From contig NZ_JACHCI010000001.1 of the NCBI RefSeq assembly GCF_014200675.1, positions 434,001-498,000 of the forward strand: a DNA stretch of 64,000 nt, read 5' to 3'. Within the stretch, counting starts at the first letter, position 1, and each line of letters begins with the position of its first letter. The DNA comes from Janthinobacterium saanense. Lineage in GTDB: Bacteria > Pseudomonadota > Gammaproteobacteria > Burkholderiales > Burkholderiaceae_D. The translations under genes were made by a program, and so were the position numbers. Below are positions 1 to 64,000 of this stretch, piece after piece. Below the pieces are notes generated by a model that searched no databases, was not told the origin of the DNA, and was given only the letters and a program-made list of their open reading frames with translations.

Positions 1-854
1 AGGGCGGCCGCGTGGTTGCCCTGCGCGTACCGCAAGGCGGCAGCATGCCGCGTTCGGAAATCGATGCCTATACCCAGTTCGTCGCCATCTATGGCGCCAA
101 GGGCCTGGCCTACATCAAGGTCAATGAAAAAGCCAAGGGTCCTGAAGGCTTGCAATCGCCTATCGTCAAGTTCCTGCCTGCCGACGTGCTGGCCACGATC
201 GTTGAGCAAACCGGTGCAGAAGACGGCGACCTGATCTTCTTCGGCGCGGACAAGGAAAAAGTCGTCAACGACGCCATCGGCGCGCTGCGCGTGAAAATCG
301 GCCACAGCGAATTTGGCAAGAAATCGGGCCTGTTCGACGACGTGTGGAAACCATTGTGGGTGGTCGACTTCCCGATGTTCGACTACGACGAAGAAGCAGA
401 CCGCTGGACCGCGACCCACCATCCATTCACGGCGCCTAAAGACGGCCATGAAGACATGCTGGAAACCAACCCAGGCGCCTGTATCGCCAAGGCCTACGAC
501 ATGGTCTTGAACGGCTGGGAACTGGGCGGCGGTTCTATCCGTATCCACCGCGAAGAAGTGCAAAGCAAGGTCTTCCGTGCACTGAAGATCGATGCCGAAG
601 AAGCGCAGCTGAAATTCGGCTTCCTGCTGGACGCACTGCAATACGGCGCGCCACCGCATGGCGGCCTGGCATTCGGCCTGGACCGTATCGTGACCATGAT
701 GACCGGTTCCGAATCGATCCGCGACGTGATCGCCTTCCCGAAAACCCAGCGCGCCCAGTGTCTGCTGACACAAGCGCCGTCGGAAGTGGACGAGAAGCAA
801 CTGCGCGAATTGCACATCCGTTTGCGCGGCGCCGAGCCAAAAGTAGCAGGCTAA
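1..854 (+). CDS. aspS: Aspartyl-tRNA synthetase, C-terminal part (5' end outside window)
   Basis: The reading frame is open from the first bases of the window, so the gene starts upstream; about 283 residues are visible. The protein charges tRNA-Asp in the cytoplasm. The visible part holds the end of the bacterial-type GAD insertion domain and then the class II catalytic core: motif 2 region near WVVDFPMF and the motif 3 segment [11 protein letters not shown], whose Arg contacts ATP. The C-terminus [11 protein letters not shown] is typical of bacterial AspRS. Downstream is a rho-independent terminator, then nudB, an order common in beta-proteobacteria. Identity is firm; whether it is discriminating or non-discriminating (Asp/Asn) cannot be judged from this part. 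Confidence 0.97.
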
Positions 855-881
855 GCATTAGCCTGAGCTGAAGCGATGCAA

Positions 882-908
882 AAAAAGGCGCTGAAGAGGC
901 GCCTTTTT
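882..908 (+). terminator. Rho-independent terminator after aspS
   Basis: Perfect 10-bp arms AAAAAGGCGC / GCGCCTTTTT with a 7-base loop, the 3' arm ending in the T-run. It lies between the aspS stop and the nudB start, so aspS transcription probably ends here and nudB has its own or read-through expression. Confidence 0.85.
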
Positions 909-918
909 CATTCTTGAT

Positions 919-1383
919 ATGAGCCATAAAATTCCCGTTTCCGTGCTGGTCGTCATCCATACGGCCGACCTTGAAGTGTTGCTGATCGAGCGCGCGGGCC
1001 AGCCCGGCTTCTGGCAGTCGGTGACCGGTTCCGTCGACGCCATCGACGAGCCGCTGCTGCAGGCGGCTGCGCGCGAGCTGTTCGAAGAAACCGGCATCGT
1101 TGCCGATGGCCACAACATCGTGTTGCGCGACTGGCAACTGTCGAATGTGTACGAGATCTACCCCATCTGGCGCCACCGTTATGCGCCTGGCGTCACGCGC
1201 AACACGGAACACGTGTTCAGCGTGCAAGTGCCGCGCGATACGCTGATTACCTTGAGTCCCCGCGAACACTTGCAATACGTCTGGCTGCCTTGCCTGGCGG
1301 CGGCTGACCAGTGTTTTTCCTCTTCCAATGCGGAAGCGATTTTGCAATTGCCAGCCATGACAGGCCTGGCGCGCCCTCACTGA
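919..1383 (+). CDS. nudB: Dihydroneopterin triphosphate diphosphatase (Nudix)
   Basis: A 154-residue Nudix hydrolase. NudB removes pyrophosphate from dihydroneopterin triphosphate in folate synthesis. The Nudix box lies around residues 37-60: Gly of GSVDA, Glu of DEP, then REL-EETGI. There is one extra residue between the Gly and the first Glu compared with the E. coli NudB spacing. Length matches the family (about 150). It starts 65 bases after the aspS stop, behind the aspS terminator, and its stop is directly followed by the next ATG. The aspS-nudB adjacency supports nudB over a generic Nudix protein. Confidence 0.85.
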   Translation: MSHKIPVSVLVVIHTADLEVLLIERAGQPGFWQSVTGSVDAIDEPLLQAAARELFEETGIVADGHNIVLRDWQLSNVYEIYPIWRHRYAPGVTRNTEHVFSVQVPRDTLITLSPREHLQYVWLPCLAAADQCFSSSNAEAILQLPAMTGLARPH

Positions 1384-1695
1384 ATGTTCAAGAAAGTAGT
1401 CATGTTTAACTGGATTCATTTGACCCCGCAACAAAAACTGATCGGTATCGCAGGCATTATTTTCTGCCTGTGCCTGATACTGGCCCTGTTTACCTTTGCC
1501 ACGCCCGGCCGCACGCCGTCGATCGGCTTGCCGCTGATGGCGATAGGCTGGCTGCTGCATCCGGGCGCGTTTGTCCCGGGCAAGCGCACGGTGGCCTGGC
1601 GCGGCGCGCCCTTGCTGGTCAAGATCGTCTGGGCGGGCGGCATCGCGGCCCTGTGCATCAGCGTGTCGGCTGGCGTGGCGCGCATGATGGCGTGA
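1384..1695 (+). CDS. Small inner-membrane protein, unknown function
   Basis: A 103-residue protein with three likely hydrophobic segments: about residues 18-40 (GIAGIIFCLCLILALFTF), 47-60 and 80-98. No known domain was recognised. The ATG directly abuts the nudB TGA, suggesting coupled translation; an alternative ATG at 1402 would give a 97-residue protein and neither start has a strong Shine-Dalgarno. It lies in the conserved aspS-nudB-nuclease-clsB neighbourhood, so it may relate to membrane lipid work, but this is only context. Confidence 0.6.
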   Translation: MFKKVVMFNWIHLTPQQKLIGIAGIIFCLCLILALFTFATPGRTPSIGLPLMAIGWLLHPGAFVPGKRTVAWRGAPLLVKIVWAGGIAALCISVSAGVARMMA

Positions 1696-1779
1696 AGCGC
1701 CAGTTTTTTTGCCGGCCTAGGTGCGCACGCGCACCTAGCATGGCGCCGTGCGGCCCCCGCCAGGGAGTAGAATCAATGC

Positions 1780-2595
1780 ATGAAAATCCGCGTAGCAACT
1801 TATAACATCCACAAGGGTGTCTCCTCCGTACGGGGCTTGCCCAGGGTGCATGCCCTCAAGCAGGCCATTACCCTGTTCGATGCCGATGTAGTCTTTCTGC
1901 AAGAAGTGCAGGGCAAGCATGACCGCAATGCGGCCCGCTTTGGCGCCGAGGAACATGGCCACAAGCATTGGCCGGAAGCGTCGCAGCATGAATTTTTTGC
2001 CGGCCCGGAACACCATACGGCCTACGGCATGAATGCCGTGTATGACCATGGCCACCACGGCAATGCCTTGCTCAGCAAATACCCCATCGCTTCGCAAACC
2101 AATCACGATGTTTCTGATCATGCCTACGAGCAACGCGGCATCTTGCATTGCGTGCTGAATACGCCGAAAGCCGATGTGCATTGTTATGTCGTGCATCTGG
2201 GCTTGTTTGAAGCAGGACGGGGACGCCAGACGCAGGCGCTGATCGACGCCGTGCTGGCCTCGGCGCCGAATGGCGAGCCGGTCATCATTGCTGGCGACTT
2301 CAACGATTGGCGCAACACGCTCAGCGACAAGCTGCGCAATGCGCTGGGGGTGGTGGAAGTGTTCGACCAGCGCGCATCGAACTCGGCCCTGGGCGATCTG
2401 GTGCGCACCCTGGCGCGGCGCCAGGCGAAAGCGCCCGTGCCGGCGCGTACTTTTCCCGCGGCCTTGCCCTGGTTCCGCCTGGACCGCATCTATGTGCGCG
2501 GTTTCCAGGTGGAAGGCGCGCAAGTGATGCACGGCACTTTGTGGGCCAAGCTGTCGGATCACGCGCCCATCGTCTCCGTACTGAAACTGGCGTAG
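1780..2595 (+). CDS. Endonuclease/exonuclease/phosphatase (EEP) family protein
   Basis: A 271-residue protein of the EEP superfamily (fold of DNase I, ExoIII and Mg-dependent phosphodiesterases). Visible catalytic elements: Asn9 in ATYNIHKG, Glu42 in LQEVQG, the metal/general-base segment AGDFND at residues 171-176, and the terminal SDH at 259-261. No signal peptide, so probably cytoplasmic. It precedes clsB by 9 bases, an arrangement also found in E. coli (ybhP next to clsB). A phospholipid- or nucleic-acid phosphodiesterase role is possible; the substrate cannot be told from sequence. Confidence 0.88.
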   Translation: MKIRVATYNIHKGVSSVRGLPRVHALKQAITLFDADVVFLQEVQGKHDRNAARFGAEEHGHKHWPEASQHEFFAGPEHHTAYGMNAVYDHGHHGNALLSKYPIASQTNHDVSDHAYEQRGILHCVLNTPKADVHCYVVHLGLFEAGRGRQTQALIDAVLASAPNGEPVIIAGDFNDWRNTLSDKLRNALGVVEVFDQRASNSALGDLVRTLARRQAKAPVPARTFPAALPWFRLDRIYVRGFQVEGAQVMHGTLWAKLSDHAPIVSVLKLA

Positions 2596-2604
2596 ACTGC
2601 CCGC

Positions 2605-3768
2605 ATGCGCTCAGTCAATTTCACTGCCCATAACGACATTACCCTCCTGCATTGCGGCGCCGATTATTTTCCCGCATTGATCGCCGCCATCGATGGTGCC
2701 CATACCGAAGTCTTTTTCGAAACCTATATCTTTGCCGACGATGAAACCGGCGCCCTGGTGCTCGACGCCCTCAAGCGGGCGGCTGCGCGCGGCGTGCTGG
2801 TGTGCATGATTACGGACTGGTTCGGCACCGGCAACCGCAGGGTCAACGCCATGCATGCCGAGCTGGAAGCGGCCGGCGTGCACCACCGCATCTTCAACGC
2901 CTGGTTCCGGCGTGGCATCACGCGTACGCACCGCAAAATCTGCGTGGCCGATGGCGAAATCGCTCTGGTGGGCGGTATCAATATCAATGACGACATGTTT
3001 TGCGACTACGACCACAGCATCAGCCTGGCCGCTCCGCGCTGGGATTTTGCCGTGCAGGTGAAGGGCCCGCTGGTGGCCGCCATCCACGAAGAAGCGCATG
3101 CGCAGTGGGCGCGCCTGGGCAAGATGAACCTGGTGCGGCGTATCAAGCTGTACAGCAAGATGCGCAGAGTCAGCAAGGAGCTGGCGAAACACCCGGTGGT
3201 GGCCGGCTTCGTGGTGCGCGACAACTTGCGCAACCGGCGCACGATACAGCGCGCCTACCTGCAGGCGCTGGGGCAGGCGCGCAAGAGCGTGCTGCTGGCC
3301 AACCCGTATTTTGCGCCGGGACAAAAATTGCGCCGGGCGCTGGCCCAGGCAGCCCAGCGGGGCGTGGACGTGGTGCTCTTGATCGGCGTGGGCGAGTTCC
3401 GCATGCAAGATGCCGTGGCGCACTCGTTTTATCCGAAATTGCTGGCCGCCGGCGTAAAAATCGTCGAATACCGCAAGACGCAGTTGCACGCCAAGGTGGC
3501 CGTGGTGGATGATGACTGGGCGACAGTGGGTTCCAGCAATATTGATGCGCTGAGCCTGTTCCTGAACCAGGAAGCCAATGTGGTGATCAAGGACGTGGCC
3601 TTTGCGCAAAGCCTGCGCAAACATATAGAACAGGGTATCGCCGACGGTACGGTGATCCACCAGGATGATTTCAAGCACATCGGCCGTTTTCGCCGCCTCG
3701 GTTATGAAGCGGCCTTTTTTGCGTACCGGCTGGTGATGCGCATTTTTTCAGTAGGAAAGTATGCATGA
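2605..3768 (+). CDS. clsB: Cardiolipin synthase B (phospholipase D superfamily)
   Basis: A 387-residue protein with two PLD/HKD motifs: His109-x-Lys111-x4-Asp116 (HRKICVAD) and His295-x-Lys297-x4-Asp302 (HAKVAVVD), each followed by the expected GG/GS-N stretch. This pattern and the lack of N-terminal transmembrane helices match the ClsB type of cardiolipin synthase, which condenses phosphatidyl groups at the inner membrane. It follows the EEP gene closely and overlaps the next gene by 4 bases (ATGA), so the three genes are likely one operon. Confidence 0.9.
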   Translation: MRSVNFTAHNDITLLHCGADYFPALIAAIDGAHTEVFFETYIFADDETGALVLDALKRAAARGVLVCMITDWFGTGNRRVNAMHAELEAAGVHHRIFNAWFRRGITRTHRKICVADGEIALVGGININDDMFCDYDHSISLAAPRWDFAVQVKGPLVAAIHEEAHAQWARLGKMNLVRRIKLYSKMRRVSKELAKHPVVAGFVVRDNLRNRRTIQRAYLQALGQARKSVLLANPYFAPGQKLRRALAQAAQRGVDVVLLIGVGEFRMQDAVAHSFYPKLLAAGVKIVEYRKTQLHAKVAVVDDDWATVGSSNIDALSLFLNQEANVVIKDVAFAQSLRKHIEQGIADGTVIHQDDFKHIGRFRRLGYEAAFFAYRLVMRIFSVGKYA

Positions 3769-4154
3769 GTGATTTGAACAATCTTCGTATCGATAAATGG
3801 TTGTGGGCGGCGCGCTTTTTCAAGACGCGCACCCTGGCCAGCGACGCCGTCGATAACGGTAAAGTAAAAGTGGCTGGCGAACGCGTCAAGCCGGCGCGCG
3901 GCTTGAAGGTGGGCGATGAATTGTCCATCGACAATGGGGCGGAAACCTGGGAAGTGGCCGTGCTGGGCTTGTCCGACAAGCGCGGCGCGGCGCCCGTGGC
4001 GCGATTGCTGTATGCGGAAACGCCGGCCAGCATCGCGCGCCGCGAACATACGGCCGAAGAAAGAAAACTCTTCCGTGAACCGGGAGCAACCATCAAAGGG
4101 CGGCCGACCAAGCGCGACCGCCGTCAATTGAGCAAGGCGGGCGACCTGTCCTGA
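3765..4154 (+). CDS. hslR: Hsp15-like S4-domain RNA-binding protein
   Basis: A 129-residue basic protein with an N-terminal S4 RNA-binding domain (about residues 8-70: LRIDKWLWAARFFKTRT ... VKVAGERVKPARGLKVGDEL) and a basic tail rich in Arg/Lys. This is the architecture of Hsp15, which binds 50S subunits carrying stalled nascent chains and helps recycle them. It starts inside the clsB stop (ATGA overlap), so translation is coupled. The symbol is by family; a plain S4 protein is the alternative. Confidence 0.85.
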   Translation: MSDLNNLRIDKWLWAARFFKTRTLASDAVDNGKVKVAGERVKPARGLKVGDELSIDNGAETWEVAVLGLSDKRGAAPVARLLYAETPASIARREHTAEERKLFREPGATIKGRPTKRDRRQLSKAGDLS

Positions 4155-4243
4155 GATCGTCCTGCCGTGGCCTTGTGGGGCAGGAATAGTCCGGCCCGCA
4201 ATGCTGCGCCGCACCAATAGAAGAGCGCCTCTAAAGTTCCCGT

Positions 4244-4274
4244 TTGACTTTTATGTTGTACTGGATAATAGTAC
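4244..4274 (+). promoter_or_regulatory. Putative sigma70 promoter with overlapping inverted repeat, upstream of tetR
   Basis: A TTGACT -35 box (4244-4249) is followed by a GATAAT/TAATAG -10 region (4264-4271). An inverted repeat with arms GTACT (4258-4262) and AGTAC (4270-4274) covers the -10 region, as expected for an autoregulatory TetR operator. A second short palindrome, CGA-GCGT-TCG, follows. Prediction by eye only. Confidence 0.4.
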
Positions 4275-4361
4275 GAGCGTTCGGATTTTTTCATGGCGTG
4301 CTTTTTTTTGCTCTCCATGCAAGTTCCGCCAGATCGGCAACATCAACATGGAACGGTACTT

Positions 4362-4991
4362 TTGAATACCTCAGTCAAATTCATGCGCAAAGGCGAACTG
4401 ACCCGTGCAGCCATCCTCGACGTGGCGCTGGACCTGTCCAGCCGCGACGGCCTGGAAGGCCTGACCATCGGGCTGCTCGCAGACAAAATGAACATGAGCA
4501 AGTCGGGCGTATTTGCCCACTTCGGCTCGCGCGAAGACTTGCAGATGGAGGTGTTGAAGCTTTACCACCACCGTTTCGAGCAAGAAGTCTTTTTCCCCAG
4601 CATGAAAGAACCACGCGGCATCCAGCGTTTGCAATCGATGTTTGCGCGCTGGGTCAAGCGGGTCAGCGTGGAAATCGCTTCCGGCTGCATCTATATCAGC
4701 GGCGCGGTCGAGTATGACGACCGCCCGGGCCCGATCCGCGAAGCGCTGGTGGCCATGGTGCAAGCCTGGCAGGGCGCGCTGCTGCGCTGTGTGCAGCAAT
4801 CGATCACGACGGGCGACTTGAAGCCCGGCACCGATGCGCCACAGCTGGTGTATGAAATGTATGGCCTGATCCTGGCGCTGCATCACGACGCGCGCTTCCT
4901 GCGCGTGCCAGGCAGCATAGAACGGGCGCAAGCGGGCTTTGTCCGTTTGCTGGCCTCGTACCAGAATCCGGCCGCAGTCAGCCAGGAATAA
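4362..4991 (+). CDS. TetR/AcrR-family regulator of the adjacent beta-oxidation operon
   Basis: TetR-type helix-turn-helix at the N-terminus: ELTRAAILDVALDLSS ... GLTIGLLADKMNMSKSGVFAHFGSRE, then a ligand-binding domain containing SGCIYISGAVEYDDRPG. I chose the TTG at 4362 because GGAA sits 8 bases upstream; the ATG at 4383 has no visible ribosome-binding site. It is 81 bases upstream of the acyl-CoA dehydrogenase gene and in the same direction, so it probably senses acyl-CoA or fatty acids and represses the operon (inference from position). Length and domain layout are normal for the family. Confidence 0.85.
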   Translation: MNTSVKFMRKGELTRAAILDVALDLSSRDGLEGLTIGLLADKMNMSKSGVFAHFGSREDLQMEVLKLYHHRFEQEVFFPSMKEPRGIQRLQSMFARWVKRVSVEIASGCIYISGAVEYDDRPGPIREALVAMVQAWQGALLRCVQQSITTGDLKPGTDAPQLVYEMYGLILALHHDARFLRVPGSIERAQAGFVRLLASYQNPAAVSQE

Positions 4992-5072
4992 GCCAGGAAT
5001 AAAGCAGCAGCCGCAACAGAACAAGCAGTTCACAAGTACAACACTTTAGCTAAACGTCTTCAGGAGAAAATT

Positions 5073-6875
5073 ATGGGTCAATACGTCGCGCCAATCCGGG
5101 ATATGCAATTCGTTCTGCATGAATTCCTGCAAGTGGAAGAAGAATTGAAGCAGATGCCGCATTACGCCGAAGTCGACGCCGACATCATCAACCAGGTGCT
5201 GGAAGAGGGCGGCAAATTCACTTCCGAAGTATTGTTCCCGCTGAACCACTCCGGCGACCGCGAAGGCTGCCACCACGATCCCGTCACGAAAACCGTGACC
5301 ACGCCGAAAGGCTTCAAGGAAGCCTACAAGCAGTACGTCGAAGGCGGCTGGGCGGCACTGGCCTGCGATCCGGAATATGGCGGCCAGGGCTTGCCTGTTG
5401 TGCTGAACAACTCCTTCTATGAAATGCTGAACTCGTCGAACCAGGCCTGGTCCATGTACCCAGGCCTGTCGCACGGCGCCTACGAGTGCCTGAAAGAACA
5501 CGGCACCGACCACCAGAAGGAAGTGTATCTGCCGAAGCTGGTATCGGGCGAATGGACGGGCACCATGTGCCTGACCGAACCGCACTGCGGCACCGACCTG
5601 GGCCTGCTGCGCTCGAAAGCGCTGCCTGAGGCAGACGGTTCCTGGACCATCACCGGCAACAAGATCTTCATTTCGGCCGGCGAGCACGACATGTCGGAAA
5701 ACATCCTGCACCTGGTGCTGGCCCGCGTGCCGGACGCACCGGAAGGCTCGAAAGGCATTTCGCTGTTCCTGGTGCCGAAATTCCTGCCGAAAGCAGACGG
5801 TTCCGTCGGCGAGCGCAACCCGATCACCTGCGGCGCGATCGAAGAAAAGATGGGCATCCACGGTAACTCGACCTGCCAGATGAACCTGGACGGCGCCAAA
5901 GGCTGGATCATCGGCCAGCCGAACAAGGGCTTGAACGCCATGTTCGTGTTCATGAACGCAGCCCGTCTGGGCGTGGGCATGCAGTCGCTGGGCCTGACGG
6001 AAATCGCCTACCAGAACGCGCTGATCTACGCCAAGGACCGCACGCAAATGCGTTCGCTGTCCGGCATCAAGAATCCTGAACTGCCAGCGGACCGCATCAT
6101 CGTGCACCCTGACGTGCGCCGCATGCTGTTGACCGGCAAAGCCTACGCCGAAGGCGCGCGCGCTTTCACGTCCTACGTGGCGCTGCAGATCGACCGCGAA
6201 CTGCACCACCCGGACGCCGACGTGCGCAAGGAAGCTGCCGATGAAGTGGCGCTGCTGACCCCAGTCATCAAGGCTTTTATTACCGACAACGCCTGGATCG
6301 CCACCTCGGATGCGATGCAAGTATTCGGCGGCCACGGCTACATCGCCGAGTGGGGCATGGAACAGTATGTGCGTGATGCGCGCATCAACATGATCTACGA
6401 AGGCACCAACACCATCCAGTCGCTGGACCTCTTGGGCCGCAAAATCCTTGGCGACAATGGCGCCAAGCTGCGCAAGTTCGGTGAAAAGATCAAGGCCTTC
6501 GTCGAAGACAACGGCACCGATGAAGCGATGAGCGAATTCGTCACCCCACTGGGCGACCTGGGCGACAAAGTCACCAAGCTGACCATGGAAATCGGCATGA
6601 AGGCGTTCCAGAATCCGGACGAAGTGGGCGCGGCCTGCGTGCCTTACCTGCGCGTCGTCGGTCACATGATCTACAGCTATCTGTTCGCGCAGATGGCCAA
6701 GATCGCCCTCGAAAAGAGTGGGGCCGCCGAGGCCCAAGGTGATAAGTTTTATGTAGCCAAACTGGCTACCGCACGTTTCTATTTCGCCCGCCTGCAGCCT
6801 GAGACGGCAACCCTGATCCGTCAGGCGCGTTCCGGTTCGGCCAACCTGATGGCACTCGACGCAGACCTGTTCTAA
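5073..6875 (+). CDS. Acyl-CoA dehydrogenase (FadE-like, 600 aa)
   Basis: A 600-residue FAD-dependent acyl-CoA dehydrogenase for the first step of beta-oxidation. The N-terminal helical domain is followed by the beta-domain (GTMCLTEPHCGTDL; ITGNKIFISAGEHDM) and the C-terminal helical domain with the catalytic Glu in MIYEGTNTIQSLDLLGRK. The extra ~180 C-terminal residues correspond to the additional acyl-CoA dehydrogenase C-terminal domain seen in large, DUF-type members. The Shine-Dalgarno CAGGAG precedes ATG. It is first in a tight operon: 14 bases to the next gene. Chain-length preference is not evident from sequence. Confidence 0.93.
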   Translation: MGQYVAPIRDMQFVLHEFLQVEEELKQMPHYAEVDADIINQVLEEGGKFTSEVLFPLNHSGDREGCHHDPVTKTVTTPKGFKEAYKQYVEGGWAALACDPEYGGQGLPVVLNNSFYEMLNSSNQAWSMYPGLSHGAYECLKEHGTDHQKEVYLPKLVSGEWTGTMCLTEPHCGTDLGLLRSKALPEADGSWTITGNKIFISAGEHDMSENILHLVLARVPDAPEGSKGISLFLVPKFLPKADGSVGERNPITCGAIEEKMGIHGNSTCQMNLDGAKGWIIGQPNKGLNAMFVFMNAARLGVGMQSLGLTEIAYQNALIYAKDRTQMRSLSGIKNPELPADRIIVHPDVRRMLLTGKAYAEGARAFTSYVALQIDRELHHPDADVRKEAADEVALLTPVIKAFITDNAWIATSDAMQVFGGHGYIAEWGMEQYVRDARINMIYEGTNTIQSLDLLGRKILGDNGAKLRKFGEKIKAFVEDNGTDEAMSEFVTPLGDLGDKVTKLTMEIGMKAFQNPDEVGAACVPYLRVVGHMIYSYLFAQMAKIALEKSGAAEAQGDKFYVAKLATARFYFARLQPETATLIRQARSGSANLMALDADLF

Positions 6876-6889
6876 GACTTGAGGAAAAT

Positions 6890-9292
6890 ATGACCAATTT
6901 CATCGTTAAAAAAGTAGCCGTCCTCGGCGCCGGCGTGATGGGTGCGCAGATCGCCGCCCATTGCATCAACGCGAAAGTGCCGGTGGTGCTGTTCGACCTG
7001 CCAGGAAAAGAGGGCACGCCTAAGAATGGCATCGTGCTGCGCGCCATCGAGAATCTGAAAAAGCTGTCGCCTGCGCCGCTGGGCAACAAGGATGATGCAT
7101 CGCTGATCCAGGTTGCCAACTACGAAGACAACCTGGACCTGCTGGCCGGTTGCGACCTGATCATCGAAGCCATCGCCGAGCGCATGGACTGGAAACACGA
7201 CCTGTATAAAAAGGTCGCGCCGCACATTGCGCCAAACGCGATCTTCGCGTCGAACACCTCGGGCCTGTCGATCAACAAGCTGGCCGACGGCTTTGACGAA
7301 ACGCTGAAAGCGCATTTCTGCGGCGTGCACTTCTTCAATCCACCACGCTATATGCATCTGGTGGAACTGATCCCGACTACCTCGACCAAGCCGGAAATCC
7401 TCGACCAGCTCGAAGCCTTTTTGACCACCACCCTGGGCAAGGGCGTCGTGCGCGCCAAGGATACGCCTAACTTCATCGCCAACCGCGTCGGTATCTTCGG
7501 CATGCTGGCAACGATGCATGAAGCGGAAAAATTTGGCCTGTCCGTGGACGTGGTCGATGACCTGACCGGCGCCAAGCTGGGGCGCGCCAAGTCGGGCACC
7601 TTCCGCACCGCAGACGTGGTCGGCCTGGACACCATGGGCCATGTGATCAAGACCATGCAGGACAACCTGGCGGACGATCCCTTCTTCGGCGTCTACAAGA
7701 CCCCGGCCGTGCTGGCGCAGCTGGTAGAAAAAGGCACGCTGGGCCAGAAGAGCGGCGCAGGCTTCTACAAAAAAGTCGGTAAAGAGATCCAGCGCCTCGA
7801 TTTTGCCACCGGTGAATACGTGACCGGCGGCGGCAAGGCTGCCGACATCATCGCCCGCATCCTGAAAGAAAAGGATCCGGTCAAGAAGATGAAGGCGCTG
7901 CGCGAATCGACCAATCCGCAAGGCCAGTTCCTGTGGGCGATCTTCCGCGACGCTTTCCACTACATCGCGATTCACCTCGACACCGTGGCCGACAATGCGC
8001 GCGATATCGACTTCGCCATGCGCTGGGGCTTCGGCTGGTCCGTGGGTCCGTTTGAAACGTGGCAGGCATCGAACTGGCTGCAAGTGGCGAACTGGGTCAA
8101 GCAAGATATCGACGCCGGTAATGCGCTGTGCAATGCACCGCTGCCAGCCTGGGTCTTCGAAGGCGCAGTCGCTGAAAAAGGCGGCGTGCATACGCCGGAA
8201 GGTTCCTACTCGGCCATCTCGAACAGCTTCGTGCCACGCTCGACCCTGTCCGTCTACGACCGCCAGCCATTCCGCGCCCCGGTATTGGGTAGCGGCGCCA
8301 TCGACGGCAAGACGGCTGGCACCACCGTATTCGAAGACGACTCCGTGCGCGTCTGGCATACGGGCGACGACGTCCTGATCATCTCGTTCAAGACCAAGAT
8401 GCATGTGATCGGCGAAGGCGTGATCAATGGACTCAAACTGGCACTGGCCGAAGCCGAGAAAAACTTCAAGGGCCTGGTGATCTGGCACGCCGATGCAGCC
8501 GAAGGCGGCGCCTTCTCGGCTGGCGCAGACTTGCAATCGGCCCTGCCGGCCTTCATGCAAGGCGGGGTGAAAGCGGTGGATCCTATCATCGCCGAACTGC
8601 AAAAAACCTTCATGTCGCTGAAATACGCGAACGTGCCAGTGATCGCCGCAGTGGCGGGCCTGGCGCTGGGCGGCGGCTGCGAGCTGGCGCTGCATTCGTC
8701 GAAACGCGTCGCCTCGATCGAGTCCTACATCGGCCTGGTGGAAGTGGGCGTGGGCCTGATTCCTGCAGGCGGCGGTTTGAAAGAAGCAGCGCAGCGCGCC
8801 TACAAGGAAGCCAAGGGCAACGACATCCTGCAATTTTTGAAAGTCGGCTTCACCAATGCAGCTACCGCCAATGTGTCGAAATCGGCGCTCGAAGCGAAAA
8901 AGATGGGCTACCTGAAAGAAGACGACGTGATCGTGTTCAACGCCTACGAGCTGCTGCATGTGGCCAAGGTCGAAGCGCGCGCCATGTTCGACGCCGGCTT
9001 CCGTCCGCAACTGCCATCGCTGATCCAGGTCACGGGCCGTTACGGCTGGGGCACCATCAAGGCGCAACTGGTCAATATGCGCGACGGCGGCTTCATTTCC
9101 GCGCACGATTTCAAACTGGGCGAAATGATCGCCGAGATCGTATCGGGCGGCGATGTGGACCAGGGCAGTTTTGTGAGCGAGCAGTGGTTGCTGGATATGG
9201 AACGCAAGGCATTCCTCGAATTGCTGAACCATCCTAAAACCCAGGAACGCATCATGGGCATGATGCAGACCGGCAAGCCAGTGCGCAACTAA
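6890..9292 (+). CDS. Bifunctional 3-hydroxyacyl-CoA dehydrogenase / enoyl-CoA hydratase
   Basis: An 800-residue fusion catalysing hydration and NAD-dependent oxidation in beta-oxidation. The dehydrogenase comes first: NAD-binding GAGVMG at residues 13-18, catalytic His147 in GVHFFNP and Glu159 in HLVEL. The crotonase-fold part is C-terminal (about residues 500-740) with the oxyanion-hole segments AFSAGADL and GLALGGGCELAL. This domain order is the reverse of E. coli FadB/FadJ. It lies between the acyl-CoA dehydrogenase (14 bases) and the thiolase (26 bases), so the complete cycle is co-transcribed. Confidence 0.93.
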   Translation: MTNFIVKKVAVLGAGVMGAQIAAHCINAKVPVVLFDLPGKEGTPKNGIVLRAIENLKKLSPAPLGNKDDASLIQVANYEDNLDLLAGCDLIIEAIAERMDWKHDLYKKVAPHIAPNAIFASNTSGLSINKLADGFDETLKAHFCGVHFFNPPRYMHLVELIPTTSTKPEILDQLEAFLTTTLGKGVVRAKDTPNFIANRVGIFGMLATMHEAEKFGLSVDVVDDLTGAKLGRAKSGTFRTADVVGLDTMGHVIKTMQDNLADDPFFGVYKTPAVLAQLVEKGTLGQKSGAGFYKKVGKEIQRLDFATGEYVTGGGKAADIIARILKEKDPVKKMKALRESTNPQGQFLWAIFRDAFHYIAIHLDTVADNARDIDFAMRWGFGWSVGPFETWQASNWLQVANWVKQDIDAGNALCNAPLPAWVFEGAVAEKGGVHTPEGSYSAISNSFVPRSTLSVYDRQPFRAPVLGSGAIDGKTAGTTVFEDDSVRVWHTGDDVLIISFKTKMHVIGEGVINGLKLALAEAEKNFKGLVIWHADAAEGGAFSAGADLQSALPAFMQGGVKAVDPIIAELQKTFMSLKYANVPVIAAVAGLALGGGCELALHSSKRVASIESYIGLVEVGVGLIPAGGGLKEAAQRAYKEAKGNDILQFLKVGFTNAATANVSKSALEAKKMGYLKEDDVIVFNAYELLHVAKVEARAMFDAGFRPQLPSLIQVTGRYGWGTIKAQLVNMRDGGFISAHDFKLGEMIAEIVSGGDVDQGSFVSEQWLLDMERKAFLELLNHPKTQERIMGMMQTGKPVRN

Positions 9293-9318
9293 TCGAATAG
9301 CGAACACGAAAGAAGACT

Positions 9319-10515
9319 ATGAGCAAACAACTTCAAGACGCATACATCGTCTCCGCAACCCGCACGCCGATCGGCAAGGCGCCGCGCGGCATGTTCAAGA
9401 ACACCCGTCCGGACGATCTGCTGGTGCGCGTACTGCAATCGGCCCTGGCGCAAGCGCCTGGCCTGGACCCGGCGCTGATCACCGACGCCATCATCGGCTG
9501 CTCGTTCCCGGAAGCGGAACAAGGTTTCAATATCGCCCGTAACTCGGTGCTGCTGGCCGGCTTGCCAAAAACCGTGGGCGGCGTGACCGTCAACCGTTAC
9601 TGCGCTTCGGGCATCACCGCCATCGCCATGGCCGCCGACCGTATCCGCGTGGGCGAAGCCGACGTGATGATCGCCGGCGGTATCGAATCGATGTCCATGG
9701 TGCCGATGATGGGCCATCACCCATCGATGAACCTGGACATGTTCAGCGACGAAAACATCGGCATGGCCTATGGCATGGGCCTGACCGCTGAAAAAGTGGC
9801 GCAGCAATGGAAAGTGTCGCGCGAACAGCAAGACGCGTTCTCGGTCGAATCGCACCGCCGCGCCATCGCCGCGCAGCAAGCCGATTTCTTCAAGGCGGAA
9901 ACCACGCCCGTCGAGATCATCACCCGCACGCCTAACCTGGCCACCGGCCAGGTTGACATCAAACGCCGCACGGTCGACACCGACGAAGGCGCGCGCGCCG
10001 ATTCGACGCTGGAATCCCTGGGCAAGCTGAAACCTGTGTTTGCTGCCAAGGGCACTGTCACCGCTGCCAACAGCTCGCAAATGTCGGACGGCGCCGGTGC
10101 GCTCTTGATCGTCAGCGAAAAAATCCTGCGCGAGCACAACCTGACCCCGCTGGCGAAATTCTCTTCGTTCGCGGTGCGCGGCGTGCCGCCTGAAATCATG
10201 GGCATCGGTCCCAAGTTCGCGATTCCTGCCGCTTGCGCCGCCGCCGGCATCACGCAAGATCAATTGGACTGGATCGAGCTGAACGAAGCGTTCGCCGCGC
10301 AAGCGCTGGCCGTGATCGGCGACCTGGGCCTGGACCCGGCGAAAGTGAACCCGATGGGCGGCGCGATTGCGCTAGGCCATCCGCTGGGCGCAACCGGTGC
10401 GATCCGCGCCGCCACCGTGATCCACGCGCTGCAGCGTACCAAGCAGAAGTACGGCATGGTCACGATGTGCGTGGGCGCCGGCATGGGTGCCGCGGGAATT
10501 TTCGAACGCGTCTAA
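9319..10515 (+). CDS. fadA: Acetyl-CoA C-acyltransferase (thiolase)
   Basis: A 398-residue thiolase that cleaves 3-ketoacyl-CoA to acetyl-CoA and a shortened acyl-CoA. Catalytic residues are visible: nucleophile Cys95 in VNRYCASG, the NEAFAAQ loop, His of GHPLGATG and the second Cys of MCVGAGMG. Position after the fused dehydrogenase/hydratase supports a degradative (FadA) role rather than PHB synthesis. A hairpin follows before the next gene. Confidence 0.92.
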   Translation: MSKQLQDAYIVSATRTPIGKAPRGMFKNTRPDDLLVRVLQSALAQAPGLDPALITDAIIGCSFPEAEQGFNIARNSVLLAGLPKTVGGVTVNRYCASGITAIAMAADRIRVGEADVMIAGGIESMSMVPMMGHHPSMNLDMFSDENIGMAYGMGLTAEKVAQQWKVSREQQDAFSVESHRRAIAAQQADFFKAETTPVEIITRTPNLATGQVDIKRRTVDTDEGARADSTLESLGKLKPVFAAKGTVTAANSSQMSDGAGALLIVSEKILREHNLTPLAKFSSFAVRGVPPEIMGIGPKFAIPAACAAAGITQDQLDWIELNEAFAAQALAVIGDLGLDPAKVNPMGGAIALGHPLGATGAIRAATVIHALQRTKQKYGMVTMCVGAGMGAAGIFERV

Positions 10516-10539
10516 CGTTCAACGATAAAAATGAAAACC

Positions 10540-10571
10540 AAGGGCGCTTCAGGATCTTCCTCGGCGCCCTT
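10540..10571 (+). terminator. Intra-operon hairpin between thiolase and enoyl-CoA hydratase
   Basis: Perfect 8-bp arms AAGGGCGC / GCGCCCTT with a 16-base loop, followed by TATTCTTT. The T-run is weak and the next Shine-Dalgarno (GGAGACG) starts only a few bases later, so this is better seen as a partial terminator or processing hairpin that lowers expression of the last gene. Confidence 0.45.
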
Positions 10572-10588
10572 TATTCTTTGGAGACGAC

Positions 10589-11368
10589 ATGGATATTTTG
10601 TGCAGCAAGAGCGAGGGCATCCTCACGCTCGAATTCAACCGCCTGGAACGCAAGAACGCCATCACGGGCGCGATGTACCAAACCCTGGCCGATGCGCTGG
10701 TGGCAGCTGAAACCGACGACGCCGTGCGCGCCATCCTGATCACGGGTAAGCCCGAGATTTTCACGGCCGGCAATGACCTCGACGACTTCATGAAAACGGC
10801 GCGCCCGAAAGACGGCTCGCTCGACGAACAGCGCCCCGTATTCCAGTTCATGCGCGCCCTGTACGGCAGCAGCAAGCCTGTAGTGGCTGCGGTAGCTGGT
10901 CTGGCGATCGGTATCGGCACCACCTTGCTGATGCACTGCGATTTGATCTACGCAGCCGACAACGCCAAGTTCTCGATGCCGTTCGCGCAGCTGGGCCTGT
11001 GCCCGGAATTCGCTTCCAGCCTGCTGCTGGCGCAAATCGCCGGCTACCCGCGCGCCGCTGAAAAACTGATGCTGGGTGAATCCTTCCCGGCCCAGGAAGC
11101 GCTGCAAATGGGCTTGATCTCGAAGGTCGTGCCGCTGGAAGAACTGATCCCGTTTGCGCGCGGCCAGGCCGCCAAACTGGTGGCCCTGCCAGCGGCCTCC
11201 ATCCGCGCCACCAAGCGTTTGATGAAGCAAAGCCGTCTTGACCCAATGAAGGCCGCCATCGCTGCAGAAAATCAGCAGTTCAGCGCCATGCTGGGCGCAC
11301 CGGAAGCGAAAGAAGCATTTACGGCGTTCTTTGAAAAGCGCAAACCGGATTTTTCGAAATTTGCTTAA
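10589..11368 (+). CDS. Enoyl-CoA hydratase/isomerase family protein
   Basis: A 259-residue stand-alone crotonase-fold protein. Oxyanion-hole motifs are visible: TAGNDLDDF around residues 55-63 and AVAGLAIGIGTTLLMHCDLIYA around 99-120. The second motif has GIGTTLL where true hydratases have a catalytic Glu further along (here PFAQLGLCPEFASS carries a Glu). The C-terminal ATKRLMKQSR is typical. Probably a 2-enoyl-CoA hydratase or delta3-delta2 isomerase assisting the operon. It is last in the beta-oxidation operon, and its stop overlaps the convergent tetR gene by 4 bases. Confidence 0.88.
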   Translation: MDILCSKSEGILTLEFNRLERKNAITGAMYQTLADALVAAETDDAVRAILITGKPEIFTAGNDLDDFMKTARPKDGSLDEQRPVFQFMRALYGSSKPVVAAVAGLAIGIGTTLLMHCDLIYAADNAKFSMPFAQLGLCPEFASSLLLAQIAGYPRAAEKLMLGESFPAQEALQMGLISKVVPLEELIPFARGQAAKLVALPAASIRATKRLMKQSRLDPMKAAIAAENQQFSAMLGAPEAKEAFTAFFEKRKPDFSKFA

Positions 11369-11958
11369 GCGTTGCTGAGCATGCCCGCCAGTATCAACCC
11401 CACCGATGCATGCCAGGCCGTCTCGCTGGCGGGCCGTCCCGCCAGCGCATAACCGTGCAGGAAATCGACGAGTGCATCCCGGCCGCGCAGGCGGATTTTT
11501 TTCGGCAGATCCAGTCCTGCCAACGCCATCTCGAACAAGCTCGTAAAACGTTCGGCGATATCCGATTGTTCCACCAACCCGCGCGCCATCAGGCGCACAA
11601 AATACGGCGTGGCGCTGATCAGCTCCAGGTACAGCGTGCACAGGCCCAGCAAGCGCCGGGGCGGCTTCTGGCGCGCTGTAAATGGCGGCTGCTGCGGGTC
11701 GAGCGCAGCGAAGCGCTCGACCATCAGCGCTTGTAATAATTCCTCTTTCCCAGCGTAGTAGTGATACAGGGCCATGGCGTCGACGCCCAGGCTGTACGCC
11801 AGCGCGCGCATGGAAAATGCTTCGCCTTTTTCTTCCAGCAGGGGCAGGGCGGCTTGCAGGATGGCGCCGCTGTCCAGCGCAGGTGCGATGCGGCGCGGCC
11901 GTCCGGCGCGGCGCACGAAATTTTCTGCGGCTTGAAGTTTTTGTATTTTCATGGGCAT
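11365..11958 (-). CDS. TetR/AcrR-family regulator divergent from RibD-C reductase
   Basis: A 197-residue regulator. The HTH lies around residues 30-75 (DSGAILQAALPLLEEKGEAF ... LAYSLGVDAMALYHYYAGKEELL), followed by a TetR_C-like domain with LARGLVEQSD and GYALAG. The ATG at 11958 lies at the edge of a 21-bp perfect palindrome and has no Shine-Dalgarno, so the message may be leaderless; ATG at 11952 is an alternative start. It is divergent from the dihydrofolate-reductase-like gene with only 35 bases between them, so one operator probably controls both. Confidence 0.87.
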   Translation of the reverse strand: MPMKIQKLQAAENFVRRAGRPRRIAPALDSGAILQAALPLLEEKGEAFSMRALAYSLGVDAMALYHYYAGKEELLQALMVERFAALDPQQPPFTARQKPPRRLLGLCTLYLELISATPYFVRLMARGLVEQSDIAERFTSLFEMALAGLDLPKKIRLRGRDALVDFLHGYALAGRPASETAWHASVGLILAGMLSNA

Positions 11959-11978
11959 AATTCTACACTGTAGAATTA
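11958..11978. promoter_or_regulatory. TetR operator: 21-bp perfect palindrome
   Basis: Arms TAATTCTACA (11958-11967) and TGTAGAATTA (11969-11978) around a single central C. It overlaps the tetR start codon and lies just upstream of the GGAGG of the divergent reductase gene, so binding would block both genes. The palindrome is seen directly; the binding protein is inferred. Confidence 0.75.
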
Positions 11979-11993
11979 ATCACAGGAGGTCTC

Positions 11994-12527
11994 ATGCAAG
12001 CACCATTCGTCAGCGTTTTCCTGGGCATCAGTATCGATGGCTGCATCGCCGGCGAGGAGGGCGATTTGTCGTGGCTGGCCGAGCTGGCGCCCGATTCGCC
12101 GGAAGCCACCGGCTATACGGCGCTGATGGAGCAGGTCGATACCTTGCTGATCGGCCGCAGCACCTATGACGCGGTGCTGGGGTTTGAGCCGTGGCCGTAT
12201 GCGGACAAGCGGGTGGTGGTGCTCAGCCACCGCGACTTTGCGCCGCGCCATGGCGAACAGCGGCGCGAGGGCAGTGTGAAGGCGGTGCTGGCGCAGCTGG
12301 CCGAAGAGGGCTGCCGCCATGTGTATCTCGATGGCGGCGCCGTGATCTGTGCGGGGCTGCGTGAAGGCGTGGTCGATAGTTTGACCTTGTCGATACTGCC
12401 GGTGGTGCTGGGCAAGGGCGTGCGCCTGTTTGATGGTGAGCTGCCGCGCAGCGACTGGCGGCTGGCGTCAACACATCATCTGCCCAGCGGCGTGGTGCAA
12501 TTGCGTTACCTGTGCAATGAGTTGTAG
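11994..12527 (+). CDS. Dihydrofolate reductase family protein (RibD C-terminal type)
   Basis: A 177-residue protein of the RibD-C/DHFR-like fold: FVSVFLGISIDGCIAG at the start, IGRSTYD in the middle, HVYLDGGAVICAGLREGVVDSLTLSILPVVLGKGVRLF at the end. These match the stand-alone YyaP/YwjB-type reductases of unknown substrate, which bind NADPH. AGGAGG sits 6 bases before ATG. The partner TetR gene is divergent across a shared palindrome. Its stop codon lies inside the operator of the next tetR gene. Confidence 0.86.
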   Translation: MQAPFVSVFLGISIDGCIAGEEGDLSWLAELAPDSPEATGYTALMEQVDTLLIGRSTYDAVLGFEPWPYADKRVVVLSHRDFAPRHGEQRREGSVKAVLAQLAEEGCRHVYLDGGAVICAGLREGVVDSLTLSILPVVLGKGVRLFDGELPRSDWRLASTHHLPSGVVQLRYLCNEL

Positions 12528-12539
12528 ACGACTGGTCTA
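12525..12539. promoter_or_regulatory. NemR-like operator 1 (upstream of the tetR gene)
   Basis: TAGACGACTGGTCTA has 5-bp arms TAGAC/GTCTA. It differs from the second copy at 13243-13257 in only two central bases. The first three bases are the stop codon of the upstream gene. It lies 20 bases before the TetR start, fitting autorepression. Confidence 0.75.
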
Positions 12540-12559
12540 ATTATGTTAAAATAACTGCC

Positions 12560-13186
12560 ATGAAAGCTCAACAGACAGCTCAGTACACCGACATCCGCCA
12601 GCATATTCTCGATCAGGGGAAGGCCATCATCACGCGCAAAGGTTTTGCCGGTGTGGGCCTGAACGAGATTTTGACGGCCGCCGATGTGCCCAAGGGATCG
12701 TTTTATCATTACTTCAAGTCCAAGGAATTGTTTGGCGAGGCGATGCTGTCCGATTACATGACGCGTTATCTGGCCGAGATGGATAGCGTGCTCCGCCAGC
12801 CTGGCCAGAGCGCGGCCCAGTCGCTGATGGATTATTGGGCCAGCTGGACCAGCTACGACGCCAGCGGCGGCACATGTGACTGCCGTTGCCTGGTCGTAAA
12901 GCTCAGCAGTGAAGTGGCCGACATGTCGGAAGCCATGCGTGTCACTTTGCTGGGCGGTACCAACCGTATCGTCGCCAGGTTAGCTGTGAGTATCGAGCAG
13001 GCGGTGGCCGACGGCTCCCTGTCGGCGATTGCCGACCCTGCCCACACGGCCTTGACCCTGTATCAGATGTGGCTGGGTGCGGCCATGCTGACCAAGCTGC
13101 GGCGCGACGCGAGCGCCTTGCAAGCGGCCTGGCAAGCGACCCTGAGCATATTGCAAATGCCCGCGGGTACGGTGGCGGCACGCTGA
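12560..13186 (+). CDS. TetR-family regulator, NemR/AcuR-like, Cys-rich sensor
   Basis: A 208-residue regulator with the HTH around residues 15-60 (RQHILDQGKAIITRKGFAG ... LTAADVPKGSFYHYFKSKE) and the TetR_C_16/AcuR-type second half. A Cys cluster, GGTCDCRCLVVKL (about residues 108-120), is placed like the reactive Cys of NemR-type electrophile sensors. Operators of near-identical sequence flank the gene, upstream of itself and of the alcohol dehydrogenase gene. It probably derepresses aldehyde-detoxifying enzymes when its cysteines are modified (inference from the E. coli NemR family). Confidence 0.85.
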   Translation: MKAQQTAQYTDIRQHILDQGKAIITRKGFAGVGLNEILTAADVPKGSFYHYFKSKELFGEAMLSDYMTRYLAEMDSVLRQPGQSAAQSLMDYWASWTSYDASGGTCDCRCLVVKLSSEVADMSEAMRVTLLGGTNRIVARLAVSIEQAVADGSLSAIADPAHTALTLYQMWLGAAMLTKLRRDASALQAAWQATLSILQMPAGTVAAR

Positions 13187-13204
13187 GCAGGCGCACAGAC
13201 ACAT

Positions 13205-13231
13205 GCGGATGATGAACCATCCGCTTTTTTT
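13205..13231 (+). terminator. Terminator after NemR-like tetR
   Basis: Perfect 7-bp arms GCGGATG / CATCCGC with a 6-base loop, followed directly by seven T. It separates the regulator from the next transcription unit, which has its own operator. Confidence 0.8.
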
Positions 13232-13242
13232 GAATCATGAAC

Positions 13243-13257
13243 TAGACGACCAGTCTA
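13243..13257. promoter_or_regulatory. NemR-like operator 2 (upstream of alcohol dehydrogenase)
   Basis: TAGACGACCAGTCTA, arms TAGAC/GTCTA, nearly the same as the site upstream of the regulator. A TAATAATAT stretch that could be a -10 box overlaps its end, so binding would block transcription of the dehydrogenase/DJ-1 operon. Confidence 0.75.
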
Positions 13258-13275
13258 ATAATATGGGGCAAGACC

Positions 13276-14433
13276 ATGAAGAATTTCGAATTTCATAATC
13301 CGACCAAAATCGTTTTCGGCAGCGACACCGTCGCCAAACTGTCTACCCTGGTGCCGGAAAGCGCACGCGTGCTGATACTGTACGGCGGCGCCAGTGCGGA
13401 AAAGACGGGCACCCTGGCTGAAGTGCGGGCCGCCCTGGGCCAGCGCAGCGTGCAGGAATTTGGCGGCATCGAGCCTAATCCCAGCTATGAAACGCTGATG
13501 CGCGCAGTCGAGCAGGTGCGCAGCGAAAAGCTGGACTTCCTGCTGGCGGTCGGTGGCGGCTCGGTGATCGACGGCACCAAGTTTGTCGCGGCCGCCGCGC
13601 TGTACGATGGCGTGGCGTGGGAGATCGCTGAACGCGGCGGCGCCAATATCGCCCAGGCCCTGCCATTTGGCTCGGTGCTGACTTTGCCCGCTACCGGTTC
13701 CGAAATGAATAGCGGCGGCGTGGTCACCAAAAAAGCCACGCAAGCCAAATTGAGCTTCCGCAGCCCGCTGCTGTATCCGCAGTTCTCCATCCTCGACCCC
13801 AGCAAAACCTTTACCTTGCCGGCCAGGCAGGTGGCCAATGGCCTGGTCGATGCCTTCGTCCACACCACCGAACAATATCTGACCTATCCGGTGCAGGCAC
13901 GGGTGCAGGACCGCTTTGCCGAAGGCCTGTTGCAAACCCTGGTCGAGATCGCGCCGCAGGCGGTCGCCTCGCCTGACGATTACGAAACCCGCGCCAACCT
14001 GATGTGGACCGCCACCCTGGCCTTGAATGGCTTGATCGGCGCCGGCGTGCCGCAGGACTGGGCCACCCACATGATCGGCCATGAACTGACGGCCCTGTAC
14101 GACATCGACCACGCCCGCACCTTGGCGCTGGTGCTGCCGGCGCTGCTGGACGTACAGCGCGAGCAGAAACGCGGCAAGTTGCTACAGTATGGAGAGCGCG
14201 TCTGGAATATCGACAGTGGTAGCGAGGAAGAGCGCATCGACGCCGCCATTGCCCACACCCGCGCCTTTTTTGAAGGCCTGGGCATCCCGACGCGCTTGTC
14301 GGCCTACCAGCTGGGCCAGGAAGCGGTAGAAGCCGTATTGAAGCAACTGGAAGCACATGGCATGACCGCCCTGGGAGAACACCGCGATATCGATCTCGCA
14401 CGTAGCCGTCGCATTCTCGAAGCAGCACTCTGA
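13276..14433 (+). CDS. Iron-containing alcohol dehydrogenase (YqhD-like)
   Basis: A 385-residue group III alcohol dehydrogenase, NADPH-dependent aldehyde reductase type. It opens with NFEFHNPTKIVFG, has the coenzyme motif VGGGSVIDGTKF (about residues 94-105) and metal ligands in LPARQVANGLVDAFVHTTEQY and MIGHELTALYDIDHA. The closest familiar relative is E. coli YqhD, which reduces short and toxic aldehydes such as acrolein and methylglyoxal. It sits behind the NemR-like operator and 22 bases before the DJ-1 gene, forming an electrophile-defence operon. Confidence 0.9.
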   Translation: MKNFEFHNPTKIVFGSDTVAKLSTLVPESARVLILYGGASAEKTGTLAEVRAALGQRSVQEFGGIEPNPSYETLMRAVEQVRSEKLDFLLAVGGGSVIDGTKFVAAAALYDGVAWEIAERGGANIAQALPFGSVLTLPATGSEMNSGGVVTKKATQAKLSFRSPLLYPQFSILDPSKTFTLPARQVANGLVDAFVHTTEQYLTYPVQARVQDRFAEGLLQTLVEIAPQAVASPDDYETRANLMWTATLALNGLIGAGVPQDWATHMIGHELTALYDIDHARTLALVLPALLDVQREQKRGKLLQYGERVWNIDSGSEEERIDAAIAHTRAFFEGLGIPTRLSAYQLGQEAVEAVLKQLEAHGMTALGEHRDIDLARSRRILEAAL

Positions 14434-14455
14434 ACCTCACCGCAAAGGACACATA

Positions 14456-15133
14456 ATGAACATCCTGATGGTACTGACCTCGCACGACCAACTCGGCAAT
14501 ACCGGCCGCAAGACCGGCTTCTGGCTGGAAGAATTCGCCGCCCCCTACTATGCCTTGCAGGAAGCGGGCGCCAGGCTGACGGTAGTCTCGCCGCTGGGTG
14601 GCCAGCCGCCGCTGGACCCGAAAAGCGATGAAGCGGACTCGCAAACGGACGCCACCCGCCGCTTCAAGCAAGACCCTGCAGCGCAAGCGGTGCTGGCCAA
14701 CACGGGCAAGCTGTCCGAGGTCAATGCGAAAGAGTTTGATGCCGTGTTTTACCCGGGTGGCCACGGCCCCCTGTGGGATCTGGCGGAAGACCGCCACTCG
14801 ATCGCCTTGATCGAACAGATGATCGCCGCCGGCAAACCGGTCGCCGCTGTCTGCCACGCACCGGGCGTACTGCGCCACGTGAAAGCGGCCGATGGCACGC
14901 CGCTGGTGCGCGGCAAAAAAGTGACGGGTTTTACCAACACGGAAGAAGAGGCGGTAGGCCTGACGGCCATCGTGCCTTTCCTGGTCGAGGATATGCTCAA
15001 GGATAACGGTGGTATTTACTCCAAGCTGGGTGACTGGCAGCCTTACGCCATCACCGATGGCTTGCTGGTCACCGGGCAGAATCCTGCCTCGTCGGAAGCG
15101 GCCGCCCAGGCCCTGCTAAAACTGCTGGCTTGA
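14456..15133 (+). CDS. DJ-1/PfpI family protein (type 1 glutamine amidotransferase-like; possible glyoxalase III)
   Basis: A 225-residue protein with the nucleophile elbow AAVCHAPGVL (Cys133, His134) and the oxyanion/Glu segment GFWLEEFAAPYY near residues 21-32. This layout (large subfamily with ELxxP-like N-term and GGHGPLWDL) matches Hsp31-like proteins that convert methylglyoxal to lactate. Co-transcription with a YqhD-like reductase under a NemR-like repressor supports aldehyde detoxification. Its 3' end overlaps the convergent metallophosphoesterase gene by 18 bases. Confidence 0.87.
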   Translation: MNILMVLTSHDQLGNTGRKTGFWLEEFAAPYYALQEAGARLTVVSPLGGQPPLDPKSDEADSQTDATRRFKQDPAAQAVLANTGKLSEVNAKEFDAVFYPGGHGPLWDLAEDRHSIALIEQMIAAGKPVAAVCHAPGVLRHVKAADGTPLVRGKKVTGFTNTEEEAVGLTAIVPFLVEDMLKDNGGIYSKLGDWQPYAITDGLLVTGQNPASSEAAAQALLKLLA

Positions 15134-15934
15134 TGCTAATACATCGAGTTCGACGATAAAGCCGGGGTCATAGCGTTCATTTTCCGCTGTGCCGTCCGGC
15201 CGTTTGTAGCCGCAGGGATTGCAGACGACCCGGCAACCGCCGATGCGGTAATCGAGTGTAGCGTGCATATGGCCGTGCACCCACAGGTCCGCCTGCGCCA
15301 CCAGCTGATCCAGTTGCGAGGCAAAGGCGGGCGAACCGAGGTTGTCTGCATACTCTTCGGCCACCGACCGCATCGACGGCGCCATGTGCGTGATCACCAC
15401 CGTCTGGCCATCGAATGGCTGCGCCAGTTCTTGCACTAACCAGGCCTTGTGCTCTGCATGCAGCTGCTTTGTATCGCTGGCGCAGAGCAGGCGTGGTGTT
15501 GCGCCGCCCGTGCTGATATGTTTGTAGTCGGGCATATAGCTTTGCGCCGCAGTCATCGCTTCTTCAAGACGCTCGGCGCCGAACAGCAAAAAGTCGGTCC
15601 ACAGCGTGGCGCCCAAGAAGCGCACGCCATTCAACACCACCGTATCTTCATCGAGCAAACGGATATTGGCGCCATGCGCATTGGCGCTGCTGCAGGCGTC
15701 ATGGATGGCTCTCTGCATCTGCTCCAGCTGGTGGCCATAGCCTTCGTGATTGCCATGTACGTACAGCACGGGCAGGGCGCCGAAGGTGCGCGCGGCCCAG
15801 GCGATGGCCTTGCTGCCGGTGTCGATGTCGCCAGCCAGGATCACGGCGTCCGGGCAACTGGCGGCAATGTCGATAGCGGGCGCATCGTCGCGCCAGACTT
15901 CCAGGTGCAGGTCGGACAGTATCAGCAAGCGCAT
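15116..15934 (-). CDS. Metallophosphoesterase (calcineurin-like)
   Basis: A 272-residue protein starting MRLLILSDLHLEVW. Metal-binding motifs of the calcineurin fold are all present: DLH, AGDID, GNHE, ITHMAPS and HGHMH. No signal peptide, so cytoplasmic. The open frame continues upstream to 16066, but the family start is this ATG, since the DLH motif normally lies within the first ten residues. Substrate unknown; relatives include small phosphodiesterases of the YfcE/UDP-diacylglucosamine type. It lies 44 bases downstream of the lysR gene. Confidence 0.88.
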   Translation of the reverse strand: MRLLILSDLHLEVWRDDAPAIDIAASCPDAVILAGDIDTGSKAIAWAARTFGALPVLYVHGNHEGYGHQLEQMQRAIHDACSSANAHGANIRLLDEDTVVLNGVRFLGATLWTDFLLFGAERLEEAMTAAQSYMPDYKHISTGGATPRLLCASDTKQLHAEHKAWLVQELAQPFDGQTVVITHMAPSMRSVAEEYADNLGSPAFASQLDQLVAQADLWVHGHMHATLDYRIGGCRVVCNPCGYKRPDGTAENERYDPGFIVELDVLASSQQF

Positions 15935-15978
15935 CGTAGGGCGTGGCGCCGGCAAGGCGCGCAAGAGTGGATGGACCT

Positions 15979-16818
15979 CTATCCTAGCGCAAGAGAGGGC
16001 GCCTCGGCAGCTTCTTGCGCCAGCCGGGCCAGCACCGGGTGGGCAAGCGCCGGCACGGAATAGCACAGCCCCAGGCGGCGCGTCAGCTGTCCGCCGGGCA
16101 GGGCGCAGGCCCGCAACGCGGGATGCTGCAGTATCAGCGAGCGTGGTGCGATGGCCAGTCCCATGCCGGCCGCCGCCATGCTCAGGGCCAGTTGCAAGGT
16201 GCCCGCCTGCGCGGCAGGGAAAGCGGCCATGGCGCCGTACAGCGGCAGCAAACGCTGATGCGAATAATCTGCAGGGCAGGTGATCCAGCTGGCGCTGGCC
16301 AGCTCTTCGGGGCGCGGCAGCGCATCGCCATCCAGCGCGTGCGTCAGCGGCACGGCCAGCGCATACGCTTCTTCGCGCAGCGGCAAAAATAACTCATCTT
16401 CGCAGCGGTCCTCTTCAGGCGCCAGGCGCGCATGGCCGCTGCAGCCAGGCTCCAATGTCAGCAGCAAACGCGGTTCCAGCGCCTGCAAACGCGCGGCCAG
16501 GGCCGCGATATCCTCGTCGGCGATATCGTGCGCGATGCCGATCGACAGGGCCAGCCTGTCACGGTTGTGGCGAAATTGCTGCGTTAGCGCCTGTGCTTCG
16601 GCCAGCATGCGCTGCGCCTGTGGATACAGGGTGCGCGCATCGCTGGTCACTTCCACGCCGCGCGGCAGGCGCAAGAACAGCTGCGTGCCCAGCGCATCTT
16701 CCAGGGCCTTGATGGTGGCCGACAGGGCGGGCTGCGTCAGGTGCAGGCGGCGGGCGGCGGCGGTGATGTTGCGTTCTTCAAAGACGCATAAAAAGGCGTT
16801 GAGCTGGCGGGAATCCAT
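15979..16818 (-). CDS. LysR-family transcriptional regulator (divergent from SDR)
   Basis: A 279-residue LysR regulator: winged HTH MDSRQLNAFLCVFEERNITAAARRLHLTQPAL (shown by its key residues NITAAARRL and TQPALS), then a substrate-binding domain. The second domain is slightly short (full proteins are usually ~300 residues). The start at 16818 fits the family; the open frame runs on into the SDR gene but that extension is spurious. It is divergent from the SDR gene with a 109-base AT-rich gap, so it likely controls that gene. Confidence 0.87.
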   Translation of the reverse strand: MDSRQLNAFLCVFEERNITAAARRLHLTQPALSATIKALEDALGTQLFLRLPRGVEVTSDARTLYPQAQRMLAEAQALTQQFRHNRDRLALSIGIAHDIADEDIAALAARLQALEPRLLLTLEPGCSGHARLAPEEDRCEDELFLPLREEAYALAVPLTHALDGDALPRPEELASASWITCPADYSHQRLLPLYGAMAAFPAAQAGTLQLALSMAAAGMGLAIAPRSLILQHPALRACALPGGQLTRRLGLCYSVPALAHPVLARLAQEAAEAPSLALG

Positions 16819-16927
16819 AATTTTTTTTGATGGCTGTGAAAAGAAAACACGATTTTTCACCGTGACTCCCCATGAATATACTGGATTTTTAACAGGATTC
16901 ATCATATTTTTTAATAAGGAAAGCCTC

Positions 16928-17671
16928 ATGTCCAGCACCACCACTTCCTCGCCGCGCCTGATCGTCATCACCGGCGCCAGTTCCGGCATCGGCCTGGCGA
17001 CGGCACAGAAACTGTCTGCACTGGGCCATCCGCTGCTGTTGCTGGCCCGCCGCCTGGACCGCATGCAGGCGCTGAAGCTGCCCAATGCGCTGTGCGTGCC
17101 GCTCGATATCTGCGACCGCGCCGCCTTCGTTGCCGCCGTGGCCAGCGCCGAGGCGCAGTTTGGCCCGGTCGACGCCATTATCAATAACGCCGGCGTGATG
17201 CTGCTCGGCGAAGTCAGTACGCAAGACCCGGAACAATGGGACCGCATGTTCGACGTCAACGTGAAAGGCTTGCTCAATGGCGTGCACGCCGTCAGCGCCG
17301 GCATGGTGGCGCGCCGTACGGGCACCATCATCAACGTCGGTTCCGTGGCCGGCCACAAGGCCTTCCCCAATCACGTCGCTTACGTGGGCAGCAAATTCGC
17401 CGTGCACGGCCTGACGGAAAACCTGCGCGAGGAAATGTCGGCGCACAATGTGCGCGTGGTGACGATTGCGCCGGGCGCGGTGGAAACTGAGCTCCTGGGC
17501 CACACCACCGATGAAGGCATCAAGACCGGTTATCACGCGTGGAAAGAAAGCATGGGCGGCGTGGTGCTGTCGGCCGACGATGTGGCGGCCGCCATCTGCT
17601 ACGCCTACCAGCAGCCGCAGGGCGTGTGCATACGCGAAATCGTGCTGGCGGCCACCCGCCAGCAAGCTTGA
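16928..17671 (+). CDS. Short-chain dehydrogenase/reductase (SDR)
   Basis: A 247-residue classical SDR. NAD(P)-binding TGASSGIG near residues 15-22, the NNAG motif (IINNAGVMLLGE), catalytic Ser in NVGSVAG and the Tyr-x3-Lys pair in YVGSKFAVHG. The C-terminal part resembles the YdfG-like oxidoreductases. Substrate unknown. The start is the ATG at 16928 behind AAGGAAAG; the frame opens much earlier, but that part is antisense to the lysR gene. Probably under control of the divergent LysR. Confidence 0.9.
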   Translation: MSSTTTSSPRLIVITGASSGIGLATAQKLSALGHPLLLLARRLDRMQALKLPNALCVPLDICDRAAFVAAVASAEAQFGPVDAIINNAGVMLLGEVSTQDPEQWDRMFDVNVKGLLNGVHAVSAGMVARRTGTIINVGSVAGHKAFPNHVAYVGSKFAVHGLTENLREEMSAHNVRVVTIAPGAVETELLGHTTDEGIKTGYHAWKESMGGVVLSADDVAAAICYAYQQPQGVCIREIVLAATRQQA

Positions 17672-17734
17672 CCTTGGCGACCTGACAACGCTACCCTGTG
17701 TGTTTGAATCTCCTTTCATCCACACGGGAAGCCC

Positions 17735-18700
17735 ATGCAAGCTCGCACCATTTTTTTTTCCATCCTGTTCGGCCTGTCGCTGGCGCCGGCGCATGCCGCC
17801 ACCACTGCCGTCCCGGTTACGCTGTTGACGCCGCCCGATCCGCTGACCAGGCCCATCGCCTCGCCGTACGAGGCGCAATGGAACCGCCCGCAGCAGCCGG
17901 CGCGGATCTATGGCAACACGTATTACGTGGGCGTGGGCGGCCTGAGCGTGGTGCTGATACATACCGGCGCGGGCCTGGTCCTGATCGACGGCGCGCTGCC
18001 GCAGTCAGTGGCAATGATAGAAGCGAGTATCCGCCAGCTGGGCTTTCGCGTGCAAGACATCAAGTTCATTTTGAATACGGAAGCGCATTTCGACCATTCG
18101 GGCGGCATCGCCGCACTGGCCCGCGATAGCGGCGCTGTAGTCGTGGCCAGCCCGCTGGGCGCACAGGCGCTGCGCGCGGGGCGGGTGCTGGAGCAAGACC
18201 CGCAGGCGGGTGATATCGAGCCCATGCCGGCGGTGGCGAAGGTCAGCGAGATCATCGATGGCGGCATGTTGACATTGGGCGCGACCACCATCACGGCCCA
18301 CCATATGCCCGGCCATACGCCGGGCAGCACCAGTTGGACCTGGGTCTCGTGCGAAGCGGTGGGCAGCAGCACCGGCAATCCGAATACCTGTTTGAATGTG
18401 GTGTTTGGCGCCAGCCTCAATGCCGTGGCGGCCGACGATTTTCACTTCCTGGCCGACGTAAACCATGGTGATTTGACGCCGGATTTTCGCCGTGCCATCA
18501 ACAAGTTTGCCAGCCTGCCTTGCGATATCCTGATCACCTCCCACCCGGATCATTCGGGCGCCGACCAGAAGCTGGCGCAATTGCTGGCGGGCGTCAAACC
18601 GAATCCCTTTATCGATGCACAAGGGTGCCGCAAGGCTGCCATCACCTTCGAGGCGCGGCTGGAAAAGCGCATCGCCAAGGAAAAGGCAGCGGCCAAATAA
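17735..18700 (+). CDS. Subclass B3 metallo-beta-lactamase, E116 (B3-E) variant
   Basis: A 321-residue secreted protein: signal peptide about residues 1-21 (LFGLSLAPAHA), then the B3 fold. Metal ligands are readable: EAHFDH gives Glu116, His118, Asp120 and His121; His194 in MPGHTPGS; His270 in ITSHPDHS. B3 enzymes normally have His (or Gln in GOB types) at the first position; Glu here matches the group called B3-E. The segment YGNTYYVGVGGLSVVLI and LIDGALPQS resembles the THIN-B/L1 group, so beta-lactam hydrolysis in the periplasm is likely. No AmpR-type regulator is next to it; expression control is unknown. Confidence 0.87.
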   Translation: MQARTIFFSILFGLSLAPAHAATTAVPVTLLTPPDPLTRPIASPYEAQWNRPQQPARIYGNTYYVGVGGLSVVLIHTGAGLVLIDGALPQSVAMIEASIRQLGFRVQDIKFILNTEAHFDHSGGIAALARDSGAVVVASPLGAQALRAGRVLEQDPQAGDIEPMPAVAKVSEIIDGGMLTLGATTITAHHMPGHTPGSTSWTWVSCEAVGSSTGNPNTCLNVVFGASLNAVAADDFHFLADVNHGDLTPDFRRAINKFASLPCDILITSHPDHSGADQKLAQLLAGVKPNPFIDAQGCRKAAITFEARLEKRIAKEKAAAK

Positions 18701-18786
18701 CAACGCTGGCGGTTGACGCAGCGGAGCAGACGGCGAAGAATTGCCGTTCGCACCATAGATCAACCTATTTTACGAAAGGACACCAG

Positions 18787-18825
18787 ATGTACCAGCAGGC
18801 TAGTCGTACAGCGCAATTTTTCTAG
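18787..18825 (+). CDS. Possible 12-residue leader peptide
   Basis: ATG at 18787 is preceded at good distance by GAAAGGA; the ORF reads MYQQASRTAQFF and stops just before two alternative hairpins and a strong terminator. The arrangement resembles an attenuator leader, though no run of one regulatory codon is obvious. It could also be a chance ORF in a small RNA. Confidence 0.3.
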   Translation: MYQQASRTAQFF

Positions 18826-18873
18826 CCCCGTGCATGACGCTCGGGGCCATCGGCACTGTTGCCGATCCCGAGC
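18826..18873 (+). ncRNA. Structured leader/small RNA candidate with alternative hairpins
   Basis: Two mutually exclusive pairings are visible. CCCCG (18826-18830) can pair with CGGGG (18842-18846). Alternatively GCTCGGG (18839-18845) pairs with CCCGAGC (18867-18873) and continues as ATCGGCA/TGCCGAT around a CTGT loop. The second structure forms a 35-nt imperfect hairpin with a 3-base bulge. A strong terminator follows. No known Rfam family was recognised. It could be a small RNA, the 3' UTR of the beta-lactamase message or an attenuator. Confidence 0.45.
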
Positions 18874-18885
18874 CGGTGTTCCAAG

Positions 18886-18918
18886 AAAACCCCGGTGAGG
18901 AAACTCGCCGGGGTTTTT
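18886..18918 (+). terminator. Strong rho-independent terminator with GAAA tetraloop
   Basis: Arms AAAACCCCGG... pair with ...CCGGGGTTTTT. The stem continues through GTGAG/CTCGC (with one G-T wobble) to a GAAA tetraloop and is followed by a T-run. It ends the RNA starting after the beta-lactamase gene. Confidence 0.9.
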
Positions 18919-18970
18919 GCTTTTTAGCCCCCGGTATCACAAGTTGAAAGACAGGCTGAAAGGAAGCAGG

Positions 18971-19141
18971 ATGAAACTCAAGATCAAGGCTGTCAAACCA
19001 CGCAATGTGCTGGTGGCAGCGAGCAAATTACGCGGCGGCGCCGGCGCGCACCAATCGGAACTGTCGCCGCGCGTCGCGCGCCGCGCTGGAAAACAGCGCT
19101 TGCACCAGCTGCTGGCGGGCCGGCTCAAAGAGGAAAGCTGA
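18971..19141 (+). CDS. Small basic protein, 56 aa, unknown function
   Basis: Starts MKLKIKAVKPRNVLVAAS behind a good Shine-Dalgarno (GGAAGCAGG) and is very basic (Lys/Arg about a quarter of residues). The KPRNVLVAA and AGAHQSE stretches look like a conserved short-protein type in beta-proteobacteria, but I cannot name a function; RNA binding would fit the charge. It lies between the strong terminator and the convergent lysR gene (4-base gap). The start at 18917 would be a longer, less likely version overlapping the terminator. Confidence 0.6.
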   Translation: MKLKIKAVKPRNVLVAASKLRGGAGAHQSELSPRVARRAGKQRLHQLLAGRLKEES

Positions 19142-19145
19142 AGGT

Positions 19146-20051
19146 TTATTCCTCATCGAGCGCGGCAAAACCGTGCGCCAGGTGGTCGATCAGCGCGCGC
19201 ACGGCCGGCAGCAGGCCGCGCCGCGAGGGGAAGACGGCGTGGATGATTTCAGGCTGCGGCCGCCATTGCGGAGTCAAAGGCAGCAGGCTGCCATCGGCCA
19301 GCTGGTCGACGATCATCATGGTTGGCAGTTGCACGACACCGACGCCGGCCACGGCGGCGTCACGCAGGGTCAGCAGGTCGCCCGTGATGAAGCGCGGTGT
19401 ATGGCGCAGCTGGGCGCGCGCGCCGTCGGGGCCATGCAAATCCCATTGGTGGTTTTGCTGCGGCGTGCCCAGCGCCAGGCTGGGCCAGTCGGCCAGGTCC
19501 GCCGGTGAGGTGGGCGCGGGGGCACCATTGAATAGTCGTGGGCTGGCCACCATGCACTGGCTGCGTTCGGCCAGCACGCGCAGCACCAGGTCGCTGTCGG
19601 CTAGCGGCGGCGGGCGCACCCTGATCGCCACGTCGATGCCTTCGGCCACCAGGTCCACGCGCCGGTTGGTGGCGTCCAGCTCCAGCCTCACTTGCGGATG
19701 CTCGCGCATGAAGCCAGCCAGCATGGGGCCGACCAGGGTGTGCAGCATGGCGATCGGGCAGGATACCCGTACGGTGCCGCGCGGCGTGGCCCGTGTCAGC
19801 TCGATCGCCTCCTGCGCCGCCTCCGCTTCCACCAGCATGGCCTTGCAATGCTCGTAGTAAGACTGGCCCACCTCGGTGATGGAGAAATGCCGCGTCGTGC
19901 GCTGCAGCAGGCGCACGCCCAGGCGCTCTTCCAGCAGGGCGATGCGCCGGCTCAGCTTGGATTTCGGCATGCCCAGCGCCCGTCCGGCCGGTGCGAAACC
20001 GCCATGTTCGACCACCTGCACAAAGTAATACAAGTCGTTCAAGTCCTGCAT
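19146..20051 (-). CDS. LysR-family transcriptional regulator (divergent from pirin)
   Basis: A 301-residue, full-length LysR regulator. HTH at residues 1-60 (LNDLYYFVQVVEHGGFAPAGRALGMPKSKLSRR) and a substrate-binding domain with the GTVRVSCPIAM and TNRRVDLVAEGIDVAIRV hallmarks of the AaeR/PtxR-like group. It is divergent from the pirin gene across 117 bases, so it probably regulates pirin and itself. Such LysR-pirin pairs are common in beta- and gamma-proteobacteria. Confidence 0.9.
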   Translation of the reverse strand: MQDLNDLYYFVQVVEHGGFAPAGRALGMPKSKLSRRIALLEERLGVRLLQRTTRHFSITEVGQSYYEHCKAMLVEAEAAQEAIELTRATPRGTVRVSCPIAMLHTLVGPMLAGFMREHPQVRLELDATNRRVDLVAEGIDVAIRVRPPPLADSDLVLRVLAERSQCMVASPRLFNGAPAPTSPADLADWPSLALGTPQQNHQWDLHGPDGARAQLRHTPRFITGDLLTLRDAAVAGVGVVQLPTMMIVDQLADGSLLPLTPQWRPQPEIIHAVFPSRRGLLPAVRALIDHLAHGFAALDEE

Positions 20052-20168
20052 GTGAGCCTCCTGATTGTTCTATTTTAAGAACGCTGATGGCCGTTTTACC
20101 GTCTATCGCGTTTATCGTTGCAACACTATGCTGTAGTCATCGCAGTTACAACTCACGAGGAGAGAGTC

Positions 20169-21035
20169 ATGAACACCGTCACAGGTATTTACAGCGCACC
20201 GCGCCAGCACTGGGTAGGCGATGGTTTTCCCGTGCGCTCGCTGTTTTCGTATCAGGACCATGGCAAGCAGCTGAACCCTTTTTTGCTGCTCGATTATGCG
20301 GGCCCTGCGCAATTTGCAGCGGCTACGCGTCCGCCCGGCGTGGGTTCGCATCCGCACCGTGGTTTTGAAACGGTGACCATCGTCTATCAGGGCGAGGTGG
20401 CGCACCGCGATTCGACCGGACAGGGCGGCGTGATCGGCCCCGGCGACGTGCAATGGATGACGGCTGGCGCTGGCATCCTGCATGAAGAGTTCCATTCGCC
20501 CGCCTTCACGCAAGCGGGCGGCACCCTGGAAATGGTGCAGCTGTGGGTGAACCTGCCGGCCAAGGACAAGCTGACGGCGCCCGGCTACCAGGGCATTACC
20601 AGCGCCACCATACCGACGGTGACATTGCCGGACGGCGCCGGTTCCCTGCGCGTGATCGCCGGTGAATTCGCCGGCCAGCAGGGACCGGCCAGCACCTTTT
20701 CGCCGATGCAGGTATGGGACATGCGTGTGGCGCAAGGCTCGGTGACGCATTTGCCGGTCACGCCAGGCTGGGGTGGCGCGCTGATCGTCCTGCACGGCAC
20801 GGTGCTGGTGAATGGCGACAGTGTGGTGCGCGAAGCGCAGATGGCGCTGCTGGGGCGTGACGGCGATGGCATCCGCATCGAAGCCAATAACGATGCGGTG
20901 CTGTTGCTGCTCAGCGGCGAGCCGATTGACGAACCGATCGTCGGCCACGGCCCGTTCGTGATGAACACCGAGGCGCAAATCGTGCAGGCGTTCGACGATT
21001 TCCGGCAAGGCCGCTTCGCCGCCATCGCGTCCTGA
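20169..21035 (+). CDS. Pirin family protein (bicupin)
   Basis: A 288-residue protein with the pirin N-terminal cupin (about residues 1-120) and C-terminal cupin (about 170-280). Metal ligands are intact: His-x-His of SHPHRGFET, His of EVAHRDS and Glu in GILHEEFHS. Bacterial pirins bind iron and some have quercetinase activity; others modulate partner enzymes. Start chosen at 20169, behind GGAGAGAG; the earlier ATG at 20118 lacks a ribosome-binding site. Its role here is not defined beyond the LysR partner. Confidence 0.9.
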   Translation: MNTVTGIYSAPRQHWVGDGFPVRSLFSYQDHGKQLNPFLLLDYAGPAQFAAATRPPGVGSHPHRGFETVTIVYQGEVAHRDSTGQGGVIGPGDVQWMTAGAGILHEEFHSPAFTQAGGTLEMVQLWVNLPAKDKLTAPGYQGITSATIPTVTLPDGAGSLRVIAGEFAGQQGPASTFSPMQVWDMRVAQGSVTHLPVTPGWGGALIVLHGTVLVNGDSVVREAQMALLGRDGDGIRIEANNDAVLLLLSGEPIDEPIVGHGPFVMNTEAQIVQAFDDFRQGRFAAIAS

Positions 21036-21133
21036 GCTTCTGCCGCATTCCGTAACAAACGGGATGCGGCAGGTTTTCCTGGCCACGCCAAATCGGCTAT
21101 AGTTGCGGCACCCCCACCGCAAAGGAAGACCGC

Positions 21134-21739
21134 TTGACTCCCCCGCTCGAGATCGCCGCCAACGTGCTGATGACTGCCTCCATCATCCTGGCCGGCCGCA
21201 ATAATATTCATTCCTGGTGGATAGGCATCGTCGGCTGCGTGCTGTTTGCCGTGCTGTTTTATCAGGTCAATCTGTACGCCGATGTGTTGCTGCAATTGTT
21301 TTTCATCGTCACCTGTGCCATCGGCTGGCTGCAATGGCGGCGTGGCGCGGGCGGCCAGCCCTTGCCGATCACACGCGTGGGATGGTCCAGCCTGGCCTGG
21401 ATCGTGCCGGCCGGCGTGGCCGCCGTCGTTATCTATGGCTTGTTGCTGCACCGCTTCACGAATGCGTATGCGCCTTTCATCGATTCGGCCGTGCTGGTGT
21501 TCAGCGTGATCGCGCAATTTTTGCTGATGAGCCGGCGCCTGGAAACCTGGGCCTTCTGGCTGATGGTCAACACGGTGGCCGTGCCGCTGTACTACAGCCG
21601 TGGCCTGACCCTGACGGCCGTGCTGTATGCGGCGTACTGGATCAATGCGCTGGTGTCGTGGTACTGGTGGCGTCTCCAGGCCCGCCGTGCAGTGGAGCTT
21701 GCTGACGCGCCATCAGGAGCCGGGGCTAGCCTGCCTTAG
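21134..21739 (+). CDS. pnuC: PnuC-family transporter (nicotinamide riboside/mononucleotide type)
   Basis: A 201-residue inner-membrane protein with about seven hydrophobic segments and the Trp-rich features of PnuC (IHSWWIGIVG near residue 25; LYADVLLQLFFIVTCAIGWLQW; end WINALVSWYWWRL). It starts with TTG, preceded by AAGGAAG. PnuC-type carriers move vitamin precursors (nicotinamide riboside; PnuT/PnuX relatives move thiamine/riboflavin) downhill, driven by phosphorylation inside. No cognate kinase gene and no TPP/FMN riboswitch is visible here, so the substrate is open. Followed by a TonB receptor after a terminator. Confidence 0.82.
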   Translation: MTPPLEIAANVLMTASIILAGRNNIHSWWIGIVGCVLFAVLFYQVNLYADVLLQLFFIVTCAIGWLQWRRGAGGQPLPITRVGWSSLAWIVPAGVAAVVIYGLLLHRFTNAYAPFIDSAVLVFSVIAQFLLMSRRLETWAFWLMVNTVAVPLYYSRGLTLTAVLYAAYWINALVSWYWWRLQARRAVELADAPSGAGASLP

Positions 21740-22041
21740 ATTCAAATCATATATACAATCAATTTTTAATTCGTTCACATCATAATAACACCGCGATATA
21801 GTGGAATTTCTCCGCTCACCGGTGTTTTTTATGTTGTGTTTTACGAATTCTGCCATTTTTCCCGCCGCCCGGTTGTACATGCCCTGCATGTGCATGCCGA
21901 TGCGGGCGCGTCCAAGTTATTCGTAGTTTTGTAATTCAGTTATTTACTCCCACGCTGCCTGTGCCCGTTGACCCATCCGGTCCGCGTGCTCCTGCTCGGC
22001 CTTTCTCATGCAAAAGGCTGAAATCCCAATAAGAGGAAACC
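21740..22041 (+). other. Intergenic region with AT-rich promoter zone and terminator
   Basis: About 300 bases between pnuC and the TonB receptor. The first half is AT-rich and holds the hairpin described next. The second half shows no ORF, no recognised riboswitch (no TPP or cobalamin box motifs) and ends with the receptor's AAGAGGAAA Shine-Dalgarno. Confidence 0.6.
21787..21830 (+). terminator. Terminator after pnuC
   Basis: Arms AACACCG / CGGTGTT, with an inner AGTGGA/TCCGCT pairing, followed by six T. It separates pnuC from the TonB receptor. Confidence 0.75.
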
Positions 22042-24600
22042 ATGTTTAAACCACTCGCCATCAGTCTTGCCATCGCCGCCGCCTTTCCCGTCCTCGCTCA
22101 TGCCCAGGAGGAAATGGCCCGCGTCAACGTCACCGGATCGAATATCCGCGTCAGCGAAAAGGAGGGCGCCAGCGCCGTCCAGGTCATTACCGCGAAAGAG
22201 ATGAAAGCCAGCGGCAAGACCAGCATCGCCGATGTGCTACGCTCCATTTCCGCCAATAGCGGCAACAGCTACAACGAACAATTTACAGGCAGTTTTTCGG
22301 CTGGCACGGCCGGCCTGTCGCTGCGCGGCATCGGCCAGAAAAATACCCTGATCCTGGTCAACGGCAAGCGCGTGGCCAGCTATGCCACCGCGCAAAACCT
22401 GCAAGAAACCTTTGTCGACCTGAACAGCCTGCCGATGGCGGCGGTGCAGCGCATCGAAGTGCTCAAGGATGGCGCTTCGTCCATCTACGGTTCCGACGCC
22501 GTGGCTGGCGTGGTCAACATCATCCTGTACCAGGAATTCACGGGTACCGAGCTGACCGTACAAGGCGGCAGTTCGACCGAAGGCACGGGCCAGCATGAAA
22601 AGAGCGCAGCCCTGCAAACGGGTTTTGGCAAGCTGCAGGAAGATGGCTATAGCGTGGTCTTCTCGGTCGATGCGCAGCAGCGCGACAAGCTGCAGCAAAG
22701 CGATGTGGCATGGATGCGCGATTCGGATTACCGCAACCAGCAGCGCGGCGCCCTGGCCTGGGTGCCGACCAACTATGCGGGCAGCGACCCGACCAAGGTA
22801 TTGGGCGGCCCCAGCGGCCCGCTGCAATGGGTGAATTACGGCGATATCACGCCAGGCAAGACGGGCCAGGTGCTGGCCTACAATCCCGCCCCCTACAAAA
22901 CCCTGATACCGGGTATCCAGCGCATCCACTCGTCGCTGCGCACCACCATCAAGGTGAATGAAGACACCGAAGCCTATGTGGATCTGCTGTACAGCTATTC
23001 GCGCGCCGACCAGACTTTCAGCGCGCCACTGACAGTCAACAACGCCACGCGCGCCTGGAACAACGGCACCCAGTCGCTCGACACCATTAACGTCGCCCTG
23101 CCTGTGGGGAATCCTTATAACCCGGGCAGCACGCCGCTGCCATTCACGGCCACCCTGTTTGACCTGGGCCCGCGCATGAAGCAGGATAAAGTCACCTTTT
23201 ACCGCACTCTGGCCGGCTTGAAGGGGACGAAGGCAGGCTGGGACTGGGATGCGTCGGTGGGCCACTCCAGCAGCAAGCTGGAAGAAACCGTGCAGAACTT
23301 CGTCAACCGCTATGCTTTCCAGACGGTGCTGGCCAATGGCAGTTACAACTTCTTCGACACGGCGCAAAACAGCGAGGCTGTGCGCAACAGCTTGCGCCTG
23401 TCGACCCTGCGTCCGGCCGTCTCGACGCTCGATACGCTGGACTTCTCGGCCTCGCGCGAGCTGTGGCAATTGCCGGCCGGCCCGCTGGGTTTTGCCGCCG
23501 GTGCGCAGTGGCGCCGTGAAAAAATGGATTCGCAAACCTCGACCGCCGTCCTGTCGGGCACCGAGCTGCGCCCGGCGATTAACATCATCGACGGTTCGCG
23601 CGATGTGTCGGCCCTGTTCGCCGAATTCAATGTGCCTGTAGTGAAGGATCTGTCGCTGAACCTGGCCAGCCGCGCCGACCATTACAGCGATTTTGGCAAT
23701 GCGTTTTCACCGAAAGCCAGCGCCCGCTATCAAGCTGCGCCATGGCTGCTGTTGCGCGGCACCCTGTCGCGTGCCTTCCGTGCCCCATCGCTGCCGGAAA
23801 TCACCAATAGTACGGCGGTCAGCTATGGCAGCGTGATCGATGCCAAAGATCCCGTTACGCCGACCCAGTTGCGTGGGGTGACGGTGATTACGGCCGCCAA
23901 TCCGGCATTGCGTCCTGAGCGCTCGAAAAACCTGAATCTGGGTCTGGTCATTTCACCGACCGCCAGTTCCAGCATCGGCATCGATTACTACCGCATCAAG
24001 CAAGATGGCGTGATCGGCACGGAAAGCTCGGTCACCACTCTCGCCAATGAAGCGATCGCGCCGCAAAAGATCACGCGCGACTCCGCTGGCCGCATCACCA
24101 CCTTGTACCGCCAGTACCGCAACCAGGGACAGCGTGAAGTATCGGGCATCGACCTCGATCTGCGCCAGCGTTTCACCAGTGCCGACTGGGGCAAGCTGAC
24201 CCTGGCGGGCCAGTTGAGCCGCGTGCTGCGCTTTGCCGAGCCGCTGTCTGACGGTGCGCCGCTGACTGATGGCGCCGGCACCAATTACTTTGGTTCGATA
24301 CCGAAATGGCGCGGCGTGTCGTCGGCCACCTGGGAGCAGGGCAAGTGGTCGTCGACGCTGACCTGGACCTATGTGGGCAGCTATGCGCAAAGCACGCATC
24401 TGGATGAATCGGTGGCTGCCTTCAGCACGTTTGATGTCAGCACCAGCTGGCAGGTGACGCCGGCGGCCAGCGTCAGCTTCATCGTGCAAAACCTGGCCGA
24501 CAAGCGCGCACCGTGGGACTACTCGGCGACCGGCTTCGACTATACGCAAGCTGACCCGCGCGGCCGTTTTGCCTCGCTCAAGCTGAACTACAAGTTCTAA
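22042..24600 (+). CDS. TonB-dependent outer-membrane receptor
   Basis: An 852-residue receptor. Signal peptide about residues 1-21 (ISLAIAAAFPVLAHA), a short TonB-box-like region EMARVNVTGSNIRVSEKEGAS, the plug domain with LRGIGQKNTLILVNGKRV and VQRIEVLKDGASSIYGSDAVAGVVNII (about residues 50-170), then the 22-strand barrel ending in a terminal Phe (LKLNYKF), required for BAM-mediated insertion. The GSNIR-type plug start is typical of the receptors for large substrates (oligosaccharides, peptides) seen in Xanthomonas, Caulobacter and Massilia. Substrate unknown; pnuC upstream and the REC-AraC gene convergent downstream are the only context. Confidence 0.92.
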   Translation: MFKPLAISLAIAAAFPVLAHAQEEMARVNVTGSNIRVSEKEGASAVQVITAKEMKASGKTSIADVLRSISANSGNSYNEQFTGSFSAGTAGLSLRGIGQKNTLILVNGKRVASYATAQNLQETFVDLNSLPMAAVQRIEVLKDGASSIYGSDAVAGVVNIILYQEFTGTELTVQGGSSTEGTGQHEKSAALQTGFGKLQEDGYSVVFSVDAQQRDKLQQSDVAWMRDSDYRNQQRGALAWVPTNYAGSDPTKVLGGPSGPLQWVNYGDITPGKTGQVLAYNPAPYKTLIPGIQRIHSSLRTTIKVNEDTEAYVDLLYSYSRADQTFSAPLTVNNATRAWNNGTQSLDTINVALPVGNPYNPGSTPLPFTATLFDLGPRMKQDKVTFYRTLAGLKGTKAGWDWDASVGHSSSKLEETVQNFVNRYAFQTVLANGSYNFFDTAQNSEAVRNSLRLSTLRPAVSTLDTLDFSASRELWQLPAGPLGFAAGAQWRREKMDSQTSTAVLSGTELRPAINIIDGSRDVSALFAEFNVPVVKDLSLNLASRADHYSDFGNAFSPKASARYQAAPWLLLRGTLSRAFRAPSLPEITNSTAVSYGSVIDAKDPVTPTQLRGVTVITAANPALRPERSKNLNLGLVISPTASSSIGIDYYRIKQDGVIGTESSVTTLANEAIAPQKITRDSAGRITTLYRQYRNQGQREVSGIDLDLRQRFTSADWGKLTLAGQLSRVLRFAEPLSDGAPLTDGAGTNYFGSIPKWRGVSSATWEQGKWSSTLTWTYVGSYAQSTHLDESVAAFSTFDVSTSWQVTPAASVSFIVQNLADKRAPWDYSATGFDYTQADPRGRFASLKLNYKF

Positions 24601-24616
24601 GCATGCCGTGAGGGCG

Positions 24617-25411
24617 TTAGTGTGAAGCTGACGCCTGCCGCTCCTGCAGGCGCTGACGGTAGGCGCTGGGCGTCATGCCCATGCGTTCGCGGAAGGCGGT
24701 GGCGAAATTGCCCGCATTGTGGAAGCCGATCAGCAGGGCGATATCCTGTACATCGATACCGGTCTGCTGCAACAGCTCCACGCCGCGGGCGATACGCGCC
24801 TCGCGGATGAAGGCAAACACCGTCATGCCCGTCTGTTCGCGGAACATCAAGGTCAGCTTTTCGCGGTAAGTGCCCACGCTGCGGGCAATTTCCGACAGAT
24901 TGGGCAAGTCGCCCAGGTTGTCGAGGATCAGCTGTTTGACGGCGTTGACGAAGACCAGGTCAGGATGCTGCTGCCTGTCGGACGGCTCCAGCCCCGCAGG
25001 CAAGGCAGTGTTGTTTCTGCGCATCAATCCCAGGTGGATATGGATGCGCGCGGCCAGTTCCTCGGGCGTAAACGGCTTGGCGATATAGTCGACGGCGCCC
25101 ACCTGCAAGCCCGTCACACGCTCTTTGGCGGCATCGGCGCCACTGAGAAAAATCACCGGTATCGGTTCCGTCTCGGGGTTGGCCTTGAGCAAACGGCACG
25201 CCGTAAAACCATCCATTTCAGGCATGCGCACATCGAGCAGTATCAGGTCGGGATGCGTGGCCAGCGCTAGCTGGTAGCCCTGATAGCCATTGAATGCAAC
25301 GCTGAAACGATAGGGCTGCTCGCTTAAAAGCTCGGTCAGCATGCGCTGCTCGAACGCGGAATCATCCACGATCAAGATGTTTTTTTTGACGGTTTCGCTG
25401 GTCAATGGCAT
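24617..25411 (-). CDS. Response regulator with AraC-type HTH output
   Basis: A 264-residue regulator. Receiver domain (about 10-125) with acidic pair Asp16/Asp17, phosphoacceptor Asp60 in LILLDVRMPEMDG and the Lys of YIAKPF; then an AraC/XylS HTH pair (about 160-258) ending GMTPSAYRQR. It has no neighbouring kinase gene. It is divergent from the Csu-type pilus operon across 346 bases, so pilus control is the natural guess; it also converges on the TonB receptor gene (16-base gap). Confidence 0.9.
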   Translation of the reverse strand: MPLTSETVKKNILIVDDSAFEQRMLTELLSEQPYRFSVAFNGYQGYQLALATHPDLILLDVRMPEMDGFTACRLLKANPETEPIPVIFLSGADAAKERVTGLQVGAVDYIAKPFTPEELAARIHIHLGLMRRNNTALPAGLEPSDRQQHPDLVFVNAVKQLILDNLGDLPNLSEIARSVGTYREKLTLMFREQTGMTVFAFIREARIARGVELLQQTGIDVQDIALLIGFHNAGNFATAFRERMGMTPSAYRQRLQERQASASH

Positions 25412-25492
25412 GGAATGGTCGGCTTAATCAAAAGGCAAGCTGTGGTTTATTATGCCCTGCTTTTATTTTTTTTTCTGATTTTCGCGTATTTC

Positions 25493-25528
25493 AAAAGTCG
25501 TTTCACCGCCAGCAGAAGCGACTTTTTT
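25493..25528 (+). terminator. Terminator-like hairpin inside the divergent promoter region
   Basis: Arms AAAAGTCG / CGACTTTT, extended by TTC/GAA, followed by further T. No gene on the + strand ends here, so it may terminate a short upstream transcript or act as an attenuator for the pilus operon. Confidence 0.55.
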
Positions 25529-25707
25529 TTAGATAGCTAATAATCGGGCCATACATTGATTTAGAGCAATGTCGATTGCAAAAAAATCTGCCTTGTCTTC
25601 GATGTAAACATGCTGGCTACCCAACCCGTCTGCCAACTGAAAAGTATTCATGCTGTCCTGGTTTGCGTGCCCTAGAAAACGCCGGCAATACCGTGACTAT
25701 CCTCAGC

Positions 25708-25757
25708 GCCCTTGATAACAAGGGCCATTTCATGATGTTTCATCATCAGGAGGTTTT
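25708..25757 (+). promoter_or_regulatory. Tandem stem-loops in the pilin mRNA leader
   Basis: First hairpin: GCCCTTG / CAAGGGC with loop ATAA (25708-25725). Second: ATGATG / CATCAT with loop TTT (25732-25746). The second ends two bases before the AGGAGG Shine-Dalgarno of the pilin gene. They may stabilise the abundant pilin mRNA or tune ribosome access. Confidence 0.5.
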
Positions 25758-26285
25758 ATGTTACGTGCTAAATTTTCCCGCCTTGCCATCGCCGCCGGTC
25801 TGAGTCTCGGTGCCGCTTCCCTGGCTATCCCTGTCAACGCCGCCACCTATCTGAATGGCAGCGCCACCGCCAACTTCGATGTCACGCTGACTATCGTGGC
25901 CAACTGCATCATCGCGGCGACTCCTTTGAACTTCGGTTCAGTGCAGGGCGTACTGAGTACTGCCGTGAACGTCAATACCACCGTCAACGTGACCTGCACC
26001 AATACCACACCGTATAACGTGGGTTTGAACGCGGGCAACGGCACCGGTTCTTCCGGCACCACGCGCTTCATGAGCGGCACCGGTTCGAATACGGGCACAG
26101 TGGCGTTCAGCCTGTTCCAGGCCGCAGGCACCACCTTGTGGGGCAATACGCAAGGCACCAATACCCTGGGCGGTATCGGTAACGGTTCGGCCCAGCCGCT
26201 GACCGTGTATGGCCAGGTGCCTGCGCAGGCGACCCCCGCTCCCGACGCCTATAAATCGACGATTACCGCAACCGTGTATTTCTAG
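25758..26285 (+). CDS. Csu-type major pilin (spore coat U domain)
   Basis: A 175-residue secreted pilin: signal peptide to about residue 28 (AASLAIPVNA), then one spore-coat-U (SCPU) domain. Features: ATANFDVTLTIVANCII at the start, the second Cys in NVTCTNTTPYNV (disulphide partner), and PLTVYGQVPAQATPAPDAYKSTITATVYF at the end. It is the likely shaft subunit of an archaic (sigma) chaperone-usher pilus involved in surface attachment. AGGAGG precedes ATG. First gene of a four-gene operon. Confidence 0.9.
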   Translation: MLRAKFSRLAIAAGLSLGAASLAIPVNAATYLNGSATANFDVTLTIVANCIIAATPLNFGSVQGVLSTAVNVNTTVNVTCTNTTPYNVGLNAGNGTGSSGTTRFMSGTGSNTGTVAFSLFQAAGTTLWGNTQGTNTLGGIGNGSAQPLTVYGQVPAQATPAPDAYKSTITATVYF

Positions 26286-26296
26286 GCAGGGTGCAT

Positions 26297-27040
26297 ATGA
26301 CGGTACGCCGCTCATTCAACAACTTCTGGCTACTCCTGGCACTGGCGCCGATGCTGAGCATGCTCGGCGCCATGCCGGCGACGGCAGCCAATCTGCAAAT
26401 TTCTCCCGTCACCATCAATATGCGGGCCGAACAGAATTCGGCCGGTATTACCTTGCAGAATTTGGGCGACAAGCCCCTGTATGGCCAGGTGCGCGTCTTT
26501 TCCTGGGACCAGGCCAGTGGTGAGGAAGTGCTGTCGGTGACGCAGGAGCTGATCGCCAGTCCACCTATTGTCGAGGTTGCCCCCAATGGCCGGCAGATCA
26601 TCCGCCTGGTGCGCCAGGCATCCGGTCCGCTGGCGCTGGAACGTACCTTCCGCGTGCTGATCGACGAGGTGGCGCGTGAGGTGGACCCTGAGCGTAGTGG
26701 TGTTGATATCCGTTTGCGTTATTCGGTGCCCGTGTTCCTGCTGCCGGCGACCGGCGCGGGCAAGGAAGTGTTGGACTGGCAAGTATTTCGCAAGGATGGC
26801 GAATGGATGCTGCGGATTAAAAATAGCGGCAATTTCCATGCGCAGATAGGCGCCATGACGTTCAAGAATGCGGCCGGCACGGACTATCTCATCAGCAAGG
26901 GCTTGTTCGGTTATGTGCTGGCGGGGCGTATGCGGGAGTGGCGCTTGCCCGTGGCCAATGACGCCGCGCTCGATGGCGTGCTGGCCATTTCGGTCAACGT
27001 GAATGCAAAGGCGATCATTGCCAAGAATTCGACTCCATAA
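26297..27040 (+). CDS. Csu-type pilus periplasmic chaperone
   Basis: A 247-residue PapD-like chaperone: signal peptide about 1-31 (MLSMLGAMPATAA), then the two Ig-like domains. Visible elements: NLQISPVTINMRAEQNSAGITLQN, the NGRQIIRLVRQ strand that donates residues to pilin subunits, and RYSVPVFLLP. Archaic chaperones fold pilins by donor-strand complementation in the periplasm. The ATG at 26297 is preferred over the GTG at 26291 because the AGGCAGG site is then correctly spaced. Confidence 0.88.
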   Translation: MTVRRSFNNFWLLLALAPMLSMLGAMPATAANLQISPVTINMRAEQNSAGITLQNLGDKPLYGQVRVFSWDQASGEEVLSVTQELIASPPIVEVAPNGRQIIRLVRQASGPLALERTFRVLIDEVAREVDPERSGVDIRLRYSVPVFLLPATGAGKEVLDWQVFRKDGEWMLRIKNSGNFHAQIGAMTFKNAAGTDYLISKGLFGYVLAGRMREWRLPVANDAALDGVLAISVNVNAKAIIAKNSTP

Positions 27041-27103
27041 CATTGCCGTCATGGCCTGCGCTCTTCCTGCGCGCCATCACCATGGGCTTTACCGGGTTAA
27101 ACC

Positions 27104-29491
27104 ATGAAACGGTCACTGACATGGCGGGCCTGCTGGACTGTGCTGCTGCTCATGGGGGCATCAGTGGCCAGGGCCGATGACGCGGTATCAGGAGCCGTAT
27201 CGGGAGCCGTATCGGGGGCCGTATCGGGGGCCGATCCCGGTCCGGCCAGCTTGCCGGGTGATCCAGCTGTACCGAATGAATTGTATCTGGAGGTCAATGT
27301 GAATGCTGAGTCAACCGGGCTGATCTTGCGTTTTACCCAAGTGGGTAAGCGCTTGCGCGGCAATGTGGATGATTTGCGTCAGCTTGGACTGGACGCCGCG
27401 CGCCTTGGCGCACCGGGCCAGACCGAGGTCGAGCTCGACGCGATTCCCGGTCTCAGCTATGCATATGATGCCGCGCGCCAGAGCCTGTCACTGACCGTCA
27501 GCGATGCGGTGCGTGCGCCTAACCTGGTCAATGCACGCAACACGGGGCGGATACCGCCATCCCAGGTCACGCCTGGCGCCGTGCTCAATTACGAACTGTA
27601 TTCCGAACTGGGCCAGACGCGCCGCACGGCCATTTTCAACGACTTGCGCTATTTCAATGACAGCGGCGTGCTCAGCAATACCGGGACGATCAATCTCGGC
27701 AGCAGCGCGTCAAAATACATGCGCTTTGACACTTTCTGGAACCATGCCAATCCCGATACCCTGGAAACGTGGCAACTGGGCGACCTGATTTCATCGTCGC
27801 TGGCCTGGAGCCGCTCGGTGCGCGTGGGTGGTTTTCAATGGCGCAAGGATTTCCAGCTGCGCCCTGATTTGCTGACCTTCCCGGTCGCCTCGGTCGATGG
27901 CACGGCACTCGTGCCGTCATCCCTGAGCCTGTATGTCAATGGGATACAGCAATATACGGCCAATGTGCCCAGCGGTCCCTTCGTGCTCAATCAAGTCACC
28001 GGCATCAATGGCGCTGGGCAAGCCACGATCATCACGCATGATGCGCTGGGGCGTAGCGTGTCGACCACCTTGCCCCTGTATGTGGACACGCGCATGCTGG
28101 CCAAGGGCTTGAGCGATTATTCGGTCGAGGCAGGCGTCTTGCGGCGCGACTATGGCCAGCGCATGTTTGGCTATGAGCGAAAACCCGTGGCCAGTGCTAC
28201 CGGCCGTTATGGTATCAGCGACGATCTGACCGTCGAAGGGCATACGGAATTGTCGGCCGGCCTGTATCAGGCGGGCGCGGGCGCCTTGTTGCGCATGGGC
28301 CAGAAGGGGGTCATCAATGGTTCACTGTCGGCCAGCACGGGCAGCAGCAGCGGTCTGCAGCTCAGCGCCGGTTACCAGTACCTGAGCCCCCGCTTCAGCA
28401 TCGATACGCAAACCACGCGCGCCAGCGCCGGCTTCGGCGACCTGGCGTCGCGCGACGGCAGCCCCATCGTGCGCACGGCCGACCGCGTCTCGCTGAACGT
28501 ACCGGTGCTGACGGGACAAAGTGTCAGCCTCAGCTATATCGGCTATACGATAGAAGGCCAGCCTGCATCGAAAATCGCCACGCTCGGTTATTCGGCCACG
28601 CTGTTTCATGGACTGTTCCTCAATGCCAGCCTGTTCCAGGACTTGCGCGAGCGTGAAAAGCGGGGCTTTTACTTTGGCCTGAGCCTGGCGTTTGATAGCA
28701 ATATTTCGGTCAACGCCAATACCAGCCGCCAGAACGGCGTGAACAGCCGCAGCATCGGCGCACAGCGCGCGGCAGACTTTGGCGGCGGTGTGGGATGGGC
28801 CGTGCAGTCAGGCGCCACGGGCAGCGTTAATTATCGGCAGGCGCAGCTTGATTATCTGGGCAATGATGGCCGCCTGACAGCGCGCGTGCAAGGCGGTGAT
28901 GCGGGCAATGCAAGCTCGGTGGGCGCTTCTGGCGCGCTGGTGCTGATGGATGGCCATGTAGCGATGACGCGCCAGGTGGGTAACGGCTTTGCGCTGGTGT
29001 CCACCGGCGGCGTGGCGGACGTGCCTGTGCTCAGTGAAAACCGGCAGATCGGCGTGACGGGCGGCAGTGGCTATTTGCTGGTGCCAAATCTGAATGCCTA
29101 TGGCAGTAACCAGATCAGCATCAACACGGATAACCTCAATGTCGATGCGCGCGTGCCGGTCACCAATATCAATGTGGTGCCCAGGTCTTTGTCCGGTGTG
29201 CTCGCGTCCTTCCCGGTTGAACGCTACAGCGCCGCCACCATCATCGTGCAAGATAGCGCCGGAAAATTCCTGGCGACCGGCCTGCCTGTGCTGCATGTAC
29301 AAAGCGGCAAGAAAACCCTGGTGGGTTTTGACGGCGTGACTTTTGTCGACGACTTGCAAGCCGAGAACGATTTACGCATCGGCGAAGGCGACAACCTGTG
29401 CACGGTGCACTTTGCCTACCAGCGTCCGGCGACCGGCTTGCCGGTGATCGGCCCCGTGCGCTGCACGCCTGTGACCGGGGGAGGCCAGTGA
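27104..29491 (+). CDS. Csu-type fimbrial usher
   Basis: A 795-residue outer-membrane usher that secretes and assembles the pilins. Signal peptide about 1-24 (MGASVARA), then a VSGA repeat linker, an N-terminal domain (ELYLEVNVNAESTGLILRF), the 24-strand pore with plug (about 130-650) and C-terminal domains (TNINVVPRSLSGVLASFPVERYSA). It ends in a Cys-containing tail (NLCTVHFAYQRP ... GPVRCTP). The VSGA repeat sits just after signal cleavage, before the chaperone-binding domain. Stop and next start overlap by one base (TGATG). Confidence 0.9.
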   Translation: MKRSLTWRACWTVLLLMGASVARADDAVSGAVSGAVSGAVSGADPGPASLPGDPAVPNELYLEVNVNAESTGLILRFTQVGKRLRGNVDDLRQLGLDAARLGAPGQTEVELDAIPGLSYAYDAARQSLSLTVSDAVRAPNLVNARNTGRIPPSQVTPGAVLNYELYSELGQTRRTAIFNDLRYFNDSGVLSNTGTINLGSSASKYMRFDTFWNHANPDTLETWQLGDLISSSLAWSRSVRVGGFQWRKDFQLRPDLLTFPVASVDGTALVPSSLSLYVNGIQQYTANVPSGPFVLNQVTGINGAGQATIITHDALGRSVSTTLPLYVDTRMLAKGLSDYSVEAGVLRRDYGQRMFGYERKPVASATGRYGISDDLTVEGHTELSAGLYQAGAGALLRMGQKGVINGSLSASTGSSSGLQLSAGYQYLSPRFSIDTQTTRASAGFGDLASRDGSPIVRTADRVSLNVPVLTGQSVSLSYIGYTIEGQPASKIATLGYSATLFHGLFLNASLFQDLREREKRGFYFGLSLAFDSNISVNANTSRQNGVNSRSIGAQRAADFGGGVGWAVQSGATGSVNYRQAQLDYLGNDGRLTARVQGGDAGNASSVGASGALVLMDGHVAMTRQVGNGFALVSTGGVADVPVLSENRQIGVTGGSGYLLVPNLNAYGSNQISINTDNLNVDARVPVTNINVVPRSLSGVLASFPVERYSAATIIVQDSAGKFLATGLPVLHVQSGKKTLVGFDGVTFVDDLQAENDLRIGEGDNLCTVHFAYQRPATGLPVIGPVRCTPVTGGGQ
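27185..27232 (+). repeat. Four tandem 12-bp repeats in the usher gene (VSGA x4)
   Basis: Units GTATCAGGAGCC, GTATCGGGAGCC, GTATCGGGGGCC and GTATCGGGGGCC, in frame, each coding Val-Ser-Gly-Ala. Being a multiple of three, copy-number change by slippage would alter linker length without frameshift. Confidence 0.95.
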
Positions 29492-30489
29492 TGCGCCGCC
29501 TGCTGATGGTGTTGCTGACGATAATCGGCTGCAGCTGGAGCGCGACGGCGTCCGCATGGAGCTGTTCGGTCAGCATCACCAATATTGATTTCGGCAATAT
29601 CAGTCCGATTTCCACCACAGACTATACGACCACAGGGACGGGTACCCTGACCTGCCAGTTTTTTTTGCTCGATCTGGGACCACTGCTCATTCCAACAGTG
29701 ACCACAGTCGTTTCCCTGGGCCTGGGCACGAATTCGACTTCGGCCCTGCCGCGCAATCTGGGCAATGGCAGCAACCGGATCGAATACAACCTGTATGTGG
29801 ATGGTAGTTATGCGACGCCCAAGATCTGGGGTGGCGCCAGCGTGCCCGGCGCACCGTCGACGATCAACCCGACCTTTGCCAGCTTGCTGGGTATCGGTAC
29901 CTTCAGCACGCCGTTCACCGTGTACGCGAAGATTCCGGCCGGAACCACCCTGCCATCCGTGCCCGTGGTGGGGAACAATAACAACACCGTCTATACGTCC
30001 ACCCTGATCGCCAGCTATAGCTCCGCCGCCTGTGGGTTGCTGAGTATTCTCGGTTGTCCCGTGAGCACTGGCAGCGTCAGTTTTAACGTCACCGCGACAG
30101 TGATCAACAATTGCACCATCACTGCCAGCCCGATGGCGTTCGTGAGTACCTCCGTGTTAAGCGGCAATGTGCGCAGCACGAGCAGTTTATCGGTGCGTTG
30201 CGCCAATGCCAGCGCTTACCAGATTGCTTTCAACGGTGGCACTGTGACGGGCAATGTAGCCAACCGGCAGATGCGCAATACGGCCACGGGCGAAACCATC
30301 GGCTATCGCCTGGCGGCAACGCTTGATGGCGCCACTGTATGGGGCGATGGCACGGCCGGCACCGGCATGGTTACCGGTACGGGCACGGGCGCCACTGTGC
30401 CACTGACCGTGTATGGCCTGGTGCCTGCGCAAACTTCACCGACCCCCGGCGATTACAAGGATACCGTGATGGCGACAATTTATTTTTAG
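29491..30489 (+). CDS. Csu-type tip adhesin (two SCPU domains)
   Basis: A 332-residue secreted protein: signal peptide about 1-22 (CSWSATASA), first SCPU domain about 23-190 (CSVSITNIDFGNISPISTT) and second about 195-332 (ATVINNCTITASPMAFVS ... VPLTVYGLVPAQTSPTPGDYKDTVMATIYF). A two-domain protein at the operon end matches CsuE, the tip adhesin. The second domain closely resembles the major pilin, as needed for donor-strand exchange. The start overlaps the usher stop. Confidence 0.87.
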   Translation: MRRLLMVLLTIIGCSWSATASAWSCSVSITNIDFGNISPISTTDYTTTGTGTLTCQFFLLDLGPLLIPTVTTVVSLGLGTNSTSALPRNLGNGSNRIEYNLYVDGSYATPKIWGGASVPGAPSTINPTFASLLGIGTFSTPFTVYAKIPAGTTLPSVPVVGNNNNTVYTSTLIASYSSAACGLLSILGCPVSTGSVSFNVTATVINNCTITASPMAFVSTSVLSGNVRSTSSLSVRCANASAYQIAFNGGTVTGNVANRQMRNTATGETIGYRLAATLDGATVWGDGTAGTGMVTGTGTGATVPLTVYGLVPAQTSPTPGDYKDTVMATIYF

Positions 30490-30719
30490 AAGGTAATCAC
30501 AGTCAGGCCGCTGCCCGAGGGCATGGCTTGCTGATGGATCAGATAAGGCGTGTTGTGGCGGCATTGTACCTGGTGACTATTGCGCTGCGAGACGATGGTG
30601 CAGGACTCCTGGATCACCAGGCTGGTCTGGAATGAGGCGGTGGCGGTACCGGCGTTGGTGGCCTGGCAGACGGAGAGAGCGAGCAGGGCTGGCAGGACGG
30701 CAAACTTCAGGGGAGTCAT
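30486..30719 (-). CDS. Miniature SCPU-like secreted ORF, convergent with the pilus operon
   Basis: A 77-residue ORF: signal peptide about 1-23 (PALLALSVCQATNA), then ATASFQTSLVIQESCTIVS, QCRHNTPYLI and a terminal LTVITF. These match the first, middle and last strands of the SCPU pilins next door, but the ~90 residues between are missing, so the fold is cut down to about half. It overlaps the adhesin stop by 4 bases. It could be a minor pilin, a terminator/inhibitor subunit or a remnant. The longer frame start at 30875 lacks a signal peptide at its N-terminus. No strong ribosome-binding site. Confidence 0.55.
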   Translation of the reverse strand: MTPLKFAVLPALLALSVCQATNAGTATASFQTSLVIQESCTIVSQRNSHQVQCRHNTPYLIHQQAMPSGSGLTVITF

Positions 30720-30986
30720 CGTGAATATGTCGCGTGAAAAACGGGCGTGGGCAGCGGGCAATAGCTTCGCTGACACCGTCTTTCGCACCGGGATAGGGGT
30801 CTGTAAGAGGGAAGTATCTGCAACAGCCGTCATTGTACGGGAACCAGAAAAGTGTGATTTTGTGTGTATTTTCAAGCAGTCGTCATGGCGCAGCGATGAC
30901 TCTTTATTTGATAGTAACTGAAGTTGGATGTTGCTGGGAAAAAACTTTTTCGATTGTTGTGTTGAAATTTACGCGAGGAGATGATC

Positions 30987-31544
30987 ATGAAACATACCAA
31001 CTTTAACAACTTGCCATGCCCCATCGCACGCAGCCTGGGCAAGGTGGGCGAGTGGTGGAGCATCCTCATTCTGCGCGAAGCATTTTATGGCAAGACGCGC
31101 TTCGACGAATTCGAAAAAAGCCTGAAGATCGCGCCCACCATCTTGACGCGGCGTCTGGCCGATCTGGTGGAGGGCGGCTTGATGACGCGCCGCCTGTATT
31201 GCGCCAAGCCGCCACGCTACGATTATGTATTGACCAAGTCGGGACGCGCATTCAAGCCGGTGCTGCTGGCTTTTATCGCCTGGGGCAATGAAAACTTCGC
31301 CCCTGAAGGCCCCAGCCTGGTGATCGCCAGCCGCGACACAGGCCTGGCCGCCGATCCGGTGCTGGTCGACGCCACCACCGGCTTGCCCATCAATGACGAG
31401 TATTACGCATTTGCGCCAGGGCCGGCTGCCAGCGACAGCATGCGCAACATCATCCAGGAAGCGGAAAAGGGCAGCGGTTTCGTGCCCAAGCCGAAAGCGC
31501 CTGCCGCCAACCGCGGCTGGGTGGCAGAAGGGCATCTGGCCTAG
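30987..31544 (+). CDS. HxlR-family transcriptional regulator
   Basis: A 185-residue winged-helix regulator: LPCPIARSLGKVGEWWSILILREAFYGKTRFDEFEKSLKIAPTILTRRLADLVEGGL is the HxlR core (shown by WWSILILREA and ILTRRL). Cys near residue 11 is the position used as redox sensor in some members. The C-terminal ~70 residues are an extension beyond the usual ~110-residue HxlR domain. ATG at 30987 is 6 bases after GAGGAG. No divergent target gene is evident; a terminator follows. Confidence 0.88.
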   Translation: MKHTNFNNLPCPIARSLGKVGEWWSILILREAFYGKTRFDEFEKSLKIAPTILTRRLADLVEGGLMTRRLYCAKPPRYDYVLTKSGRAFKPVLLAFIAWGNENFAPEGPSLVIASRDTGLAADPVLVDATTGLPINDEYYAFAPGPAASDSMRNIIQEAEKGSGFVPKPKAPAANRGWVAEGHLA

Positions 31545-31594
31545 GCAAGAATGCCGCCTCGCGGCGTCATGGTGTCTGCTGTGAACCTCCTTGG

Positions 31595-31618
31595 GGCCGC
31601 GCAAGCGGCCTTTTTTTT
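31595..31618 (+). terminator. Terminator after hxlR
   Basis: Arms GGCCGC / GCGGCC with a GCAA loop, followed by eight T. It overlaps the last bases of the convergent paiB gene. Confidence 0.85.
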
Positions 31619-32270
31619 AGAGCTGTTTGTAGGCCTTGCCCGTCATCAGCGCTGCCAATGCCTGCGCATCACCGGGCATGCCGCTGGCCGCCAGGCCGGC
31701 CGCCATGCGCGACTGGTCTTCTGCCGTGCGGTTCTGCCCCAGCTTCCATTTTCCCGTCAGCCGCGTGAGGGGAATTTCGATGCCGACGATGGCTGCCAAC
31801 AGCTTGTCGATATAGCCGGCCGGCGCATCGGCCACCGACCATGGCGCGGCCTGCTGCGCTTCATGCCGCGCCGTCAGGCGTACCACCAGGGCCAGCAGCC
31901 AAGCGCGGTCGGTGATGGCCCGCAGCGGACCGTGTCCATGTACCACCGCATAATTGTAAGTGGGGACGACCTTGCCGCTCGCCTGTTTTTCCGCATACCA
32001 GGCCGGCGTGATGTAGCTGTGTGGGCCCTGGAAAATCACCAGCGTATCCTGCTGCACGCCCGTTGTCCTCCACAAGGGATTGGCGCGCGCCACATGGGCG
32101 CGCAAGGTGCCGAACGGCGCCTTGGGCGTGGGCGCGGCGATCTCGAACGGCAGGTGGTCTGCCGTCCAGCCATCCTTATCCTGATGCACCAGCGCGCCCA
32201 GCGGATGCGCCGTGATCAGCCCATGCAGCACGTCGAGGCGCTCTTCGCGAAAGCTGGCGGGCATGTACAT
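31617..32270 (-). CDS. PaiB-like FMN-binding negative regulator family protein
   Basis: A 217-residue protein of the PaiB family (split-barrel flavin-binding fold). Key stretches: MYMPASFREERLDVLHGLITAHPLG at the start, WTADHLPF, GPHSYITPAWY, VPTYNYAVVHGHG and KLGQNRTAEDQ. The family was named for a B. subtilis regulator of sporulation genes; most members are uncharacterised. It directly abuts the upstream OsmC gene (no gap) and both are divergent from a MocR-type regulator. Confidence 0.88.
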   Translation of the reverse strand: MYMPASFREERLDVLHGLITAHPLGALVHQDKDGWTADHLPFEIAAPTPKAPFGTLRAHVARANPLWRTTGVQQDTLVIFQGPHSYITPAWYAEKQASGKVVPTYNYAVVHGHGPLRAITDRAWLLALVVRLTARHEAQQAAPWSVADAPAGYIDKLLAAIVGIEIPLTRLTGKWKLGQNRTAEDQSRMAAGLAASGMPGDAQALAALMTGKAYKQL

Positions 32271-32732
32271 TCAGCTGGCTTCCTCGACGATGATATCGGC
32301 CTTCAGGGAATTGGCGATGTAGCAGCGCGTATGCGCATCGTGGTGCAGCGCCGCCAATGCGTCAGCCGTGGGCGGCGTACCGGCAAAGGCGATGCGTGGG
32401 CGCAGCACGATGCGCGTAAAACCGGTGCGGCCATCGGCCTGCCTGCCCATTTCGCCCACGGCGTCGTCGCGGTAGTCGTCGATGGTGTAGCCGCGCTGGG
32501 CAGCCAGCGACAAGAAGAACAGCATGTGGCAGCTCGATGCTGCCGCCACCAGCGCCTCTTCCGGGTCGACATTCGCGGCCACCGACATCGGCAGCGGCAC
32601 GGACAGCGGCGACGATGAGGCGGGCACGCGCAGGCCGCCATCGAACTGCCATTCATGGCCACGGCTGTAGCGCTGATTGGCGAACTCCTGGCCGGCGCGC
32701 TGCCAGCTGACGGTGGCGAAAAACTCTTGCAT
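32271..32732 (-). CDS. OsmC/Ohr-family protein (peroxide-reactive thiol)
   Basis: A 153-residue OsmC-family protein with the two reactive cysteines: SSCHMLFFLSL (about Cys68) and TRCYIANSLKADI (about Cys136). OsmC-type proteins reduce organic hydroperoxides. The start is the ATG at 32732; it and paiB form an operon. The MocR-type regulator is divergent with direct repeats between, so OsmC/PaiB is its likely target. Confidence 0.88.
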   Translation of the reverse strand: MQEFFATVSWQRAGQEFANQRYSRGHEWQFDGGLRVPASSSPLSVPLPMSVAANVDPEEALVAAASSCHMLFFLSLAAQRGYTIDDYRDDAVGEMGRQADGRTGFTRIVLRPRIAFAGTPPTADALAALHHDAHTRCYIANSLKADIIVEEAS

Positions 32733-32759
32733 GGCTATTCCATGGTGAAGAAGGGAACG

Positions 32760-32811
32760 GCTATCTTAGCGCCAATCTTGGCTATTTAAAATAACCAATA
32801 AATGCTATCTT
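32760..32811. promoter_or_regulatory. Three GCTATYTT-like direct repeats (MocR operator)
   Basis: GCTATCTT at 32760, GCTATTTA at 32781 and GCTATCTT at 32804, spaced 21 and 23 bp (two helical turns). The central copy is also half of an inverted repeat GGCTATTT/AAATAACC. MocR regulators typically bind direct repeats on one DNA face in the divergent promoter region. Confidence 0.6.
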
Positions 32812-32841
32812 GAAGCTACCAATTTGAGATCGCGCTGCGAT

Positions 32842-34332
32842 ATGCCTATACAAGCTTCCCATTTACACACTATGATCGCCGCGCTGCCCTTGAACCGGAC
32901 GCTACCCGAACCGCTGTTCCGCCAGCTGTATGCTGGCCTCAAGGCAGCCATCCTCGATGGCCGCATCGGTCCGGGCATGCAGCTGCCGCCCACGCGCGAC
33001 TTTTGCCAGCTGCTGGCGGTATCGCGCCAGACCGTGCTCAATGCCTATGCGCTGCTGACGGCCGAAGGTTATCTCGATGGCGCGGTAGGCCGGGGCACCT
33101 TTGTCAGCCGCGATGTGCGGCCGTCCGCGCCATCCGTAGCCCCTGCGCCCGGCCTGCTGCGGCCCCTGTCCGCACGGGGGCAGGGCGTAGTGGCGGCCAT
33201 GGACCAGGTGGCGTTTCACCGGGGACCCTTGCGGGCCTTCCGCGTCGGCATGCCGCGCATCGACCATTTTCCCTTCGACGTATGGAACCGGCTCGAAGCG
33301 CGCCGCTGGCGCCATCCCGATCACCATTTCGGCTACAGCGATCCGGCCGGTTATCTGCCGCTGCGCGAACTGCTGTGCGTGTACCTGCAAGCTTCGCGCG
33401 GCGTCCAGTGCACGCCGCAGCAGATCGTCATCACTTCGGGTTCGCAGCAGGCGCTGTTTTTATTGTCGACGATCTTACTGGCGCCTGGCGACAGCGCCTG
33501 GATGGAGTCGCCCGGCTATCGCGGCGCCAGCGGTCCGTTGCGGGCAGCGGGCGCGCAAGTGTTTCCGGTGCCCGTCGATGCGCAGGGGCTGGATGTGGCC
33601 TATGGCGCGGCGCATTGTCCGCAGGCCAGGCTGGTGTATGTGACGCCATCGCACCAGCTGCCGCTGGGAGTGAGCATGAGTTTGCCCCGCCGCCTGGCCT
33701 TGCTGGCCTGGGCCGCGCAGCAAAAAGCGTGGGTGGTGGAAGACGATTACGACAGCGAATACCGCTACACGGGTGCGCCGCTGGCGTCCTTGCAAAGCCT
33801 GGACCGGGCTGGCTGCGTGGTCTATGTGGGCACCTTGTCGAAAGTGCTGTTTCCGGGCCTGCGTCTCGGTTACATGGTGGCGCCGCCGGCGCTGGCCGAA
33901 GCGCTGGTGCAAGCCAAGTCCGTGGCCGACCGCCACACGGCCATCGTGCCGCAGATGGCGTTGGCGGACTTCATCGCCGAAGGCCATTTCGGCCGCCATA
34001 TCCGGCGCACGCGCGACAGCAATGCCGAGCGCCGCGACCTGCTGTTGCGCGGCATCGCGCGCGAACTCGATGACCAGCTGGCGTGCGGCCCGACCGACAG
34101 CGGGCTGGAACTGTGCACGTATTTTCGCCATGCGCAGCACGCCGAAGAAGTCGTTGCGCGCGCGGGTCTGGCGCGCGGCATCGAACTGCGCCCGCTCGGC
34201 CATTATGCCGATCCCGCTGCTGGTGCCGCCTGCGCCACGCCGGCCGGGCTGCTGCTGGGATTTGCAGCCATTCCGCCTGCCGACATCGAGCATGGCTTGC
34301 GCGAGCTGGGGCGCATTTTGCGCGGGCGATAA
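32842..34332 (+). CDS. MocR/GntR-type regulator with aminotransferase domain
   Basis: About 496 residues: GntR winged helix (PLFRQLYAGLKAAILDGRIGPGMQLPPTRD ... SRQTVLNAYALLTAEGYLDGAVGRGTFV, residues ~25-95), linker, and a type-I aminotransferase-like PLP domain. PLP lysine in GTLSKVLFPGLRLGY and the DYDSEYRY motif are intact. Members use PLP or an adduct as effector. Start at 32842 or 32872 (second Met); neither has a strong ribosome-binding site. Divergent from the OsmC-PaiB operon, which it probably controls. Confidence 0.88.
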   Translation: MPIQASHLHTMIAALPLNRTLPEPLFRQLYAGLKAAILDGRIGPGMQLPPTRDFCQLLAVSRQTVLNAYALLTAEGYLDGAVGRGTFVSRDVRPSAPSVAPAPGLLRPLSARGQGVVAAMDQVAFHRGPLRAFRVGMPRIDHFPFDVWNRLEARRWRHPDHHFGYSDPAGYLPLRELLCVYLQASRGVQCTPQQIVITSGSQQALFLLSTILLAPGDSAWMESPGYRGASGPLRAAGAQVFPVPVDAQGLDVAYGAAHCPQARLVYVTPSHQLPLGVSMSLPRRLALLAWAAQQKAWVVEDDYDSEYRYTGAPLASLQSLDRAGCVVYVGTLSKVLFPGLRLGYMVAPPALAEALVQAKSVADRHTAIVPQMALADFIAEGHFGRHIRRTRDSNAERRDLLLRGIARELDDQLACGPTDSGLELCTYFRHAQHAEEVVARAGLARGIELRPLGHYADPAAGAACATPAGLLLGFAAIPPADIEHGLRELGRILRGR

Positions 34333-34367
34333 TCTATACTGGCGCTCTGCACATCTATGGAAAAAAC

Positions 34368-34931
34368 ATGACCATCATCCGCTGCTCCTGGGCCAATACG
34401 GCCAATCCACGCTATGTGGCATACCACGACACGGAATGGGGCGTGCCCTGCCACGATGAGCGGCGGCTGTTCGAGATGCTGAACCTGGAAGGCGCGCAGG
34501 CGGGCCTGAGCTGGGAAACCATCCTCAATAAGCGCGACACCTACCGCGCGGCTTTCGATGGCTGGGATGCAGAAAAAATCGCCGCCTACGGCCCGGACAA
34601 GGTGGCGCAATTGCTGGCCGACCCGGGCATCGTGCGCAACCGCCTCAAGGTAGCCGCTGCCATCACGAATGCGCAAGCCTATCTGCGCCTGCGCGCGGAA
34701 GGCCTGACGCTCGACAGCTTCTTGTGGAGCTATGTCGATGGCCAGCCCATCGTCAATACCTGGCAGCCCGGTGAGTTCCCTGCCAAGACGCCCCTGTCTG
34801 ACCGCTTGTCGAAAGACTTGGCCAAACGCGGTTTCAAGTTCGTCGGTTCCACCATCATCTACGCCTATATGCAGGGCATCGGCATGATCAATGACCACGC
34901 GCCTGCCTGCTTCTGCCGCACGGCTGCCTGA
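34368..34931 (+). CDS. tag: DNA-3-methyladenine glycosylase I
   Basis: A 187-residue HhH glycosylase that removes 3-methyladenine. Zinc-binding residues are Cys6 (RCSWANT) and His/Cys in NDHAPACFCR; the catalytic-site region holds FEMLNLEGAQAGLSWETIL and FKFVGSTIIYAYMQGIGMINDH. The open frame begins at 34083 inside the mocR gene, but this ATG gives the normal length. Stop and mnmC start overlap (TGATG), so the two are co-translated. Confidence 0.95.
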   Translation: MTIIRCSWANTANPRYVAYHDTEWGVPCHDERRLFEMLNLEGAQAGLSWETILNKRDTYRAAFDGWDAEKIAAYGPDKVAQLLADPGIVRNRLKVAAAITNAQAYLRLRAEGLTLDSFLWSYVDGQPIVNTWQPGEFPAKTPLSDRLSKDLAKRGFKFVGSTIIYAYMQGIGMINDHAPACFCRTAA

Positions 34932-36565
34932 TGTCGATCAACACCATCGTCGCGCTCGACACGGATTTCGATGGGACGCGCTTTAACGCTGCCTGCCTGC
35001 GCCATGGCGGGCAGCGGCTGCATTTTATTGCGCTCGCGCCGCGCCGCATCGATGCCGGCCAGTTGCCGGAACCGTGGCGCAAGCAGTGGCCGCCGTTTGT
35101 GCCAGGCCTGCACCGCATGCTGTCGCGCGATGGCCTGGTCACGCTGGATCTGCTGATCGGCGACGTGGATGCCTGCCTGGCGCAGCTGTCTGCGCGCGTC
35201 GATGAAGTCTGGCTGGCGACCGTGCCGTCGTCGCTGACGGTGCTGGCGCGGCTGATGAACGATGGCGCCAGTCTGCAGGCTGCGCAGTTTGACGATGGAC
35301 AACGCGCAGCATTGCAGAAGGCCGGTTTTGTGTTTGACGACAGCCGCCTGCGCGCCGTGTTTCAACGGCGCGCAGCAGGGCAGGCGCCAGTTATCAAACC
35401 GGAGCGGCGCGCCATTGTGATCGGCGCGGGGCTGGCTGGCGCCGCCGCCTGCGAACGGCTGGCGGCGCGCGGCTGGCAGGTGACGCTGCTTGAGCGCCAC
35501 GCGCAGCCGGCCAGCGAAGCCTCGGGCAACCTGGCCGGTATCTTCATGCCGCAATTGTCGAAAGACGATAACGTCGCCACGCGCCTGGTGCGTGCCGCCT
35601 ATCTGTATGCGCTGCGCCACTGGCAAACCCTGGGCGGCGTGGGAGCAGGATTTGAAGGTGCACAGTGCGGCGTGCTGCAACTGGCGCGCGACGCGGTACA
35701 CGCGCAGGTGCAGCGGCAGATCGCCGCGACCGCCTTGCCGCCGCCTGAATTTGCCCGCTGGCTGGAGGCAGAGGAAGCATCGCTCATGCTGGGCGCCCCG
35801 GCGCCGCACGGCGCCTGGTGGTTTGCCCAAGGCGGCTGGGCGCGTCCGTCCAGCGTGTGCGCAGCCATGCTGGACGCCTGCGGCAGTTTGCTCACGCGGC
35901 GTTTTTCACGCAGCGCCGTCAGCCTGCAGCGCGAACACGATGAATGGCTGGTGCGCGATGGCGACGGCGCGCTGATCGCCCAGGCGCCCATCGTGATTAT
36001 CGCGGGCGGCAATGGCGCCGTAAAGCTGGCACAGGCGGCCAGCCTGCCTTTGGACGCCGTGCGCGGTCAGGTCACGCATCTGGCGCAAGGCAGCTTGCCC
36101 GAGCTGCCGTTTGTGCTGTGCCGCGAAGCCTATATGACGCCGGTGCAGCAGGGCATCGTCTGCGTGGGCGCTACCTACGATGCGGACGGTGACGCTGCCT
36201 TGCGTGTGGCCAGCCAGCAGGAAAACATCGGCAAGATCGCCGATATCCTGCAGGTGGCTCCCTTCGAGGCTCCGCTGGCCGGGCGCACCGGTTTTCGCTG
36301 CGTGGCGCCAGACCGCTTGCCGCTGGCGGGCGCCTTGCCTGACCCTTCCGTGCCGGGCCGCTGCGAACGCCTGCGCGACGTGCCGCGCTGGCCTGGCCTG
36401 TTTGGTTTGCTGGGCTATGCTTCGCGCGGCCTGATCTGGGCGCCGCTGGCAGCCGAATTGCTGGCCTGCCAGCTGGAAGGTGAACCGCTGCCGCTCGAGG
36501 CACAACTCGCTGAAGCACTCGACCCAGGCAGATTCCTGCTGCGCGAACGCCGCCGGAGCGCCTGA
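34931..36565 (+). CDS. mnmC: MnmC-like tRNA cmnm5s2U oxidoreductase with degenerate methyltransferase half
   Basis: A 544-residue protein. The C-terminal FAD oxidase (MnmC2, about 155-540) is intact: FAD-binding GAGLAG at 165-170, EASGNLAGIFMPQLS and GYASRGLIWAPLAAELLA. It demodifies cmnm5U34 to nm5U. The N-terminal region is only ~150 residues instead of ~250: it begins where the methyltransferase would be half finished (HFIALAPRRID, WPPFVPGLHRM, LDLLIGDVDACL) and the expected DGFAPxxNPxxW motif is replaced by LATVPSSLTVL. The SAM-binding glycine loop is absent, so the methyltransferase step is probably lost or done by another protein. Confidence 0.88.
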   Translation: MSINTIVALDTDFDGTRFNAACLRHGGQRLHFIALAPRRIDAGQLPEPWRKQWPPFVPGLHRMLSRDGLVTLDLLIGDVDACLAQLSARVDEVWLATVPSSLTVLARLMNDGASLQAAQFDDGQRAALQKAGFVFDDSRLRAVFQRRAAGQAPVIKPERRAIVIGAGLAGAAACERLAARGWQVTLLERHAQPASEASGNLAGIFMPQLSKDDNVATRLVRAAYLYALRHWQTLGGVGAGFEGAQCGVLQLARDAVHAQVQRQIAATALPPPEFARWLEAEEASLMLGAPAPHGAWWFAQGGWARPSSVCAAMLDACGSLLTRRFSRSAVSLQREHDEWLVRDGDGALIAQAPIVIIAGGNGAVKLAQAASLPLDAVRGQVTHLAQGSLPELPFVLCREAYMTPVQQGIVCVGATYDADGDAALRVASQQENIGKIADILQVAPFEAPLAGRTGFRCVAPDRLPLAGALPDPSVPGRCERLRDVPRWPGLFGLLGYASRGLIWAPLAAELLACQLEGEPLPLEAQLAEALDPGRFLLRERRRSA

Positions 36566-36653
36566 AAAAGCCCATGGCGTTGTTGTCTTGCCTCGTCGTA
36601 CATGCGTACTGCCTTCGACATTCCGCCTAGCCCTGGACATTTTCAGGCGCTCC
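36555..36653. repeat. 99-bp element bounded by a perfect 14-bp inverted repeat
   Basis: Left arm GGAGCGCCTGAAAA (36555-36568) overlaps the mnmC stop codon; right arm TTTTCAGGCGCTCC (36640-36653). Between lie 71 bases with a GTAC-ATGC-GTAC inner palindrome. The right arm plus following bases lack a T-run, so it is not a plain terminator; a REP/MITE-like element is likely. Confidence 0.7.
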
Positions 36654-36699
36654 AAGTTTCAAAACGGTCATATACGTTTTTCATCTTTCCATTCTCTTT

Positions 36700-36715
36700 T
36701 TTATTTGTTTTCTGA
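36700..36715 (+). promoter_or_regulatory. AT-rich motif shared with encapsulin promoter, copy 1
   Basis: TTTATTTGTTTTCTGA, in a GC-rich genome, lies 62 bases upstream of the rhodanese start. The 12-base core TTTATTTGTTTT recurs at 38605, upstream of the encapsulin gene. Likely part of a promoter or a shared regulator site. Confidence 0.45.
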
Positions 36716-36777
36716 ACAAGACAAGTTCGCTACAGTGGACTCGTGCTGGTTTTTTGATGACGTAAAGAGGTGGAATC

Positions 36778-37287
36778 ATGGCCGTAACAGTGGCAGCAAC
36801 AGAATTGGATTTTGATCCCCGCGCCAGCCATGGCGACGGGGCGTTTGAGGCGGTGCTCAATGCCGCGCGCGCGCAGGCGCAAGCGCAAAACCTGCCCTAT
36901 GCCGGCATCGTCAGCGCGCAAGACGCGTGGCAGCTGGTGCAGGCCCACAAGGCGCTGCTGGTCGATGTGCGCACCAATGAAGAGCGCATCTTTGTCGGCC
37001 ATGTGCCCGAATCACTGCACGTGGCGTGGGCCACTGGCACGTCGATGAACCGCAATCCCCGTTTTACGCGTGAACTGGAAGCCAGGGTGCGCGACAAGGC
37101 AGCCGTGGTGCTGTTGTTATGCCGCAGCGGCAAGCGTTCGGCGCTCGCCGCCGAAGCGGCGGCCAAGGCAGGTTTTACAAACGTCTTCAATATCGCACAA
37201 GGCTTCGAGGGCGACCTCGACGACCAGCAGCAGCGCGGCCACAGCGGCGGCTGGCGCTGGCATTCCCTCCCCTGGCAACAGGACTGA
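36778..37287 (+). CDS. Rhodanese-like sulfurtransferase
   Basis: A 169-residue single-domain rhodanese (about residues 42-150). The active-site loop is Cys115 in LLLCRSGKRS, a CRSGxRS form that fits thiosulfate/persulfide transfer. The N-terminal ~40 residues (FEAVLNAARAQAQAQNLPYAGIVS) are an extension typical of PspE-like forms with an unfolded start; there is no signal peptide. It is first gene of the rhodanese-epsC-XRE unit and 1.4 kb upstream of the encapsulin-desulfurase pair, so it may pass persulfide sulfur to or from them (inference). Confidence 0.9.
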   Translation: MAVTVAATELDFDPRASHGDGAFEAVLNAARAQAQAQNLPYAGIVSAQDAWQLVQAHKALLVDVRTNEERIFVGHVPESLHVAWATGTSMNRNPRFTRELEARVRDKAAVVLLLCRSGKRSALAAEAAAKAGFTNVFNIAQGFEGDLDDQQQRGHSGGWRWHSLPWQQD

Positions 37288-37322
37288 GCGCGCTTCCCAT
37301 TTTTCACCCACCCAGGACCATC

Positions 37323-38318
37323 ATGAACCAGCGTGCCTTGCCTACGGGCGCCACCGCCCCTCTCCCTGCGCAGCCGCAGTGGGAATTGCGCCAGATTGTC
37401 GATGAATTACGCACGGTGCGCGAGCGCTGGCGCGAAGGTTTGGCTAGCAGCCAGGAATGTGGCGCGCGCGAATTCCCTTCGCGCCAGCATTTGCGCGATA
37501 TCGTCGCGGCCCTGTGTGCGGCGCTGTTCCCGATGCGCTTGGGACCGCTCGACCTGCAGCAGGAAAGCGAAGATTTTTTTGTCGGCCACACGCTCGACAC
37601 GACGCTGACCAATCTGCATGAACAGGTGCGGCGTGAACTCAGTTACCACGCGCGCCAGCACGGCTTGCAGCAGACAGTGCCCATCGAACAGCAGGCGCTG
37701 GCCATCGTGCAGCGCTTCGCGCGCGCCTTGCCGCGCATCCGCGCCCAGCTCGACACCGACGTGCAGGCCGCCTTCCATGGCGACCCGGCCGCGCACAGCG
37801 TCGACGAAGTGCTGCTGTGCTATCCGGGCATCCTGGCCATCATCCATTACCGCCTGGCGCACAGCCTGCACGTGCTCGGTGCGCCGCTGGTGGCGCGCAT
37901 CATCGCCGAAGTGGCGCATTCGCAGACGGGCATCGATATCCATCCGGGCGCCGTCATCGGTTCCAGTTTTTTCATCGACCATGGCACCGGCGTGGTGATC
38001 GGCGAGACGGCCATCATCGGTGAGCGTGTACGCATCTACCAGGCCGTCACATTGGGCGCCAAGCGCTTCCCTGCGGGCAGCGACGGCGTGCTGAAAAAGG
38101 GCCTGGCGCGCCATCCTATCGTGCAGGACGATGTCGTGATCTATGCGGGCGCCACCATCCTGGGCCGGGTGACCATCGGCCAGGGGTCCGTCATCGGCGG
38201 CAATGTCTGGCTGACGCGTAACGTGGCGCCGCACAGTCATGTGACGCAGGCGCAGAACCACCAGGAAGTACCGCGCGAAAGCGATGCCGTGCTTGCTTCC
38301 TATTCCCATCAAACCTGA
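37323..38318 (+). CDS. epsC: Serine O-acetyltransferase EpsC
   Basis: A 331-residue serine acetyltransferase, giving O-acetylserine for cysteine synthesis. The helical N-terminal region (~1-195) precedes the left-handed beta-helix with hexapeptide repeats (TGIDIHPGAVIG, VVIGETAIIG, VIYAGATILG, GSVIGGNVWLT); the catalytic Asp/His pair lies in DIHPG and FFIDHGTG. It is longer than E. coli CysE because of the N-terminal extension, as usual for EpsC. The frame opens earlier inside the rhodanese gene, but this ATG gives the expected protein. SrpH-like serine acetyltransferases are known neighbours of family 2A encapsulins. Confidence 0.92.
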   Translation: MNQRALPTGATAPLPAQPQWELRQIVDELRTVRERWREGLASSQECGAREFPSRQHLRDIVAALCAALFPMRLGPLDLQQESEDFFVGHTLDTTLTNLHEQVRRELSYHARQHGLQQTVPIEQQALAIVQRFARALPRIRAQLDTDVQAAFHGDPAAHSVDEVLLCYPGILAIIHYRLAHSLHVLGAPLVARIIAEVAHSQTGIDIHPGAVIGSSFFIDHGTGVVIGETAIIGERVRIYQAVTLGAKRFPAGSDGVLKKGLARHPIVQDDVVIYAGATILGRVTIGQGSVIGGNVWLTRNVAPHSHVTQAQNHQEVPRESDAVLASYSHQT

Positions 38319-38325
38319 GGACACG

Positions 38326-38550
38326 ATGCTGATCAAACAGTTTGGACTGGCCGTGCGCCAGTTACGCGAAGGACATGGCTGGTCGCAGGAGCGGCTGGCG
38401 GAAGCGGCCGACTTGAACCGCTCCTTTATCGGCGAAATCGAACGGGGCGCCGCCACGCCATCGCTGCTGACGGTGGAAAAACTGGCTGGCGCCCTGGGCA
38501 TCGGCCTGGCCGGCCTGATGGCGCGCTGTGAACCGGCGCTGGTGGATTAA
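38326..38550 (+). CDS. Small XRE-family regulator (HTH_3)
   Basis: A 74-residue single HTH protein: LIKQFGLAVRQLREGHGWSQERLAEAADLNRSFIGEIERGAATPSLLTVEKLAGALGI, key residues SQERLAEAAD and FIGEIERG. Start at 38326, 7 bases after the epsC stop; the TGAGG of the epsC end can act as its Shine-Dalgarno, so translation is coupled. Probably a regulator of sulfur genes here; the AT-rich motif upstream of the two units is a candidate target. Small size suggests no ligand domain. Confidence 0.88.
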   Translation: MLIKQFGLAVRQLREGHGWSQERLAEAADLNRSFIGEIERGAATPSLLTVEKLAGALGIGLAGLMARCEPALVD

Positions 38551-38604
38551 AACAGGCGCTTGATGGCGATAGCATGTTGAGGAGATTGAGAAGTCAGTCG
38601 ATAC

Positions 38605-38621
38605 TTTATTTGTTTTTCAGA
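38605..38621 (+). promoter_or_regulatory. AT-rich motif shared with rhodanese promoter, copy 2
   Basis: TTTATTTGTTTTTCAGA, 33 bases upstream of the encapsulin ATG, shares its first 12 bases exactly with 36700-36711. Fits a shared activator/repressor site for the two sulfur units. Confidence 0.45.
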
Positions 38622-38654
38622 TAAGCATATTCATTTTCCTCATTAGGAGTATTC

Positions 38655-39584
38655 ATGGCAGAAGCACCAGAGAGTCAATTTGCGCTTGGCGATAACGCAG
38701 CGCGCCAGTTGGCCAATGCAAGCAAGAGCGTTCCCCAGTTATCCACCATCACGCCGCGCTGGCTTGTGCATCTGCTGCAGTGGCTGCCCGTGGAAGCGGG
38801 TATCTACCGCCTGAACCGTGTCAAGAATCCGAAAGACGTGCGCGTCGCCTGCTCGCAGCGCGATGAGTCGGAACTGCCGCAAACCTTCGTCGACTACGAA
38901 GAACAGCCACGCGAATATTTTCTCAACGCCGTCAGCACCGTGCTCGACGTGCACACGCGCGTGTCGGACCTGTACAGCAGCCCGCACGACCAGATCAAGG
39001 AGCAATTGCGCCTGACCATCGAGACGATCAAGGAACGCCAGGAAAGCGAACTGATTAACAATCCCGATTACGGCCTGCTGGCCAGCGTGCATGACGACCA
39101 GCGCATCTTCACCCTGACGGGCGCGCCGACGCCGGACGACCTCGACGAATTGCTGACCAAGGTGTGGAAAGAGCCGGGCTTCTTCCTGGCCCATCCGCTG
39201 GCGATTGCCGCCTTTGGCCGCGAATGCACGCGCCGTGGCGTGCCGCCGCCGACCGTCAGCCTGTTCGGTTCGCAGTTTCTGACCTGGCGCGGCGTGCCGC
39301 TGGTGCCGTCCGATAAACTGCCTATCGAAGACGGCAAGACCAAGATCCTCCTGCTGCGCGTGGGCGAACAGCGCCAGGGCGTGATCGGCCTGTTCCAGCC
39401 TGGCCTGGCGGGCGAGCAAAGCCCCGGCTTGTCGGTGCGTTTCATGGGCATCAACCGCCATGCGATTTCGTCCTACCTGATTTCGCTGTATTGCTCGCTG
39501 GCCGTGCTGACCGACGATGCGGTGGCCGTACTGGAAGACGTGGAGATCGGTAAATACCATGACTACCCAGACACCTACAAGTGA
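38655..39584 (+). CDS. Family 2A encapsulin shell protein (SrpI-like)
   Basis: A 309-residue HK97-fold shell protein. Recognised by the SrpI-type sequence: an N-arm (residues ~1-45), LVHLLQWLPVEAGIYRLNRV, DYEEQPREYFLNAVSTVLDVHTRVSDLYSSPHDQIKEQLRLTIETIKERQE (key residues EYFLNAVST and LYSSPHDQ), NPDYGLLASV, PGFFLAHPLAIAAFGRECTRRGVPPP and the C-terminal NRHAISSYLISLYCSLAVLTDDAVAVLEDVEIGKY. Length fits family 2A, which lacks the cNMP-binding insertion of family 2B. Such shells were formerly annotated as major membrane protein I or Crp-like. It forms a protein compartment in the cytoplasm that loads the overlapping downstream desulfurase. Taggag Shine-Dalgarno. Confidence 0.93.
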   Translation: MAEAPESQFALGDNAARQLANASKSVPQLSTITPRWLVHLLQWLPVEAGIYRLNRVKNPKDVRVACSQRDESELPQTFVDYEEQPREYFLNAVSTVLDVHTRVSDLYSSPHDQIKEQLRLTIETIKERQESELINNPDYGLLASVHDDQRIFTLTGAPTPDDLDELLTKVWKEPGFFLAHPLAIAAFGRECTRRGVPPPTVSLFGSQFLTWRGVPLVPSDKLPIEDGKTKILLLRVGEQRQGVIGLFQPGLAGEQSPGLSVRFMGINRHAISSYLISLYCSLAVLTDDAVAVLEDVEIGKYHDYPDTYK

Positions 39585-41355
39585 TGGCGTGGCGGCGCTG
39601 GCGCCGTCATCCCTGCTGCCCGACGAAGCGACCCTGAACCGCCTGGCGGGCGAGTTTTTCGCGCGCCTGCCCGGTTTGGACAAGTCGCCCAGCCTGGGCG
39701 GTTCGGGCAGCGTGCTCGATGCGGCGCCCCGTTATGCCAACCGTCCGCCACCGCAGCCTGGCCCGTCGTTTGCCGCCATCGCGCCCGGCGTGGCGACGGC
39801 GCAAGTGCCGCCCGTGACGCCGCCGCTGGAAGTGCCGGTGGCGCCGGCGCCGGCTTCCGTGCCGACACCGCGTGCCTCTGCGATCAGTGCGCCGTCGCCG
39901 TATTATTTTGTGGGCGGTGCGCATGGTTATCCTGCAGCGAACACGAATCTCGATGGCCTGGCAAGGCAGGGGCAGGGGAACGCAGGCGACCATGATTTGC
40001 GCGGCCGCTTTGCCGTGCCTGAGCGCGCTCCCGTGCACCAGTTGCCGGTGACGCCAGCCGGTAGCCAGCCCGAGTTTTATTTCCAGACCGTGCTGCCCGC
40101 AAGGCAGGAAGGCAAGGCCCACCACCAGACACCGGCGGCCTTCGATGTGCATGCCGTGCGCCGCGATTTTCCCGTGCTGTCCGAACGGGTCAAGGGCAAG
40201 CAGCTGGCCTGGTTCGACAATGCCGCCACCACCCACAAGCCGCAGTCGGTGATTGACCGCATCGCGTATTTTTACGCGCACGAGAATTCGAATATCCACC
40301 GCGCCGCGCATGAACTGGCGGCCCGCGCCAGCGATGCGTATGAAGCGGCGCGCGCCAAGGTGGCCAATTTCCTGGGTGCCGGCTCGCCCAATGAAATCAT
40401 CTTCGTGCGCGGCGCCACCGAAGGCATCAACCTGATCGCCAATACCTTTGGGCGCAAGTTCATCGGTTCTGGCGACGAGATCATCGTCTCGCAGCTGGAG
40501 CATCACGCCAATATCGTGCCGTGGCAGCAGCTGGCGGCGGAAAAGGGCGCTACCTTGCGCGTGATCCCCGTCGATGACAGCGGCCAGATCATCCTCGATG
40601 AATTCCGCAAGCTGCTCAATGGCCGCACCAAACTGGTATCGGTGACGCAGGTGTCGAATGCACTCGGCACGGTCGCGCCGATAGCGCAAATCATCGCGCT
40701 GGCGCATGCCGCGGGCGTGCGCGTGGTGGTCGATGGCGCGCAGGCGGTGTCGCATCTGCGGGTCAACGTGCAGGCGCTCGATGCCGACTTTTATGTGTTC
40801 TCGGGCCACAAGGTATTTGGCCCGACCGGCATAGGCGCGGTGTATGGCAAGGCCGACCTGCTCGAGCAATTGCCGCCATGGCAGGGCGGCGGCAATATGA
40901 TTGCCGACGTCACGTTCGAGCGCACGGTGTACCAGGGCGTACCGAACCGTTTCGAGGCGGGCACCGGCAATATCGCCGACGCCGTGGGCCTGGGTGCGGC
41001 CATCGATTATGTGCAGCGCATCGGCCTGGAAAACATCGCCGCCTACGAGCACGCCTTGCTCGAATACGCCACGCATCATCTGCAGTCGATACCGGGCGTG
41101 CGCCTGATCGGCACGGCGCTGGACAAGGCCAGCGTGGCGTCCTTCGTGCTGGCCGGTTACGAGCCATCGGAAGTGGGCCATGCGCTCAATGAAGAAGGCA
41201 TCGCCGTGCGTTCGGGCCACCATTGTGCCCAGCCGATTTTGCGCCGCTTCGGCGTGGAAGCGACCGTGCGGCCCTCGTTCGCCTTCTATAACACCTACGA
41301 GGAAATCGACCGCTTGATTACGGTGGTGCGGCGCCTGGCTGGCGCACGGCGCTGA
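39559..41355 (+). CDS. Encapsulin cargo cysteine desulfurase (SufS-like, with N-terminal targeting domain)
   Basis: A 598-residue PLP enzyme. Residues 1-~195 are a low-complexity Pro/Ala-rich extension with three conserved-looking hydrophobic islands: LPDEATLNRLAGEFFARLPG (20-39), SPYYFVGGAHGYP (113-125) and PEFYFQ (171-176), likely the shell-docking part. Residues ~196-598 are a complete SufS-type desulfurase: His316 in LEHHAN, Asp392/Gln395 in VDGAQ, PLP Lys418 in FSGHKVFGP and catalytic Cys556 in RSGHHCAQP. It strips sulfur from cysteine as persulfide. Start at 39559 overlaps the shell gene by 26 bases; the frame's earlier start (39517) has no ribosome-binding site. No SufE/SufBCD gene is nearby, so Fe-S assembly is not the obvious role. 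Confidence 0.94.
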   Translation: MTTQTPTSDGVAALAPSSLLPDEATLNRLAGEFFARLPGLDKSPSLGGSGSVLDAAPRYANRPPPQPGPSFAAIAPGVATAQVPPVTPPLEVPVAPAPASVPTPRASAISAPSPYYFVGGAHGYPAANTNLDGLARQGQGNAGDHDLRGRFAVPERAPVHQLPVTPAGSQPEFYFQTVLPARQEGKAHHQTPAAFDVHAVRRDFPVLSERVKGKQLAWFDNAATTHKPQSVIDRIAYFYAHENSNIHRAAHELAARASDAYEAARAKVANFLGAGSPNEIIFVRGATEGINLIANTFGRKFIGSGDEIIVSQLEHHANIVPWQQLAAEKGATLRVIPVDDSGQIILDEFRKLLNGRTKLVSVTQVSNALGTVAPIAQIIALAHAAGVRVVVDGAQAVSHLRVNVQALDADFYVFSGHKVFGPTGIGAVYGKADLLEQLPPWQGGGNMIADVTFERTVYQGVPNRFEAGTGNIADAVGLGAAIDYVQRIGLENIAAYEHALLEYATHHLQSIPGVRLIGTALDKASVASFVLAGYEPSEVGHALNEEGIAVRSGHHCAQPILRRFGVEATVRPSFAFYNTYEEIDRLITVVRRLAGARR

Positions 41356-41379
41356 TACCGCCAGCGTGTCAATAGCGCG

Positions 41380-41416
41380 ATGCCGCCCCGTGTTGTACGC
41401 GGGGCGGCATTTTTTT
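41380..41416 (+). terminator. Strong terminator ending the encapsulin operon
   Basis: Perfect 11-bp arms ATGCCGCCCCG / CGGGGCGGCAT with a 9-base loop, followed by six T. It isolates the encapsulin unit from the histidine kinase operon. Confidence 0.92.
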
Positions 41417-41478
41417 ATGGTGTTTGTGCTATCTCGGCTGCTTCTGCGCTATGCTGGCTGATGCGCTCTCACGGGCGG

Positions 41479-41484
41479 TATAAT
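41479..41484 (+). promoter_or_regulatory. Consensus -10 box upstream of histidine kinase
   Basis: TATAAT lies 60 bases upstream of the kinase start and just after the encapsulin terminator. The -35 region is not close to consensus. Possible promoter of the two-component operon. Confidence 0.4.
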
Positions 41485-41543
41485 TTGCTTGTGGCAACAT
41501 TTGAGCCGCGGCGCGGTGCCGCTGGCGCCCAAGGAGATATCCG

Positions 41544-42278
41544 GTGGAAGATCAACACAGCTCGCCCGAGCTTTTCCTGTTCCTGGCGTCGACCGTGCAC
41601 GACATGAAAAATTCGATCAGCGTCTTGAGTGGCACGCTGGAATCCCTGCTGGCGGCCGAACAGGCCAAGGTGGACGCAGATGCAGACGCGGCGCAGAATG
41701 CGCCCGCCTACCTGCAGATGGCGCAAATGCTGTACCAGACCAAGCGCCTCAACGATAATCTGATACAGCTGCTGGCGCTGTACAAGGAAGTCGGCAAGCC
41801 CGGCTACCCCTTTGACGTGCAGCCGCAACTGGTGGCGCAGGTGCTCGCGCAGGTGGTGGACCAGGAAAAAATCCTGCTTGCCTCCAAGGGCATACGCCTG
41901 GAAACCGATTTCCCTCTTGAGCTGATCTGGACGCTCGATGAAGACCTGGTGATCGGCGTGCTGGCGCATGCCATCAACAACGCCATCCGCTATACCAAAG
42001 ACACGATACGTTTGTCCGCGCGCGAAGTCGGGGCGGTGCTCGAATTGCGCGTGGAAGACAATGGCGAAGGTTATACTCAGGCGCTGATCGAGGCGGGCAG
42101 CGCCGCCATGAATGGCATGCAGGCGGGCGTGGATTTTTCCACCAACAGCACCGGCCTGGGACTGTATTTTTCCAGCGAGGTAGCCAAGATGCATAAATTC
42201 CGCGGCCACAGCGGCAGCATTGCGCTGGCCAATGGCGGCGCCCTGGGCGGCGGCTGTTTCATCCTGCGTTTGCCCTGA
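41544..42278 (+). CDS. Soluble sensor histidine kinase
   Basis: A 244-residue kinase without transmembrane segments. The H-box is STVHDMKNSI (His19), which begins almost at the N-terminus so no separate sensor domain exists; the ATPase domain shows the N-box HAINNAIRY, DNGEGY and GLGLYFSSEVAKMH. It must receive its signal through protein partners or the dimerisation domain. Followed 13 bases later by its likely partner, the TPR response regulator. Confidence 0.87.
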   Translation: MEDQHSSPELFLFLASTVHDMKNSISVLSGTLESLLAAEQAKVDADADAAQNAPAYLQMAQMLYQTKRLNDNLIQLLALYKEVGKPGYPFDVQPQLVAQVLAQVVDQEKILLASKGIRLETDFPLELIWTLDEDLVIGVLAHAINNAIRYTKDTIRLSAREVGAVLELRVEDNGEGYTQALIEAGSAAMNGMQAGVDFSTNSTGLGLYFSSEVAKMHKFRGHSGSIALANGGALGGGCFILRLP

Positions 42279-42291
42279 GCGAGATATCACC

Positions 42292-44022
42292 ATGACGACG
42301 GAAAACAAGGGCAGCGCCATCGAGGCTGCTTCCACCGACTGGGCCGACAAGCATTATCTGCTGGTCGATGATTTTATCGGCATCCGCATCCTGCTGCGCG
42401 AATCGCTGCGCAACCTGGGCGCGCGCCATATCGACCAGGCGGCCAGCGGCGGCGAAGCCATGAAGCTGCTGGCCAAGACGCGCTACGACGTGGTGCTGTG
42501 CGATTACAACCTGGGCGAAGGCAAGAACGGCCAGCAAGTGCTGGAAGAGACGCGCGTGCGCAACCTGACGGCGCCATCCAGCGTGTGGCTGATGGTGTCG
42601 GCTGAAAAAAGCGTGGAGTCGGTGATGGGCGCGGCCGAGCACCAGCCCGACGCCTACCTGATCAAGCCGATCACGGAAGGCGTGCTGCTGACGCGTTTGA
42701 ACCGCGTGTGGCACAAGAAGCAGGTGTTCCGCGAAATCGACCAGGCTTGCCTGGAAAAGGATTATCTGCGGGCCGCCAAGCTGTGCGACGCGCAGATCGG
42801 GATGAACAAGCTGCACGAACTGGAATTGCTGCGCATGAAAGCCAGCTTGCTGCTGAAAAGCGGCGAACCGGAAAAGGCCCGCGCCGTGTATGAAAAAGTG
42901 CTGGCCGAACGCGATTACAGCTGGGCCAAGGCGGGCCTGGGCAAGATCCGCATGAATAACGGCGAACACGAGGCGGCGCGGCAGATCTTCCAGGGCGTGA
43001 TCGTTGAAAACAAGTATTACATCGACGCCTACGACCAGATGGCGGTGGCCTACCAGTTGATGGGCCAGCACGAGGAAGCCTGCGGCGTGCTGGAAAAAGC
43101 GGCCCGGCTGTCGCCCAATTCCGTGCCGCGCCAGCGTAGCCTGGGCCAGGCGGCGCTCAAGATAGGCAATGTCCCGATGGCGGAAAAGGCTTTCCGCAAA
43201 TGCGTCTCCATCGGTGAATTTTCCGTCATGAAGACGCCCGACGCCTATCTGGGCCTGGCGCGCGTCTGCGGCCTGAAAAACGTCGCCAAGGAAGCGCTGC
43301 AATGGCTGTTGCTGGCGCAGCGCGAATTCCCGCCCGAGCAGATCGGCTTGCGCTCCAAGATCACGGAAGGCATGGTGTATCACGAAACCGGTGATTACCG
43401 GCGTGCGCGCGCCTGCGGCGATGAACTCGAAGCGATGCTGGCCGAGGATCCCGTGCGGCCGGATAAAAGCATCTGCATGGAGATGGCTACCTTGCTGTTC
43501 GCCGTCGGCGTGAAGGATGCGCCGGCCGGCCTGCTGTGCTACGTGGTCAAGAATAACCACGACAACCAGGTGGTGCAGGACGAAGTGCAAAAGATATTCG
43601 ACAAGGCGAAGATGGGCGATGAAGGCGCGAGCCTGATCAACGCCGCGCGCAAGGAAGCGTCGGACCTGATGAACAAGGGCGTGCTGCTGTGGAAGACCGA
43701 CAAACTCAACGAGGCGGTCGAATGGATGCGCGCGGCGCGCGAAAAACTGCCGAACAATTTGCGCATCCTGTTCAACTCCGCGCAAATCATCGTGTCCTTT
43801 TTGCAGCAGCGCGGCTACCAGCAGGCGCTTTCTGAGGAAGCGATGGAAGTGTTGCTATATGTAGACAAAATTGCACCGGGACAGCAGCGTTTCGCGCAAT
43901 TGATGGAGCAATTATTGCAACTGACACCGCCGCCCGTGCCCGAAGGGCAGGCCGTGGTGCTTGAAAAAGCCGTGGCTGTGGCGGAAAAACCCGTAAAACC
44001 CGTGCGTGGCCGTGTCGGATGA
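42292..44022 (+). CDS. Response regulator with TPR output domain
   Basis: A 576-residue protein. Receiver domain about 20-135 with Asp26/Asp27, phosphoacceptor Asp71 in VVLCDYNLGEG and Lys125 in YLIKPI; the rest (about 145-530) is a long run of TPR-like helix pairs (AYDQMAVAYQLMGQHEEACGVLEKAARLSPNS; ARACGDELEAML). No DNA-binding domain, so output is by protein binding. Receiver-TPR proteins of this kind occur in gamma- and beta-proteobacteria next to a small HK, as here. The earlier frame start (42220) lies inside the kinase gene. Confidence 0.87.
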   Translation: MTTENKGSAIEAASTDWADKHYLLVDDFIGIRILLRESLRNLGARHIDQAASGGEAMKLLAKTRYDVVLCDYNLGEGKNGQQVLEETRVRNLTAPSSVWLMVSAEKSVESVMGAAEHQPDAYLIKPITEGVLLTRLNRVWHKKQVFREIDQACLEKDYLRAAKLCDAQIGMNKLHELELLRMKASLLLKSGEPEKARAVYEKVLAERDYSWAKAGLGKIRMNNGEHEAARQIFQGVIVENKYYIDAYDQMAVAYQLMGQHEEACGVLEKAARLSPNSVPRQRSLGQAALKIGNVPMAEKAFRKCVSIGEFSVMKTPDAYLGLARVCGLKNVAKEALQWLLLAQREFPPEQIGLRSKITEGMVYHETGDYRRARACGDELEAMLAEDPVRPDKSICMEMATLLFAVGVKDAPAGLLCYVVKNNHDNQVVQDEVQKIFDKAKMGDEGASLINAARKEASDLMNKGVLLWKTDKLNEAVEWMRAAREKLPNNLRILFNSAQIIVSFLQQRGYQQALSEEAMEVLLYVDKIAPGQQRFAQLMEQLLQLTPPPVPEGQAVVLEKAVAVAEKPVKPVRGRVG

Positions 44023-44086
44023 TAAACTAGCGGCCAGCGTCGGCTTGCCCGCGCTGGAGTTGCTTTATAACAATAAGGATGAAAAT

Positions 44087-44302
44087 ATGCGTGATGTGGT
44101 CAATGAAGTCTACAAAAAAATGAAAGTCGGCAGCATTGCCTGGGTACGCCCGGTAGCCGCCAAGGGCGATACGCTGGAAACATTCCAGAACTCGTACGAG
44201 CATGCCAAGGCATTGGCGGACGAGGGCCTGATCACCATCGGTGACGTCAAACGCCAGCCAGACAACCTGATCGAAGCGATCCGCATTCACCGCATCGCCT
44301 GA
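44087..44302 (+). CDS. Small conserved-looking protein, 71 aa
   Basis: ATG at 44087 with AAGGA seven bases upstream gives a protein beginning MRDVVNEVYKKMKVGSIAWVRP. No domain recognised; mixed charge, no membrane segment. A GTG start at 44006 would overlap the previous gene and give 98 residues but has no ribosome-binding site. Its role relative to the two-component genes is unknown. Confidence 0.6.
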   Translation: MRDVVNEVYKKMKVGSIAWVRPVAAKGDTLETFQNSYEHAKALADEGLITIGDVKRQPDNLIEAIRIHRIA

Positions 44303-44325
44303 TCATGCCGCTGCTCCAGGGCAGC

Positions 44326-45060
44326 TTACGCTTTACCTGCCGCCTTGGGCGCCGCGCGTTTTGCGGGCGCCTTGCGGGCTGGCACCTTGGCCTTGACGGT
44401 GCTTTTTCCTGTGCTTCTACCGACGTTCGCGCCCGTACCTGATGCTGCAGGCTGGGCCCGTTTGCTTGCCGGTGGTTTTGTTTTAGCGGCATCTGCGGAA
44501 CCCGCCGCGCCGCCTGGCGCTTCCGGCGACATGGCCGTCGACACCGCCTGTTTGAATTGATCCTGTAATAAATTCCACCAAGCATTCGGATTGGCCAGTT
44601 GCGCTGCCGCATGGTTGCTGGCTTCAGCAGGCGCCGCCGGCGGTGGCGCCGGTGCTGGTTCAGGCGCCGCTGCCGGGGCGCTCGCCGATGGCGCCGGCTG
44701 CTGGAAGAAGGCGGAAGCGTAGGGCGCCGATTCAAACAGCGATTTTTCGCTCGCTTCAGGCTGGTTCATGGCTGCCGCCAGCGAGGCGCCCATGGATTTC
44801 AGGGTGGCGATGGTGCCGCGCTGCACTTCCAGCGCCTGGATACTGCCGCGCAGCATGCTGGTATTCAAGTTCAGCCAGGCTTCGACCGCCTTCAAGTCAT
44901 TGATTTTCTTGTCCAGTTCTTCCACCGACAAGGTGGGCGCCGTGATGCCGGGCACGCCCATGCCAGGCACGCTCATGCTGCCCCACAGGTTCTTGACGAA
45001 GTCGAGCGTATCGGTCACAGCTGCTGCGCCGGGCATCTGGGGCATTTTCGGATAGTCCAT
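44326..45060 (-). CDS. phaM: PhaM-like polyhydroxyalkanoate granule-associated protein
   Basis: A 244-residue protein: N-terminal helical part (TLDFVKNLWGSMSVPGMGVPGIT; LSVEELDKKINDLKAVEAWLNLNTSMLRGSIQALEVQRGTIATLKSMG as helices), a Pro/Ala-rich linker, and a Lys/Ala-rich C-terminal tail (KAKVPARKAPAKRAAPK) like histone H1. PhaM from Ralstonia binds PHA granules, DNA and the synthase and activates it. AGGAG is 8 bases before ATG. It shows that the organism makes PHA, although the synthase is not in this window. Confidence 0.87.
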   Translation of the reverse strand: MDYPKMPQMPGAAAVTDTLDFVKNLWGSMSVPGMGVPGITAPTLSVEELDKKINDLKAVEAWLNLNTSMLRGSIQALEVQRGTIATLKSMGASLAAAMNQPEASEKSLFESAPYASAFFQQPAPSASAPAAAPEPAPAPPPAAPAEASNHAAAQLANPNAWWNLLQDQFKQAVSTAMSPEAPGGAAGSADAAKTKPPASKRAQPAASGTGANVGRSTGKSTVKAKVPARKAPAKRAAPKAAGKA

Positions 45061-45223
45061 GCGGTAGTCTCCTGGTAGGTCGATGCCCTTAGCGTAGCAG
45101 ATATCAGCTTGCAACTGACGTAATCTGGCTGACATTTTTCATCTACATTTTCTTACATAAAAGCTGATCCCTAGCGTGCTCTTCCACGGCAGAAATAGTG
45201 CAAGAGGCGTTACACTAGCAGCC

Positions 45224-46348
45224 ATGACGCCCGCTTCCTTCTTTTCGCCGCCGCGCCGCCGCACCGTCGTCTTTATCGTGGTGATCGTGCTGCTGCATGT
45301 GCTGGCGCTCGATTGGCTCAGTTCGCACACCGGGACGGCGCATCCGGCGCAAGAGTCCATGCGCGTGGTGGACATGGAATTGATCGCCGAGCCTCCCAAG
45401 CCCTTGCCGGTGACGCCACCACCGCCGCCACCGAAGCTCAGGCCGCAGCCCAAGCCGCGGCCGCCGCCACCGCCGCCGCTGGAAACGCCATTGCCATCGA
45501 GCGTGGCGGCTCAATTGACGGCGCCCCCCAGCGATGTTCCGGAAGGCCCTGTGGCGCCGCCGGCTGCACCGGTCATTGCGGCGCCGCCGCCACCAGCGGC
45601 AGCTGCGCCTGAACCGGCGGCGGCACCGGCACCTGAGCCTGCGCCGCCCGTCGCCGCGCCACCGCATTACAAGATCAATGTGCCCGCCTCGGCTGAATTT
45701 GACATGCAGGTGGACCGCCGCGACGCCGATGGCACCAAATGGAAAGGCGTGGCGGCCATGTCGTGGCAAAATAAGGGCGACAACTACCAGTTGAAGCTGG
45801 AAGTCGGCTTGAGTATGTTGATCACACGCATCAATCTGCTGGTATTGACCAGTACAGGTATCATAGATGACAAGGGCATCGTGCCCGTCACGGCGACGGA
45901 AAAACGCAAGGGCCGCTCGCAGACGGCCACGCATTTCAATGCGGAGCAGAAAACCATCACCTTTTCTGCCAGCACGGCTTCCGTGCCCTGGTTGCCAGGG
46001 GCGCAGGACAAGGCCAGCATACCGTTCCAGCTGGCTGCCATCGGCCGCGGCGACGTGAACCAGCTGGCGGGCAATATCGATATCCAGGTCGGCGAAGAGA
46101 CGGAGGCGACCGTGTTCCGCTTCAAGCTGGTGGGACAGGAAGAAATCGATACCAGGATGGGCCGCCTGGTGACCTGGCATTTGAGCCGGCCACCGAAACC
46201 GGGCTCGTATTCGTCGCAGCTCGATATCTGGCTGGCGCCGTCCTTGCAATGGTATCCGGTACAAATACGCAATACTGAAGCGAGCGGGGCGCTCACGACG
46301 CAAACCGTCTCCAAAATTACCGTCAGTGATGACGTAACAGGAAAATAA
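45224..46348 (+). CDS. DUF3108 protein with TonB-like proline linker
   Basis: A 374-residue envelope protein: a single N-terminal transmembrane segment (VVFIVVIVLLHVLAL, about 15-29), a long Pro-rich linker (residues ~60-145, runs of Pro and KPRPPPPP) and a DUF3108 beta-rich domain (about 150-370) ending in WLAPSLQWYPVQIRNTEASG. The linker looks like that of TonB-type energy transducers. It directly adjoins a second DUF3108 gene, and the two share the WLAPSLxWYPV signature. Function unknown. Confidence 0.82.
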   Translation: MTPASFFSPPRRRTVVFIVVIVLLHVLALDWLSSHTGTAHPAQESMRVVDMELIAEPPKPLPVTPPPPPPKLRPQPKPRPPPPPPLETPLPSSVAAQLTAPPSDVPEGPVAPPAAPVIAAPPPPAAAAPEPAAAPAPEPAPPVAAPPHYKINVPASAEFDMQVDRRDADGTKWKGVAAMSWQNKGDNYQLKLEVGLSMLITRINLLVLTSTGIIDDKGIVPVTATEKRKGRSQTATHFNAEQKTITFSASTASVPWLPGAQDKASIPFQLAAIGRGDVNQLAGNIDIQVGEETEATVFRFKLVGQEEIDTRMGRLVTWHLSRPPKPGSYSSQLDIWLAPSLQWYPVQIRNTEASGALTTQTVSKITVSDDVTGK

Positions 46349-47119
46349 ATGAAACTCTTTAATCCTTTTTCTCCTTTTAAACAGATGCTGGCAGCAGGCT
46401 TGCTGGCCGCGACCATGGCGCCCGCCATGGCGGACGCACCGGTCGACCATCCCGTGATCAAGCGCGCCTTCAAGCTGGCGCCATCGGCCGACCTGAGCTA
46501 TACCATCAAGGCCAAGCAGCGCGGCATAGCCCTGGCCGGTGAATCGATCAGCAACTGGCGTGCCGGCGATGGCAAGTATTCGCTGCTGGCGGAAACCAAG
46601 GTGCCCCTGTTCGGCAAGATCCTGGAACAGCGCAGCGATGGCGCGGTGGACGATTATGGTCTGGCGCCGTCGCAATTCGTGGAAAAGCGTTTCCGCCAGG
46701 ATGCAGCGACCACCACCTTCAAGCGCGACAGCAAGACCATCGTCTTTAGCGAAGGCGACGACAGCTATCCGCTCCAGGGTGGCGAGCAAGACCGCAACAG
46801 CACAGTCTGGCAGTTGGTCAGCGTAGCCCGCGCGGCGCCCGAAAAATTCGTGCCCGGTTCGGAATGGACGTTCTTCGTGGCCGGCCGCCGCGATGCCGAG
46901 CCATGGACCTTCAAGGTGGTCAAGGAAGAAAAAGTGACGACCGGCCAGGGCGAAGTGTCCGCCGTGCACCTGGTCAAAGCGCCACCGCCGAACAAGCAGG
47001 GCCAGCAGGTCGACCTGTGGCTGGCGCCGTCGCTGGAATGGTATCCCGTGAAAGTGACGTTTGCCGACGTCGATGGCGATTACGTCGAGCAGACCTTGCA
47101 GAAGATCGTTAAAAAGTAA
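46349..47119 (+). CDS. DUF3108 family secreted protein
   Basis: A 256-residue protein with an N-terminal signal peptide (LLAATMAPAMADA, about residues 1-28) and a DUF3108 domain: LSYTIKAKQRGIALAGESISNWRAGDGKYSLLAETK, then VDLWLAPSLEWYPVKVTFADVDGDYVEQTLQKI. The ATG follows the previous stop with no gap, so the two genes act together. Likely periplasmic or outer-membrane associated; function unknown. Confidence 0.82.
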   Translation: MKLFNPFSPFKQMLAAGLLAATMAPAMADAPVDHPVIKRAFKLAPSADLSYTIKAKQRGIALAGESISNWRAGDGKYSLLAETKVPLFGKILEQRSDGAVDDYGLAPSQFVEKRFRQDAATTTFKRDSKTIVFSEGDDSYPLQGGEQDRNSTVWQLVSVARAAPEKFVPGSEWTFFVAGRRDAEPWTFKVVKEEKVTTGQGEVSAVHLVKAPPPNKQGQQVDLWLAPSLEWYPVKVTFADVDGDYVEQTLQKIVKK

Positions 47120-47180
47120 GTGCTTGCTATTATTTTAGCGGTTGATTTGTAAGGATTTTCTAAACCCAATAGCAGAAACC

Positions 47181-47207
47181 GGGGTCAGACCCTCAGGGTC
47201 TGACCCC
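47181..47207. repeat. Perfect 12-bp inverted repeat GGGGTCAGACCC
   Basis: Arms GGGGTCAGACCC (47181-47192) and GGGTCTGACCCC (47196-47207) with a TCA loop. It lies in the 257-base gap between DUF3108 and mksF. It lacks a T-run, so it is a REP-like element or factor-dependent terminator rather than a simple terminator. Confidence 0.75.
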
Positions 47208-47376
47208 AGCCTTTTGCCGTTGGGGTTTTTGTTGATGCAACATTCTGTCTGTTGCCAGCGGTAGCTACCCCCTCCCATGCGTCGATTTGCATGTCAGAAC
47301 TGATATACTGACGCCCCCGCCCCGCAGCGCCGCATTCGCCCGCTGCGCCGCCCGCTGAACACTCATCCGGAATAGA

Positions 47377-48759
47377 ATGATTGATATAATGTCAAGTGCA
47401 GCCGTGGCTGCGGATGCAAACCAGACAGAGCAAGAGCATCACGATTCTTTGCAGGCGCATTTCCAGCCGAATATTTCAGCCGATGAAATCGAGCAAGTAT
47501 TCCATCTGAAACGGGCGCAGCCGTTGCTGCAAGTGTTTACGGCCCTGTTTCATGGCGGTTTCGACGGCGTGCTGGTGCGCTTGCTGGTGTTGCGCGAGCT
47601 GGCGGCCGACGTGGCGACTTCCGCTTACACGCGTGCCGATATCAATACGAAACTGGCGTATCTGTTGCCGGAAAGCCTGGAAACAGTCTTGCTGCGCTTG
47701 CGCAGCAACCACTTGCTGGCCTGGGATGCGCAGCAGGGCGTGTACCGCGTGACGCCGATGGCGCGCAATGTGTTGTCCGCCATCGATAGCCTGCTGGGCC
47801 TGGGCCAGACCGAAGATGAAGCCGAAATGGGCTTTTTGCTGTCGCAGGTGGCCGGTGCGCAAGCCGTGGGTGGCGTGTCGGTAGAGCAATTGCAGCACTT
47901 GCTGGGACGCCTGGTGGACTTGACGGAAGAGTTTTCCGACGCCATCGCTTCCGGTTCCGAATTCCGCTTGCGCACGGCGCAGGCAAAGTGGAATATGGCT
48001 TGCGACTGGGTCGAGAAAGGGTCCGAGATCTTGCTGGCGATTACCTCGGATGAAAACGCGGATGGCGCCACCCACAAGGCGGCGCAAGCGATCGGCCGCG
48101 CACAAAGCAAGCTCCTGAACATGCAGGGCATGTTCTCGCGCGCCCTGAACCAGATCGAACGCCAGCGCGTGCACCTGGGCCAGTCGGGCCTGTCGACTAC
48201 CGACATCAAGCGCTGGCTGCTGCTGCACGAAGACCTGGCCAGCCTGGCCGAGGGCGCCATCGATCAACCGGTGGTGCCGCTGTTCTCGACGCCGGCCGAA
48301 ATGATCGACGTGGCTGAAACGGAACTGCTGTCCGAGCGCTCGGCCGGCGTGGCCAATACCGGCTTGCCCAGCGGCGAAGATGCCCCGACCACCATCAGCG
48401 ATGGCCCGGCCATGCAGCTTGAACTCGACGATTTGCTCGAACGCCTGTCGAACTTCGCCAGCCTGGGTAATTTTCCCAGCATCGGTGAAGAAGGGCCGAA
48501 GTCGGTGCCGGTGCAAGATTCCCTGCTGCCCGCCAGTTTCGCCGTGGCGTCTTACCGCGCCTCGATGCTGCCGCTGCTGGGCGATGTGTCCGAAGCGAGC
48601 TTGCAGGGCGCGACGGCCGAACTGGCCCGTTTGCCGATCACCTTTACACCGACCGACGAGATGGTCTACCTGGCCGACCCGCATGTGGCAGCCATGTCGA
48701 TCGCCTCGCTTTCACTGAATGTTTCACTTGATTTAGATAGCGGCCCAGCCGATGAATGA
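47377..48759 (+). CDS. mksF: MksF-like kleisin subunit
   Basis: A 460-residue protein with an N-terminal winged helix (LQVFTALFHGGFDGVLVRLLVLRELAADVA ... YLLPESLETVLLRLRSNHLLAWD) and a helical middle (EFSDAIASGSEFRLRTAQAKWNMACDWVEKGSEILLAI). By fold and gene order it is the kleisin of a Muk/Mks-type condensin. It overlaps the next gene by 8 bases (ATG inside). Together with MksE and the SMC it would form a ring that traps or loops DNA; in defence-type Wadjet systems this is JetA. Confidence 0.78.
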   Translation: MIDIMSSAAVAADANQTEQEHHDSLQAHFQPNISADEIEQVFHLKRAQPLLQVFTALFHGGFDGVLVRLLVLRELAADVATSAYTRADINTKLAYLLPESLETVLLRLRSNHLLAWDAQQGVYRVTPMARNVLSAIDSLLGLGQTEDEAEMGFLLSQVAGAQAVGGVSVEQLQHLLGRLVDLTEEFSDAIASGSEFRLRTAQAKWNMACDWVEKGSEILLAITSDENADGATHKAAQAIGRAQSKLLNMQGMFSRALNQIERQRVHLGQSGLSTTDIKRWLLLHEDLASLAEGAIDQPVVPLFSTPAEMIDVAETELLSERSAGVANTGLPSGEDAPTTISDGPAMQLELDDLLERLSNFASLGNFPSIGEEGPKSVPVQDSLLPASFAVASYRASMLPLLGDVSEASLQGATAELARLPITFTPTDEMVYLADPHVAAMSIASLSLNVSLDLDSGPADE

Positions 48760-49483
48760 CGATTCCCAAATCCTGATTGCGCGTCTGCTCACGCATCAAA
48801 CCCTGCGCCGCGACGAAAAGCTGGTCAAGCGCGTGCTGTCCGACGAGTTGTTCCGCGCCGAAGTCGATGCTCGCCTGCTCGCCTGCGGCCTGAAACTGCT
48901 CGACAACGTGTATGCCGACCATGTGACTCTGGCCCTGACGCGCACCATCGAACCGAAGATTTTCGGCGCGCGCGATGTGTGGCAAAACAATAATTTTGGC
49001 CTGGCCCGCGATGGCGTGGCCTTGCTGGTGGTGCTGTGGGCGCAGATCATCCTGCCCAAGCGCGAACGCCAGGAAACGCACCAGCATGCGGACGATGACC
49101 AGAACGATATGTTCGGCACCGAAAAGCCGCTGCCGCGCGCAGAAGATACCTCGATCGGCATTTCCTACAAGGCGCTGCTGTCGGACTTCGGCGACAAGCT
49201 GGGCAAGAAGACGCGCATGGACATGAATCTGGGCACGCTGGCCAAGCTGGGTTTCATCGAACGGCGCGGCGATTTCATACTCGAAGGCCCCTTGCTCGAC
49301 CTGATGATGGATACCGACGTCCTGAAAGAGCGCATCATCAATGGCGCCCTGGCCGATGTGTTCAAGCGTGCCCCGGCGCGCCTGGTAGCCGTCGACCTTG
49401 ATGCTGATCTGTCGGCCGACATCGGCGACTTGCCAGACGCCGGCGATGCCGATGATGCAGCGTCGCCCGAACTTCCTCACTGA
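48752..49483 (+). CDS. mksE: MksE-like condensin subunit
   Basis: A 243-residue protein: SQILIARLLTHQTLRRDEKLVKRVLSDELFRAEVDARLLACG at the start (key residues LLTHQTLRR and VLSDELF), then a winged-helix-rich part with DVWQNNNFGLARDGVALLVVLWAQIIL and a DUF4194-like middle (LGTLAKLGFIERRGDFILEGPL). This is the MksE/JetB type. Starts within the mksF stop region and ends 8 bases before the SMC gene, so stoichiometric co-translation is likely. Confidence 0.77.
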   Translation: MNDDSQILIARLLTHQTLRRDEKLVKRVLSDELFRAEVDARLLACGLKLLDNVYADHVTLALTRTIEPKIFGARDVWQNNNFGLARDGVALLVVLWAQIILPKRERQETHQHADDDQNDMFGTEKPLPRAEDTSIGISYKALLSDFGDKLGKKTRMDMNLGTLAKLGFIERRGDFILEGPLLDLMMDTDVLKERIINGALADVFKRAPARLVAVDLDADLSADIGDLPDAGDADDAASPELPH

Positions 49484-49491
49484 AAGCGCCC

Positions 49492-52323
49492 ATGTTTCAT
49501 ATCAAATCACTTGAACTGGTGCACTGGGATTACTGGCAGCGCATCAAGAATATTCCGCTCGACGCCAAGATCATCACCATCGCGGGCCAGAACGGCTCGG
49601 GCAAGACCACCTTGCTCGACGCGCTGCGCACCCTGTTCGGCCTCGATTGCTCGATGGGCCGCACGTATAAGCACTATGCGCGCCACTCGGGCCAGCAGAC
49701 GGCCTGGCTGCGCGCCGTGGTCGACAACAAGAACGTGGGCAAGCAGCTGTCGAACCGCCCGTTCCGCAGTTCCGGTTTCTTCAGCGACGATGAAGTGACC
49801 CTGTTTTGCCAGATCCAGAAGAACGGCGGCGACTGGAAGCGCCAGTATCTGATGCGTCCGGGCAATGTGCAGATCGAAGACATCACCGACGCCAACGACT
49901 GGCTGGGCGTGGAAAACTACCGCAAGCGCCTGGCCAATGCCGGCCTGTCGCCCGCCATGTCGAAAGTGCTGGCGCTGGAGCAGGGCGAGACGGACAAACT
50001 GTGCGAATACGCGCCGCGCCAGCTGCTCGACCTGGTGTTCCAGGTCTTCGGCGACAAGGAAGTGCTGGACGCCTACGATGAAGCCAAGCGCCACCAGCGC
50101 GATACGGAAGAAGAGCTGAAACGCTTCGAGTCCGAGCTGGAAGCGTCGAAAACCAATCTGGAAGGCCTGCGCCTGCGCGTGGCCAATTACCATCAATGGG
50201 AAGGCTTGCACAAGGAACGCCGCAACCTGCTCGAAGAAGTGCTGCCCAGTTTGCAGTACCACGAGGCACGCGAAAAAGCGGCCACCGCCAGCCGCCAGCT
50301 GCGCGAAGCACGCAAACCGATGGCCCAGGCCGACCAGCAACTGACGGACAAGCGCAATGCGCTGGCGGCGCAGGCGAAGGCGCTGTCGGATGCGCAGATG
50401 AACGAGACCCTGCTGGAGCAGGAATCGATAGGCTTGCAGAGCCGCTTGTCCCTGATCAATGCGAAACTGAAACCGCTCGACAGCCTGCTGGAACAAAAAG
50501 AACGCTTGCAAAAGCTGGCGGCGGACTCCGGCAGCGACATTGCCGCAGTGGCGGCCCAGCTGGAACAGAAGGAAGCGGATTTGCTGCGCCAACGCCAGCA
50601 GCGCGATGCCTTGTCGGCGCGTATCGCCGGCGAGCAGGCGACCATCGCCGGGCTGCAGGGCAAGACCGCCATGCCGGAACCGGACAATGTGCGCGGCATG
50701 CGCCGTGCGCTGCGCGACGCGGGCATCGCCCACGCCATGCTGTCCGATATCGTCGAAGTGACGGACAGCCGCTGGCAGGGCGCCGTCGAAGGCATATTGG
50801 GCGGTTACGCCTCGGTGGTCTTGCTCGATAAATCCAAGGATGCGGCGGCGGCCTATCGCCTGGCCGAGAAGGAACGCTATCGCCACTTCATCGTGCCCGA
50901 ACTGGTCACGGCGCCGTCGGCAAAAGACGACAGCCTGCTGGCGGTGGTCAAATTTTCTGCGCCCGTGCCTGGCTGGCTGATCGAGCAGTTGTCGCGCATC
51001 GCCCGCGTCGATTCGGTGGAAGCCGGTTTCAAGCTGGGCAATCATGAGGAATGGATCACGCCCGAGGCCTATCACCGCGAACGCCGCGGTGGCCGCTCGC
51101 TGTTCGTGGAAGCCTCGCGTTACCGGTTTGGCCAGGCTGGCCGCACGGGCCGCCTGGAAGCGCTGCTGCGTTCACTGCCTGGCCTGGAAGCGCAGGAAGA
51201 CACTTTGACCCTGGCGATCTCAAAACTGGCGGCCGAAGTGGGCGCCTTGAAGGCACGCATCGCCGGTGTCGACGCGGCCAAGGAACTCAGCGCGCGCCAG
51301 GAAGAGTTTGGCGAAGCGCTGCGCAACTCGAAACCATTGAAGGAAGAGCGCCTGGAAGTGGGCAGCCGCCTGGGCGAGCTGCAAAATCTCACCAAGAACG
51401 CCACCGTGGTGCGCACGCGCGCCGATACCGTCTGGCAAAACGCGCGCCTGGCCCTGTCGGAAGCGGAAGCCGGATCGCGCCTGGGTTACAAGAAACAGAT
51501 CGAACAGCGCGCCGAACACGCACGCGCCTTGCTGGCCCTGCGCCGCGCCTGGCGCCATCTGCCGAAAAGCTGGCGCCGGCCGTCGCGCCGCACCGCGCTG
51601 GTGGCCGAACATCAGAACTCGCACCAGGTCGACCTGCGCGTGGCCAGCCTGCAAAGCAGCCTGGCGCGCGACGACTGGGAACTCGACGCCACCGTGATCG
51701 ACCAGCATCATCGCCTGTCCGATCAATTGCATGGCCGCCAGTCGGAAACCGACGAGCGCCGCTACCAGAACAACCGCGCCATCGAAGCGACCGGCAATGC
51801 CCGTGGCGCCTATATGGAGCGCTTGCGCTACACCATCAAGACCTATAGCAAGAACATCAAGGAGCTGGGCGAACTGGCCGGCATCGAAGTGCATGCCGAC
51901 CCCGTGCGCCTGGAAAACGACGATGTGCAGCTGTCGCAGGCAGGCTTGCATGTGCGCTTCAAGTTCGATGGCAAGGGCGTGATCGGCATGAACGACGGTG
52001 AAGCGTCGGGCGGCCAGCAAGTCATGAAGTCCCTGGTGCTGCTGATCGGTTTGCTGAAGTCGGAAGACGGTTCCGGCGGCTTCGTGTTTATCGACGAACC
52101 GTTTGCCCACCTCGACATCCGCAATATTCAACTGGTCGGCGAATTCCTGAAAAATACGGAAGCGCAGTATCTGATGACGACGCCGCTGACGCATAACACG
52201 GACGTGTATGACCCGTCGGAGCTGACCTTGATCACCAGCAAGAAGAAAAAGGATACGCAATGGGCGCAACCGATTTTTGTATTGCAGCGCCGCCAGGAGC
52301 CGGCGCCCGGCAAGGCGGCTTGA
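49492..52323 (+). CDS. mksB: MksB-like SMC ATPase
   Basis: A 943-residue SMC: Walker A GQNGSGKTT (residues 32-40), coiled coils about 180-370 and 560-760, hinge about 395-540 (MLSDIVEVTDSRWQGAVEGILGGYASVVLL), signature SGGQ at 839-842 and Walker B FIDEPFAHLD at about 866-875. It powers the condensin ring. Residues 692-699 (KSWRRPSR) interrupt the second coiled coil and look like a compensated double frameshift; the rest of the frame is intact. The fourth gene (JetD/MksG nuclease) expected in Wadjet or Pseudomonas Mks loci is absent. Confidence 0.82.
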   Translation: MFHIKSLELVHWDYWQRIKNIPLDAKIITIAGQNGSGKTTLLDALRTLFGLDCSMGRTYKHYARHSGQQTAWLRAVVDNKNVGKQLSNRPFRSSGFFSDDEVTLFCQIQKNGGDWKRQYLMRPGNVQIEDITDANDWLGVENYRKRLANAGLSPAMSKVLALEQGETDKLCEYAPRQLLDLVFQVFGDKEVLDAYDEAKRHQRDTEEELKRFESELEASKTNLEGLRLRVANYHQWEGLHKERRNLLEEVLPSLQYHEAREKAATASRQLREARKPMAQADQQLTDKRNALAAQAKALSDAQMNETLLEQESIGLQSRLSLINAKLKPLDSLLEQKERLQKLAADSGSDIAAVAAQLEQKEADLLRQRQQRDALSARIAGEQATIAGLQGKTAMPEPDNVRGMRRALRDAGIAHAMLSDIVEVTDSRWQGAVEGILGGYASVVLLDKSKDAAAAYRLAEKERYRHFIVPELVTAPSAKDDSLLAVVKFSAPVPGWLIEQLSRIARVDSVEAGFKLGNHEEWITPEAYHRERRGGRSLFVEASRYRFGQAGRTGRLEALLRSLPGLEAQEDTLTLAISKLAAEVGALKARIAGVDAAKELSARQEEFGEALRNSKPLKEERLEVGSRLGELQNLTKNATVVRTRADTVWQNARLALSEAEAGSRLGYKKQIEQRAEHARALLALRRAWRHLPKSWRRPSRRTALVAEHQNSHQVDLRVASLQSSLARDDWELDATVIDQHHRLSDQLHGRQSETDERRYQNNRAIEATGNARGAYMERLRYTIKTYSKNIKELGELAGIEVHADPVRLENDDVQLSQAGLHVRFKFDGKGVIGMNDGEASGGQQVMKSLVLLIGLLKSEDGSGGFVFIDEPFAHLDIRNIQLVGEFLKNTEAQYLMTTPLTHNTDVYDPSELTLITSKKKKDTQWAQPIFVLQRRQEPAPGKAA

Positions 52324-52328
52324 TAGGT

Positions 52329-53321
52329 GTGCGCACCCTGGCCGCCGCACTGGCAATCGCCAGTGCGGTTCCCGCCATGGCCAACGACGGTATCGCGGCG
52401 CAAAGTGCGGGCGGCATCGTGTTTGGCAAGACCGACGCCGTGGCCATGAAAAAGGAAGTGCTCAGCGTGAGCGCCGGCTTGATCAAGGTCGAATACGAGT
52501 TCCTGAATGAATCGCAAAGCGATGTGGAAGAAACCATCTTCTTCCCCTTGCCCGAATACGCGGCCGGCTACCACGGCTCGCCCACGTATTATGGCCAGCC
52601 GCAGCAGTTCACTATCGAGGTGGACGGCAAGCGCAAGCCTTATGACACCAATTTTGTAGCCATGCTGGCCGGCAAGGACGTGACGGCCCGCCTGCGCCAG
52701 CTGGGTTTGACGGACCAGCAAATCGCGTATTTCCCATCGCACACGCCGTTCGACCAGCAAGTGGCATCCTTGAGCGAGGCCCAGCGCGCCATCCTGCTCA
52801 AGGAAGGCTTGCTGGCCCAGCTCTACGACGAGGAATGGGTACCGGCCTGGACGGTGAAAGTCAGCTATCTGTGGCAGCAGACATTCCCGGCTGGTAAAGT
52901 CGTGCGCGTGCGCCATCAATATGCGCCTTTTGTCGCCGCCGGTAGCGCCGCGACCTACCTGGGCGATGACAAAGAGTTTGAAAGGAAATACTGCACCGAT
53001 CAGGGCTTCCAGAAAACCTGGCAGCGCCTGGCCGCCAGGGCCGGTGAGAACGGCGTGGTCAATGCCGTGGCCGTTTCGTATATTTTGACGACCGGTAACA
53101 CCTGGAAGAATGGCATCGAAGACTTTAGCTTGAACTTGATCAAGGGCAAGCCGGACGAGCTGATCAGCCTGTGCTTTCCCGGCACATTTACCAAGGTCAA
53201 TCCCACCACCTTGCAAGTCAGGCTGCGCAATTTCCGGCCCCAGCAAGACCTGGACGTCTACTTCGGCAATGTCGAGGGTTCCGGCATGCACGAGGGCGTG
53301 GCGCCGGCGATACGGCCGTGA
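52329..53321 (+). CDS. DUF4424 secreted protein
   Basis: About 330 residues: signal peptide about 1-19 (LAAALAIASAVPAMA), then a DUF4424 region (NDGIAAQSAGGIVFGKTDAVAMKKEVL; VEYEFLNESQSDVEETIFFPLPEY; VRHQYAPFVAAG). GTG at 52329 (with AAGGCGG upstream) or TTG at 52320 are possible starts; an ATG at 52260 lies in the SMC coding region and would spoil the signal peptide. It sits where a jetD gene would be in a Wadjet locus but is unrelated to JetD. Function unknown. Confidence 0.72.
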   Translation: MRTLAAALAIASAVPAMANDGIAAQSAGGIVFGKTDAVAMKKEVLSVSAGLIKVEYEFLNESQSDVEETIFFPLPEYAAGYHGSPTYYGQPQQFTIEVDGKRKPYDTNFVAMLAGKDVTARLRQLGLTDQQIAYFPSHTPFDQQVASLSEAQRAILLKEGLLAQLYDEEWVPAWTVKVSYLWQQTFPAGKVVRVRHQYAPFVAAGSAATYLGDDKEFERKYCTDQGFQKTWQRLAARAGENGVVNAVAVSYILTTGNTWKNGIEDFSLNLIKGKPDELISLCFPGTFTKVNPTTLQVRLRNFRPQQDLDVYFGNVEGSGMHEGVAPAIRP

Positions 53322-53357
53322 TTAAGGGCCGCACAGCGCGGTCCACCGCAGCTTTGC

Positions 53358-53876
53358 TCAGATGTTTTCAACCAGCGGTTGATTGCGCTTCCTCCAGCGC
53401 ACCAGACCCCATGCATACGTAGCGTAGTAGCCGGTAAACAGGCCGTAGGCGGCCATGGTCAGCGGACTTTGGCCGAACGGTGGCGGCGGTACGGGCACGG
53501 CCAGGCGCGTGTTCAGGTAGATTTCCATGCCGCGGTACAGCAGGCGGGCGACGAACAGCATGGTAATGGCCAGGGCCAGGTAGCGGTGCTGGGTGAAAAA
53601 GAAATGTTTACCGACCTGTTCGAAGCGGGTCAGCTTCAGGCCCAGCACGCCCAGCCAGCCGCCAGCCAGCACGCCTGCACCCAAGGTAGACAGGGGCAGG
53701 ACCTCGAATTTCGTCGTCGTTGCCAGGAATAAAATCAGCGCAGGAAAACCGATCGCCACCAGCCAGTGCCGCCACAGATGCGATTGCTGGCGCGCCACCA
53801 GTTTTTTCAGGCGTGAATAAATGCGCCAGACGAGCAGCGGGGCCAGGCAGAGCAGGGCGAGGGTGGTGGTTTCCAT
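53358..53876 (-). CDS. Multi-pass inner-membrane protein (CcdC/DUF1453-like)
   Basis: A 172-residue protein with about four to five transmembrane segments (LALLCLAPLLVWR, WLVAIGFPALILFLATT, LGAGVLAGGWLGVLGLKL, YLALAITMLFVARLL, MAAYGLFTGYYATYAW). RLKKLVARQQ after the first segment resembles CcdC/DUF1453 proteins; this is a weak match. Start chosen at 53876; the frame continues to 53990 without hydrophobic start. Function unknown. Confidence 0.65.
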   Translation of the reverse strand: METTTLALLCLAPLLVWRIYSRLKKLVARQQSHLWRHWLVAIGFPALILFLATTTKFEVLPLSTLGAGVLAGGWLGVLGLKLTRFEQVGKHFFFTQHRYLALAITMLFVARLLYRGMEIYLNTRLAVPVPPPPFGQSPLTMAAYGLFTGYYATYAWGLVRWRKRNQPLVENI

Positions 53877-54076
53877 GGATGCGTTCGGGGGGCGGATAAA
53901 ACAGCGATTGTAAGCCAGATCGCTGTCGCTGCGGCATTGCTGCGCAGGCGGCAAAAGTTGCTTATTGACATTTTCATGACATGTCATCAATATGTTCCGT
54001 CACACCTGCCGCCAGGAGCGGCGCGGTGCAGCATCTTGATTGCCCCTTATTGACTACTCACCATTCCTGGAGTTCC

Positions 54077-56581
54077 ATGTCTACACGTTTGCCTTTGCCC
54101 TTGTTGCCGATTACCGTGGGCCTGATGGCTGCCTCGTCCTCGCTGGCCATGGCGCAAGATAGCGGCTACCAACTGCCGCCCGCGCCCCTGCAAGCCATCG
54201 TTGACGCGCCGCGCGCACCGGTCCTGAACCTGAGCCCGAAACGCAACCTGGCAGCCGTGCTGCCGACGCCGTCGCTGCCCAGCATCAGCGAAGTGGCGCA
54301 GCCTGAACTGAAGCTGGCCGGCCTGCGCATCAATCCACGCACCTATTCGGCCAGCCGTTTCAGTTTCTACACGGGCCTGGGCCTGCTCGACATCGATACG
54401 CAGAAAGAGATCAAGGTCAGCGGCTTGCCGGCTACGCCGCGCATCGCCGATCTGGCCTGGTCGCCGGACCAGCACTACCTGGCGTTTACGCATATCGCCT
54501 ATGCCGATCCGGCCAAGGGCGTGAAAGAGTCGGGCGTGGAACTGTGGCTGCTGGATGTGCAAACCAAAGTGGCGCGCAAGCTGGGCAGCCAGCCTTTGTC
54601 GGCCGTGAACGGCCGTGGTTTTTCCTGGATGCCAGACAGCAAAACCCTGCTGCTCATGCTGAAACCGGCCAAGCTGGGCGCCGTGCCGCAATCGGTGGGT
54701 ATTCCGGCTGGTCCTGCTACGCAGGATAGCAACCCTGGCGGCGGCGTGAAACAATTGCGCACCTATCCCGATCTGCTGAAGAACGAGGAAGACGCGAAGC
54801 TGTTTGAACATTACATCACCGTGCAGCTGGCCTTGCTCGACGTGACGGGCAAGCAGCGCCTGATCGGCCAGCCTGGCCCATACTCGCGCGTATCGAGCTC
54901 GCCGGATGGCAAGAACCTGCTGACGACCAGCATCCTGCGCCCGTATTCCTACATCGTGCCGGCCTATGATTTCGGCCACAAGATCGAAGTGCGCGACCTC
55001 TCCGGCAAGGTGAGCCATACGGTGGCGACCCTGCCGCTGGAAGAAGGCCTGCCACCAGGCAATGACGCCGTGTCGGCCGGTGTGCGCGACGTAACGTGGC
55101 GTGTCGATGCGCCAGCCACCCTGGTATGGGCTGAAGCGCAGGATGGCGGCGACCCGGCCAAGGCGGCTGAAATCCGCGATATCGTCTACACGCAGGCGGC
55201 GCCGTTCACCGCGAAACCTGCTGTGCTGGCCAAGCTGGGTTCGCGTTACCAGGGCGTGGCATGGGGCCGGGGCGACCTGGCGCTGCTGACGGAAGCCTGG
55301 TACAAGACGCGGGTCGTGAAACAATGGAAAGTCACGCCGGACCAGCCAGCCACGCCGGCCGAGCTGCTGTCCACGCGTTCGCTGGAAGACCGCTACAACG
55401 ATCCGGGCCAGCCTGTAATGCGTCCAGATGCAGCCGGCTTGCCGCGCCTGCTGGTCTCCGCCGACAACACCATCCTGCTCGACGGCCAGGGCGCTACGGC
55501 GGAGGGCGACCGTCCCTTCATCGACCGCTTCAACCTGGACACCAGGAAAACCGAGCGTCTGTTCCAGAGCGCCGCGCCGTATTATGAAAACGTGGTGGCG
55601 GTGCTCGATGAAGACGGCAGCCGTTTGCTGTCCACGCGTGAAACGCCGACGGAACAGCCGAACTATTATGTACGCAACCTGAAGCAGCAGGGCGCAGCCC
55701 AGTTGACGGCGCTCACGCATTTCCCGCATCCGCTGCCGCAGCTGAAAGACGTGCAGAAAGAGCTGATACGCTACAAGCGCGCCGATGGCGTGGACTTGAC
55801 GGCGACGCTGATGCTGCCGCCGAACTATGACGTCAAACGCGACGGTCCGCTGCCGACCCTGATGTGGGCGTATCCGCAGGAATTCAAGTCGGCCAGCGCC
55901 GCCAGCCAGACCAAGGGTTCGCCGTATAAATTCAATGCCGTCAGCTACTGGGGCCCGGCCGCCTTTTTGTCCATGGGTTATGCCGTGCTGGACAATCCAT
56001 CGTTCCCCATCGTCGGCAATGGCGAGCAGGAACCGAACGACACGTATCTGGCGCAACTGGTAGCCGACGCCGAGGCGGCGGTGAACGAAGTGGTCAAGCG
56101 TGGCGTGACCGACCGCAACCGCGTTGCCATCGGTGGCCATTCGTATGGTGCTTTCATGACGGGCAATCTGCTGGCGCACACGCGTTTGTTCCGTGCCGGT
56201 ATCGCCCGCAGCGGCGCCTACAACCGTACCCTGACGCCATTCGGCTTCCAGGCGGAAGAGCGTTCATTCTGGAAGGCGCAGGATGTCTACCAGGCCATGT
56301 CGCCATTTAACTATGCAGACAAGATCAAGGATGCGCTGTTGATGATCCATGGCGAGCAGGACAACAATCCTGGCACCTTCCCGATCCAGAGCGAACGCAT
56401 GTTCCAGGCCGTCAAAGGCCTGGGCGGCACGGCGCGCCTGGTGATGTTGCCCAACGAAAGCCACGCCTACCGCGCGCGCGAATCGATCATGCAGATGCTG
56501 TATGAAAGCAACAACTGGCTGGAGAAATATGTGAAGAACGCTAAGCCGGTGGAAGCGGAAGTCAAGCAGGCAGTGAAATAA
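54077..56581 (+). CDS. S9 family serine peptidase (prolyl oligopeptidase / glutamyl-peptidase type)
   Basis: An 834-residue secreted peptidase: signal peptide about 1-27 (GLMAASSSLAMA), a beta-propeller region (~50-560, WSPDQHYLAFTHIAY; RVSSSPDGKNLL), and a C-terminal alpha/beta hydrolase with Ser689 in GGHSYGAFM, Asp762 in HGEQDNN and His796 in NESHAYRARES. The ESHAYRARES end matches the glutamyl-peptidase (S9D) branch, so cleavage after Glu is a reasonable guess. Likely periplasmic. Neighbours give no further hint. Confidence 0.88.
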   Translation: MSTRLPLPLLPITVGLMAASSSLAMAQDSGYQLPPAPLQAIVDAPRAPVLNLSPKRNLAAVLPTPSLPSISEVAQPELKLAGLRINPRTYSASRFSFYTGLGLLDIDTQKEIKVSGLPATPRIADLAWSPDQHYLAFTHIAYADPAKGVKESGVELWLLDVQTKVARKLGSQPLSAVNGRGFSWMPDSKTLLLMLKPAKLGAVPQSVGIPAGPATQDSNPGGGVKQLRTYPDLLKNEEDAKLFEHYITVQLALLDVTGKQRLIGQPGPYSRVSSSPDGKNLLTTSILRPYSYIVPAYDFGHKIEVRDLSGKVSHTVATLPLEEGLPPGNDAVSAGVRDVTWRVDAPATLVWAEAQDGGDPAKAAEIRDIVYTQAAPFTAKPAVLAKLGSRYQGVAWGRGDLALLTEAWYKTRVVKQWKVTPDQPATPAELLSTRSLEDRYNDPGQPVMRPDAAGLPRLLVSADNTILLDGQGATAEGDRPFIDRFNLDTRKTERLFQSAAPYYENVVAVLDEDGSRLLSTRETPTEQPNYYVRNLKQQGAAQLTALTHFPHPLPQLKDVQKELIRYKRADGVDLTATLMLPPNYDVKRDGPLPTLMWAYPQEFKSASAASQTKGSPYKFNAVSYWGPAAFLSMGYAVLDNPSFPIVGNGEQEPNDTYLAQLVADAEAAVNEVVKRGVTDRNRVAIGGHSYGAFMTGNLLAHTRLFRAGIARSGAYNRTLTPFGFQAEERSFWKAQDVYQAMSPFNYADKIKDALLMIHGEQDNNPGTFPIQSERMFQAVKGLGGTARLVMLPNESHAYRARESIMQMLYESNNWLEKYVKNAKPVEAEVKQAVK

Positions 56582-56638
56582 AGGCAACAGGTGGGCATTG
56601 CGTGGTATGGTCTTCCTTTGTCGTCAAGGAGGCCAGCC

Positions 56639-56809
56639 ATGACAGCCATCGCTAGCGATGCCCACCGCGCGCCCGATCCGGCGCCTGTCGATGATCCCCA
56701 ACCTGCCCGGGAACCCGCATGGGCGCCAGACACGGCGCCAGGCCACCACCCCGGCCCAGCGCATCCGGTGCCGCAGGATGACCCCGTGCCCGATCCGCAC
56801 CCCAGTTAA
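56639..56809 (+). CDS. Small proline-rich protein, 56 aa
   Basis: ATG at 56639 with AAGGAGG six bases upstream gives a 56-residue protein rich in Pro, Asp and His (DPAPVDDPQPAREP ... DDPVPDPHPS), probably disordered. No known family. The strong ribosome-binding site argues it is real. An earlier start at 56591 is less well supported. Confidence 0.5.
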   Translation: MTAIASDAHRAPDPAPVDDPQPAREPAWAPDTAPGHHPGPAHPVPQDDPVPDPHPS

Positions 56810-56833
56810 TCTCGTCAAGAAAGGCTGTTTTAG

Positions 56834-57073
56834 ATGGCAATTATCAAGGAAGTTTATACGCGCAAAGTCAGCGGAGAATCGTTCGACTACGAACTCGATT
56901 ACACGCCCGGCGCAGATGTGGGCTGGATCGCACGCGTGTACCACGACGGCGTGCTGAAAGGCTCGCCACACGGCGCACTGACCGCCAACGTACTGTCCGG
57001 CCCGGCGCTGGAACAATATCTGCGCGCTTATGTCGAAGGCATGATAGAGCGCGGTCTGGACGTGGCTGAATAA
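56834..57073 (+). CDS. Small conserved-looking protein, 79 aa
   Basis: A 79-residue acidic protein, MAIIKEVYTRKVSGESFDYE..., soluble, no known domain. It lies between the Pro-rich ORF and a terminator, so it is probably a short two-gene unit. The sequence has a regular alternating pattern and looks like a folded small domain. Function unknown. Confidence 0.6.
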   Translation: MAIIKEVYTRKVSGESFDYELDYTPGADVGWIARVYHDGVLKGSPHGALTANVLSGPALEQYLRAYVEGMIERGLDVAE

Positions 57074-57106
57074 AGTTATTTACAGTAGTAGGATGTGATT
57101 GCTACG

Positions 57107-57135
57107 CAGGCTTCCTCGGAGGCCTGATCTTTTTT
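57107..57135 (+). terminator. Terminator after the 79-aa gene
   Basis: Arms CAGGC / GCCTG with inner TCC/GGA pairing, then a T-run (ATCTTTTTT). It lies between the small gene and the convergent PIN gene. Confidence 0.75.
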
Positions 57136-57183
57136 GAGCTGTAGCAAATGGTCGCTGCTAACGCCTGGGCGCGAGTGAAGCAT

Positions 57184-57870
57184 TCAAGCATTCCATTTCG
57201 CAGCATGGTATTTTGCGGTCTCTTCGGCGCCATGCGTGATGAGCAGCTTCAGCAAATCCTCTTTATGGCATGGTGGCGAAGTCAAATCATGGATGGTTTT
57301 CAACAGCGCATGCTCTACTTGGGCAGGCGCAGCCGCATTTAACCTGTTGATGAAATCCCCAGGAGAGACGACGTCTATGCCAATGGCCGCCATTTCCTTG
57401 ACGGCCAGATGCGGCAAGTTGCTCGACACAATGAATACCTTGTCGACAGCACACTCTTCCTGAGCGAGGGTGTGCAAGACCAGCGCGGCCGAAGCCACAT
57501 GCATGTCGCCCGCATGGACTTTTGAAGGCACCCTGTTTTTATAGCCGGGCTGGTCATAAAGGAGCACTTCATATTCCTGGCCCACTGCCGAGCGGAAGCA
57601 ATGGAGCCGGTGCTTGGCTTTGGCGATGTGCACAGGATCTGGCAGAGCAGCTTTGATCGCCGTTCTTTCCGCCTTGACTTGCGCCAAGACAACAGCCCCG
57701 AAGTGCCTGATGAATTCATCCTCGATGGTCTGTGTCCAGCGTGGGTGATACAGGCCGGTCAAAGCCAGGTCAAAAAGAAGATCGGACAGGCGTGGTGGAA
57801 GCAGCACATTGGCATCCAGGACGGCCAGCGTGCTCCCTCCCGGAGATAAGGGGTGCTTAATCGGTGGCAT
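57184..57870 (-). CDS. PIN-domain toxin
   Basis: A 228-residue protein with the PIN fold: TLAVLDANVLLPP (Asp19, first acidic residue), a Glu in TQTIEDEFIRHFG (about 50), and GDMHVASAALV (Asp about 122). It is longer than typical VapC (~130) but similar to known PIN proteins encoded beside Xis-like antitoxins. PIN toxins cut RNA. It overlaps the upstream antitoxin gene by 14 bases; together they form a type II toxin-antitoxin pair. The fourth acidic residue is not clearly present, so activity needs testing. Confidence 0.8.
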   Translation of the reverse strand: MPPIKHPLSPGGSTLAVLDANVLLPPRLSDLLFDLALTGLYHPRWTQTIEDEFIRHFGAVVLAQVKAERTAIKAALPDPVHIAKAKHRLHCFRSAVGQEYEVLLYDQPGYKNRVPSKVHAGDMHVASAALVLHTLAQEECAVDKVFIVSSNLPHLAVKEMAAIGIDVVSPGDFINRLNAAAPAQVEHALLKTIHDLTSPPCHKEDLLKLLITHGAEETAKYHAAKWNA

Positions 57871-58396
57871 GGTGGCCGCTTCTCTTGGCAGCCTTCACAT
57901 AGTCCTCTTCTGGAGTGGCATACATCCCGGCATCCATGGCAGCCTTGCGGTAGTCCTTGTCGCCAGCGGAGGCTGCTTTGGCCGCGTTCGTGGCCTCCAT
58001 CCATTGCAATACTGACGATTTTGGCACTTTGCGATGGCCGCCTTTGGAGGTCACGGCGCCAGCCAGTTTGCCCGCGTCTATCAACATTGCTACATAAGGC
58101 CGGCTGCACTCCATGAGCTGTGCCGCCTCTTGCGTGCTGAGCATCGCTACACTTTCCACATCGGCTGCCGTGTGGGCGATAGCGCTTCCGTTCGACACGA
58201 TGGCCAAGTGTATCTGTACGGCCGCCCGCAATTCCTTGGTGGACTCATCTTGGCCGTCGAGCAGTTCGTGCAAAGCGTGCGCAATCAGGCCTGATTTGGC
58301 CGGTTGACCCAAAGCCTCCAATTTCTCGGCCAGCCGGGATGCCATTGTCACCAAGGTGTTCGATACCAGCCGTGGTCTTTTGAGTGTCGCCGTCAT
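57857..58396 (-). CDS. Antitoxin with excisionase-type HTH
   Basis: A 179-residue protein with a MerR/excisionase-like HTH around residues 85-135 (MLSTQEAAQLMECSRPYVAMLIDAGKLAGAVTSKGGHRKVP; key residues STQEAAQLM and GGHRKVP). The N-terminal half is helical; the C-terminal part (about 140-179) is a small charged stretch that may bind the toxin. It starts 10 bases from a perfect 10-bp inverted repeat (its likely operator) and overlaps the PIN gene, so it is the antitoxin and autorepressor. Confidence 0.82.
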   Translation of the reverse strand: MTATLKRPRLVSNTLVTMASRLAEKLEALGQPAKSGLIAHALHELLDGQDESTKELRAAVQIHLAIVSNGSAIAHTAADVESVAMLSTQEAAQLMECSRPYVAMLIDAGKLAGAVTSKGGHRKVPKSSVLQWMEATNAAKAASAGDKDYRKAAMDAGMYATPEEDYVKAAKRSGHHATD

Positions 58397-58405
58397 CAGA
58401 CTTCC

Positions 58406-58435
58406 TTTTTCGATTTATAAAGAATAATCGAAAAA
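58406..58435. promoter_or_regulatory. Toxin-antitoxin operator: perfect 10-bp inverted repeat
   Basis: Arms TTTTTCGATT (58406-58415) and AATCGAAAAA (58426-58435) with a 10-base AT-rich spacer holding a TATAAA-like -10. Located directly upstream of the antitoxin start on the minus strand, fitting autorepression. Confidence 0.8.
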
Positions 58436-58488
58436 CGAAACGAAGACAAGCTGGTCTTCCATATCTTGCAGATGTTGATCACATGGCA

Positions 58489-61400
58489 TCAATCAAACGC
58501 CCACGTATACAACACGTCCAGCGCATTATTGGTGCCGGTCTGGAATTGCAGGGTGAAGCGGCGGTCCAGTTTGTAGCGTAGCTTGACCAGGCTGCTGGCT
58601 GTGCTGGTGCCTTGCTCGAACGTCAGGTAGGCGCGCGACGACAAGCGTTTGCCGACCGTGACGACGGTGCTTTCCAGTCCCTGGGCTTGCGACAGGCCCA
58701 CTTCATCGAGGCCCAGCGAGCTGGCCAGCTTGCCTTGCAAGCCGCCACCGGAGCCGCCGAACAGGGCGCCGGCAGCTGTCGTCAGCAAGGCCATTTCATC
58801 GCCGGCCGCCGCTTCTGCACCGTGACCGAGGATCAGCCAGGCCAGCTTGTCGCTATCGGACACGTTCGGCGTGGACACCAGCTTGGCGGTTGGCGCCTGG
58901 GCCGTGCCGCGCACTTCCACGCCTGCTTCGACGTTGGTTTCCGACAAGGTATCGCCTTCGGGACGCTTGCGCACGGCCAGGATATTCAAGGCCGGGTTGT
59001 CGTAGGCGCCCGTGAAGTTGATCACGCCCCGGTCGATCGACAGTTTCTGGCCGTAAGCGGCATATACGCCGTTGGCCACGCGGATGCTGCCCGTCACGCG
59101 CGGCGCGGCGCGGTTCAGCACGCGGGCGCGCACATTGCCTTCCAGGTCGGCGTCCAGTCCCATGCCGCGCAGATGGAAGGCGTTGCCCAGATCAAACTCC
59201 AGGTCGATATTCAGGGGCAGGGATGGCGCTTCCTTGCTGGCCGCCGTTTTCTTGCCCAGCACGACGACGTCATTGCTTTGCGTGGGCGTGTCTTGCGGCG
59301 CCAGCTCGATCAGGGCACGGTTGGCCTTGAACTTGCCCTCGAAACTGAACCGCTTGTCATTGCGCACCAGGGTGCTATTGCCCGACAAGACCAGGGTGCG
59401 GTCGGGGCGCGACAGCGCTTGCAGGCGGTCGGCCATCAATTTCAGTTCCATGCTGGCTTCGCCATTGGCAAAGCGTACCCAGCCGTCTGCCTGCACCTTG
59501 CCGTCGCCGCCATCAAAGCTCAGGCGCTGCAATTGCAGTTGATCGCCAGCAAGCTTAGCTTGCAGCACGCCATTGCGCAGCTTCAAACCCTGGTCGGCCC
59601 AGCTCACCAGCAGCTTGCTGCCATTGATGTCGCCATTCAATTGCGGCGCACCGATGGTGCCACTGCCCGACAGGGCCACCGTCACGCCACCACCGAGTTC
59701 CAGGCCCTCCTGGCCCGTCAGCGGCGCCAGCCAGGACAGCGAGGCGATGCTGGTGGTGCCCGTCAGGCTCAATGCGCTATCGTTGCTGATGCGGCCATCG
59801 AGCATGCGCACCGTGGCATTGATATCGCTCTGGCCCGCGCGCGCGCCATCGAGTTTGACTTGCAGCCGCAGTTGCTGGTTGGCGATGTCGACCCGCGCAT
59901 CGAGGGTGCGCAGACCCAGCGCCAGTGGCGAGTCCACGCCCACCGTCACGTCGCCTTTTTCGCGGTACACGTGCAGCATGCCGGCCAATGCCGGTTCCTT
60001 TTGCCTGGCAGTGGCCGCCTGCATATCGAGCGACCATTGCGCGCCCAGGGTCAGGTCGCTGCGGGTGTTCGCTTGCAGCGCAGGAATCACTTGCGACAGA
60101 TAGGTCAGCGCCACGCCGGCTGCCTGGCCCGAACTGGTCCAGCGGGCGCCGTCCTTGTTCAGGTTTTGCATGGTGATGCTGCCAGCAGGCAATTTGATGA
60201 CGGTGTTGCCGATGGAAATTTGTTCTGGCTGGCCCAGTCCCGCCACGCCACTGCCGGCCGGGCCGGCTACGCGCACGGGCACGGGCGCTTGCAAGGCCAG
60301 CGCATAACGGCCCTTGTTTTGCAGGCTGTCTATGCTGCCTGTCCAGTTGGCGCCGCTCTGGCTGCCGTGGATTTGCACGCTGGCGTCGAAATCGTCGTTG
60401 CGCGCCACCAGGTTGATGCTGTGGCTGCCGCGCGTACCGGTCGATTTCAAACGTGCACCGGCCAGCTTGAAGGTGGGCGTGCTGTAGCCGGTGATTTCCA
60501 GGTCGCTGACCATGGCGTCTTGTGCGCCCTGGCCGGCGCCCACGCTGGCGCTGCCTTTGACGGTTTTTAATTGCTGGTCGCCAAAGAAGGTCAAGTCCTT
60601 GCCGTCGAGCGAGAGTTGCGCGGCAGGCGCGTCCATCTTGCCGGACACGGAGCCGGAGGCGCGCAGCACGCCGGCAAAGCGCGGTCCCAGGGTGGACAGC
60701 TGCGGCGCATCGAGTTTCCAGTCCAGCTTGTCGGTGGCGCCGCCCAGCGCGCCCTGGGCCAGCAGGCTGTTCGGTCCCAAACGCAATTCCACGTCAGCGC
60801 TGTCGACTCTTTTTGCATTGGCCGACAGTTTGGCGTAGCCGGCCAGCGGGGCGTTTTGCAGGGTCGAGTCGCGCAGGGCCAGGTTCAGGGCGACTTTCCA
60901 GTCGCTGGTAAGGCGGCCGCTGCCGTCAAAACTGGCGTTGATATTGCCGACGGGCAGGGAGCCAAAGGCAGCCGGGTTGATTTTTTCCACGCTGCCGGCC
61001 ACTTTCAGCTCGGCTTCCTTCTTCGGTCCCGTCAAGCCCACTTCGCCGCTGGCGTGTATCACGCTGTCGGCCACGGGGCGCTTGCCGCTGCTCAAGCCCA
61101 GTCCTTTGGCGTCGGCCACGAAAGTGCTGCGCGGCTGTTGCATGCTGCCTTGCACGACGCCGCTGGCAACGATGGCGCCCAGCAAGTCGTTTTGTATGGC
61201 GGACAATTGCCGCGCATCGACATTCCAGTTCAGTTTTTCACCGGCGCCGCCGAAATTACCCTTGGCCGCGATGGTGTTCTTGCCCAGCGCCAGTGCCACA
61301 TCGATGCCACTGAAGTGCTGTGCATCGGCCGTCAGCTTGCCCTTGCCGGACAAAGGCTGGTCCAGCAACTTGCTGGGGCGCACGGTAAAGTCCGCATTGG

Positions 61401-62904
61401 CCAGCCATTGCGGTGTGACGTGGCCATTGGCCCGCACGTCCAGGTTCAGGTCAGCCACAGGGAAGGCGCCGAAATCGGCCGGGTTCAAGCGGCTGGCGCT
61501 GGCCACCGCCTTGAAGGCTTGTTCATCCTTGAGGCTGATCTGGCCCGTGGCGTTGATTTGGCTTTTGCCCGCTTGCAAGGTTGCCTTGCTCAGCTGCACC
61601 AGGGAGTCTGCCATGCTCGCTTCCAGGTCCAGGCGCAGCTTGGCTTCGCCCAGTTTGGCGCGCAGGGTTTGGGTCTTGCCGTCGCTGTCCAATACGATGT
61701 CGCCGGCGATTTTGGTGCTGTTGATGCTGCTGACCACATGCTGCAGATTGATGCTGTCGGTGTGCAAGGACAAATGCGCGCTGCCGATGGGGCCATCGGC
61801 CGCTTCGCGCTCCAGCTTGCCGCTACCGGTGAATTTGCCGGCAGCAGCCAGGTCGATCAGGGCCGATTCCAGGGTGGTGGCTGTCAGCGTGCCGCCCAGG
61901 CGCGCGTCGAGCTGGCGCAGCGGCAACTTGTGCTGGTCGATGGGGCCAGGCGTGGCGTGATTGAGTACCGACAATTTACCGGACACGCTTTGCTTGTCGC
62001 CGATGGCGGCGTCCAGGTCCAGGCTCAAGTCCGCCTGCGGCAAGGTGGCGTCAAACTGGCCAGGGTTGATCTGGCGCCCTTGAATGCTGGCCGAGCGCAG
62101 GATGATCACCGGGTCGAACGGCGCCAGCGCCAGGCGGGCGTCAAGCGTGGCGGGCCCGGCGCTACCCTTGGCCGTGATATTGAGCAGATTCAGGTCGCCG
62201 CCCAGTTGCAGGGCCACGGCGGCCGGTTTTTCGCCAGCAGCCGGCTTGATCTGCGTCAAGCTGGCCGTGCCCTTCAGTTTGAATGGCTGGGTGGCGGCGA
62301 TGGTGGCGTCGGCCTTGGCCAGGCCAAAGGGCGTGCTGACGGAGGCATCGCTCAAGCGCCATTCGTTCTTGTCGCCCGACAAGGTGAGATGGATCTTTTC
62401 CAGCACCGTGTTGCCGCCCGCGCTGACCAGGGTCAGCTTGTCCAGGCGCGCATCGCTGATGCCGACCTTGAACGGCGAGGCCAGGCTGCTGGGCATGGTC
62501 GCCGGTTCATCGGACGGGCCCGTGCTTTCCACGGACAGGCTGGCCACGTGCAGTTCGCTGATCGCAATGCCTTCCGAGAAATACTGGAACGGCGACCAGT
62601 TGATGTCGATATTCTCGGCCGTGATGTGCTGCGTCTTGCTGCGGTAGCTGACATGGCCCAGGTGCATGCGGTTGTACAGCGAGCCGGACACGCCGCTTAC
62701 TGCGATTTCGCCACCGCTGGCGCTGGCCACTTTTTGCACCAGCAGCTGCAAGGTCGATTCGCGGCCCAGGAACCAGAAGGCAGCGCCCAGCAGCACGGCC
62801 AGGCTGGCCATGCCGATGGCCAGATAACGGGGCCAGCGGCGCGGCTTTTTCGCTGGCGGCGTGGTGCCGGGAGTATCGGGAGACTCGGTAGTGATTTCAG
62901 ACAT
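58489..62904 (-). CDS. tamB: Translocation and assembly module subunit TamB
   Basis: A 1471-residue inner-membrane anchored protein: basic N-terminus and one transmembrane segment about 24-45 (RYLAIGMASLAVLLGAAFWFL), then a very long beta-taco (AsmA-like) region spanning the periplasm, and the C-terminal TamB/DUF490 domain (about 1200-1470, ending AYLTFEQGTSTASSLVKLRYKLDRRFTLQF...). With TamA it forms a bridge for outer-membrane protein or lipid transport. ATG overlaps the tamA stop by one base. Long open frames on the opposite strand are shadows. Confidence 0.93.
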   Translation of the reverse strand: MSEITTESPDTPGTTPPAKKPRRWPRYLAIGMASLAVLLGAAFWFLGRESTLQLLVQKVASASGGEIAVSGVSGSLYNRMHLGHVSYRSKTQHITAENIDINWSPFQYFSEGIAISELHVASLSVESTGPSDEPATMPSSLASPFKVGISDARLDKLTLVSAGGNTVLEKIHLTLSGDKNEWRLSDASVSTPFGLAKADATIAATQPFKLKGTASLTQIKPAAGEKPAAVALQLGGDLNLLNITAKGSAGPATLDARLALAPFDPVIILRSASIQGRQINPGQFDATLPQADLSLDLDAAIGDKQSVSGKLSVLNHATPGPIDQHKLPLRQLDARLGGTLTATTLESALIDLAAAGKFTGSGKLEREAADGPIGSAHLSLHTDSINLQHVVSSINSTKIAGDIVLDSDGKTQTLRAKLGEAKLRLDLEASMADSLVQLSKATLQAGKSQINATGQISLKDEQAFKAVASASRLNPADFGAFPVADLNLDVRANGHVTPQWLANADFTVRPSKLLDQPLSGKGKLTADAQHFSGIDVALALGKNTIAAKGNFGGAGEKLNWNVDARQLSAIQNDLLGAIVASGVVQGSMQQPRSTFVADAKGLGLSSGKRPVADSVIHASGEVGLTGPKKEAELKVAGSVEKINPAAFGSLPVGNINASFDGSGRLTSDWKVALNLALRDSTLQNAPLAGYAKLSANAKRVDSADVELRLGPNSLLAQGALGGATDKLDWKLDAPQLSTLGPRFAGVLRASGSVSGKMDAPAAQLSLDGKDLTFFGDQQLKTVKGSASVGAGQGAQDAMVSDLEITGYSTPTFKLAGARLKSTGTRGSHSINLVARNDDFDASVQIHGSQSGANWTGSIDSLQNKGRYALALQAPVPVRVAGPAGSGVAGLGQPEQISIGNTVIKLPAGSITMQNLNKDGARWTSSGQAAGVALTYLSQVIPALQANTRSDLTLGAQWSLDMQAATARQKEPALAGMLHVYREKGDVTVGVDSPLALGLRTLDARVDIANQQLRLQVKLDGARAGQSDINATVRMLDGRISNDSALSLTGTTSIASLSWLAPLTGQEGLELGGGVTVALSGSGTIGAPQLNGDINGSKLLVSWADQGLKLRNGVLQAKLAGDQLQLQRLSFDGGDGKVQADGWVRFANGEASMELKLMADRLQALSRPDRTLVLSGNSTLVRNDKRFSFEGKFKANRALIELAPQDTPTQSNDVVVLGKKTAASKEAPSLPLNIDLEFDLGNAFHLRGMGLDADLEGNVRARVLNRAAPRVTGSIRVANGVYAAYGQKLSIDRGVINFTGAYDNPALNILAVRKRPEGDTLSETNVEAGVEVRGTAQAPTAKLVSTPNVSDSDKLAWLILGHGAEAAAGDEMALLTTAAGALFGGSGGGLQGKLASSLGLDEVGLSQAQGLESTVVTVGKRLSSRAYLTFEQGTSTASSLVKLRYKLDRRFTLQFQTGTNNALDVLYTWAFD

Positions 62905-64000
62905 CAGAAAGTGAATCCCAGGGAAAAGTGCAAACGGTAGGCGTGGACGGCGTGGCCATAGGCCACGTCAACGTTGATGGGGCCGACAGGGCTCTTGTAG
63001 CGTCCGCCCAGGCCGTAACCCGATTTCGGCGTCAGCGCGCCTTTCACCGTATCGGCCGAGTTGCCGGCGTCATAAAAGGTGGCAATCGCCCATTTCGGCA
63101 GGAACCAGTATTGGTATTCGGCGCTGGCGGTGGCCATGTAACGGCCACCGACGGTGGCGTCGCCTTCCTTGACGCCCAGTTCCTGATAGGCGTAGCCGCG
63201 CACGGACTGGTCGCCGCCGGCCCGGAACAGATAGACGGCCGGTACGCCTTTTTTATCTTTCGAACCCAGCGCGCCCATTTCGCCGCGCAGGATGACTTCG
63301 CCTTTTTCGCCGAGCGGACGATACCAGACCGTCTTGGCTGCCACGCGTACGAAGCGCTCGTCTGTGAGCACCGGCAACAGCGCGCCGCCCACCTGGGCGT
63401 TGATGACGTAGCCACGGGTGGGGAAGAGCAGGCTGTCGAGCTCGCGCTTGGTGATGGAATAGGTCAGCGGCAAGCTCTTGCTGCGCGTTTGTTCCAGGCC
63501 CACCACCGTCTTGTCTTCCCTGAGGAATTCGAAGGTCAGGCTGCGTTCCAGATTGGTGCCGCCCCAATTGCGTTTGGCCGAGATGGCCGACACGGCTGTA
63601 ATCTCGTTGGAAATATCGCTGCGCTCGAACGAAGCGCCCACGCTGTCGCTGTAGCCGCGCGCAGTGGTGGGCAAATAGAAGTTGGTATGCGCCGCCTGCT
63701 TCTTGGTTTCCATGGTGATCGCGCTCTTGAAACGCGTGCCCCAGACGTTCAGGTTGTCATAGTTGAGCTGGACGCGGTTACCCGTATTGGTACTGAAACC
63801 GATACCGGCGCTGACGTTTTGCTGCTTGTTTTCCGTCACGCGCACCACCAGCGGCAATTGCGGCGCCGGTCCGCGATACACGGGCTTGGCGGCGGGCGCG
63901 CCGGTGGCTGCCTCGGCGCCATCCTGGCTGGCCTGGCCTGCCTCGATCTGTTCGCTGAGGATGCTGCTCATGTCGGCGCTCACTTCCACGCTGGCGAAGT
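62904..64000 (-). CDS. tamA: Autotransporter assembly complex protein TamA (5' end outside window)
   Basis: The visible 365 residues are the end of the third POTRA region (RVTENKQQNVSAGIGFSTNTGNRVQ) and the 16-strand barrel, with repeats such as YSVGASF, the motif RAGGDQSVRGYAYQELG (RGY lid region of Omp85 proteins) and a terminal Phe (LHFSLGFTF). The gene continues past 64000; the frame's ATG at 63989 is internal. Overlap with tamB confirms the TamA-TamB pair. Confidence 0.93.
   Translation of the reverse strand, partial: FASVEVSADMSSILSEQIEAGQASQDGAEAATGAPAAKPVYRGPAPQLPLVVRVTENKQQNVSAGIGFSTNTGNRVQLNYDNLNVWGTRFKSAITMETKKQAAHTNFYLPTTARGYSDSVGASFERSDISNEITAVSAISAKRNWGGTNLERSLTFEFLREDKTVVGLEQTRSKSLPLTYSITKRELDSLLFPTRGYVINAQVGGALLPVLTDERFVRVAAKTVWYRPLGEKGEVILRGEMGALGSKDKKGVPAVYLFRAGGDQSVRGYAYQELGVKEGDATVGGRYMATASAEYQYWFLPKWAIATFYDAGNSADTVKGALTPKSGYGLGGRYKSPVGPINVDVAYGHAVHAYRLHFSLGFTF

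What the first reader, a model, noticed from the sequence alone, without database searches (positions are those of the whole stretch)
17735..18700. B3 metallo-beta-lactamase with Glu in place of the first zinc-binding His
The active-site motif reads EAHFDH. B3 enzymes usually have His at this position (116), some Gln (GOB). Glu places this protein in the rarely studied B3-E group; zinc affinity and substrate range may differ. The other five ligands are present. The rest of the sequence is THIN-B/L1-like, suggesting a working enzyme.
Basis: partly seen in the sequence, partly recalled or inferred. Interest (0 to 1): 0.65.

Follow-up and report, generated by a model that had tools for sequence, protein, structure and literature searches.

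The report
Beta-lactamase with glutamate zinc ligand
This Janthinobacterium gene very probably encodes a working zinc beta-lactamase of the small, already described B3-E group, in which a glutamate replaces a zinc-holding histidine; what is new is that a neighbouring residue appears to change together with it, and that the organism's other B3 gene has lost part of its metal site.

Summary
Observation confirmed. The ORF at 17735-18700 (+) encodes a 321-aa subclass B3 metallo-beta-lactamase (NCBIfam NF033105, 288.9 bits, cut-off 240) with ligands E116-H118-H196 / D120-H121-H263. Its nearest solved relative by sequence is SIE-1 (7LUU), which a 2023 review calls the only characterised B3-E enzyme; trees place it with SIE-1, not THIN-B. 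B3-E is in print since 2020, so this is a new member of a known kind. 32 of 40 Janthinobacterium genomes carry the gene, all EHH/DHH, under purifying selection.

Two points go beyond the finding. (1) Residue 220, reported as second-shell partner of residue 116 in LRA-12, is Ala or Ser in 56 of 56 distinct E116 proteins and acidic in 159 of 184 H116 proteins. This suggests a paired change moving a carboxylate from second to first zinc shell. It rests on one or two evolutionary events; no distance was measured. (2) The host's other B3 gene, an Rm3 orthologue, has lost two Zn2 ligands (HHH/DQR); two further species show HHH/EHL. Both stay under purifying selection. The E116 enzyme is thus this genome's only B3 protein with six plausible ligands. 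No activity was measured.

The parts
17735..18700 (+). subclass B3 metallo-beta-lactamase of the B3-E type, 321 aa plus stop
17735..17797 (+). likely Sec signal peptide MQARTIFFSILFGLSLAPAHA (read by eye, no predictor run); low confidence in the model
   Evidence: sequence; mean pLDDT 44-58 over residues 1-30
18080..18097 (+). EAHFDH: E116 (GAA, 18080-18082) and H118 of Zn1; D120 and H121 of Zn2
18314..18316 (+). His196 (window residue 194), Zn1 ligand
18410..18415 (+). Ala220-Ser221 (window residues 226-227): second-shell position 220 that changes together with residue 116, and Ser221
   Evidence: numbering inferred from Asp220/Ser221 of L1 in PMC7020990 (passages)
18542..18544 (+). His263 (window residue 270), Zn2 ligand
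18885..18918 (+). terminator-like hairpin with T tail (15 pairs); one such site found, 1.9 expected by chance, so weak

Best explanation
The gene encodes a chromosomal, very likely periplasmic B3-E metallo-beta-lactamase. Shown: six ligand positions E116-H118-H196 / D120-H121-H263, B3 fold (predicted model), clustering with SIE-1, conservation across Janthinobacterium, purifying selection. Inferred: two zinc ions bind, Zn1 through the Glu116 carboxylate plus two histidines, and a bridging hydroxide attacks the beta-lactam amide as proposed for AIM-1 and SIE-1. Inferred further: Glu116 is accommodated because the acid normally at position 220, the second-shell partner of residue 116, is replaced by Ala or Ser. 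The negative charge near Zn1 thus moves from second to first shell (His116 + Asp220 becomes Glu116 + Ala/Ser220), avoiding two facing carboxylates.
For: B3 model over its cut-off; SIE-1 the best solved match by sequence, about 52% identical over 234 residues; fold Z 40.1 to 7LUU. B3-E proteins conferred resistance on E. coli (letter, first of two parts read), and SIE-1 is active on all main classes with a cephalosporin preference (review, passages). 32 of 40 genus genomes have the gene, all EHH/DHH; dN/dS 0.090 to the nearest orthologue; shared neighbours in most named Janthinobacterium loci. Residue 220, identical proteins counted once (243 rows): 56 E116 rows have A 39, S 17, no acid; 184 H116 rows have D 158, E 1, C 24, S 1. 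At 85% dereplication of the earlier set 16 of 16 E116 rows are A/S and 82 of 85 H116 rows acidic. LRA-12 paper: Gln116 interacts with Asn220 (PMC5531557, passage).
Against: E116 may have arisen once (one clade not rejected, p-AU 0.534), so the 116-220 link rests on one pair of lineages on supported branches, two on the best tree; a sign test cannot reach significance. The rule runs one way: 24 of 184 distinct H116 rows have Cys220 and one has Ser220, so losing the acid does not force Glu116. The SIE-1 paper was not held, so its authors may have noted residue 220 already.
Confidence: 0.82

Rival explanations
1. An ordinary B3-E enzyme in which the 220 difference is only ancestry: one ancestor happened to change both positions, and there is no functional coupling.
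For: E116 rows fall in one supported branch; only one independent pair on starred branches; other positions also separate the groups, such as 72, 115 and 224 of the window protein.
Against: Position 220 swings between Ala and Ser several times inside the E116 branch but is acidic in none of 56 distinct rows. The two H116 proteins that sit inside or beside the branch (Rudaea L020, LIN-99 L019) have Asp220. A 116-220 contact is published for LRA-12 (passage).
Confidence: 0.4
2. A B3-fold hydrolase whose main natural substrate is not an antibiotic, for example a lactone or a cell-wall fragment; beta-lactam hydrolysis is secondary.
For: Retained in 32 of 40 genus genomes; no divergent LysR/AmpR-type gene directly upstream of the window copy; many genus genomes carry two further B3 copies; a paper on the B3 enzymes MIM-1 and SAM-1 reports beta-lactam and homoserine-lactone degradation in its title (PMC7392888, passages seen).
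Against: B3-E enzymes tested so far act on all main beta-lactam classes and confer resistance. Ser221 is kept.
Confidence: 0.12
3. A zinc-poor or inactive pseudo-enzyme because Glu116 weakens Zn1.
For: Replacement of a conserved ligand; SIE-1 is generally less efficient than AIM-1 or GOB-18 (review, passage).
Against: SIE-1 keeps both zinc sites with Zn-Zn 3.75 A (review, passage); all other ligands are kept in 32 of 32 genomes that have the gene; dN/dS 0.090-0.162 for four pairs of close orthologues (0.289 for one distant pair).
Confidence: 0.05

Closest known systems
SIE-1 of Sphingobium indicum (PDB 7LUU), the characterised B3-E enzyme
   Same: EHH/DHH ligands, Thr115, Ser at 221, no acid at 220; nearest solved sequence (241 bits); same tree branch
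   Different: About 52% identical over 234 residues. Three annotated sphingomonad plasmid relatives with the same ligands have a divergent LysR-type gene directly upstream; the window gene does not.
THIN-like enzymes of Janthinobacterium (copy A here)
   Same: B3 subclass and genus
   Different: H116 and D220 in the copies on the tree, 44-50% identical to the window protein; window protein 249.9 bits on the THIN model, cut-off 700; copy A not found in this genome
Rm3 (5IQK), a metagenomic B3 enzyme that groups with Janthinobacterium copy B
   Same: B3 fold, Z 41.2 to the model
   Different: Canonical HHH/DHH with D220; separate branch
GOB-18 and LRA-12 (B3-Q)
   Same: First Zn1 ligand is not His
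   Different: Gln116 and Met221 in both, Asn220 in LRA-12 (passages); low similarity, 92.9 bits on the GOB model, cut-off 560

Membership tests
Subclass B3 metallo-beta-lactamase | Match over the curated cut-off of NCBIfam NF033105 | tested here: met
   288.9 bits, cut-off 240
Subclass B3 metallo-beta-lactamase | B3 fold | tested here: met
   predicted model, pLDDT 89.4; Z 41.2 to 5IQK, 40.1 to 7LUU
Subclass B3 metallo-beta-lactamase | Hydrolysis of beta-lactams | not testable with these tools
   no assay possible
B3-E variant | Ligand set EHH/DHH | tested here: met
   32 of 32 genus genomes that have the gene (of 40 searched)
B3-E variant | Placement with SIE-1 in a tree | tested here: met
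   one branch, SH-aLRT 97 and 98 (quick trees), holding all E116 rows used plus two H116 rows; E116 as one clade not rejected, p-AU 0.534
B3-E variant | Two zinc ions, Glu116 bound to Zn1 | not testable with these tools
   reported for SIE-1 (review, passage)
THIN family | Curated cut-off 700 bits | tested here: not met
   249.9 bits
L1 family | Curated cut-off 560 bits | tested here: not met
   144.4 bits
GOB / B3-Q | Gln116 | tested here: not met
   Glu116; 92.9 bits, cut-off 560

The most novel reading that the evidence does not exclude
B3-E is not a single-residue variant but a coupled switch of zinc ligand 116 and its second-shell partner 220 that keeps the charge around Zn1 constant (H116/D220 to E116/A or S220, with Q116/N220 of LRA-12 as a third solution). 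In this lineage the switched enzyme has become the only B3 protein with a full metal site, because the Rm3-type copy was converted into a conserved protein with a rewired Zn2 site and probably a new role.
Probability: 0.4. Interest if true: 0.58.

Novelty: new member of a known kind. Interest (0 to 1): 0.42.

Why it matters
According to the 2023 review only one B3-E enzyme has been characterised. This work shows that the type is carried by most genomes of an environmental genus and names residue 220 as a likely reason why glutamate is tolerated as a zinc ligand. That can be checked at once on deposited structures. It also bears on inhibitor design, since Zn1 chemistry differs between B3 types. 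The conserved paralogues of Rm3 with an altered Zn2 site are natural material for asking what a B3 enzyme does when it is no longer a dizinc beta-lactamase.

Tried and rejected
Acquired, mobile resistance gene: rejected for the window copy. It lies at a site shared with other Janthinobacterium; the plasmid search gave six records, all under 60% identity. Some E116 relatives do lie on sphingomonad plasmids.

AmpR-type regulation: no LysR gene directly upstream in divergent arrangement; the gene directly upstream is an SDR-like gene on the same strand. Other genomes were not checked for this. No promoter-like site was found directly upstream of the gene in the region scanned; one lies downstream.

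A route through Gln116 (one base at a time): only three Q116 rows turned up, all with Cys220; the one on the tree lies in a distant branch, so no support. The codon at 116 is GAA in 31 and GAG in 2 of 33 loci (the own genome counts twice).

Measuring the 116-220 distance: no model coordinates are laid for scripts, so not done. Reading the SIE-1 paper: not held. Second-shell literature: Asp220 is named once in PMC7020990, as the start of a loop; the Asp220 in PMC4463611 belongs to another enzyme class.

Corrections made: an earlier notebook entry says the copy B gene of G036 carries a stop; the later extraction gives an intact 302-aa HHH/DHH protein. The count of residue 220 (71 E116, 193 H116 rows) held copies of the same protein from two collections; one search counts identical proteins once and is the one quoted.

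The AU test on the 114-row tree did not finish; the value quoted is from the 35-row tree. Rows left out before counts: L003, L004, L005 and L080 (remote or partial) and twelve loci of genes already in the set. Of the 123 matches, 60 were taken into the 220 count (30 best loci plus 30 picked by me from the rest), so that sample is not random.

Full report
What is there. The ORF at 17735-18700 (+) is 321 aa with an ATG start and a signal-like N terminus. It passes the curated cut-off of the subclass B3 model (288.9 bits, cut-off 240). Aligned with relatives, its six metal positions read E116-H118-H196 / D120-H121-H263. The AlphaFold model (44-sequence alignment, mean pLDDT 89.4) matches solved B3 enzymes: Rm3 Z 41.2, MEM-A1 41.0, SIE-1 40.1. 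By sequence the best solved match is 7LUU, SIE-1.

Host and distribution. The window lies in a 6.1 Mb genome. Its genus is Janthinobacterium: the nearest named relative is Janthinobacterium sp. K2E3 (94%), and each of the 15 named Janthinobacterium proteins is identical, over the catalytic domain, to one from a same-genus genome. Of 40 genus genomes, 32 hold the gene at 60-100% identity (31 at 70% or more; G002 at 60%), and all 32 read EHH/DHH. In the 15 named loci, 14 share the minus-strand gene upstream and 12 share the LysR and pirin-like genes downstream; Fe-alcohol dehydrogenase and DJ-1-like genes further upstream are seen in 10, the flank being short in others (families of the window genes where searched). 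The G002 copy showed none of these neighbours. In this genome and K2E3 a LysR gene and an SDR-like gene lie between the minus-strand gene and the enzyme. So the gene is old and chromosomal in this genus.

Selection. Nei-Gojobori dN/dS (own script) is 0.090 against the nearest orthologue, 0.150-0.162 for three other close pairs and 0.289 for a distant pair.

Tree. With column 116 removed, the E116 rows fall in one branch (SH-aLRT 97, 88 rows; 98, 114 rows with column 220 removed too; both quick trees) that spans Janthinobacterium, one Dyella, Brevundimonas and sphingomonads with SIE-1. Two H116 proteins (Rudaea L020, LIN-99 L019) fall inside it. One clade for all E116 rows is not rejected (p-AU 0.534, 35 rows); with the long row L220 not counted in the group p-AU is 0.413. 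One origin with a reversal, two origins, or a single clean clade all remain open.

What is known. Pedroso et al. 2020 (PMC7381538, first of two text parts read) counted 90 EHH/DHH among 1,449 B3 proteins, coined B3-E, noted co-occurrence with native B3 genes in one genome, and ranked resistance B3 > B3-E > B3-Q in E. coli. The 2023 review (PMC10318434, passages) says SIE-1 is the only characterised B3-E enzyme, with two zinc sites preserved, Zn-Zn 3.75 A, and a preference for cephalosporins. PMC10740994 (passages) lists H/Q/E116 as Zn1 ligands. The finding is therefore a new member of a known kind.

A paired position. Comparing E116 with H116 rows column by column, residue 220 separates them completely at 85% dereplication: A 9 and S 7 of 16 E116 rows; D 81, E 1, C 3 of 85 H116 rows. 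After adding 60 loci from sphingomonads and counting identical proteins once, 243 rows remain: E116 56 (A 39, S 17); H116 184 (D 158, C 24, E 1, S 1); Q116 3 (C 3). So the clean split did not hold: Cys220 is common with His116 in one branch, and one Ser220 occurs there. What held is that no E116 row has an acid at 220. Thr115 and Phe218 accompany every E116 row but also occur in four H116 rows with Asp220. The LRA-12 paper states that Gln116 interacts with Asn220 and that a BJP-1 disulfide cysteine corresponds to 220 (PMC5531557, passages); L1 has Asp at 220 (PMC7020990, passage). This makes 220 the second-shell neighbour of ligand 116. The reading is that a carboxylate has moved from second to first shell. 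The phylogenetic sample is one or two events, so it is a structural hypothesis with consistent but not independent support.

The other B3 genes. Many genus genomes carry three B3 copies: A, THIN-like (one member tested: 609.5 bits on the THIN model, cut-off 700); B, the Rm3 type; and C, the window gene. In the window genome and G027 (K2E3 by identical protein) copy A was not found. Copy B at 71% or more to the own copy occurs in 29 of 40 genomes: 25 are HHH/DHH, two (own genome, G027) HHH/DQR with Asp at 221 and 223, two (G033, G009) HHH/EHL with Glu at 223. G009's window-gene orthologue is identical to that of J. psychrotolerans. The four sit at the place of the other copies (the gene downstream of each and an acetyltransferase-like gene are shared; names read by eye, no search), form one branch at SH-aLRT 92, and keep dN/dS 0.072 and 0.146 within their pairs. 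In L1 the substrate carboxylate contacts Zn2 and Ser221/Ser223 (PMC7020990, passage), so acids there plus lost Zn2 ligands argue against normal beta-lactam binding (inference). PMC10740994 lists only D120, H/Q121 and H/K263 for Zn2; E120, R263 and L263 are not in that table. The window genome also holds a class C beta-lactamase (516.8 bits, cut-off 415), so the E116 enzyme is the only complete B3 enzyme here, not the only beta-lactamase.

Verdict. A genuine, conserved B3-E enzyme, most likely active; known kind. The added value is the residue-220 partner and the conversion of the sister copy. On print: the listings (25 of 72 papers shown) showed no title or abstract start on residue 220 in B3-E; one search listed nine papers holding Janthinobacterium, metallo-beta-lactamase and THIN-B, of which I opened only PMC10740994, so an earlier mention of a B3-E gene in Janthinobacterium is not excluded. 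The library lacks most subscription journals and the SIE-1 paper itself. Pedroso et al. may well have counted Janthinobacterium genes among their 90.

Noticed in passing
L001:1357-2283 (own genome, contig C14:134368-135291); L117, L143, L144: Rm3-type B3 paralogues with altered Zn2 ligands: HHH/DQR (own genome and G027) and HHH/EHL (G033, G009), with new acids at 221/223, still under purifying selection.
   Followed up: partly
L019 and L020 (a proteobacterial MAG and Rudaea cellulosilytica): H116/D220 proteins that fall inside the E116 branch; possible double reversal or surviving ancestral state.
   Followed up: partly
L217, L218, L219, L220: E116 (B3-E) genes on large sphingomonad plasmids, two of them typed conjugative; the three with annotation have a divergent LysR-type gene directly upstream.
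   Followed up: partly
PDB 5IQK (Rm3) against L118, L123, L133, L136: The metagenomic enzyme Rm3 groups within the Janthinobacterium copy B sequences, which suggests its source organism.
   Followed up: no
L043 and L075: Two further B3-like proteins with apparent Zn2 ligand changes (Tyr at 121, and Thr at 263) in MAGs; may be real or assembly error.
   Followed up: no
window 15979-17671: A LysR gene and an SDR-like gene lie just upstream of the enzyme only in this genome and K2E3 among the 15 named Janthinobacterium loci compared; a lineage-specific insertion or a loss elsewhere.
   Followed up: no
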